NCBI GenBank assembly: GCA_018817915.1
Contig: JAHISX010000083.1
Coordinates: 1 to 32,380 of the forward strand
Length of the DNA stretch: 32,380 nt
Reading direction: 5' to 3'
Source: Bacillota bacterium
GTDB lineage: Bacteria > Bacillota_I > Bacilli_A > Acholeplasmatales > Acholeplasmataceae
This document shows, in pieces, positions 1-32,380 of this stretch (its first letter is position 1; every line of letters starts with the position of its first letter). The translations under genes and the position numbers were made by a program. The notes beneath the pieces were generated by a model, which saw nothing but the letters and a program-made list of their open reading frames with translations, was not told where the DNA came from and did not search any database.

Positions 1-1
1 A

Positions 2-76
2 TGGTGGAGTTACTGGGGATTGAACCCAGGACCCCTTGCACGTCAAGCAAGTGCTCTCCCGCTGAGCTATAACTCC
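2..76 (-). tRNA. tRNA-Val (anticodon GAC)
   Basis: On the minus strand the sequence folds as a complete tRNA. The 7-bp acceptor stem GGAGTTA/TAACTCC is followed by discriminator A and an encoded CCA. The D arm is GCTC/GAGC, the anticodon stem is CTTGC/GCAAG around loop TTGACGT, and the T arm carries the GGTTCAATCC motif. Anticodon GAC reads valine codons GTC and GTT. Base 37 is G. A promoter lies just upstream at 88-116. Confidence 0.95.
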
Positions 77-87
77 AACCATTTACT

Positions 88-116
88 ATTATACATATTT
101 CATACTCTAAAATCAA
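88..116 (-). promoter_or_regulatory. Promoter of the tRNA-Val gene
   Basis: Minus-strand TTGATT (116-111), a 17-base spacer and TATAAT (93-88) form a near-consensus sigma-70/sigma-A promoter. The predicted start is only a few bases before the mature tRNA 5' end at 76. Confidence 0.75.
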
Positions 117-126
117 TAAAAATCAA

Positions 127-690
127 CTACTTTGCAATCCTTCTCCAAGGACTCACAAAACCACCTTGAAGTATAGATACTTCATTAGCAACAATAACTG
201 CTTTCTCACTTGTAGCTTCAATCAATTTTATGATGTTCTCTTTATTCTTTCTGTTCGTAAATATCATCAAAACAATTCGATCTTCATCTTTTCCATGCGC
301 ATCAAGACTTGTAACACCGTGCCCTGATTCCCGCAAGACCTTCATAATTTCTTCACTCATCTTTTTATTCGTAATGACATGGATTAAAATCTTGCCTACA
401 GCTAATCTGTTTTCTAACATGGATCCAATATAAACACCTATTGCAAAACCTAAGGCATAAATAATACCTTTCAATGGCATCTCCATAATGCCATCAATTA
501 CTGTTGACGCTACAAATATCCATAATAAAACTTCAAAAAAGCCTAGAATACTTCCAGGTTTTTTATAACCTTTACTAATTAATATGATTCTCATCGTTCC
601 TATGGAAACTTCAATAATTTTAGAAAATAAGATTAAAGCTAATTGCCATAATGGAACCGAAGTTAAAAATGCAAATATTGCTTCCCACAT
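127..690 (-). CDS. UPF0316 family membrane protein (DUF5698 + DUF2179)
   Basis: This 187-residue protein has the UPF0316 layout. Three hydrophobic segments in the first ~90 residues (about 12-35, 45-65 and 72-92) form the DUF5698 part. A soluble alpha/beta domain (about 98-180) matches DUF2179 and carries the ...SGHGVTSLDAHG... motif typical of such sensor-like domains. It is like Bacillus YebE-type proteins. The function of the family is not established; the DUF2179 domain resembles small-ligand-binding domains. It starts at an ATG, and an extended -10 promoter lies at 708-716. No terminator is visible before the downstream tRNA, so readthrough into the tRNA is possible. Confidence 0.85.
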   Translation of the reverse strand: MWEAIFAFLTSVPLWQLALILFSKIIEVSIGTMRIILISKGYKKPGSILGFFEVLLWIFVASTVIDGIMEMPLKGIIYALGFAIGVYIGSMLENRLAVGKILIHVITNKKMSEEIMKVLRESGHGVTSLDAHGKDEDRIVLMIFTNRKNKENIIKLIEATSEKAVIVANEVSILQGGFVSPWRRIAK

Positions 691-707
691 GTTTCATCAC
701 CTATTTC

Positions 708-716
708 ATTATAACA
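708..716 (-). promoter_or_regulatory. Extended -10 promoter for the UPF0316 gene
   Basis: Minus-strand TG-T-TATAAT (716-708), with no good -35 at the normal distance, is an extended -10 element. It lies 18 bases upstream of the start codon. Confidence 0.55.
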
Positions 717-776
717 CTTTGAACCATTTTTATTAACAGTCAAATTCAATAAATATAGAGTAATCTTTTATACATG

Positions 777-800
777 AAAAAAAAAATGGTAATATACCAT
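777..800 (-). terminator. Terminator of the ars operon
   Basis: On the minus strand, 11 bases after the arsC stop, ATGGTA and TACCAT form a perfect 6-bp stem with a 3-base loop, followed directly by a run of about nine T. Confidence 0.85.
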
Positions 801-811
801 CTATCAAAGTC

Positions 812-1228
812 TTACAATTTGATTGTTTTGTTTTCTATTCTTTTTCTGATATCTATAATTTTGTTTTCAATAAGTTCAGCAGTTTTTCTAAATTCAGATT
901 CACTTAGGCCAGTGGGATCATCCAAACCCCAATCTTCACGATATTTACATGGTAATGCCGGACATTCAACATTACATCCCATTGTGATTAAAACATCCAT
1001 ATCATAAGGAAGATCGTCGATTAACTTAGATTTTTGTGTTTGATTCATATCAACACCATAGAGTTGATTGATAATTTTAACTGCATCTTGATTGATTTGA
1101 GGTTTCGTTTCTGTACCTCCACTATAAGCATCAAAAAAATCATCATGTTGCAACTTCGTGATGGCCTCTGCCATTTGGCTTCTACAACTATTATGAACAC
1201 ATACATAAGCAATTTTAATTTTTCTCAT
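812..1228 (-). CDS. arsC: Arsenate reductase, low-molecular-weight phosphatase fold
   Basis: The 138-residue product reduces arsenate to arsenite in the cytoplasm so that it can be exported. It has the P-loop C10-V-H-N-S-C15-R16 of the low-molecular-weight phosphatase/thioredoxin-coupled ArsC fold. The general-acid region is GLDDPTG (about 101-107). Extra cysteines at 85, 89 and 94 in a MGCNVECPALPC loop fit a disulfide relay from C10. The start is an ATG with an AAAGGA site. The frame overlaps the end of the ACR3 gene by 14 bases, as expected for the last gene of the ars operon. A strong terminator follows. A plain protein tyrosine phosphatase is the alternative, but the cysteine set and context favour arsenate reduction. 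Confidence 0.93.
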   Translation of the reverse strand: MRKIKIAYVCVHNSCRSQMAEAITKLQHDDFFDAYSGGTETKPQINQDAVKIINQLYGVDMNQTQKSKLIDDLPYDMDVLITMGCNVECPALPCKYREDWGLDDPTGLSESEFRKTAELIENKIIDIRKRIENKTIKL

Positions 1229-2258
1229 ATGGCAATCCTTTCTTAAACCAATTTATTGTTTGATTACTAATTCTTACTAAAAGCAACATCACTGGCACTT
1301 CAACAAGCACACCTACAATAGTCGCAAGTGCAACTGCTGGGTGTGTTGGAAATAGAGCAATGGCTACAGCAACAGATAATTCAAAAAAGTTAGAAGCACC
1401 AATCATAGCAGCTGGAGAAGCAATGTCATGAGGCAAGTCAAGCTTCTTTGCACTTATATAGGCTATGATAAATATGAACATCGTTTGTATGATTAATGGT
1501 ATAGCAATTAAAATAATATGTAGTGGGTTATCAAGGATTAAATTGCTTTGCAAAGAGAAAATAAGTATTAATGTAAGCAATAATCCAGTAATCGTAATAC
1601 CATTAAATTTAGGTATAAATGAATTTTCAAAATAGCTTAACCCTTTATGCTTAACAATAAAGTGTCTTGTCAACGATGCGAACAGTAAAGGAATAACAAC
1701 AAATATAAAAACTGAAAAAAACAAGGTCAACCATGGGACAACAATACCACTTACTCCCAATAGCAATCCTACAATTGGAACAAATAATACTAAAATGAGC
1801 AAATCATTGGTCGCAACTTGAACGAGTGTGTATGCTGGATTGCCTTTTGTCAGCCCACTCCAAACAAATACCATAGCTGTACATGGAGCAGCACCTAATA
1901 AGACAGCACCAGCTAAATAATCTTGAGCTAAATCGAGAGGAATGATTGCTTTAAAAATGACATAGAAAAACAGGTAGGCTATACCAAACATTGCGAAAGG
2001 TTTAATCACCCAATTAACAATCCAAGTTAAATATAATCCTTTTGGATTTTGACCAACTTTTTTTACTGATGAAAAATCAATTTTAAGCATCATAGGGTAA
2101 ATCATAACCCAAATCAAAATTCCAATTGGCAAGTTAATATTTGCAAGTTCAAATCGATTTAAAAATTCGGGTATGAACTCAAAATAATAACCAATCAAAA
2201 CACCTATAACCATGCAAATTAAAACAAATACAGTGAGGTATTTCTCAAAAAATTTCAT
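1215..2258 (-). CDS. acr3: ACR3-type arsenite efflux transporter
   Basis: This 347-residue integral membrane protein has about ten hydrophobic segments and belongs to the ACR3 (arsenical resistance-3) branch of the BART superfamily. It extrudes arsenite using the proton motive force. The family's essential cysteine is in the motif GAAPCTAMVFVWSGL (C126). The second conserved block, ASNFFELSVAVAIALFP (about 290-306), carries the conserved glutamate. It starts 4 bases after the thioredoxin-like gene stops and overlaps arsC at its 3' end. The Shine-Dalgarno site is weak (TTTGAG), so translation may be coupled to the upstream gene. It is not the larger ArsB type. Confidence 0.94.
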   Translation of the reverse strand: MKFFEKYLTVFVLICMVIGVLIGYYFEFIPEFLNRFELANINLPIGILIWVMIYPMMLKIDFSSVKKVGQNPKGLYLTWIVNWVIKPFAMFGIAYLFFYVIFKAIIPLDLAQDYLAGAVLLGAAPCTAMVFVWSGLTKGNPAYTLVQVATNDLLILVLFVPIVGLLLGVSGIVVPWLTLFFSVFIFVVIPLLFASLTRHFIVKHKGLSYFENSFIPKFNGITITGLLLTLILIFSLQSNLILDNPLHIILIAIPLIIQTMFIFIIAYISAKKLDLPHDIASPAAMIGASNFFELSVAVAIALFPTHPAVALATIVGVLVEVPVMLLLVRISNQTINWFKKGLPYEKN

Positions 2259-2261
2259 ATA

Positions 2262-2504
2262 CTAACTCAAATGTCTTTGAATTAATGCAACCGCATCTTC
2301 GACTGATAGCATTCTACCAGATGATACTGCTTTACCATTAATCACTAATCCCGGAGTTGCCATAACGCCAAACATCATGATCTCATTTGTATCAGAAACC
2401 TGTTCAACTTCAACATCCAAATTGAGTCTTTTAACAGCTTCTTGAACATTCATGAAATTTTGTGTGGATCTTGCACAACACCCACCTAATGCCTTGATAA
2501 TCAT
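2262..2504 (-). CDS. Small thioredoxin-like protein of the ars operon
   Basis: This 80-residue protein has the fold of the small 'redox-active disulfide protein 2'/TM0996 thioredoxin-like family: beta strand, active-site loop, helix, then the cis-proline motif ATPGLVING (about 50-58). The active site reads GGCCARST. C9 and C10 are adjacent and the position expected for the second Cys of CxxC is serine (S13). It may therefore act as a monothiol or vicinal dithiol, perhaps supplying electrons to ArsC or binding arsenite; this is inference. Its AGGAGG site and ATG are clear, and it lies 17 bases after the permease gene. Confidence 0.85.
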   Translation of the reverse strand: MIIKALGGCCARSTQNFMNVQEAVKRLNLDVEVEQVSDTNEIMMFGVMATPGLVINGKAVSSGRMLSVEDAVALIQRHLS

Positions 2505-2521
2505 ATTTAAATCCTCCTTTC

Positions 2522-3490
2522 CTAAATGAATAGGTATTCTATAAAATTAAATAAATAACCAATCATAATAATTCCTATAATGACAATTGCACCAAATGAT
2601 ACGAGTAATTTTGTCTTTACTACTTTTTTAAGCATGATAAATGATGGAATCGAAATGGTTGTTACTGCCATCATGAATGCAAGAATAGTTCCTAATCCTG
2701 CATGCTTTAAATACAATGCTTCAGCAACTGGAATTGCTCCAAAGATATCGGCATACATTGGTGCACCAGCAATGACTGCAAATAAAACTGAAAATCCATT
2801 GTCTGATCCCAAAACTGACTCAATAAAACTTTGTGGTATAGCGTTGTGAATGATTGCACCAATACCAACACCAATTAAAATATAGATGAATACTTTTTTA
2901 TAAGTAAATAACATTTGTTCTTTAGCGTAGCTTAATCGTTCTTTTACTGTTAATTTAATAAAATCTAAATCAACATTTTCTCCTTCAGTCACAAAGGATT
3001 CAACATGTTTACCTAATCCAGTCTTTTCAATAATCGTTCCACCAATCACAGCAAGCACTAAACCTACAAAAACATAGGCTAAAGCAACTTTAATACCAAA
3101 GATGGATGTAAGTAGCACAAATGCTCCTAAATCGACCAAAGGACTGGAAATCAAAAATGAAAATGTGACTCCTGATGATAAACCAGCTCTTGTAAACCCA
3201 ATAAATAAAGGAATGGATGAACAGCTACAAAATGGTGTGATCGTACCCATAAGTGCGCCTAAAGTATTTGCCCCAACACCTTTATACTTCGAAAGAATTT
3301 TTTTTGTTCTTTCTGGTGGAAAATAACTTTGGATATAAGATACTAAAAAGATTAAGAAACAAAGGAGTATGCCTATTTTGATAAAATCAAAAATGAAGAA
3401 CTGTAAGGAGCCTCCCCATGAACTCAATGCAAATTGTTCGCCAAATAAAAACTTGATTAATTCTCCTACAAGTTGATTAAGCCACTGCAT
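2522..3490 (-). CDS. ArsP/YraQ-type permease of the ars operon
   Basis: The product is a membrane permease of the DUF318/ArsP family with about eight hydrophobic segments. It has the family signature TITPFCSCSSIPLFIGFTRA followed by LISSPLVDLGAF. Some ArsP members export trivalent organoarsenicals, and others in ars operons are simply called permeases. The start is uncertain. The frame is open up to 3574, which would overlap arsR by 50 bases. I use the ATG at 3490 because it leaves the usual short N-terminus before the FFIFDF membrane segment. A good GGAGAT site (3520-3515) is too far from that ATG and would instead serve ATT codons at 3511 or 3508. A GTG at 3523 touching the arsR stop is also possible. 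It sits between arsR and the thioredoxin-like gene. Confidence 0.88.
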   Translation of the reverse strand: MQWLNQLVGELIKFLFGEQFALSSWGGSLQFFIFDFIKIGILLCFLIFLVSYIQSYFPPERTKKILSKYKGVGANTLGALMGTITPFCSCSSIPLFIGFTRAGLSSGVTFSFLISSPLVDLGAFVLLTSIFGIKVALAYVFVGLVLAVIGGTIIEKTGLGKHVESFVTEGENVDLDFIKLTVKERLSYAKEQMLFTYKKVFIYILIGVGIGAIIHNAIPQSFIESVLGSDNGFSVLFAVIAGAPMYADIFGAIPVAEALYLKHAGLGTILAFMMAVTTISIPSFIMLKKVVKTKLLVSFGAIVIIGIIMIGYLFNFIEYLFI

Positions 3491-3524
3491 ACCAAGAATT
3501 TGAGTAATAATGAAATCTCCCACA

Positions 3525-3824
3525 TTAATTACCACACTTCGTGCATTCACAATCGATGGCATTGACAGGTTCAAAGAAATCTTTCAGATCTGTAAACATT
3601 TCTTCATTGATTCTGTAATAAACCCATTTGCCTTCTTTTCTAGCCAAAACCAGTCCACTATCAGTGAGTAGTTTCATATGATGAGATAGTGTTGACTGAC
3701 TAATTTGAAATGCTTCTAATAATTGACATGCACACTGATTTTCTTTACTTAATATTTTGATGACATTAACTCTCGTCTCATCACCTAAAGCTTTAAATAT
3801 TTCAACGTAATTTTTAGAATTCAT
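3525..3824 (-). CDS. arsR: ArsR/SmtB family arsenic-responsive repressor
   Basis: The 99-residue winged-helix regulator has the ArsR core: FKALGDETRVNVIKIL, then a helix with C31-A-C33 (equivalent to the CVC arsenite-binding motif), then a recognition helix ISQSTLSHHMKLLTDSGLV and the wing RKEGKWVYYRIN. It should bind its operator without metalloid and release it when arsenite binds. The C-terminus adds DCECTKCGN with three cysteines (92, 94, 97), a possible second metal site. It is the first gene of the ars operon. A GAGG site lies 7 bases before the ATG, and a consensus promoter with two operator-like sites lies upstream at 3836-3889, so autoregulation is likely. Confidence 0.95.
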   Translation of the reverse strand: MNSKNYVEIFKALGDETRVNVIKILSKENQCACQLLEAFQISQSTLSHHMKLLTDSGLVLARKEGKWVYYRINEEMFTDLKDFFEPVNAIDCECTKCGN

Positions 3825-3835
3825 AGGATAACCTC

Positions 3836-3856
3836 ATATCGATACCTTTCAATATG
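3836..3856 (-). promoter_or_regulatory. ArsR operator-like site O2 (start-proximal)
   Basis: Minus-strand CATATTGA, 5 bases, ATCGATAT. Within it ATATTGA and TCGATAT form an inverted repeat with one mismatch. It covers the predicted transcription start and ends next to the Shine-Dalgarno site. Confidence 0.7.
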
Positions 3857-3885
3857 ATTATACACTATATATCGATGGATATCAA
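3857..3885 (-). promoter_or_regulatory. Promoter of the ars operon
   Basis: Minus-strand TTGATA (3885-3880), exactly 17 bases, then TATAAT (3862-3857). This is a near-perfect housekeeping promoter. The -35 is inside operator site O1 and the start point inside O2, the expected geometry for repression. Confidence 0.85.
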
Positions 3886-3889
3886 TATG
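3869..3889 (-). promoter_or_regulatory. ArsR operator-like site O1 (covers the -35)
   Basis: Minus-strand CATATTGA, 5 bases, ATCGATAT: the same half-sites and spacing as O2, displaced by 33 bp (about three helix turns). It covers the -35 hexamer. Confidence 0.7.
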
Positions 3890-3898
3890 TTGAATTGT

Positions 3899-3920
3899 AA
3901 AAAAAACTCCAATTGGAGTT
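3899..3920 (-). terminator. Terminator after the CotH-family gene
   Basis: The minus strand reads AACTCC-AATT-GGAGTT followed by eight T, starting right after the stop codon of the CotH-family gene. Confidence 0.85.
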
Positions 3921-5390
3921 TTATTTGCCTCGCATTTCAGGATGTAAGGCATAAAATGTAAGTTGATTGTCAATATCTGCGATTTTACCATTCATATACC
4001 ATTCAATATTTCTTAGATCGAAATTAAGATTCATCATCGCATCAGAGAGCATATCATCATATAAACCCTTTTGCATATTGTATTGACTCAAGAATTGTTC
4101 ATAGCTAAATAGATGATTTTCTGGATCGATTAATAGAGCTAAATAGTTTTCATAAAGCACTTGATATTTGCTGACATTTAAAATGCGATCAACTAATGGA
4201 TGTGCATAGGTTTCTACGTTTAGGAAGACTTGATTTAAGTTTCCCCATTCATAAATATCAGCACCAATCGTATAATCAGTAAATACTGGTTCTCCTGTCC
4301 ATCCTTGGCCTAAACCATGATCATAGTCATAAGGAATCATTGTCCATATGTTTAATAAATTATCATGATAGAAATAATAATTATTACCCATCGCGCGATA
4401 ATCATCAGGGTTACCTAATAAGACACCGACTGCAAGCTGTCGTAAAAACATATCAACATTGAAATAATCATCTATATATTGAACAAAATCAAGATCATTT
4501 AATGAATTAATTTGATTGATGAAAGCAGCTAAGTCCGAAGTGTCCCCTACTTTTTCATTTGTTTTCAAATCATAAGTCGGTCTATAATTTGTACTAACAT
4601 CTTTCATCCCAATTTCTTGGGGATATGTTACATACTGTAAGGAAGCAGGCATGAATTGTTGCCACAAAGATTTATAAAGATTGCCTTCAGCTTGAGTTTC
4701 AGTCATTCGCCGTTGTAAAAATTGTTCATCGATTGGCTCAAATAGTGTATATAAGCCGTAATAATGCGTTTCTTCTCCAATTGTGATATATAAGTTAGCA
4801 AGTGTTGTTGTTGCTGCATACACACCAAACTCGTTAAACAAATCTAAGGAAAATTTTTCTGATAAATATGTAGAATCCCAGTTTCGGTTAAATTTCATAT
4901 CGAGTTCTTCTAATTCGAAAACTGTACGTTTTTTATTTGCTTTAAGATCTGCTTGATCAAAATCTTCATCAAATGAAATTTTAAAATTGGATAGATTGAG
5001 TGAACCATCTGAATTTTCAACTAAAACTCTTGATAGATTCCCTCTGGTTCGAAGACCAATATCAGCAATTTCAACTCGACCTAAATCATCAGTGTATGTT
5101 AAATCTGCTTTTGCGTAATGATCAGTTCTTAAATCTCCACCAAATTGTTCAGCATAACTAATCATCGCATCATTAAGACCAGTCCACTCTGCATTAGAAA
5201 TTGTAATGATAAGTGATTTTTCTATCTCATCATTAAATAGACGCGTAAAGGGTTCAACATTCGTATCAGTGACAATAGGATCTATTGGAACAATAGGCAC
5301 TTCTTCATCAATAGGTGAAGTGACTAAGTCGCATCCGTTAAGCAATAAAAATAATGAGATCAATAGAAAGACTAAGCCTAATTTTTTCAT
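3921..5390 (-). CDS. CotH-family lipoprotein (secreted kinase-like)
   Basis: The 489-residue protein begins with a lipoprotein signal: KK, a hydrophobic stretch and lipobox LLNGC (C20), then an acidic/proline-rich linker. It should be anchored to the outer face of the membrane. From about residue 50 it matches the CotH domain: an RTRGNLSR block (about 113-120) and a C-terminal core with NNYYFYHD and MIPYDYDHGLG (about 340-366), which contains the conserved Asp residues of this atypical protein-kinase fold. In Bacillus, CotH phosphorylates spore coat proteins, but many non-spore formers have secreted homologues of unknown target. It follows the SRPBCC gene by 35 bases with an AAAGGAG site and is probably cotranscribed with it. 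A terminator follows. Confidence 0.88.
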   Translation of the reverse strand: MKKLGLVFLLISLFLLLNGCDLVTSPIDEEVPIVPIDPIVTDTNVEPFTRLFNDEIEKSLIITISNAEWTGLNDAMISYAEQFGGDLRTDHYAKADLTYTDDLGRVEIADIGLRTRGNLSRVLVENSDGSLNLSNFKISFDEDFDQADLKANKKRTVFELEELDMKFNRNWDSTYLSEKFSLDLFNEFGVYAATTTLANLYITIGEETHYYGLYTLFEPIDEQFLQRRMTETQAEGNLYKSLWQQFMPASLQYVTYPQEIGMKDVSTNYRPTYDLKTNEKVGDTSDLAAFINQINSLNDLDFVQYIDDYFNVDMFLRQLAVGVLLGNPDDYRAMGNNYYFYHDNLLNIWTMIPYDYDHGLGQGWTGEPVFTDYTIGADIYEWGNLNQVFLNVETYAHPLVDRILNVSKYQVLYENYLALLIDPENHLFSYEQFLSQYNMQKGLYDDMLSDAMMNLNFDLRNIEWYMNGKIADIDNQLTFYALHPEMRGK

Positions 5391-5425
5391 GAGATTGCTC
5401 CTTTAATGTTAAAAACCATAGCGAT

Positions 5426-5854
5426 TTATATTGATTGATGCTTTTCAACAAAATCCTTAAATTTTTGCATACCCTTAGAGGTCTGTTCAATAAATTTTTC
5501 TAATCCTATTTCCTGAGGTGCATTGAATCTAAATTCCACATCCATCTGCCATTCAGTTTTTGAGTCTACTTTTTTAAATGTACTGATACATCGATTCCAA
5601 GCACCAGGCATTTGATAGATGATGACTATTGCTTTAGGTAACTGATTTGATTCAACATAAATCTTCATTTTGATTTCTTCATTATTATGAACAAAAACAA
5701 GATGACCTTCACTGCCTGTATCAAATAGATTTCCTTTGATTTCTTCAATTCGAGTTAATCCAGTTTCCCATTGACTCATTTGTTTTTTGTCAATATAAAG
5801 CTGTGCGACTTTATTTAATTTCTCATCGATTATGAAAGTGATTTGATATTTCAT
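5426..5854 (-). CDS. SRPBCC/START-like ligand-binding domain protein
   Basis: The 142-residue soluble protein has the beta-rich helix-grip pattern of the SRPBCC (polyketide cyclase/START-like) superfamily. An N-terminal strand is followed by LYIDKKQMSQWETGL, a run of antiparallel strands, and a long C-terminal helix starting near residue 117 (GLEKFIEQTSKGMQKFKDFVEKH). Such domains bind hydrophobic ligands, but the ligand cannot be read from sequence. It is the first gene of a two-gene unit with the CotH-family lipoprotein and has its own extended -10 promoter at 5875-5883, inside the tail of the preceding terminator. Confidence 0.75.
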   Translation of the reverse strand: MKYQITFIIDEKLNKVAQLYIDKKQMSQWETGLTRIEEIKGNLFDTGSEGHLVFVHNNEEIKMKIYVESNQLPKAIVIIYQMPGAWNRCISTFKKVDSKTEWQMDVEFRFNAPQEIGLEKFIEQTSKGMQKFKDFVEKHQSI

Positions 5855-5874
5855 TATAGATCCTCTTTTTCTTA

Positions 5875-5883
5875 ATTATATCA
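5875..5883 (-). promoter_or_regulatory. Extended -10 promoter of the SRPBCC-CotH unit
   Basis: Minus-strand TG-A-TATAAT (5883-5875), without a clear -35, directly follows the T-run of the upstream terminator. The gene starts 20 bases downstream after a GAGGAT site. Confidence 0.5.
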
Positions 5884-5884
5884 T

Positions 5885-5908
5885 AAAAAAAGCCTTAATC
5901 GGCTTTTT
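5885..5908 (-). terminator. Terminator of the LytTR-propeller operon
   Basis: Minus-strand AAAAAGCC, loop GATTAA, GGCTTTTTTT, 20 bases after the propeller gene stop. Confidence 0.85.
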
Positions 5909-5928
5909 CCATTTCACATGAATATCAT

Positions 5929-7968
5929 TTAATCAACGTAAATTAATCCTGGGTTTTCATCAAAATATGTTTGAAATACAATTGTTTCTAAGATTGATTT
6001 AGAATCTAGATCAAAACTAACAAGTTCATTATATGAAAGTGTGTATATAATATTATTGATATAAACACCACGGTCAATACCAACATAATAAGCTGAAGGA
6101 TTATGGCTGATCACTATTGGATCAGAGATAATTTGATCTGCACTAAAATCAATATAAAATACTAAATATTGACTGACATAGTCATATTCCCATTCATAGG
6201 TACTCACTTGAGTAGATCTCCAACTCATGATTGGAAATGCAATAATGCCTTTATCAGGAGAAACCATTAAAGCTTTAGGATTATAAGATGCTTCTGAATA
6301 ACTGTATGAGTAGACACCTTCTTCATCTTGATTATTCAATTGATAATCTTCTAATGGTAATTCTTGAGTTGTATCATAAGCACTAATCTTCAATCCAGTA
6401 GCAAAACCATTATCATCTGCAGAGAAGCCGAAGCCTATAACATGATTATCATCATCCCAGATATGTAAATATGTACTATAACCTGGTTCTTCTATTGCTG
6501 AAGTGATGACTGGATGGTTTGGATCAGAAAGATCAATCGTATACAAAGGATCGTGTTGTTCAAATGTAACGACATACCCCGTATCGCCATCAAATCTTAC
6601 CGATTTGACACTCTCATTCAAATTTCCGAGCCCATCAGTAATAGAGCCAACAAGATTAAGTTCATCTGTTTCATCATCTTCTTCAAGAATATATAAGTCA
6701 TTATGAATTGGATTCCATGATGATGTCACAATTCTAAAGTAACCATCATATTCATCCATCCAATATTGATCACCAACATAACCAGTCAGTTCTTTTTGTC
6801 CAACATATGTGATGGATGCATGATCAACATCAAGAGCATATTTAACGATTTGAACATGAGATTCCCAAGTGTTTAATGTATATGAAGAATAGTTATCAAC
6901 AGTGTAGATTGCATCTGTAGATGCATAAATTTCTGAAACATTACCCAAGAAAGCTTGAGAAGTCATTTCATAAGTATCAAGACTAATTCCTGTAACAACT
7001 GTCATACTATAAACTGGAACATCATCAAAATAGAAGATTGAATCATAACCTAAATAGCTCGTAACGGTGTTGCCATCTTGAGTTTCACTGTATTCAGGTC
7101 TAAGTTCATCTGTATAAAGTGATTTACTTGAGACTAAGTAAAGTGCTGATTTCCCACTTATGGGATCTGTAACTAATCGATGTTGATAGAAATTTGAATC
7201 TGTTTCTAATTTATATTCTAGTTCCATCGTTTCACGATTATAGACATAAACTGCACCAGAATATGATGTATATGCCCAGCCATAATAGTCTACGCCATCT
7301 TGATAAGTATATGGAATAGATGTATAAACATAACCAATAACAATCAATTGAGTATCTGTTAAATAGAGAGCATCTGTATACATATCACCTAAATCAAGAT
7401 TAGCTTGTGGATCAACTGTGCCATCATCATTGATGTCTAAAATGCGTACTTCATTATAATATCGTGTTGCATAATAGATCGTATACCCATCTGTTTTAAC
7501 GATATCTGCTTCATCCACACCTTCTACTTGTACATTGGTTCCAATATAATCTCTAGTTGTTGCGTCTCCAGCTGCAGTATCAACTTCTGGAGCTAAGACT
7601 TCGTCTTCCATCATACCACCATTAAAGAAATCACTCCACCAATTGCCACTTGATGTGTCTGCAATCAATTGTTCGAGTCGATCTTTTGATCCGACAGGTG
7701 TTGCATTGAGTAGCACTCTGCCATCCAACATATTTGGTATAGCAAATGCGCCAGAAGCTACAGTAGTCACTAGAACAAGCGAACTTAAAATAAGACCATA
7801 TGATCTTTTAACCCAATAAAGTCTTGGTATTTTGGGAACGACTACCGATTGAGATTTTTGAAACTTACCTAATTTTCGATTCCATATGATGTCACTAGTA
7901 AAACGAACACCAAAAACAACAACCACAACTGATACAATTGATACGATGATCCATCCGAATAAGGTCAT
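5929..7968 (-). CDS. Membrane-anchored beta-propeller domain protein (PF09826-like)
   Basis: The 679-residue protein has two hydrophobic segments (about 4-24 and 58-80) separated by a basic stretch. The rest is a large, acidic, Tyr/Asp-rich extracytoplasmic domain. The block TTRDYIGTNVQVEGVDEADIVKTDG (written here in part: NVQVEGVDEADIVKTDG, about 144-160) is the signature of the 'secreted C-terminal beta-propeller' family. It is followed by repeated beta blades ending with a VISHNPSAYYVGIDRGVYI block. No enzymatic motif is visible, and roles proposed for the family are scaffolding or binding. It overlaps the LytTR gene by the ATGA junction and has GGAGG six bases before the ATG, so the two are translationally coupled. 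A terminator follows. Confidence 0.85.
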   Translation of the reverse strand: MTLFGWIIVSIVSVVVVVFGVRFTSDIIWNRKLGKFQKSQSVVVPKIPRLYWVKRSYGLILSSLVLVTTVASGAFAIPNMLDGRVLLNATPVGSKDRLEQLIADTSSGNWWSDFFNGGMMEDEVLAPEVDTAAGDATTRDYIGTNVQVEGVDEADIVKTDGYTIYYATRYYNEVRILDINDDGTVDPQANLDLGDMYTDALYLTDTQLIVIGYVYTSIPYTYQDGVDYYGWAYTSYSGAVYVYNRETMELEYKLETDSNFYQHRLVTDPISGKSALYLVSSKSLYTDELRPEYSETQDGNTVTSYLGYDSIFYFDDVPVYSMTVVTGISLDTYEMTSQAFLGNVSEIYASTDAIYTVDNYSSYTLNTWESHVQIVKYALDVDHASITYVGQKELTGYVGDQYWMDEYDGYFRIVTSSWNPIHNDLYILEEDDETDELNLVGSITDGLGNLNESVKSVRFDGDTGYVVTFEQHDPLYTIDLSDPNHPVITSAIEEPGYSTYLHIWDDDNHVIGFGFSADDNGFATGLKISAYDTTQELPLEDYQLNNQDEEGVYSYSYSEASYNPKALMVSPDKGIIAFPIMSWRSTQVSTYEWEYDYVSQYLVFYIDFSADQIISDPIVISHNPSAYYVGIDRGVYINNIIYTLSYNELVSFDLDSKSILETIVFQTYFDENPGLIYVD

Positions 7969-8495
7969 TTTAATCCTCCTTTTTTGTCAATGCCTATGGC
8001 ACTCTTAAAATCTTTGACGAAGGAACGTGATACCTCAAGATGTGTTCCAGAAATAAGTTCTATGTCCAACTTTGCATTAAATCCTGTTCGAATATATCTG
8101 ATCTTCGATATATTGACGATAAATGATTTTCCGATACGCACAAAGTGATAGGGTCTAAGAATCTCTTCTAATTGATAAAGTGGTTGTTTGATGATTTGAT
8201 TGGTCATATCTATCCCGTGAAGGTAAATATCTTCTCCAAATGCTTCTAGATAGGAAATATCTTTAACATTAAGTTGGACATAACCATGAGGTGTTTGAAA
8301 TAAAACTTGCGATCTTTCAATTGCCATCATTTCAAGGATAGGACGGATTTTATCTAAATTGCTGTCATCTAAAATAATACCAACTTTATCTAGTGGAACT
8401 TCATTTGGATCATCTGTTAAAATCAAGTCAAAATCTTTCGATAATTTTGATTTTATATTTTCTACTTCTTCTTTATTCCAAATGATTTTTAACAT
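7965..8495 (-). CDS. LytTR-domain transcription regulator
   Basis: With the ATG at 8495 (AGGAGG nine bases upstream) the product has 176 residues; a longer reading frame exists but has no ribosome site. Residues 1-60 form an unusual N-terminal domain without the phospho-acceptor pattern of a receiver domain. Residues about 72-170 are a LytTR DNA-binding domain with the typical KDISYLEAFGEDIYLHG, then FVRIGKSFIVNISKIRYI and the LEVSRSFVKDF end. It resembles the stand-alone LytTR regulators that are often paired with a membrane protein. Here the partner is the beta-propeller protein that starts within its stop codon (ATGA). Sensing by the membrane partner is inference. Confidence 0.88.
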   Translation of the reverse strand: MLKIIWNKEEVENIKSKLSKDFDLILTDDPNEVPLDKVGIILDDSNLDKIRPILEMMAIERSQVLFQTPHGYVQLNVKDISYLEAFGEDIYLHGIDMTNQIIKQPLYQLEEILRPYHFVRIGKSFIVNISKIRYIRTGFNAKLDIELISGTHLEVSRSFVKDFKSAIGIDKKGGLK

Positions 8496-8596
8496 CCAGG
8501 ATTTCCTCCTACTTGCAGTATAGTACAACAAAAACATTAAAAAAAGGGATTAATGACAAGATGCAGCATACAACCTACAACTTGCATACTAACCCT

Positions 8597-8605
8597 ATTT
8601 TAGCA
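8597..8605 (-). promoter_or_regulatory. Possible extended -10 promoter of the LytTR-propeller operon
   Basis: Minus-strand TG-C-TAAAAT (8605-8597), about 100 bases before the LytTR start and downstream of the ktrB terminator. The leader between them contains three copies of GTTGTA, which might be regulator contacts. Confidence 0.4.
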
Positions 8606-8631
8606 TATTTTTATTTGAACAAGTATTTAAC

Positions 8632-8658
8632 AAAAAAACTGAAATCCTAAGATTCCAG
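8632..8658 (-). terminator. Terminator overlapping the 3' end of the K+ uptake operon
   Basis: Minus-strand CTGGAATC, loop TTAG, GATTTCAG, then seven T. The loop is the stop codon of the TrkH/KtrB gene, so the hairpin includes its last codons. Confidence 0.85.
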
Positions 8659-10149
8659 CTTTTTAATTGTTTTCGGTTTCTTTTTTGATATATCTTGTGT
8701 GATTTTTGCAATAGCCACAAAGACAACATAGAATTCAAGACGTCCAAGGAACATACCAACTGTGGATGTCCATAAAATGATTGGATGCGCAGTATATCCT
8801 GTAATACCAACAGAAAGACCTACTGTACCTAAGGCTGAAGCAAATTCAAACAATGAATCTCTAATACTATAACCATAGCTAGAAAATACGAGTGTTCCTA
8901 AGATTAAAACAATTAAATAAATCATTAAGAACGAATGATTTTGGATGATATCATCCTTATCAACAATGGTTTTGGCACCTAATTTATTAATAAAATGTGT
9001 GCGAATTGTTTTTTTATGTGTGAGTTGATCTTTAATATTCCAATACATACTCTTGAATGCTAATGCCACACGATACTGTTTCATCCCACCGGCTGTAGAA
9101 CCCATCCCTGCACCTAAAACCATAGGAATGATAATTGCTAAGATGAAGAAACTTGGTAATGTTAGAAAGCTTGGTACGGTTTGATAACCAGTACCTGTAA
9201 TTGCTGATATAAATTGAAAGCTTGATATTCTTAACGAATAGAAGAATCGACCATCATAAAATGATAAGACATTAATTGTCATGAGTGGAATAAAGATAAC
9301 TAAAAGAATACCTAATAATTTAATTTCAACATGATTGAAGACGTTCTTCATTTTTCCCTTGATCAACATCAAGTGAACAAAGAAGTTTGTTCCACCTAAA
9401 ATCATTAGAACCATCGTTGTAATTTCAATAGGAACGCTATTATAGGCACCGATACTACCAGATTGGGTTGAAAACCCACCTGTAGCAACAGCACAAATAG
9501 AATGATTGATTGCATCAAATGGTGCCATACCAAATAAAACATAGAACAGTGAACCAATCGCAATATATCCAATATAGATCGATAAAATAGTGCGTCCTGA
9601 TTTAATCAGGTTAGGCATCAATTTATCACTATGTCCTTCTGCACTATATAATCTCATTCCAAATTTATCAGAAATAGCTGATGTTAAGACCAATACAAGT
9701 CCAACACCACCGAAAAATTGGAGAAGACTTCTAAAAAGTAAGAATAGTTTTGGAACAGATTCTACATTAACAACTGTTAACCCAGTTGTAGAAAATCCTG
9801 AAGTCACTTCAAAAATGCTTTGTGTAAAGTTATATGTACCAGATAAGATAAAAGGTACGGATGAAATTAAAATAGCAAGTAACCAGATAGCAACAACCAA
9901 AACAGCATCTTGATGTCTTTCTAATTTGCCTTTTTCTCTACCTCTAAATAAGAAAATAATAAAAGATCCTACCATGATACTTGTTAATCCCGGAATGAGA
10001 AAGTAATGTGAAAATTCTAGTTCCTCAGGAATAAAAATTAAAAGTATGAGTGGTAAAAGATTGATAAAACCGATTAAAAAGGCAAAGATACCCAAATAGT
10101 TGATAATGAGTGGATATCCTGAAGTAACTCTTTTTTCCATTTTGTTCAT
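8647..10149 (-). CDS. ktrB: Potassium uptake membrane subunit, TrkH/KtrB family
   Basis: This 500-residue polytopic protein is the ion-conducting subunit of a Trk/Ktr K+ (Na+-coupled) uptake system. The four pore-loop repeats with selectivity-filter glycines are visible: VTSGFSTTGLTVV, ATGGFSTQSGSIG, ITGTGYQTVPSF and SALGTVGLSVGIT. Another family block is GAGMGSTAGGMKQYRVAL near residue 350. Length is typical of TrkH-like rather than the shorter KtrB of Bacillus. It overlaps the upstream RCK gene by ATGA, so gating subunits and channel are made together. A terminator overlaps its last codons. Confidence 0.94.
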   Translation of the reverse strand: MNKMEKRVTSGYPLIINYLGIFAFLIGFINLLPLILLIFIPEELEFSHYFLIPGLTSIMVGSFIIFLFRGREKGKLERHQDAVLVVAIWLLAILISSVPFILSGTYNFTQSIFEVTSGFSTTGLTVVNVESVPKLFLLFRSLLQFFGGVGLVLVLTSAISDKFGMRLYSAEGHSDKLMPNLIKSGRTILSIYIGYIAIGSLFYVLFGMAPFDAINHSICAVATGGFSTQSGSIGAYNSVPIEITTMVLMILGGTNFFVHLMLIKGKMKNVFNHVEIKLLGILLVIFIPLMTINVLSFYDGRFFYSLRISSFQFISAITGTGYQTVPSFLTLPSFFILAIIIPMVLGAGMGSTAGGMKQYRVALAFKSMYWNIKDQLTHKKTIRTHFINKLGAKTIVDKDDIIQNHSFLMIYLIVLILGTLVFSSYGYSIRDSLFEFASALGTVGLSVGITGYTAHPIILWTSTVGMFLGRLEFYVVFVAIAKITQDISKKKPKTIKKLES

Positions 10150-10808
10150 CTTTTCTTTTTAATGAATTCTATAATTTCATCTTGCTCATTTGGTGTAGAG
10201 ATAATAATGAGTTTATCTAAAGCTTTAATGACTGTATCCCCTTTAGGAATAATGACATGTGGATCTCTAAAGATACAACTAATATTGATATTTTTAGGAA
10301 AACTAATGTCCATAATGCGTTTATTGACAAGCATATAGTTTTCTTCAACGCCCATTTCAAGCATAACAACTTTTTCATCTTCGATTGAAAGAGTCTTAAT
10401 GATATTTTCTACTGATGATTCATTAAGAATGGTTTGTGCAAGTAAATATGTTGATGAAATCACACTGTCAACGCCTAATTTCTTAAATAGTTCAACATTT
10501 TTAGGGTTCTTCACTTTAGATACTGTACGTTTGATATTAAATTGTTTTTTAGCAGTGATACATGTTATATAATTATCTGTGTCGCTATCAGATAGTGCTA
10601 AAAGCACATCTGCATTATCAGCTTCTGCATCAGATAAAACATATGCTTTTGTAGGATCTCCAGGAAAAACAGCAATATCATTGCTTGTTGAAATATATTC
10701 AGCAAATTCTCTATCTTGATTGATTACAATAAGCTGATGGTGCTCTTCCTTAAGCATTTTTACAATAAAGTCAGCTTCATGTTTTCCGCCTGTGATGACG
10801 ATCTTCAT
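10146..10808 (-). CDS. trkA: TrkA/KtrA regulatory subunit with RCK_N and RCK_C domains
   Basis: The 220-residue cytosolic subunit has an N-terminal nucleotide-binding RCK domain (about 1-125; D66ADNADVLLALSDSDTDNYI matches the family) and a C-terminal RCK_C domain (about 140-218). The dinucleotide loop is degenerate: ITGGKHEADFIV replaces GxGxxG. It should assemble into the gating ring on the TrkH/KtrB channel. It lies between, and overlaps by ATGA, both a short RCK_N-only protein and the channel gene. The degenerate loop suggests that nucleotide is bound mainly by the short partner (inference). Confidence 0.9.
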   Translation of the reverse strand: MKIVITGGKHEADFIVKMLKEEHHQLIVINQDREFAEYISTSNDIAVFPGDPTKAYVLSDAEADNADVLLALSDSDTDNYITCITAKKQFNIKRTVSKVKNPKNVELFKKLGVDSVISSTYLLAQTILNESSVENIIKTLSIEDEKVVMLEMGVEENYMLVNKRIMDISFPKNINISCIFRDPHVIIPKGDTVIKALDKLIIISTPNEQDEIIEFIKKKR

Positions 10809-11224
10809 TTGGAATCCTCCTGTTTGTATAACTTCATAAACTCTTGAAGAGATAGTGTGAATGGATAGATTGCTTTAATGTATGTACCTTCAAGCAAGGT
10901 ACTTTTATCTGTATCTGCAAGTCTTACAAAGATATTTGGAACATTATAGATATAATAACAAATGTGTGCAAGATAAATATTAACATTATCGCTATCGGTT
11001 GTGATAACGACTGTTTTTGCATGTTTAACATATGAGTTTTCTAAAACTGATAAATCAGTGGCATCACCAACCACTTGATAACCAGAAAATGATTCTTGTA
11101 ATTTTCTAAAAGAATCGTCAGTGGCATCAACGATGATGACGTCTTCTCCGAGTTCTGACATTTGTGTAGCTATGTTGGAACCTAGTCGTCCTGAACCTAT
11201 CACAATAAACTTGTTTCTTTTCAT
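10805..11224 (-). CDS. Short TrkA-type protein with only the RCK_N (NAD/ATP-binding) domain
   Basis: The 139-residue protein is a single Rossmann-type RCK_N domain with an intact loop VIGSGRLGSNIA (about 8-19), the acidic end of strand 2 (VDATDD) and the TDSDNVNIYLAHI segment typical of TrkA. There is no RCK_C domain. It is the first gene of the K+ uptake operon, with an AAGGAGAT site before the ATG, and it overlaps the longer trkA gene by ATGA. From memory, a similar split TrkA pair occurs next to trkH in Thermotoga maritima (TM1088A/TM1088B). Hetero-oligomer formation with the longer RCK protein is inferred. Confidence 0.88.
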   Translation of the reverse strand: MKRNKFIVIGSGRLGSNIATQMSELGEDVIIVDATDDSFRKLQESFSGYQVVGDATDLSVLENSYVKHAKTVVITTDSDNVNIYLAHICYYIYNVPNIFVRLADTDKSTLLEGTYIKAIYPFTLSLQEFMKLYKQEDSK

Positions 11225-11300
11225 AATTCTTATCTCCTTGGGCTCGTGTTTGCTTAACAGAACTCAAACATAAATTTGTAAGAAATAAAACACCTCAATT

Positions 11301-11309
11301 ATTTTAACA
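11301..11309 (-). promoter_or_regulatory. Extended -10 promoter of the K+ uptake operon
   Basis: Minus-strand TG-T-TAAAAT (11309-11301), no clear -35. It lies about 75 bases upstream of the short RCK gene; the leader contains GTTTG...CAAAC arms of a small hairpin. Confidence 0.45.
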
Positions 11310-11330
11310 CTCTTTTGCCAAAACTGACTA

Positions 11331-11362
11331 AAAAAAAGAGTATATCATTATATATTATACCC
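11331..11362 (-). terminator. Terminator of the antiporter gene
   Basis: Minus-strand GGGTATA, an 11-base AT loop, TATACTC, then at least seven T. It lies about 20 bases after the antiporter stop and before the K+ uptake promoter. Confidence 0.8.
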
Positions 11363-11383
11363 TTTTTTCTTTGATTTTTGTAT

Positions 11384-12565
11384 TTAAATTGTTTGTTTGA
11401 GCAATTTTGAATAGGTTTTATCCATAAGGATAGCACCTATGGGTGCAGTGATTACAATGGCTAGAACTGCTATCGTCAAGATGAGACTTCCACTGGATAT
11501 ACCAAGTGATAATGGAATAGAGCCAATTGCTGCTTGAACTGTTGCTTTTGGCATATAAGATAATCCCACATATATCTTCTCTTTCACATTTAACGAAGAT
11601 TTGAAAAGAGACATGAACACACCAATCATTCTAAATGTCATTGCAAGCACAATCAACAAACAAGCGATGAGACCAACGTTTGCCATGACGGTAATATCGA
11701 CTGCTGCACCAACTAAGACAAAGAGCATAATCTCAGCTATAACCCAGATTTTTTCAAACTTAGACACTAATCTTTTGGCCAATGTTTCATGTTGCTTTAA
11801 AATCGTTCCCCCAAGTGTCATAACTGCAAGTAATCCAGAAATTGGGATTAAACCAGCCAGTGCTCTTTCTAAAACAATAAATAAAAAACCAACACTAAAA
11901 ATAATGAGTACTTTAATTGTATCTCTCATATGAACTTTAATAAAAAACTTGGTAAGGATAATGCCTGATATAATTCCTAAAATGATACCTAAAACCACTG
12001 ATATAGGAACAAAAGCAAGTGATAACATCGAAAATCCATTTCCTTGATACATTTGTATAAGTGATGTGAAGATGATGATAACATAAACATCATCAATAGA
12101 TGCTCCGGCTAATATCATTTGAGGAATTTTTTTGTTTTCTCCGTAACCTGATGATATGAGACGAATCATTCTAGGAACAACTACTGCGGGTGAAACAGCC
12201 GCAACAACTGAGCCTAGGATCGCAGCATCTAAATAAGATATGTCGAAAAGTAGCGGTGCAAATATTGTGATGGCTATCATTTCAATCGTTGCTGGAATGA
12301 ATGATAGCAAGATTGCAGTTTTACCAACTTTCTTCAAATCCTCAAAATCTAAGGATAACCCAGCACGAATCAAAATAACAATCAAAGCAATTTGTCTTAA
12401 ATCAGCTGAAATATCTAATATGTCTGGACTTATAAGGTCAAAAACGAATGGTCCTAAGATGATACCAGCAATAAGCATACCGATCATTCTAGGCAGTTTT
12501 ATAAGTTCAAAAACCTGGGACATAAACAAACTTGTGATAATGATTAAGGCAACACTTAATAACAT
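11384..12565 (-). CDS. Cation:proton antiporter (CPA family) under fluoride riboswitch control
   Basis: The product (393 residues from the ATG at 12565, with GGAGG five bases upstream; a TTG 12 bases earlier lies inside the ribosome site) is a Na+/H+ exchanger-fold protein (PF00999) with 11-13 hydrophobic segments. Family features include PRMIGMLIAGIILGP near the N-terminus, SPAVVVPRMI in the fourth-fifth helix region and an acidic pair in AGASIDDVYVI, at the site expected to carry the transported cation or proton. There is no C-terminal TrkA domain. The promoter, riboswitch aptamer and terminator upstream show control by fluoride. CPA-family antiporters are a known minority class of fluoride-riboswitch targets. 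Its exact role during fluoride stress (ion or proton balance, or fluoride export) is not known from sequence. Confidence 0.9.
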   Translation of the reverse strand: MLLSVALIIITSLFMSQVFELIKLPRMIGMLIAGIILGPFVFDLISPDILDISADLRQIALIVILIRAGLSLDFEDLKKVGKTAILLSFIPATIEMIAITIFAPLLFDISYLDAAILGSVVAAVSPAVVVPRMIRLISSGYGENKKIPQMILAGASIDDVYVIIIFTSLIQMYQGNGFSMLSLAFVPISVVLGIILGIISGIILTKFFIKVHMRDTIKVLIIFSVGFLFIVLERALAGLIPISGLLAVMTLGGTILKQHETLAKRLVSKFEKIWVIAEIMLFVLVGAAVDITVMANVGLIACLLIVLAMTFRMIGVFMSLFKSSLNVKEKIYVGLSYMPKATVQAAIGSIPLSLGISSGSLILTIAVLAIVITAPIGAILMDKTYSKLLKQTI

Positions 12566-12575
12566 AGATACCTCC

Positions 12576-12610
12576 AAAAAAAAACTTCACAACAAAAATG
12601 TTGTAGAAGT
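12576..12610 (-). terminator. Riboswitch-controlled terminator of the antiporter
   Basis: Minus-strand ACTTC-T-ACAACA, a 5-base loop tract, TGTTGT-GAAGT, then nine T. Its 5' arm contains the CTTC used in the aptamer pseudoknot, so aptamer folding and terminator folding exclude each other. It ends one base before the Shine-Dalgarno site. Confidence 0.88.
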
Positions 12611-12662
12611 CATTAGCTTTCGCGGTTCAAGTACAGTACTTAGGGAGACGTTCATTCCCTAT
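12600..12662 (-). ncRNA. Fluoride riboswitch (crcB motif)
   Basis: The minus-strand leader matches the fluoride aptamer consensus. A first stem AGGGA/TCCCT encloses loop AATGAACGTC. An extra small hairpin (AAGTA/TACTT) follows. The conserved GAACCGC-GAAA-GC element comes next, then TAATGACTTCTAC, equivalent to the conserved (C/T)TGATG...CTAC 3' end. The pseudoknot is supported by complementarity: loop GAA(C)GTC pairs with GACTTC, six base pairs with one bulged C. The 3' strand of the pseudoknot is also the 5' arm of the following terminator, so fluoride binding should allow transcription of the antiporter gene. The assignment is from the remembered consensus, not from a covariance-model search. 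Confidence 0.88.
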
Positions 12663-12667
12663 AGTCA

Positions 12668-12695
12668 ATTATACATCTTTCACCTTTCATGTCAA
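12668..12695 (-). promoter_or_regulatory. Promoter of the fluoride riboswitch/antiporter transcript
   Basis: Minus-strand TTGACA (12695-12690), 16 bases, TATAAT (12673-12668): both hexamers are perfect. The -35 overlaps the stop region of the upstream DUF1295 gene. The start point falls just before the aptamer. Confidence 0.85.
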
Positions 12696-13585
12696 GAATT
12701 TTCTTGAGTTGATGTTTGTGCTTCTTTAGGAATAAAAGGAATGAGCATCGAAACACGTTGTTGATAGTCCTTATACTCTGGTCTTGTCGTTAAAATCTTC
12801 TTTTCCATCCAAGGAATGCTGACAAAAAGAAATAGTGCGGTCATCATCATTGGAGCAAACAAATAGATATCGAATTTCATTGTAGAACCGAAGTACATGA
12901 TGTATAATCCCCACCATAAAGTAATTTCACCAAAATAGTTGGGATGTCTTGAGTATTTCCATAAACCTTCTTCAATACACTTCTTCTGTCCACGATGCTT
13001 TTCTTTGAATTCCTTCATTTGTTGATCTGCAAAAAACTGAATTGTCGCTGCACCAACCATCAATATAAATCCAATCCAAATAAAAATATTCATTGAAGGA
13101 CTCATGGATATAAATTTTGTAGCAGCAATTAATTGAATGAACACAATTAAAGTTGGAAATAATTGAATACCAAATAAATTCGTTAAGAAATAAAGTTTTG
13201 GTGATTTTTTTCGCATGAGTTGATATCTCCAATCAACTTCATTAAAATCTGTCCATCTGGTTGCCCAATTATAAGTTAATCTGATACTCCATATGAGTAA
13301 ACCAGAAAAAAGTAAGATGATGCTCAGTATAGCTGGCTTATTTAAAAAGATAATAACACCTAAAATAATAGCTGGTGGAATGACACTCCAGTACGGATCA
13401 TATACACTAGCATTTCTAAGGATTAAACTCAATATCCAAGTGACCAAAGTCATGATAACATCAGCAACCAATAAACGATAAATAAGTGATAGTTGCGGTA
13501 ATAAAATGAAAACTGCCACACCGACAACAATAATGAATGCATAAATGATAAACATTATTAGAAGTGATTTATTCTTATGTGTCAT
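12692..13585 (-). CDS. DUF1295 / steroid 5-alpha-reductase-like membrane protein
   Basis: This 297-residue protein has about seven hydrophobic segments and matches the DUF1295 family. Motifs are NASVYDPYWSVIPP (about 53-66), TYNWATRWTDFNEVDWRY (about 106-123) and the C-terminal EEGLWKYSRHPNYFGEITLWWG (about 204-225), which in this superfamily binds NADPH. The family includes uncharacterised reductases and methyltransferase-like membrane enzymes, and the substrate is unknown. It follows bioY by 35 bases with an AAAGGAG site and no intervening terminator, so it is probably the last gene of the fatty acid operon. A lipid substrate is a plausible guess only. Confidence 0.85.
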   Translation of the reverse strand: MTHKNKSLLIMFIIYAFIIVVGVAVFILLPQLSLIYRLLVADVIMTLVTWILSLILRNASVYDPYWSVIPPAIILGVIIFLNKPAILSIILLFSGLLIWSIRLTYNWATRWTDFNEVDWRYQLMRKKSPKLYFLTNLFGIQLFPTLIVFIQLIAATKFISMSPSMNIFIWIGFILMVGAATIQFFADQQMKEFKEKHRGQKKCIEEGLWKYSRHPNYFGEITLWWGLYIMYFGSTMKFDIYLFAPMMMTALFLFVSIPWMEKKILTTRPEYKDYQQRVSMLIPFIPKEAQTSTQENS

Positions 13586-13620
13586 ATTTGATATACTCCT
13601 TTAATTATTAAGATATTTTT

Positions 13621-14154
13621 CTATTTAGATGCAAAATCAATAGGTAATTTTTTATATACTAGATATGCCAATAACAATTTAATTATATCGAGTGGTATAA
13701 ACGGAAAAAGGCTTAACAAGGCCACCCAATAGTTTAAGGATAAAGTGATTGATAACCATATATTTGCTAAGAAATAAAGACATACGATCGATATAAAAGC
13801 ACCCATCACTAAGTCATGTGTGGTATTTTTAGTCTTAGATTTCAATATAGAAATCATTAGACTTACAAGTGGAAATAATATAATAAACCCACCAGTTGGT
13901 CCAACTAAAACAGATAATCCACCCCTTGCTCCACTATATACAGGAAGTCCCACAGCCCCTATAAAGACATAGAGTAAAACTGAAAGAAAAGCTTCAAGTG
14001 GTGTGAAAATAAAACCTGCTAAAATAATGAAGAGTGTTTGTAATGTGAATGGTACAGATACTAAAGGAATCGTGATAGGTGGTATGAGATAGACAGAAAC
14101 AGAAATAAATGCAGCAAATAATGAAATTTTAGAGAGTTCCTTAATCTTAATCAT
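13621..14154 (-). CDS. bioY: Biotin transporter substrate-binding subunit BioY
   Basis: The 177-residue membrane protein has six hydrophobic segments and the BioY signature GLPVYSGARGGLSVLVGPTGGF (residues about 69-90, given here in part as GLPVYSGARGG and VGPTGG). BioY is the biotin-specific S component of an ECF transporter. The energy-coupling genes (ecfA, ecfA', ecfT) are not in this window, so it would use a shared module encoded elsewhere. It overlaps birA by ATGA at the end of the acc-fab cluster. This fits supply of biotin to AccB. Confidence 0.93.
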   Translation of the reverse strand: MIKIKELSKISLFAAFISVSVYLIPPITIPLVSVPFTLQTLFIILAGFIFTPLEAFLSVLLYVFIGAVGLPVYSGARGGLSVLVGPTGGFIILFPLVSLMISILKSKTKNTTHDLVMGAFISIVCLYFLANIWLSITLSLNYWVALLSLFPFIPLDIIKLLLAYLVYKKLPIDFASK

Positions 14155-14675
14155 AGTAGTTGCTCATATTCTTCAATTAAAGTCTTGATTAAATCATTGA
14201 ATAAATGACTGATATTAATCGTTTGATTAAGCAAAATACTTAGTGAGGTTGCTCTTGGCTGATCAAATTCAGTTTGATTGACATTGAGTCCAATTCCGAT
14301 AATAACATAATCAAATATATTGGATGATGACTGTGTCTCAATCAAAATACCACATAATTTTTGTTGATCAACATAAAGATCATTTGGTTCTTTAAAATAG
14401 ACTTCAATATTCTTCTTTTGTAAATGGCTGATGATAGTTGAAACAACCCATCTTTTAATTTCAAACATCCTAGAAACGTTCATTTGCTTGAGTAAAATAG
14501 AAAATAGCAAGTTTTCTTGCGGCTTAGATTCCCATTTACGATCGAATTGTCCTCTGCCTTGCGTTTGATGATTGGCTTTAACAATGGTCATATGTGGGAA
14601 ATATGCTTGATTTTCCTTGAGAAAATCGCTTGTTGATACGAGTTCTTCGAACTCAAGCAATGTATATGAAATCAT
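14151..14675 (-). CDS. birA: Biotin--[acetyl-CoA carboxylase] ligase, short form
   Basis: The 174-residue enzyme attaches biotin to the lysine of AccB using ATP. Visible motifs are GRGQFDRKW (40-48, biotin/adenylate loop), FKEPNDLYVDQQKLCGILIE (equivalent to KWPND...K-GI) and IGIGLNVN. There is no N-terminal helix-turn-helix and almost no C-terminal domain, so it is a catalytic-only ligase and not the BirA repressor type. It overlaps fabZ and bioY by ATGA at both ends. Confidence 0.93.
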   Translation of the reverse strand: MISYTLLEFEELVSTSDFLKENQAYFPHMTIVKANHQTQGRGQFDRKWESKPQENLLFSILLKQMNVSRMFEIKRWVVSTIISHLQKKNIEVYFKEPNDLYVDQQKLCGILIETQSSSNIFDYVIIGIGLNVNQTEFDQPRATSLSILLNQTINISHLFNDLIKTLIEEYEQLL

Positions 14676-15103
14676 TGTGTTCCAATAGCAAAAGCAATTT
14701 CAGCTTCACAAACAAGATTACCATCAACATATGCTTTAGCAGCACCAAATCCAAATGTTGATCTAAGCTTTGTAAGTGTACATTCTAAAACGAGTTTGTC
14801 GCCAGGAACGACACTTCTTCTAAATTTAGCGTTCTTAATGCCTGTAAAATAGACAATTTTGCCTTTATGATCTGGATGAGATAGTAAAATAACTGCACCT
14901 ACTTGTGCGAGTGACTCAATAATAAGGACACCGGGCATCACTGGTTTACCAGGGAAGTGACCTTTGAAATAGTAGTCATCTGCTTCTACATATTTAATAC
15001 CAATTGCATGGTGTAAACTTTCTAGTTCATGAATTTCATCTAAAAATAGAAAAGGGTCTCTATGAGGGATGATTTGTTTGATTTCTTCTTTATTCATTTT
15101 CAT
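14672..15103 (-). CDS. fabZ: 3-hydroxyacyl-ACP dehydratase FabZ
   Basis: The 143-residue hotdog-fold enzyme removes water from 3-hydroxyacyl-ACP in the elongation cycle. The IIPHRDPFLFLDEI start and the active-site block GHFPGKPVMPGVLIIESLAQ are diagnostic, with catalytic His49 and Glu63. No fabA or fabN paralogue is in the window. The first ATG overlaps fabF by 14 bases; a second ATG six bases later has better spacing from AAGG and may be the true start (141 residues). Confidence 0.95.
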   Translation of the reverse strand: MKMNKEEIKQIIPHRDPFLFLDEIHELESLHHAIGIKYVEADDYYFKGHFPGKPVMPGVLIIESLAQVGAVILLSHPDHKGKIVYFTGIKNAKFRRSVVPGDKLVLECTLTKLRSTFGFGAAKAYVDGNLVCEAEIAFAIGTQ

Positions 15104-16334
15104 TCACCTTCTTAAAGATAATTGCAGCGTTTTGTCCTCCAAACCCAATATTGATATTCATTGCGTATTCGAGGTCTCGTTTGACAAAAGTGTGTGGAGT
15201 ATAATTTAAATCACATTCAGGATCTGGTTGATCTAAATGAATCGTTGGAGGAATAAGTCCTGTTTGTAATGATTTGATTACAGTAATTGTTTCAATCGCT
15301 CCTGCTGCACCTAGTGCATGACCAGTCATTGACTTCGTTGAGCTAATGTTAATACCATAAGCAGCATCGCCAAATGCTTTTTTGATGCCTAAAGTTTCTA
15401 GCTTATCATTTAATATCGTTGATGTACCATGGGCATTGATGTATCCCATTTGTTCAGGCTTAATTTTAGCATCTTCTAATGCAATACGTAAGCATTCTTC
15501 AATACCTTTTGCTGAATTATCTGGAGATGTCATATGGAATGCATCACTTGTTGTTCCATAGCCAACCATTTCAGCTAAAATTGGAGCATTTCTATTTTTT
15601 GCATGTTCATATTCTTCTAGAACTAAAATACCAGCGCCTTCAGCAATGACAAATCCAGATCTTCTAGAATCAAATGGAACAGAAGCAACTTCGGGATCAT
15701 TAGAAAAATTCAAAGCTTTTAAACTCGAAAATCCACCAACTCCAATATCATTGATAGGTGCTTCAGCACCACCAGCTAATGCGATTTCCAAATAACCGTC
15801 TCTAATATATCTAAAAGCTTCACCAATAGAATTGGTTGCTGCAGAACATGCGGAGACTTGTGCTAGATTAGGACCATAGGCTTGATACTTAATACCTACT
15901 TTTGCACCAATTAGATTGATGATTGAGTTGGGAATAAAGAATGGTGAAATTCTATCTTGTCCTCTTGTAACACTTGTTTTAACTTCTTCAAAGATTGTTG
16001 TTAAACCACCAATACCACTTCCAATAAATGTTCCAAAGCGTTTGCGATTGATTTCAACACCTTCTAGTAAGGCTTGCGCGTATGCTTCGCCAGCAGCAAC
16101 TAATGCTAAATTAGCAACACGATCATTTCTTTTGACTTCTTTTTTATCAAGAAAATCTTCAAAATTTAGATTTTTTACTTCACCAGCAATTTTGACTTTC
16201 CAATCTGTTACATCATAAAAAGTAATAAAATCGATGCCGTTTTTTCCAGCAACAAGATTATTAAAGGATTCTTCAACTGTATTTCCTACAGGACTCACAA
16301 GTCCCATACCTGTAACGACGACTCTTCTTTTCAT
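15090..16334 (-). CDS. fabF: 3-oxoacyl-ACP synthase II FabF
   Basis: The 414-residue condensing enzyme extends acyl-ACP with malonyl-ACP. The thiolase-fold catalytic set is complete: Cys163 in SACSAATNS, His302 in NAHGTSTILND and His339 in KSMTGHALGAAG. The C-terminal NIGFGGQNAAIIF motif is present. An AGGTGG site precedes the ATG, nine bases after the fabG stop. As there is no separate fabB here, it may carry all elongation condensations. Confidence 0.96.
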   Translation of the reverse strand: MKRRVVVTGMGLVSPVGNTVEESFNNLVAGKNGIDFITFYDVTDWKVKIAGEVKNLNFEDFLDKKEVKRNDRVANLALVAAGEAYAQALLEGVEINRKRFGTFIGSGIGGLTTIFEEVKTSVTRGQDRISPFFIPNSIINLIGAKVGIKYQAYGPNLAQVSACSAATNSIGEAFRYIRDGYLEIALAGGAEAPINDIGVGGFSSLKALNFSNDPEVASVPFDSRRSGFVIAEGAGILVLEEYEHAKNRNAPILAEMVGYGTTSDAFHMTSPDNSAKGIEECLRIALEDAKIKPEQMGYINAHGTSTILNDKLETLGIKKAFGDAAYGINISSTKSMTGHALGAAGAIETITVIKSLQTGLIPPTIHLDQPDPECDLNYTPHTFVKRDLEYAMNINIGFGGQNAAIIFKKVNENE

Positions 16335-16342
16335 ATGTCCAC

Positions 16343-17086
16343 CTACATTACCAATCCGCCATCAACCTCAAGGGTGTGACCTGTTATATATGCTGCTTCT
16401 TCACTTGCAAGAAATGCAACTGCATAAGCTACTTCTTGTGCTTGACCGAAACGTTTGAGTGGAATTTGGTTCTTCCATACTTCAGTCACTTCAGCAGATA
16501 GTTTCTTTGTCATCTCTGTTTCGATAAAACCTGGTGCAATCGCATTGACTGTTACTGCTCTTGATGCAAATTCTCGTGCTAATGATTTCGTTAACCCGAT
16601 AACACCAGCTTTTGCAGCACTATAATTAGACTGCCCCGCATTGCCCATGACACCAGAAACTGAAGAAATATTAATGATTCTTCCATAACCAGATTTCATT
16701 AAAGGTTTAGCTGCATGTTTACAGACATTCCAAACACCTTTAAGATTCGTGTCTATAACACGATCAAATTGGTTTTCTTGCATACGAAGCAAGAGTGCAT
16801 CATCTGTAATACCTGCGTTGTTAACGACAATATTGATTGTTCCAAATTGCTCAATCGTCTTGATTACCAATTTTTCAGCATCTTGATAATTAGAAACATC
16901 AGCTTGAATAGCAAATGCATGACCACCAAATGCCTCAATTTCATGAATTAAAGAAACTGCTGCTTCAGCACTCCGATTGTAATTAAGAACAACCTTAACC
17001 CCTCTTTTAGCTAATTCAAGTGTAATGAATCTACCGATACCGGATGCTCCACCTGTAATAAGTGCAACTTTATTTGTTAAATCCAT
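16343..17086 (-). CDS. fabG: 3-oxoacyl-ACP reductase FabG
   Basis: The 247-residue short-chain dehydrogenase reduces 3-oxoacyl-ACP with NADPH. The cofactor loop is TGGASGIGR (11-19), with NNAG at 89-92. The catalytic residues are Ser142, Tyr155 and Lys159 (YSAAK). The family end GHTLEVDGGLVM is present. It overlaps the fabD 3' end by 17 bases. Its place between fabD and fabF makes FabG the clear choice within the SDR family. Confidence 0.95.
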   Translation of the reverse strand: MDLTNKVALITGGASGIGRFITLELAKRGVKVVLNYNRSAEAAVSLIHEIEAFGGHAFAIQADVSNYQDAEKLVIKTIEQFGTINIVVNNAGITDDALLLRMQENQFDRVIDTNLKGVWNVCKHAAKPLMKSGYGRIINISSVSGVMGNAGQSNYSAAKAGVIGLTKSLAREFASRAVTVNAIAPGFIETEMTKKLSAEVTEVWKNQIPLKRFGQAQEVAYAVAFLASEEAAYITGHTLEVDGGLVM

Positions 17087-18014
17087 ATGTTTCCAGCCAT
17101 CCTTTCAAATAATCTAAATCATTCATTTTCCCTAACTGAGTAACTTCAATGTCTATATTAATCTTTTTAATTAATCCAGATAAAACTGTACCTGGCCCAA
17201 TTTCTACAATATGTGTGATGCCATCTCGAACCATCTGTTTAATGGTTTGTTCGAAATATACTGATGATTGTATCTGTTTTTCCATTTCTGAAAATAAATT
17301 TTTTTCTATCAGTGGTTTTGCAGTTGTATTCATATAAATAGGAAATTGAGCAGCTTGATATGACATATCTTTTAAATAAGATGCTAATCCATCTCCAGCC
17401 TCTTTCATCAGTGGAGAGTGAAACGCACCACTTACATTTAAGACCATCGCTCTTTTAGCGCCTCTTTGTTTAGCTAACTCACAAGCATGACTAACAGCAT
17501 TTTCTTCACCAGATATAACAACTTGAATGGGTGAATTATAATTTGCTGATACGACGATACCTTCCTTGCTAGATTCCAAACATATCCGATCAACTTCTTG
17601 ACTAGATAATCCAAGGATTGCCGCCATTTTGCCTGGATGTTTGATTGTACAATCTTTCATCAAGCTTGAACGCTTAGCGATCAAATGCATTATTTGATTA
17701 AAGTCAAAGACTTCAGAAGCATAAAATGCAGAATATTCGCCAAGACTGAATCCTGCAACAGATGCAACTTGAGCATTTAGTGTACAAAATATATCATATG
17801 CATAGATTGTAGATAATAAAACAAGAGGTTGTGTATATTCTGTTTCATTGATTTTTCCATCTGAAGATAATAAAACATCTCTAACATCATATCCTAAAAT
17901 CTTTGATGCTTCTTTTTCTTTTTCTAAAAGGAAAGGATATGCATCAACGAAATCGAGTCCCATCCCTGCATATTGGCTACCTTGTCCTGCAAAAACAAGT
18001 GCTAACTTATTCAT
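17070..18014 (-). CDS. fabD: Malonyl-CoA:ACP transacylase FabD
   Basis: The 314-residue acyltransferase moves malonyl from CoA to acyl carrier protein. It shows the GQGSQYAGMG start, nucleophile Ser90 in GFSLGEYSAF and catalytic His199 in SGAFHSPLM. The residue before the nucleophile is Phe rather than the His of the E. coli GHSLG motif, a variant also seen in other low-G+C bacteria. The ATG follows the fabK stop with no gap (TAAATG), which suggests coupling. Confidence 0.95.
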   Translation of the reverse strand: MNKLALVFAGQGSQYAGMGLDFVDAYPFLLEKEKEASKILGYDVRDVLLSSDGKINETEYTQPLVLLSTIYAYDIFCTLNAQVASVAGFSLGEYSAFYASEVFDFNQIMHLIAKRSSLMKDCTIKHPGKMAAILGLSSQEVDRICLESSKEGIVVSANYNSPIQVVISGEENAVSHACELAKQRGAKRAMVLNVSGAFHSPLMKEAGDGLASYLKDMSYQAAQFPIYMNTTAKPLIEKNLFSEMEKQIQSSVYFEQTIKQMVRDGITHIVEIGPGTVLSGLIKKINIDIEVTQLGKMNDLDYLKGWLETYGFNK

Positions 18015-18947
18015 TTACATAACTTCCAATTTTTCTTTATAGTTATTGACATCGTCGAACATGGTTTCAAATACTTCTTTAACTGTCTTAACTTCTTTAA
18101 CAAGTCCAGAAATTTGGCCAGCCATAAATGATCCACGATCTAAATCACCATCAAAGACTGCACGACGTAAAGAGCCTAAAGTTAATTTTTCTAATTCTTC
18201 TAAAGGCACACCTTGTGTGCTCATGCTTAAATATTCAACAGCCATCTTATTTTTAAGTACTCTAACTGGTGCACCCGAACCACGTCCAGTTACAACTGTA
18301 TCCGTATCTTTTGCTTTGATGACTTTTTGCTTATAATTTTCATGAATTGGACATTCTTTAGTTGCTAAGAGCACTGTTCCTACTTGAACACCTTTAGCAC
18401 CTAAAGCAAAAACAGCTAAAACACCACGTTTGTCAGCAATACCACCTGCAGCAATGACAGGAATCTTTAAAGCATCTGCCATTTGAGGAATTAATGCCAT
18501 GGTTGTTGATTCACCAATATGTCCACCTGATTCAGTGCCTTCAGCAACAACTGCGTCAGCTCCTTGTCTTTCCATTCTAATAGCTAAAGCTACAGAAGGG
18601 ACGACAGGCACAACAATAATACCTGCTTTTTTCCATGATTCCATGTAAATACCAGGACTGCCTGCGCCAGTAGTTACGACTTTAACACCCTCTTCAACTA
18701 CTACTTTAGCAATTTCCGGTGCATGAGGGCTCATTAACATGATATTGACACCAAATGGTTTATCAGTTAATGCTTGGCATTTTCTAATTTCTGTACGTAC
18801 CCAGTTGGCATCGTAGCCTCCAGCGCCGATTAAACCTAAGCCTCCAGCATTAGAAACAGCTGAAGCAAGTTCTGCAGTTGCAATATTAGCCATACCACCT
18901 TGGATGATTGGATATTTAGTTTTGAATAATTCATTAACATTTTTCAT
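18015..18947 (-). CDS. fabK: Enoyl-ACP reductase II FabK
   Basis: The 310-residue flavoprotein (FMN-binding TIM barrel, nitronate-monooxygenase-like) carries out the last reduction of the elongation cycle. It has PIIQGGMANIATAELA at the start, the TESGGHIGEST loop with His143 (equivalent to the catalytic His of pneumococcal FabK) and the GRGSGAPVRVLKN segment. No fabI or fabL is present in this window, so FabK is probably the reductase used; FabK-type enzymes are insensitive to triclosan. A strong AGGAGG site lies before the ATG. Confidence 0.94.
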   Translation of the reverse strand: MKNVNELFKTKYPIIQGGMANIATAELASAVSNAGGLGLIGAGGYDANWVRTEIRKCQALTDKPFGVNIMLMSPHAPEIAKVVVEEGVKVVTTGAGSPGIYMESWKKAGIIVVPVVPSVALAIRMERQGADAVVAEGTESGGHIGESTTMALIPQMADALKIPVIAAGGIADKRGVLAVFALGAKGVQVGTVLLATKECPIHENYKQKVIKAKDTDTVVTGRGSGAPVRVLKNKMAVEYLSMSTQGVPLEELEKLTLGSLRRAVFDGDLDRGSFMAGQISGLVKEVKTVKEVFETMFDDVNNYKEKLEVM

Positions 18948-18956
18948 TGTACCCTC

Positions 18957-19895
18957 CTATAATTGCAAAATTGAACTTCCCCATGTGAATCCGCCGCCAA
19001 AACCAACAAGTAGAATCTTCTTGCCTTTCACGTCTTTCCGATCAAAGTACTCTGATATCGTGATGGGAATACTTGCAGCTGATGTATTACCATACTCACT
19101 TAAGTTTAGCATAAATTTCTCGATTGGAATACCAGTTGATTTAGAAACTGATTGAATGATGCGTTCATTGGCTTGATGTGGAATGACCATATCGATGTCT
19201 TCAATCTTTAAATGACTTTCATTTAATATCTTGACAATAGCCCCTTCCATCGCTCCAACAGCAAATTGATAAACCTTTTTGCCATCCATTTGAATGAATT
19301 TCTTAACTGTTAATGTGTCATTAAGATCACCTTTAGCAGCATTAAAGAAATATGCTGTATCATGAGGATCATCAGAAGGTTCAATGATCATTGCTCCCGC
19401 ACCATCTCCAAATAGAACACAAGTATTTCTATCGGTATAATCGATAATTTTAGTTAGTGTTTCACCACCAATGATGAGTGCTGATCTAAATCTTTTTGTT
19501 TGAAGTAATGCTGAAGCTACTTCTAATCCATAAACAAATCCTGTGCATGCGGCATTGATATCAAAACTCATGACATGATGTTCTAGTCCTAGCTTAGCTT
19601 GAACAAAATTAGAAGTTGATGGTGTCATTTGGTCACCAGTAATGGTTGCCATAATGATTAAATCAATTTTATTCTTATCATAATTCACGCGTTCAATAGC
19701 ATTAAGCGCTGCTTTATATGCCATATCACTTGTCAATTCATTAACTGCTTTATGTCTTGTTTGAATACCTGTTCTTGTCATAATCCATTCATTTGATGTT
19801 TCTACTAATTTTTCTAAATCTTCATTCGTTATGAGTGTTTCAGGTATATATTTTCCACTTGAAATAACTTTAATTTTCGGTTGATTCTGTTTCAT
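18957..19895 (-). CDS. fabH: 3-oxoacyl-ACP synthase III FabH
   Basis: The 312-residue enzyme starts fatty acid synthesis by condensing acyl-CoA with malonyl-ACP. The triad is complete: Cys117 (NAACTGFVYG), His240 (VIPHQANERI) and Asn270 (YGNTSAAS). The ATG at 19895 has an AAGGAG site six bases upstream and was chosen over an ATG 27 bases further upstream without such a site. The start lies 26 bases inside the accA gene. Confidence 0.95.
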   Translation of the reverse strand: MKQNQPKIKVISSGKYIPETLITNEDLEKLVETSNEWIMTRTGIQTRHKAVNELTSDMAYKAALNAIERVNYDKNKIDLIIMATITGDQMTPSTSNFVQAKLGLEHHVMSFDINAACTGFVYGLEVASALLQTKRFRSALIIGGETLTKIIDYTDRNTCVLFGDGAGAMIIEPSDDPHDTAYFFNAAKGDLNDTLTVKKFIQMDGKKVYQFAVGAMEGAIVKILNESHLKIEDIDMVIPHQANERIIQSVSKSTGIPIEKFMLNLSEYGNTSAASIPITISEYFDRKDVKGKKILLVGFGGGFTWGSSILQL

Positions 19896-20709
19896 TAGAT
19901 TCTCCTTGTTCAACGAACACACCCATTTTTCTAAATTTCTGATAGCGTTGCGTCAATAGTTTATTTTCACTTAATGTCATTAATTTTTTTAATGTTTTTG
20001 CAAGCTCAGTCTTAAAAGACTGGATTCCAAAGTCTGGATTTATATGTAGTCCTTCACCTTCAGAAATGATGGTATCAATCACACCAAAACCTTTTAGATC
20101 TTCTGCAGTCAATTTCATAATACTTGCTGCATGATCTGCTTGTGCACTATCTTTATAGATAATTGATGCATATCCTTCAGGTGACAATATAGCATAAATG
20201 CTATTTTCAAACATAAAAATGTGATCACCAACACCAATTGCTAAAGCTCCTCCGGAACCACCTTCACTTAAGACTACAACCATGATAGGTGTCTTAAGAC
20301 CCATCATTGTTTTTAGGTTATAAGCAATCGCTTGAGCTTGACCACGTTCTTCAGCACCAATACCAGGATACGCACCTGGAGTATCGATGATACATAAAAT
20401 AGGTCTTTTAAACTTTTCAGCTTGCTTCATCAATCGAATCGCTTTTCTGTATCCTTCAGGATGAGGCATACCAAAATTATGTTTAATCTTTTCTTCTGTT
20501 GTTTTTCCTTTTTCTTCAGCTATGATTGTCATAGGAATACTATTAAAAGTTCCTAACCCCGCAGTTATCGCTTCATCATCAGCAAAACCACGATCACCAT
20601 GAAGTTCGATGAAATCAGGAAATAGTTCTTTAATTAAATAACTTGCTGTTGGTCTTTTTGGATGACGAGCAAGTTTTACTTTTTCCCAAGCTACATTGAT
20701 ATCACTCAT
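19870..20709 (-). CDS. accA: Acetyl-CoA carboxylase carboxyltransferase alpha subunit
   Basis: The 279-residue subunit forms, with AccD, the carboxyltransferase that makes malonyl-CoA. It shows WEKVKLARHPKRPTASYLI near the start, the FNSIPMTIIAEEKGK strand, PHPEGYRKAIRLMKQAEKF, the oxyanion-type block GEGGSGGALAIGVGD (seen here as SEGGSGGALAIGVGD) and MFENSIYAILSPEGYASI. It is shorter than E. coli AccA, as in Firmicutes. It overlaps accD by ATGA. Confidence 0.95.
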   Translation of the reverse strand: MSDINVAWEKVKLARHPKRPTASYLIKELFPDFIELHGDRGFADDEAITAGLGTFNSIPMTIIAEEKGKTTEEKIKHNFGMPHPEGYRKAIRLMKQAEKFKRPILCIIDTPGAYPGIGAEERGQAQAIAYNLKTMMGLKTPIMVVVLSEGGSGGALAIGVGDHIFMFENSIYAILSPEGYASIIYKDSAQADHAASIMKLTAEDLKGFGVIDTIISEGEGLHINPDFGIQSFKTELAKTLKKLMTLSENKLLTQRYQKFRKMGVFVEQGESNETESTEN

Positions 20710-21587
20710 ACTTCAACCTTCTTTCCTTGATGGAGTTGAAGTAATTTGTATAATGTCTTCCTCATGTCTTTACGATGAATAACTAAATCAACTTGACCAT
20801 GGTCTAATTGAAAAGTATCTGTTTGAAATCCTTCAGGAAGTTCTTGTCTAATTGTTTGTTTAATAACTCTTGCTCCAGCAAAACCAATCAACGATGATTT
20901 TTCAGCAATATTGATATCACCTAAAGAAGCAAAACTTGCTGCTACTCCACCAGTTGTTGGATTTGTTAAAACGCTAATATAAAGTAATCCCTTTTTATCA
21001 AAATACTCTAATGCAGCACTTGTCTTCGCCATTTGCATCAAAGATAAAATGCCTTCTTGCATACGTGCACCACCAGATGCAGAAAATATGATTAATGGCA
21101 ATTTCTTTTCAGTTGCATACTCAATGAGTCTAGTAACCTTTTCGCCAACTGCTGAACCCATGCTGCCCATCATAAAATTGCTGTCTAAGATACCAATAGC
21201 AATTGGAATCCCCACAAGTGTCGCTTCACCACTCAAAAAAGCTTCATTGAGGCCAGAAAGCTTTTTACCTTTTTCAAGCTTATCTTGATAGTCTTCCATA
21301 TTTAAAGGGTTTGTAGATTGGATATGAGCATTGATCTCAACAAAACTACCTTGATCTATCGTCAAAGATAATCTCTTAAGTGCACCCATGCGAAAGTGAT
21401 ATTCGCAATATGGACAGATAGAGTGATTTGCTTCCAATGTCTTCTCATAGATTGCTGCGCCACATTGGTCGCACTTGACAAAAAGACCATCGGGAATGTC
21501 GATAGGTTCGTAATTTGTTTGTTTTTTTCTTATATTCTTTTTGAAATCTTCTAATTTATGTTTACGTTCATTTAAAAAATCATTCAT
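20706..21587 (-). CDS. accD: Acetyl-CoA carboxylase carboxyltransferase beta subunit
   Basis: The 293-residue subunit has an N-terminal four-cysteine zinc ribbon (Cys39, Cys42, Cys58, Cys61) and a crotonase-type carboxyltransferase domain with FSASGGARMQEGILSLMQMAK and SVLTNPTTGGVAASFASLGD. It pairs with AccA. It overlaps accC by eight bases and accA by four, so the two carboxyltransferase subunits are translated together. Confidence 0.95.
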   Translation of the reverse strand: MNDFLNERKHKLEDFKKNIRKKQTNYEPIDIPDGLFVKCDQCGAAIYEKTLEANHSICPYCEYHFRMGALKRLSLTIDQGSFVEINAHIQSTNPLNMEDYQDKLEKGKKLSGLNEAFLSGEATLVGIPIAIGILDSNFMMGSMGSAVGEKVTRLIEYATEKKLPLIIFSASGGARMQEGILSLMQMAKTSAALEYFDKKGLLYISVLTNPTTGGVAASFASLGDINIAEKSSLIGFAGARVIKQTIRQELPEGFQTDTFQLDHGQVDLVIHRKDMRKTLYKLLQLHQGKKVEV

Positions 21588-22944
21588 TGTTTTCGGCCTC
21601 CACTAACGTATTGAAGCGCGCAATAAATCCAGTATCATACTGACCCTTGATAAAATCAGGGTTATGCATGATCAGATATTGGTATTCGATGTTAGTAGAA
21701 ATGCCTTCAATCACAAATTGTTCAAGTGCTATCCGCATTTTTTTAATGGCTTCTCTTCTCGTTGGTGCATGTACAATCAGTTTAGCGAGTAAGGAATCAT
21801 AAAAAGGAGGAACTTCATAGCCTGGGTAAATATGTGTATCTATTCTCACACCCATACCACCTGGAAATAAAATATTTGTAATCTTCCCTGGGGTTGGCAT
21901 AAATCCGTGCATCGCATCTTCTGCATTAATTCTACATTCAATCGCATGACCATTCACTTTAACATCTCTTTGTTTAAATGATAATTCTTTACCATAAGCA
22001 ATCTTAATTTGTTCTTTTACAATATCTAGACCCGTAATCGCTTCTGTCACAGGATGTTCTACTTGGATTCTCGTATTCATTTCTATAAAATAGAAACTCC
22101 CTTTGGAATCAACTAAAAACTCAAGTGTTCCTGCATTCACATAATGAATTGCTTTGGCTAATTTGATTGCTGCCATCCCAATCTTTCTTCTGAGTAACTC
22201 ATTTAAGATTGTAGAAGGTGCTTCTTCAATCATTTTTTGATTACGACGTTGCATTGAGCAATCGCGCTCAAACATATGTACATAATTCCCTTTAGCATCA
22301 GCAATAATTTGAATTTCTATATGTTTTGGTGACTCAATAAATCTTTCGATATATAATGATGCATCACCAAAAGATGTTTCAGCTTCCATGGCTGTACGTT
22401 CAAAAGCACTCAAGAATTCTTCATCTGAGCGTACAATACTGATACCACGACCACCGCCTCCACTAGAAGCTTTAATCATAACCGGATATCCAATTTTTTT
22501 AGCTATTTTTAAGCCCTCTTGGGCATCGCTGATTACACCGTCACTACCTTCAACAATTGGAATACCATTTGCTTTAGCAAGACTTCTTGCTGCAGACTTA
22601 TCACCTATTAAGGAAATTGATTTAGAACTAGGTCCAATAAATGCAATATTGCATCTTTCTACCATTTCAACAAACTCACTATTTTCTGCTAAAAAACCAT
22701 AACCTGGATGGATTGCGTTGCATCCAGTAGAAATCGCAGCACTCAAGATGTTATTCATATTTAAATAACTCTCTTTGCTCTTGTTCCCACCGATACATAC
22801 TGCTTCGTCAGCAAGCTTAACGTGTAAGCTTTGTTGATCAGCAACTGAATAAACAGCAACCGTTTCATATCCTAGTTCTTTTGCAGCTCTAATAATACGA
22901 ACAGCAATTTCACCACGGTTAGCGATTAAAATTTTATTTTTCAT
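21580..22944 (-). CDS. accC: Acetyl-CoA carboxylase, biotin carboxylase subunit
   Basis: The 454-residue ATP-grasp enzyme carboxylates the biotin on AccB. It begins KILIANRGEIAVRIIRAAKE (N-terminal domain), then has the ATP-binding KASSGGGGRGI loop, HIEIQIIADAKGN, the metal/catalytic block FIEMNTRIQVEHPVTE and the C-terminal domain with GHAIECRINAED. The ATG at 22944 lies 5 bases after GGTGAG and overlaps accB by 11 bases; a TTG 12 bases upstream is the alternative. Confidence 0.95.
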   Translation of the reverse strand: MKNKILIANRGEIAVRIIRAAKELGYETVAVYSVADQQSLHVKLADEAVCIGGNKSKESYLNMNNILSAAISTGCNAIHPGYGFLAENSEFVEMVERCNIAFIGPSSKSISLIGDKSAARSLAKANGIPIVEGSDGVISDAQEGLKIAKKIGYPVMIKASSGGGGRGISIVRSDEEFLSAFERTAMEAETSFGDASLYIERFIESPKHIEIQIIADAKGNYVHMFERDCSMQRRNQKMIEEAPSTILNELLRRKIGMAAIKLAKAIHYVNAGTLEFLVDSKGSFYFIEMNTRIQVEHPVTEAITGLDIVKEQIKIAYGKELSFKQRDVKVNGHAIECRINAEDAMHGFMPTPGKITNILFPGGMGVRIDTHIYPGYEVPPFYDSLLAKLIVHAPTRREAIKKMRIALEQFVIEGISTNIEYQYLIMHNPDFIKGQYDTGFIARFNTLVEAENNE

Positions 22945-23362
22945 TCGACTCACCAACTCGAATTAAGTTATGATCAAAGCCGACGACATCGCCATTATGT
23001 GCATAGATCTCTTTAACGACACCATTAAATGGTGATGTGATCTCATTCATAATTTTCATCGCCTCGATGATACACACAACTTGACCTTTTTTCACTTTTT
23101 GTCCAACTTCAATGTATGGTTTACCATTAGGTGTTGAAGCAGCATAAAAAGTACCTACGAGTGGTGATTTTATCATTGTATGATTGTGTTTTTGTTCTAT
23201 AGTTTGAGTTTGTTGTTGTTCTTTATAATCTTCCTTTACTATGACTTCATCATTTTTATTCTTTGATAATCTTAATTTAAATCCGTCCATTTCGAGTTCA
23301 AGTGTCATCAGTGTTGACGTCTCGAAATCTTTAATGATCCCCTGAATTTCTTTTATTGTCAT
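22934..23362 (-). CDS. accB: Biotin carboxyl carrier protein AccB
   Basis: The 142-residue carrier has an N-terminal segment, a Gln/Lys-rich linker (about 40-62) and a biotinyl domain (about 64-139). The target lysine is Lys103 in EAMKIMNEI. It is the first gene of the FASII cluster, with a 235-nt leader and a strong promoter upstream. The local birA and bioY genes supply its cofactor. No canonical Shine-Dalgarno site is obvious: the sequence before the ATG reads GAAACGGATAAT. Confidence 0.94.
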   Translation of the reverse strand: MTIKEIQGIIKDFETSTLMTLELEMDGFKLRLSKNKNDEVIVKEDYKEQQQTQTIEQKHNHTMIKSPLVGTFYAASTPNGKPYIEVGQKVKKGQVVCIIEAMKIMNEITSPFNGVVKEIYAHNGDVVGFDHNLIRVGESNEK

Positions 23363-23491
23363 ATTATCCGTTTCACTTTACATGTATTTTTTTGAATCTT
23401 TAAGTCATCAAAAGTTTATGTTTGGTTGACTGTAGTTCTTTGTGTTCGTCTCATAATCTTAAGATGTGTAAATCCCAGATCAATATCAATG

Positions 23492-23516
23492 AAACCCTTC
23501 ATAAATACTAGGGTTT
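23492..23516. other. Hairpin in the accB leader
   Basis: Minus-strand AAACCCT, 11-base loop, AGGGTTT. It has no T-run on the minus strand. On the plus strand the same repeat is followed by six T and would work as a terminator, perhaps against antisense transcription. An alternative pairing of the CCCT arm with an upstream AGGG (near 23529) is possible. Confidence 0.55.
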
Positions 23517-23575
23517 TTTGATACCTATCCCTTTTGAATAAAGCAACACTCCCTTCTATAGCATATACTAAATGT

Positions 23576-23588
23576 TTTGAATATCAAA
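23576..23588. promoter_or_regulatory. FabT-like operator at the FASII promoter
   Basis: TTTGA-ATA-TCAAA is a perfect 13-bp inverted repeat. It differs at one central base from the core TTTGATTATCAAA remembered for streptococcal FabT sites. It lies about 10-22 bases downstream of the predicted transcription start, a good repressor position. No MarR-type gene is in the window. Confidence 0.45.
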
Positions 23589-23604
23589 TAATATACCTGT
23601 GTCT

Positions 23605-23632
23605 ATTCTATCACATATTATTTTCTTGTCAA
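23605..23632 (-). promoter_or_regulatory. Promoter of the acc-fab operon
   Basis: Minus-strand TTGACA (23632-23627), 16 bases ending in TGA, then TAGAAT (23610-23605). It combines a perfect -35, a good -10 and an extended TG element, so it should be strong. Predicted start near 23598. Confidence 0.8.
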
Positions 23633-23660
23633 TACAATTAAAAGATGTAAGCGGTTTATT

Positions 23661-23693
23661 AAAAAAAAGACCCTAGCTTATATGCTGAGGTCT
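23661..23693 (-). terminator. Terminator of the alkA-gnd-zwf operon
   Basis: Minus-strand AGACCTCAGC, loop ATATAA, GCTAGGGTCT (one mismatch, one G-T pair), then eight T. It lies just after the dehydrogenase stop. Confidence 0.85.
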
Positions 23694-23699
23694 AAGAGA

Positions 23700-24617
23700 T
23701 TAAACAACTCTATTATCGAATACTTGATTGTTTATGTATCTTGATATTGAATCTATTGTTGCATCTATCAATCTTTGATTGACATGAGGGCTAGAACTCG
23801 CATTGTGTGGTGTAATAAAAACATTGTCCATTGACCACAATACATGATTTTTAGGCAAGGGCTCTGGAGACATAACATCAAGCCCAGCTCCTCTAATTAA
23901 GTGATTTTCAAGTGCATGGATGAGCGCTTTTTGATCGACGATATCTCCACGAGCTATATTAATGAAGATTGCACTTTCTTTCATTAATTTAAAAGAAGTT
24001 TCGTCAATCATATGAAATGTTTTAGAATTTAAAGGTAGGCTAACAATGATATAATCGCTTGTTTCATAAAGTTGTTTTAAGCCTTCGTCTGTATGATATA
24101 TCTCATCAAAATACGGTAGTTTAACTAGAGATCTTTTATAACCAATCACTTTCGCATCAAAAGCTTTCATGCGTTTTGCAATTTCTAGCCCAATCGATCC
24201 TGTGCCTAAAATACCAACTGTTGATTGAGCGATCTCGTAATGTACTGGCTCATATTTCCACTCACCTTTTGCCATATGTTCTAAATGTAATTTCGTCGTG
24301 CGATTAAAGTAAAGAATTTTAGAGAAAACATCTTCTGCAATCTGAATCGAAAATACATCCTTAGCATTCGTTAGTATAATCTTTCGACTTTTAAAATAGT
24401 CTAAATCTAAAGTATCATAACCTGCAGTTAACACTTGAACCCACTTGAGGTTGAGATATAAATCTAGATTTTTTGGAACTAAGAAACCAGGCATAGCAAG
24501 TATAGCTTCTGCATCATAGCTCAATTCAACCTGATTCACAAATTCAATTTCTGGAAATCTTTTAATCATCTGAGATGCATATTTATCCTTAAAGTAATTA
24601 TCATAATATATTTTCAA
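23700..24617 (-). CDS. D-2-hydroxyacid dehydrogenase family protein
   Basis: The 305-residue NAD(P)-dependent oxidoreductase has the Rossmann loop GILGTGSIG (135-143) and the catalytic set Arg223 (NIARG), Glu252 (MSPEPLP) and His271 (ITPHNAS). The substrate cannot be deduced; the family includes glyoxylate/hydroxypyruvate, lactate and phosphoglycerate enzymes, and the short N-terminus is unlike the full SerA type. The start is TTG, with AAGGAGG six bases upstream; no ATG fits. It overlaps the GNAT gene and ends the operon before a strong terminator. Confidence 0.9.
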   Translation of the reverse strand: MKIYYDNYFKDKYASQMIKRFPEIEFVNQVELSYDAEAILAMPGFLVPKNLDLYLNLKWVQVLTAGYDTLDLDYFKSRKIILTNAKDVFSIQIAEDVFSKILYFNRTTKLHLEHMAKGEWKYEPVHYEIAQSTVGILGTGSIGLEIAKRMKAFDAKVIGYKRSLVKLPYFDEIYHTDEGLKQLYETSDYIIVSLPLNSKTFHMIDETSFKLMKESAIFINIARGDIVDQKALIHALENHLIRGAGLDVMSPEPLPKNHVLWSMDNVFITPHNASSSPHVNQRLIDATIDSISRYINNQVFDNRVV

Positions 24618-25134
24618 TGTTTACCTCCTTATCAAATGCTAATCGTTTCAAATCACCATTTTTCTGAACTAACAAAATCCACCCGCAATATTGATATCCA
24701 TTATTTTCAAATAATCGAATGGCGTATTTATTCTTTTCATGTGTATCGATTCGTATGTAAGGTGTTTTTGTATCTAAAGCGATCTGGTCTGCATAATCCA
24801 TTAATAATTGAGCAGTATTTGAACCCAGTAGAGCTCTTTTTACCGCTAGACGGTGAATGGTAAGGTATGGCGCATCCAATCGCCACTTACCCTCAAATAT
24901 CGTATCATATGTGGGTTCTATTCCTGTCTTAACAGACATCATTCCTAAAATGTTACCATTTATATCTTGAGCAACATAAAATTCCCCTTTAAGAATATCA
25001 TTTTTAAAGGTTTCTATTGATGGATCCATATATTGCCATTGATCTATACCTCTTTGTTTGAGTAGTTCGGTTGTTTCTAATCTTAACTCCCAAATTTGAT
25101 CAAGATCATTAAGTGTTGCTTTGGTTATTTTCAT
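24601..25134 (-). CDS. GNAT family N-acetyltransferase
   Basis: The 177-residue protein (ATG at 25134 after GAGGA; the frame could extend 12 bases to a TTG) has the GNAT fold: N-terminal ITKATLNDLDQIWELR, a central acetyl-CoA region LTIHRLAVKRALLGSNTAQLLMDYA, and C-terminal YIRIDTHEKNKYAIRLFENNGYQYCG. The acetyl-CoA loop is somewhat degenerate. The substrate is unknown. Its start is inside the cyclase gene and its end overlaps the dehydrogenase gene. Confidence 0.88.
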   Translation of the reverse strand: MKITKATLNDLDQIWELRLETTELLKQRGIDQWQYMDPSIETFKNDILKGEFYVAQDINGNILGMMSVKTGIEPTYDTIFEGKWRLDAPYLTIHRLAVKRALLGSNTAQLLMDYADQIALDTKTPYIRIDTHEKNKYAIRLFENNGYQYCGWILLVQKNGDLKRLAFDKEVNIENIL

Positions 25135-25756
25135 AAGGTTCCTCAATTAAGATGATACTTAATGGTAATGCGTCTGAATTTCTAATTTTAATTGGTAGTG
25201 CATACATAAAATACATTCCTTGATTGACTTCTTTTAATCTCAATCCTTCAATAATGATCATATCTCGACTCATGAGATTCTTATGTGTAGGATGCTCTTT
25301 TTGATTTCTTTCTACACCTAATCCATCTACACCAACACCAGCTATTTGTTTAGAAGCTAAATAGTTACTTGCTGATTCAGCAATATATATGAAGTTAGGC
25401 ATAAACTTCTCATCATAACTATTGATTGTTTTAAAAAGTAGAAAATCATTAGGTTTGATATCTAAGTCCAGTAAATCTGTATCTTTGATACAATCTATGA
25501 CTTTTGTCATATCTATGACTTTAACTTTTCGAATAAGTTTTGATAAATCTAGTGTATCAGATGTCTTACCATCTTTTATCATATGAAGGGGAAAATCCAT
25601 ATGAGTTCCAGTATGTAAATTCATTTGAATCTCAGTCTCATGATAAGAAGCATTTGAAAAATCAGCAACCACTCGAATGTTTGGTTTCTTTTCTTCTAAA
25701 TTCTTATAAACTTGCATATCTTCTGATATTGTCATTGAGACATCATAAATTTTCAT
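25109..25756 (-). CDS. Cyclase family (kynurenine formamidase-like) metal hydrolase
   Basis: The 215-residue protein belongs to PF04199. The metal-binding motif HTGTHMDFPLH gives His48, His52, Asp54 and His58. The rest fits the family, including GVGVDGLGVE and the final ALPIKIRNSDALPLSIILIE. Members hydrolyse N-formylkynurenine, cyclic imides or other small amides; no kynurenine pathway is visible here, so the substrate is open. It overlaps zwf by ATGA and the GNAT gene by 26 bases. Confidence 0.88.
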   Translation of the reverse strand: MKIYDVSMTISEDMQVYKNLEEKKPNIRVVADFSNASYHETEIQMNLHTGTHMDFPLHMIKDGKTSDTLDLSKLIRKVKVIDMTKVIDCIKDTDLLDLDIKPNDFLLFKTINSYDEKFMPNFIYIAESASNYLASKQIAGVGVDGLGVERNQKEHPTHKNLMSRDMIIIEGLRLKEVNQGMYFMYALPIKIRNSDALPLSIILIEEPYENNQSNT

Positions 25757-27117
25757 TTCATTTCCTCATGGGTTAAATCCTTAATCATTTTCTTTAATTC
25801 TTCATAATCATTGTATATGATCGGTGCTGTTTGATATTTTTTGATATGATCAATAAAATGCCAAGATAATTCAATTTCATCCCATCTTGTAAATAAAGTC
25901 TTATGGTGACCAACAATATCAATGATGAGCTTCTCGTATGCTTCTGTCATATTGCCAAAGGCATGACAAGCAATACAATATTCTAGTTCAACAGGTTCTA
26001 CGTCACCTGTTAATCCAGGAACTTTGCTATTTAAGACAAGACCAACACCATCAGTTGGAGCAATCTTAATATATAGTTTATTTGTAGATAGGGGAAGATC
26101 CCATTTTCTTTGTTCACTTGTTTCTTCAAATTCAACGATAATTAGAGATTCTTTTTGGTCTAACTTCTTACCAGACATTAAGTAAAAAGGAACACCTTTA
26201 AATCTTGGTGTATTCACATATGCTTTAAAGAATACAAAAGTTTCTGTTTGGGAATCCTTAGGTATATTTTTTTCTTCTAAATAACCATCATATTGACCTA
26301 AAATGAGTGAGTTATGATCAAAATGTAAATGTGACATAACTTTTATCTTTTCATCTTTGACATCATCACTGAAGTAAGTTAGTGGAACTTCCATAGCAAT
26401 TAAAGAAAGCATCTGCAAAAGATGACTTTGTACCATATCCCTTAGGGCACCAGATTGATCATAATATCCAGCTCTGCCTAAGATACCTTCGGTTTCCTTC
26501 ACAATAATCTTAACATTCTTAATGGTTCTGTTATGCCAAATTTCTTCAAATATTCGATTAGCGAAGCGAACCATCATGATATTTTGTATCATCTCTTTTC
26601 CAAGATAATGATCGATGCGATAGATTTGTTTCTCATCAAAATAATTCCATAGCATTTGATTGATTTCTTTGGCACTAAATAAATCGTGACCAAAAGGCTT
26701 TTCAAAGATAATGGATTGATTCAAATTCCCAATTGAAACCAATCCTGAGATACTCATATGATTGCTGACATCAGGGAATAATTCTGGTCCAATAGCTAGA
26801 TAATATAATTCTCTTGTTTGTTCATTTTTTTCTTTGTTAATTAATTCAATTAGACTTTGATAAGCATCAAGATTAGTAATTTCCATTTGATGATATAAAA
26901 CAAGTTTAGATAAAGTTTTTATATCCAGTTGCTTACTCGCTTGTCCACTCATATATTCTAAATATTGTTCTGTTGTAAAATCTTTTCTGCCCAATGCAAT
27001 GACTTTGGTTGCTTTTGTTAATTGATTTTTCTTATATAATCTTGAAATTGCAGGAAGAAGTTTTCTAGATGTTAAATCCCCTGTCGATCCAAAAATAACA
27101 ATGATGAGATCTTTCAT
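25753..27117 (-). CDS. zwf: Glucose-6-phosphate dehydrogenase
   Basis: The 454-residue enzyme oxidises glucose-6-phosphate to 6-phosphogluconolactone, making NADPH. The cofactor loop is IFGSTGDLTSRKL (8-20). EKPFG (139-143) and the signature RIDHYLGKE (167-175) carry the substrate-binding Lys and catalytic His. It is a little shorter than the usual ~490 residues. It overlaps gnd by ATGA, so both NADPH-forming steps are co-translated. The lactonase step between them has no obvious gene here. The NADPH would be useful for the nearby fatty acid cluster. Confidence 0.94.
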   Translation of the reverse strand: MKDLIIVIFGSTGDLTSRKLLPAISRLYKKNQLTKATKVIALGRKDFTTEQYLEYMSGQASKQLDIKTLSKLVLYHQMEITNLDAYQSLIELINKEKNEQTRELYYLAIGPELFPDVSNHMSISGLVSIGNLNQSIIFEKPFGHDLFSAKEINQMLWNYFDEKQIYRIDHYLGKEMIQNIMMVRFANRIFEEIWHNRTIKNVKIIVKETEGILGRAGYYDQSGALRDMVQSHLLQMLSLIAMEVPLTYFSDDVKDEKIKVMSHLHFDHNSLILGQYDGYLEEKNIPKDSQTETFVFFKAYVNTPRFKGVPFYLMSGKKLDQKESLIIVEFEETSEQRKWDLPLSTNKLYIKIAPTDGVGLVLNSKVPGLTGDVEPVELEYCIACHAFGNMTEAYEKLIIDIVGHHKTLFTRWDEIELSWHFIDHIKKYQTAPIIYNDYEELKKMIKDLTHEEMK

Positions 27118-28013
27118 GACTTCTTATACACTGAATGACCACCAAATTCTTTTCTCATTGCAGCAACTACCTTTTCTCCAAATAAATGATCATCTTTTGA
27201 TTTATATCTCGTAAATAATGCTTGTGTAATGACTGGTAAAGAAATCTTATATTTCAAAGCTTCTTCAATCATCCACATGCCTTCACCTGAGTCATCGATT
27301 CTACCTTCGATGCCTGTTAGCATCGGATCATTTTGAAATGCTTGATGAATATAACCCATCAAAGCTGATTCGATGATAGAACCATGATTCCACATCGAAG
27401 ATATTTTTTCATAATCCAATTCATAAGGTGATGCTTGTAGCATATCAAATCCTTCTCCAATTGCTTGCATCATGCCATATTCAATACCATTATGCACCAT
27501 CTTAACGAAGTGACCAGACCCAGGTTTACCAGTATAGGTATATCCATCTTTAACAGATAGATCAATAAATAATTGTTCAATACTTTCTACAACTTCTTTG
27601 GTTCCACCAACCATGGTGCAAGCACCATGTCTAGCTCCTTCTATACCACCACTTGTGCCCATATCAATAAATTCAATACCCTTACCTTTTAAATGTTGAT
27701 AACGCTTGATTGAGATGTTGAAGTTTGAATTACCACCATCTATCACAATATCACCAACTTGTAAATGGGATTCAATTTGATCAATGACTTTATCTACAAT
27801 TTGATTTGGAATAAACAATAAGACAACGAGTGCTTCATCATTCTCTCTTTTTAAAAGTTCAGAAAATGAAGCAGTTGTAACTATTCCTGATGAATTCAAT
27901 TGTTTTCTAGTCTCTTCATTGATATCATATCCTGTCACTATATGATGATGATCCTTTAAATTTAAAGCTATGTTTGCTCCCATTTTACCTAATCCAATTA
28001 ATTTGATATTCAT
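27114..28013 (-). CDS. gnd: 6-phosphogluconate dehydrogenase, short (YqeC/GndA-like) type
   Basis: With the ATG at 28013 (AAAGGAG upstream) the product has 299 residues. It has the N-terminal Rossmann loop LIGLGKMGANIA, the substrate block DMGTSGGIEGARHGACTMVGG (conserved DxGTSGG), and KMVHNGIEYGMMQ with the catalytic Lys. The short ~300-residue form lacks the C-terminal repeat of the classical 470-residue enzyme and is like Bacillus YqeC. It decarboxylates 6-phosphogluconate to ribulose-5-phosphate. It starts 13 bases after the glycosylase gene. Confidence 0.93.
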   Translation of the reverse strand: MNIKLIGLGKMGANIALNLKDHHHIVTGYDINEETRKQLNSSGIVTTASFSELLKRENDEALVVLLFIPNQIVDKVIDQIESHLQVGDIVIDGGNSNFNISIKRYQHLKGKGIEFIDMGTSGGIEGARHGACTMVGGTKEVVESIEQLFIDLSVKDGYTYTGKPGSGHFVKMVHNGIEYGMMQAIGEGFDMLQASPYELDYEKISSMWNHGSIIESALMGYIHQAFQNDPMLTGIEGRIDDSGEGMWMIEEALKYKISLPVITQALFTRYKSKDDHLFGEKVVAAMRKEFGGHSVYKKS

Positions 28014-28026
28014 TTTTTTCTCCTTT

Positions 28027-28641
28027 TTATTCGCTATCCCATGCATGCCATAAATAATGTGACACGACAGATCGATATGGTTTCCAATTTTGGCTCATCA
28101 ATTCAATTTGTTCATTGGTGAGTTCTGGTTGATTGTAAATTTTTTTTGCAGCATTTCTAAGTCCTAAGTCTAAGACAGAAAAGACATCTTCTCTTCCAAG
28201 TGAAAACATCAAAAACATCTGAGCACTCCATATGCCAATCCCTTTGATCCTAACAAGCATATTGATGATTTCTTCATCAGTCATATCATCTAGATGTGAG
28301 AAATCAATGATTTTTTCTAGATAGCATTCAGAAAGTGATTTAAGATATTTAATCTTCTGATAGGATAATCCAATACTTTTTAAATCTTCATCTGCTATTT
28401 CCATGATTTTTTTTGCTGTAATCTCATGATTAAATAGTACTTCTAATCGTTTAAAGATAACTTGTACTACTTTAGTAGAAAGTTGCTGAGCAACGATGGT
28501 CCCAACGAGCGAAACAAAATAATCATCATCGATACTGACAATGATTTCATCTTTTCTATGAAATAAATTAAATAAGCTGGGATCTTTCTCTAACAAATAC
28601 TTAACTTCACTAGACTCCAAATTGTATTTTAACTTCTTCAT
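28027..28641 (-). CDS. DNA-3-methyladenine glycosylase, AlkA/HhH-GPD type
   Basis: The 204-residue base-excision enzyme has the HhH-GPD fold: FVSLVGTIVAQQLSTKVVQVIF (about 42-63), then the helix-hairpin-helix LVRIKGIGIWSAQMFLMFSLGR (about 129-150), with the catalytic Asp158 in FSVLDLGLRNA. There is no C-terminal iron-sulfur cysteine cluster, so AlkA-like rather than Nth/MutY. It is the first gene of a six-gene operon with gnd and zwf; the promoter is at 28666-28674. Confidence 0.92.
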   Translation of the reverse strand: MKKLKYNLESSEVKYLLEKDPSLFNLFHRKDEIIVSIDDDYFVSLVGTIVAQQLSTKVVQVIFKRLEVLFNHEITAKKIMEIADEDLKSIGLSYQKIKYLKSLSECYLEKIIDFSHLDDMTDEEIINMLVRIKGIGIWSAQMFLMFSLGREDVFSVLDLGLRNAAKKIYNQPELTNEQIELMSQNWKPYRSVVSHYLWHAWDSE

Positions 28642-28665
28642 GAAACCACTTCTTTCTTTAGAAAA

Positions 28666-28674
28666 ATTATACCA
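28666..28674 (-). promoter_or_regulatory. Extended -10 promoter of the alkA-gnd-zwf operon
   Basis: Minus-strand TG-G-TATAAT (28674-28666), 25 bases before the glycosylase ATG. The -35 is poor. Confidence 0.6.
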
Positions 28675-28727
28675 TAAACGATTTAAACAGTTGTTTTAAA
28701 GCATAAATTTATTGTACATCGTTTTGT

Positions 28728-28755
28728 TTGACTTTCAAAGTAAAAGGCCTATAAT
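28728..28755 (+). promoter_or_regulatory. Promoter of the small membrane protein gene
   Basis: TTGACT (28728-28733), 16 bases, TATAAT (28750-28755), followed by AAGGAG and the ATG at 28778. It is divergent from the glycosylase promoter. Confidence 0.75.
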
Positions 28756-28777
28756 CATAGACATAAGGAGACTAACT

Positions 28778-29068
28778 ATGAATATACCACTCTTTGTTGC
28801 CATGATTGTTTGTTTTTTGCTTGTTTTATGGCTCATCAAATACTTACTTGATAAACGTAAAATATATTATGTTCCATCTGCATCAATTCTTGGATTAGGA
28901 TTCCTTTTACTAGGATATACTCAAGTTTCAGCCAGCCAAGGAAGTTGGGATGACCTAGGTTATGTAATTTTAGGACTCATGCTCATTTTCTTATCCATCA
29001 TCACTGCACTTATTGTTTTCACCTTTAGATTTTTTAAATATCCTAAAAATGACATTAAAGACAGATAA
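28778..29068 (+). CDS. Small three-helix membrane protein, unknown function
   Basis: The ATG at 28778 follows AAGGAG at good distance and lies after a clear promoter; an open frame extends upstream to 28712, but that part covers the promoter. The product has 96 residues with three hydrophobic segments (about 4-23, 34-50 and 62-85), a basic segment after the first and a charged C-terminus. I do not recognise the family. It is a monocistronic unit with its own terminator, between the divergent alkA operon and the gamma-glutamyltransferase-like gene. Confidence 0.75.
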   Translation: MNIPLFVAMIVCFLLVLWLIKYLLDKRKIYYVPSASILGLGFLLLGYTQVSASQGSWDDLGYVILGLMLIFLSIITALIVFTFRFFKYPKNDIKDR

Positions 29069-29084
29069 TTCATCTGTCTTTTTT
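29057..29084 (+). terminator. Terminator overlapping the end of the small membrane protein gene
   Basis: AAGACAGAT, loop AATTC, ATCTGTCTT, then more T. The stop codon TAA is at the top of the 5' arm and loop. Confidence 0.85.
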
Positions 29085-29140
29085 ACTTTTTTTGTTTTAT
29101 AAGGTAAGATAGTATTGAATAATAAACTAAGGAGCATCCA

Positions 29141-30742
29141 ATGAATACAAAATATCCTTATACATCTAAAAGAACAGTTGTTTATGCTAAAAATGGAATG
29201 GTTGCTACATCTCAACCTTTAGCTGCACAAGCAGGTTTAGACATTTTAAAAAAAGGTGGTAATGCTGTGGATGCTGCTATAGCAGTTGCTGCAACATTAA
29301 CTGTTGTTGAACCTACATCAAATGGTATTGGAGGAGATAATTTTGCTCTGATATGGCATAGCAATCAACTTCACGGGCTCAATAGTAGTGGTCCTGCCCC
29401 TAGTTCAATCTCTATCAAGGTATTAAAAGATCAAGGTATTGATGAGATACCTAAATTTGGTTTCACACCTGTAACTGTACCTGGGGCAGTCGCAGGATGG
29501 GTCGAAATGTCTAAGCAATATGGAAAACTACCTTTTGCTGAAGTCTTGCAACCTGCAATCGATTATGCAAAGAATGGTTTTACAGTATCTCCTACTGTTG
29601 CATACTACTGGCAATCCGCTCATCACATCTATGATAAGCTCTTAAAAGATGAAATGTATGGATCTTGGTTTGATACATTTTTAAAAGATCATAAAGCTCC
29701 TAATGAAGGTGATATATGGTTTCTAAAAGACCATGCTAAAACCTTAGAAGATATTGCGAAAACCAACGGTAATACATTTTATCATGGAAAATTAGCTGAT
29801 CAAATTGATGCTTTTTCTAAAAAGTATGATGGTTATATTAGAAAAAGTGATTTGGAGAGTTTTAAGCCTTCATGGGTTGATCCAATCAATATTTCTTATA
29901 AAGGTTATAATGTTTGGGAAATACCTCCAAATGGACAAGGATTAGTCGCTTTAATGGCTTTAAACATTATTGAGGATTTTAATTTTAAAGAAAAAGAAAA
30001 ACTTGATGTTTATCATAAACAGATAGAAGCAATGAAGCTTGCTTTTGCAGATGGTCTTGAGTACATTAGTGATCCGAAATCGATGAAAATTTCTACAAGT
30101 GATTTACTTTCTAAAGATTATGCCAAATCAAGATCAAGACTGATTAGAAAAGAAGCTGAAATCAGAACTTTTGGTAAACTGAATGCAAGTGGAACTGTTT
30201 ATCTTGCTACTGCTGATGCTGAAGGTAATATGGTTTCTATGATTCAAAGTAATTATATGGGATTCGGTTCAGGTTTAGTTGTTCCTGAAACAGGAATTGC
30301 ACTTCATAATAGAGGTCACAACTTTAGTTTAGATGAATCAAAAGACAATTGTTTAGCACCTAATAAAAAACCTTATCATACAATTATCCCCGGATTTTTG
30401 ACTAAAGGTGACATACCGATAGGACCATTTGGCGTGATGGGTGGTTTCATGCAACCTCAAGGTCATATGCAAGTCATCATGAATTTAATCGATTTTAAAA
30501 TGAATCCACAGTCAGCTTTAGATGCGCCAAGATGGCAATGGATGGAAGGCAATCATGTCACAGTTGAACCAGATGTACCAAAACGCATCGTTAAAGGCTT
30601 GATAGGTAAAGGTCATCTCATCAAGGTTGAGCCCAATCTGGGTAGTTTTGGACGTGGTCAAATCATTATGAAGAATCCTAAGACAGGTGTTTATGCTGGT
30701 GGAACAGAAAAAAGAGCAGATGGCACTATAGCAGCATACTAA
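29141..30742 (+). CDS. Gamma-glutamyltransferase-like Ntn hydrolase (YwrD type)
   Basis: The 533-residue protein has the GGT layout: GGNAVDAAIAVAATLTVVEP near residue 40-58, NGIGGDNFALIW, and a self-cleavage/nucleophile site at about Thr352 in ASGTVYLATADAEGN. This would give a large and a small subunit. SGLVVPETGIALHNR and GVMGGFMQPQGH complete the active site. There is no signal peptide, so it is cytoplasmic, like Bacillus YwrD and unlike secreted GGT. It may hydrolyse glutathione or another gamma-glutamyl compound. AAGGAG precedes the ATG. Confidence 0.92.
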   Translation: MNTKYPYTSKRTVVYAKNGMVATSQPLAAQAGLDILKKGGNAVDAAIAVAATLTVVEPTSNGIGGDNFALIWHSNQLHGLNSSGPAPSSISIKVLKDQGIDEIPKFGFTPVTVPGAVAGWVEMSKQYGKLPFAEVLQPAIDYAKNGFTVSPTVAYYWQSAHHIYDKLLKDEMYGSWFDTFLKDHKAPNEGDIWFLKDHAKTLEDIAKTNGNTFYHGKLADQIDAFSKKYDGYIRKSDLESFKPSWVDPINISYKGYNVWEIPPNGQGLVALMALNIIEDFNFKEKEKLDVYHKQIEAMKLAFADGLEYISDPKSMKISTSDLLSKDYAKSRSRLIRKEAEIRTFGKLNASGTVYLATADAEGNMVSMIQSNYMGFGSGLVVPETGIALHNRGHNFSLDESKDNCLAPNKKPYHTIIPGFLTKGDIPIGPFGVMGGFMQPQGHMQVIMNLIDFKMNPQSALDAPRWQWMEGNHVTVEPDVPKRIVKGLIGKGHLIKVEPNLGSFGRGQIIMKNPKTGVYAGGTEKRADGTIAAY

Positions 30743-30749
30743 AAATAAA

Positions 30750-30780
30750 GGTTTCAGCGATCAAGCTGAAACCTCTTTTT
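30750..30780. terminator. Bidirectional terminator between convergent genes
   Basis: GGTTTCAGC, loop GATCAA, GCTGAAACC is a perfect 9-bp stem. On the plus strand it is followed by TCTTTTTT and on the minus strand by TTTATTTTT, so it serves both the gamma-glutamyltransferase-like gene and the DegV-GNAT pair. The last codons and TGA stop of the minus-strand GNAT gene are within it. Confidence 0.88.
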
Positions 30781-31342
30781 TAAATGATTTATACATGATG
30801 GAGAAATTTTCTGTTTGTTCTAGACAAACGTAGTCATTTTCTAAATACATGTGAGTTGTTCCTCGATATCTTAATTCACTATTTGACCATACATTTGTTG
30901 GTAAAGCTAACATACCATCAAAACCTTGTTTTCTGAAATATGAAACTGCATGAGCAAGCAACTTTCTAGCTATACCTTGCCCTCTAAAATCTGGATGAAT
31001 AATAAAACAAATGGTGACTGCAATTTTGTCTCCCTTAATATATGGAGTCAAAATCTCTTTCAATCTAGGATAATACTTGGAGTCATTTGCGTTAAGCCAT
31101 CCCATACATCGATTATCATTATAAATGAGAAATCCAGTCATTTGTCCATCATAAATTGCTTGTGTTGAAGCGATTTTGTTATCTACACCATTTCTTTTTA
31201 TCCAATCTTCGATTGGCATATTATTGTGATAATAATGACAATAACAAGTTTTCCAATGTGGAGCGTGCTGGTAGTCCATACCCTCAATAAAATCGATAAA
31301 ATCGACAATTAAGCTTGGATCCAATTTTTTAATTTCAATCAT
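30761..31342 (-). CDS. GNAT family N-acetyltransferase
   Basis: The 193-residue protein has a well-formed acetyl-CoA site, ICFIIHPDFRGQGIARKLLAHAV (about 115-137, with the R-G-Q-G-I-A loop). An unusual N-terminal part has HAPHWKTCYCHYYHNN (about 27-42), which is Cys/His/Tyr-rich and of unknown meaning. The ending MLALPTNVWSNSELRYRGTTHMYLENDY is typical of a subfamily of putative acetyltransferases. The substrate is unknown. It starts three bases after the degV stop with no clear ribosome site, so its translation is probably coupled to degV. Confidence 0.88.
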   Translation of the reverse strand: MIEIKKLDPSLIVDFIDFIEGMDYQHAPHWKTCYCHYYHNNMPIEDWIKRNGVDNKIASTQAIYDGQMTGFLIYNDNRCMGWLNANDSKYYPRLKEILTPYIKGDKIAVTICFIIHPDFRGQGIARKLLAHAVSYFRKQGFDGMLALPTNVWSNSELRYRGTTHMYLENDYVCLEQTENFSIMYKSFKKEVSA

Positions 31343-31345
31343 ATT

Positions 31346-32218
31346 CTATCGATATGAACCCATAAAGAAGATTGCTATCGTACCTGGTCCTGAATGTGCT
31401 CCAATAATTGGTCCTATATGATTATAAATGATTTCACTTACGTGATATCTATCTTGTATCATTTGGCCAACTTCTTTTGCTTCATCTAGACAATCACCAT
31501 GTGATATAAAGATAGTTTGCTTTTCAGGTTCTGTAATACGATCTTTCATCAATTCAACCATTGATTCCAATGAAAATGCTCTACCTCTAGCTTTTTTCAA
31601 AGGAACTAGTCTTCCCATATCATCTACATGTAAAATCGGTTTTATTTTAAGTAAAGCTCCTAAAAAAGCTTGAGTATCACTTAATCTTCCACCTCTTTTA
31701 AGTGTACCTAAATCATCAACAGTAAATAAATGCACTAAATTGAGTTTATTTGCTTCAACCCATGTTGCAATTTCATCAATGGATTTTCCGCTTTCTTTAA
31801 GCTTCCAAGCATTCCAAAGCAGCAAACCTTGTCCCATGGATGCACATAAAGAATCAAGAATAACAATGCGTTCATTTGGATATTGATCTTTCAATTCTTC
31901 ACTCGCAACTCTAGCTGACTGTAAAGTTCCACTTAATGCCGATGAAAAACCTATATAAAGTATGTCATAGCCATCTTTGAGCATTGGTTCAAAAAATGAT
32001 AAGAAAGAACCAACATTAACTAATGAAGTCTTTGCTATTTTTTTATCTCTTAAAAATTGATAAAAAGTATCAATTTTCAATTCTCTCTCGTCTGGATAAT
32101 GTGCATATGTTACACCATCAATCTCTACAGTTAAAGGTATAACCTTTATTCCCATTTGCTCAACTTGATTTTGAGTTAAATCGGAACATGAATCTGTAAC
32201 AATAACCATTTTTTTCAT
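31346..32218 (-). CDS. DegV family fatty-acid-binding protein
   Basis: The 290-residue protein (ATG at 32218, GGAGG six bases upstream) has the DegV pattern: VIVTDSCSDLT at the start, SLVNVGSF, the lipid carboxylate-contact block GFSSALSGTLQSARVA, ILDSLCASMGQG and GAHSGPGTIAIFFMG at the end. DegV/FakB proteins hold a fatty acid for phosphorylation by FakA; fakA itself is not in the window. A FakB role here would let the cell use external fatty acids in addition to the FASII cluster (inference). Confidence 0.92.
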   Translation of the reverse strand: MKKMVIVTDSCSDLTQNQVEQMGIKVIPLTVEIDGVTYAHYPDERELKIDTFYQFLRDKKIAKTSLVNVGSFLSFFEPMLKDGYDILYIGFSSALSGTLQSARVASEELKDQYPNERIVILDSLCASMGQGLLLWNAWKLKESGKSIDEIATWVEANKLNLVHLFTVDDLGTLKRGGRLSDTQAFLGALLKIKPILHVDDMGRLVPLKKARGRAFSLESMVELMKDRITEPEKQTIFISHGDCLDEAKEVGQMIQDRYHVSEIIYNHIGPIIGAHSGPGTIAIFFMGSYR

Positions 32219-32325
32219 TCTTACCCTCCATTTTTTTGCTGGTAGTGTCAAAAATTGATTTTTTTGACCTACTTTTCTTCATATTTTTATACTCTTTAAG
32301 ATAATAAAAAGAGTAGTTAATCCCG

Positions 32326-32334
32326 TGTTATAAT
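32326..32334 (+). promoter_or_regulatory. Extended -10 promoter for the gene at the right edge
   Basis: TG-T-TATAAT (32326-32334), no clear -35, 38 bases before the ATG at 32373. Confidence 0.55.
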
Positions 32335-32372
32335 GAATGTGCGAACATCACATATAAGGAGATCAACTACCT

Positions 32373-32380
32373 ATGCAAAG
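32373..32380 (+). CDS. Start of a gene cut by the window edge
   Basis: An ATG at 32373 follows AAGGAG (32356-32361) by 11 bases and an extended -10 promoter. Only two codons and two bases are visible, so the product cannot be named; a transposase is possible if the preceding 130 bases are an insertion sequence end. Confidence 0.45.

Follow-up and report, generated by a model that had tools for sequence, protein, structure and literature searches.

The fluoride riboswitches of the RF01734 family, of which those of Bacillus cereus crcB and Thermotoga petrophila are described examples, are built on a first stem (P1), a pseudoknot, a stem P3, a core with ACCGC and AUGAC, and a linchpin U. The linchpin A-U pair caps the pseudoknot (PMC8752731), the published covariation models of this RNA contain P1, the pseudoknot and P3 (PMC13273304), and the stretch joining P1 to P3 is shown as a junction (PMC11077080). 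In both examples, the 3' strand of the pseudoknot is also claimed by a terminator, which is the published design of the switch (PMC13273304; PMC2864571). Na+/H+ antiporters form the second commonest class of fluoride-riboswitch targets and have been linked to pH homeostasis under fluoride (PMC11139923); their role has so far mostly been argued from this homeostasis, frequently in organisms where exporters are present too. In the CD0656-7 operon of C. difficile, a fluoride riboswitch precedes a CLC-type protein, in first position, and an NhaP-type antiporter, in second position (PMC11477304). Finally, mammalian NHA2 (SLC9B2; 7p1i, 7b4l) has a set of residues that goes with electroneutral exchange of Na+ and Li+ (PMC8850199).

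The window analysed here, meaning the whole stretch of 32,380 nucleotides, belongs to a genome of 2.13 Mb (assembly 95% complete) whose nearest named relatives are Acholeplasmataceae, among them Peloplasma aerotolerans. The first-pass annotation had spoken of a fluoride response gene in a small genome; the gene stands with its RF01734 match, and "small" was loose wording for 2.13 Mb. The riboswitch has all the elements listed above and differs from the two RF01734 examples by an extra hairpin between P1 and P3, an A-U instead of a G-C as second pseudoknot pair, a one-nucleotide bulge in the pseudoknot, a P3 of 2 bp and an antiporter as target. As in C. difficile, a cation/proton antiporter follows the fluoride riboswitch, but the first gene here is the antiporter itself, and CLC and CrcB are both missing from the genome. 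The encoded protein is about 30% identical to NHA2 and carries the same Asp-Asp, Glu, Arg, Lys and Thr ion site, whereas it is bacterial, 393 aa long without the long N-terminal part of NHA2, has Tyr in place of Trp456 and sits under a fluoride riboswitch. Na+/H+ antiporters preceded by fluoride riboswitches are already known (PMC11139923); what is added here is a pattern that spans the clade and a sub-form of the aptamer. In the literature searched, no paper joined fluoride, riboswitch and Acholeplasma.

Architecture of the riboswitch RNA

The elements of the riboswitch, in order of transcription, are as follows.

12668-12695, minus strand: promoter, with TTGACA (12695-12690), a 16-nt spacer and TATAAT (12673-12668), 12 of 12 consensus matches
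12597-12668, minus strand: fluoride riboswitch aptamer RF01734 (36.5 bits, E 9.1e-7), with homologues before the same gene throughout the genus
12642-12660, minus strand: stem P1, AGGGA (12660-12656) with TCCCT (12646-12642)
12629-12641, minus strand: extra hairpin, a putative "P2", AAGTA-CTG-TACTT (AAGTACTGTACTT), between P1 and the ACCGC core and at the same place in the family sequences
12606-12627, minus strand: core and 3' pseudoknot strand, with AACCGC, a 2-bp P3 (GC-GAAA-GC), UAAUGA and ACUUC (12610-12606)
12576-12610, minus strand: intrinsic terminator (expression platform), ACUUCUACAACA-UUUU-UGUUGUGAAGU followed by a U-run, the hairpin at -12.3 kcal/mol in RNAfold
12571-12575, minus strand: ribosome binding site GGAGG, read from the sequence, directly after the T-run

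The covariance search, chosen beforehand as the test of the fluoride riboswitch proposed by the first-pass annotation, gave 36.5 bits against a curated gathering score of 34 bits, and this identity was therefore retained. The match is full length (positions 1-64 of the 64 of the model, cmscan) and is the only one above the cut-off in the 2.13-Mb genome; two further matches of 13 bits (E 0.5) were taken as chance. For the window aptamer itself, a chance match was ruled out by the covariance score together with conservation. Three points count against its reading as a fluoride switch: a score only 2.5 bits over the cut-off, the bulged pseudoknot and the P3 of 2 bp. The promoter, first stem, core, pseudoknot and overlapping terminator previously proposed were all recovered on the minus strand, and the pseudoknot was recovered in the form in which it had been drawn.

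A consensus scan of 11150-12800 listed the promoter at 12695-12668 as the sole perfect site. Its TTGACA shares letters with the stop codon of the gene upstream, which encodes a DUF1295 protein, and a TTGACA-like -35 is seen again in genus members. The loop of P1, ATGAACGTC, supplies GAA(C)GU as the 5' strand of the pseudoknot, the letters GAACGTC occupying 12653-12647. Among homologues, the letters of P1 vary while pairing is kept (GGGA/TCCC, GGCG/CGCC, GGTG/CACC, GGAA/TTCC, GGTA/TACC). Further downstream stand GAACCGC (12628-12622), GCGAAAGC (12623-12616) and GACTTC (12611-12606). The pseudoknot joins GAA(C)GU to ACUUC with the C as a bulge, and a one-base bulge (C or U) occurs at this place in the host genus and in some other genera.

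Counts for P1, its loop and the pseudoknot refer to the 115 sequences parsed out of 119, four being unparsed. Watson-Crick pairs of the pseudoknot are kept at 525 of 575 positions in these 115 sequences, compared with 460 (sd 5) when the strands are re-dealt among the sequences, a control that ignores relatedness. The U of the linchpin A-U pair stands at 12605, directly after ACUUC; it is present in 115/115 parsed homologues, and the A that opens the 3' strand in 113/115.

The arms of the terminator, ACTTCTACAACA (12610-12599) and TGTTGTGAAGT (12594-12584), are followed by nine T (12584-12576), and its 5' arm contains the 3' pseudoknot strand ACUUC. An equivalent hairpin with a T-run is present in relatives. 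The ATG at 12565 opens the 393-aa frame of the antiporter; a mechanically listed TTG start at 12577 is unlikely, as it sits at the end of the T-run. With this overlap, the element at 12668-12597 reads as a fluoride-ON transcriptional riboswitch, by the usual rivalry of pseudoknot and terminator for one strand.

Extra hairpin and two aptamer forms

The extra hairpin at 12641-12629 is aligned as an insert by the RF01734 model and occupies the same place in every family sequence read. Its support is comparative: RNAfold applied to the single window sequence did not form it, whereas the contiguous stem in hairpin-bearing sequences has a mean of 4.6 pairs against 2.5 in shuffles. This pattern indicates that the hairpin noticed by the first-pass annotation between the first stem and the core is real.

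The 115 aptamers fall into two forms. In the first, the loop is AUGG, P1 is in most cases GGCG/CGCC and ACCGC follows after a short link; in the second, the loop AUGA goes with a P1 that is in most cases GGGA/UCCC and with the extra hairpin in the link. AUGA is found in 90/90 parsed forms with the hairpin and the hairpin is absent from 22/22 AUGG forms, with one AUUA form that also does without it. Two apparent cases of AUGA without hairpin (genomes G087 and G371) proved to be parsing errors, caused by AAATGC inside their hairpins. Since the fourth letter of the loop forms the second pseudoknot pair, G-C in the AUGG form and A-U in the AUGA form, the hairpin occurs solely with an A-U pair and never with G-C, and this in many families. 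Two families, f14 and f20, hold both forms, so that the association is not explained by descent alone. Its strictness makes it a natural experiment on aptamer stabilisation. The numbering from P1 to P3 used in later papers suggests that the hairpin had been drawn as an optional P2 in the original 2012 description of the fluoride riboswitch.

The antiporter, its neighbours and its distribution

The controlled gene and the region downstream of it are organised as follows.

11384-12565, minus strand: controlled gene, an NHA2/SLC9B2-type cation/proton antiporter by sequence (393 aa; PF00999, E 1.6e-42)
11225-11383, minus strand: gap after the antiporter, with a weak hairpin (GGGTATA...TATACTC) and eight T, then a putative extended -10 GTGTTAAAAT
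8647-11224, minus strand: Trk genes (Pfam), TrkA-type (10805-11224), TrkA-type (10146-10808) and TrkH (8647-10149)

The first-pass annotation had named a CPA-type antiporter as the controlled gene, neither crcB nor eriC, and this is borne out by the Na_H_Exchanger match (PF00999) and can be refined. By its sequence, the protein belongs to the NHA2/SLC9B2 type. Indeed, its nearest PDB sequences are those of mammalian NHA2 (phmmer, E 2.6e-43 and 1.5e-42), with MjNhaP1 far behind (1.8e-13), and it shows the Glu-Arg pair, the Asp-Asp pair, the Lys and the Thr that mark this type. Its residues E95, D158, D159, R312, K340 and T342, named together with Y337, correspond in the phmmer alignment to Glu214, Asp277-Asp278, Arg431, Lys459 and Thr461 of NHA2. 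Glu95, Arg312, Lys340 and Thr342 are invariant in the 104 riboswitch-linked proteins compared and Asp158-Asp159 is kept in 102 of them. In an AlphaFold2 model (mean pLDDT 79.5), NHA2 was the best Foldseek match (E 1.1e-16), while VIA-align grouped several Na+/H+ exchangers and put MjNhaP1 and SOS1 above NHA2 by Z; as the structural aligners do not single out NHA2, the assignment rests on sequence and residues. By analogy with NHA2, the protein most likely swaps Na+ for H+ without net charge.

The Asp pair is lost in two riboswitch-linked antiporters of the same genus, which is a poor fit with plain Na+/H+ exchange. One has EN (genome G039, locus L019, 5001-6176) and the other DN (genome G033, locus L070, on the contig of L010). 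In the former locus, the neighbours are 80-97% identical to those of the window and the antiporter 73%, as if it had been exchanged or were evolving fast.

The riboswitch and antiporter are preceded by the DUF1295 gene and followed by the genes of both TrkA-type proteins, of TrkH and of a LytTR regulator; the majority of 19 relative loci show this order.

The host genome was searched for the two known exporters, as the first-pass annotation had proposed, and neither was found, nor were they elsewhere in the genus. For CrcB (PF02537), the best match in the host, whose frame is broken by four stops, reached 15.8 bits against a cut-off of 32.9, and Voltage_CLC (PF00654) had no match in the genome. 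CrcB is found in 0/88 genomes of the Acholeplasmataceae, CLC in 8/88 and in none of the 20 of the genus. The riboswitch is present in 39/88 family genomes, including all 20 of the genus, and a relative of the antiporter in 44/88; in genus members with a readable gene, the same antiporter follows the riboswitch. With riboswitch and antiporter but neither known exporter throughout a genus, the exchanger is well suited to testing how else cells can cope with fluoride. In Peloplasma aerotolerans, which bears a strain name and is not a MAG, the antiporter's own contribution is testable without an exporter background.

Upstream of five antiporter genes without a riboswitch match (genomes G003, G005, G006, G016 and G077), no recognisable aptamer was seen by eye. 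In two of these (G005 and G006, loci L180 and L181), the antiporter lies directly 3' of a frame resembling a membrane transporter.

At the level of the class, the riboswitch occurs in 95 of 395 genomes; a search of the phylum yielded this class once more and contributed next to nothing beyond it. Outside the family, the antiporter is the first long frame downstream of 73 of 82 riboswitches, within 150 nt for 69 and across 13 families. The antiporter is therefore the normal target in this bacterial class; the earlier note had rightly named it as target but had counted it among minority effectors, which does not hold here. Among the nine other riboswitches, one precedes crcB (G095) and two precede CLC genes (G243, G385), as judged from match positions; the remaining six comprise a decayed antiporter (G182), two contig ends (G136, G229) and three unclear targets (G115, G158, G239). 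In G182 (locus L117), the riboswitch still stands before the decayed gene, and the related G115 (locus L109) has no readable gene there. An altered genetic code behind the missing frames of these two loci was considered and found unsupported, L117 having an antiporter remnant. Likewise, tandem riboswitches in G181 are identical copies around a run of N and were read as an assembly duplication.

Carriers of the riboswitch hold a CLC gene in 26 of 95 cases, compared with 51 of the 300 other class genomes. A strict exclusion between riboswitch and CLC is thus absent from the class, the odds ratio of 1.8 pointing in the opposite direction. Since carriers hold CLC at least as often, the exporter-free state is a feature of the family and of some other genomes, not of all carriers, and a replacement of exporters by the antiporter would be supported at most within the Acholeplasmataceae.

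Possible roles of the antiporter and of the trk genes

The riboswitch very probably turns on a sodium/proton exchanger and not a known fluoride pump. We hold it rather probable that it is a fluoride-activated transcriptional switch controlling an NHA2-type Na+(Li+)/H+ exchanger that protects pH by extruding H+. Without fluoride, ACUUC (12610-12606) would enter the terminator hairpin and transcription would end before the ribosome binding site; with Mg-fluoride bound, ACUUC would stay paired to the P1 loop in the pseudoknot, no terminator would form and the antiporter would be made. Entry of HF under fluoride stress would acidify the cytoplasm, and the antiporter, driving H+ out on an inward Na+ gradient, would then protect its pH. 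Extrusion of H+ is preferred because a link between fluoride, acidification and antiporters has been published (PMC11139923).

Extrusion of H+ would, by raising cytoplasmic pH, also trap more fluoride in the cell, which argues for the reverse direction. In such an exchange, H+ would enter and Na+ leave, the pH gradient would shrink with the membrane potential untouched, and fluoride would leave as HF, giving fluoride tolerance without a fluoride exporter. This is a serious rival, although we judge it clearly the less likely direction. NHA2 is thought to export Na+ on an inward H+ gradient (PMC8850199), yeast acclimated to fluoride withstands a lower pH inside the cell (PMC11139923), electroneutrality suits an effect on the pH gradient only, and the lack of CrcB in the family and of CLC in the genus is in line with it; but acidification is itself harmful under fluoride, and an inward Na+ gradient with an acid cytoplasm would push the H+ of an electroneutral exchanger outward. 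In a broader and rather unlikely proposal, fluoride resistance in this CrcB-free and mostly CLC-free family would rest on the fluoride-induced NHA2-type exchanger, which would be a third exporter type or would let HF out by way of the pH gradient.

The gap between antiporter and trk genes bears on an alternative that we consider improbable, in which antiporter, TrkA, TrkA and TrkH form one operon under the riboswitch and fluoride raises K+ uptake and cation exchange together. Of 19 loci, 18 have the order antiporter-trkA-trkA-trkH, an association of K+ transport genes with the crcB motif was recorded in 2010 (PMC2864571), and read-through past so weak a terminator is possible: the consensus scan listed no terminator at 11225-11383, as the hairpin has few G-C pairs. 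The best promoter that it listed there matches 9 of 12 letters. However, the gap measures 159 nt in the window and roughly 120-205 nt across relative loci, in the window it contains the hairpin with its eight T, and a box resembling TAAAAT, usually with TG before it, is conserved across 18 aligned loci; in addition, one antiporter (locus L015) has no trk genes nearby. From these signals, the gap is probably the end of the antiporter unit together with a separate trk promoter, so that the Trk genes probably have their own promoter and are unlikely to be driven by the riboswitch.

Export of fluoride by the antiporter itself (as F-/H+ or HF), which would add a third family to the exporters Fluc/CrcB and CLC-F, is very unlikely. 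In genomes that lack both known exporters, no other gene was found under a fluoride riboswitch, and the related NHA1 was at one time proposed to transport anions (as mentioned in PMC8850199), but the full NHA2 cation site is conserved in 102 of 104 proteins, NHA2 moved no K+ or Cl- (PMC8850199), and co-occurrence with CLC, both in some carriers of this antiporter and, for an NhaP-type protein, in the fluoride-riboswitch operon of C. difficile (PMC11477304), suggests complementary and not equivalent roles.

In the trk genes of the window, TrkA is split in two proteins, one of 139 aa with the nucleotide-binding domain alone and one of 220 aa with both domains. This pair (10146-11224) recurs in 18 relative loci, where its conservation exceeds that of the antiporter.
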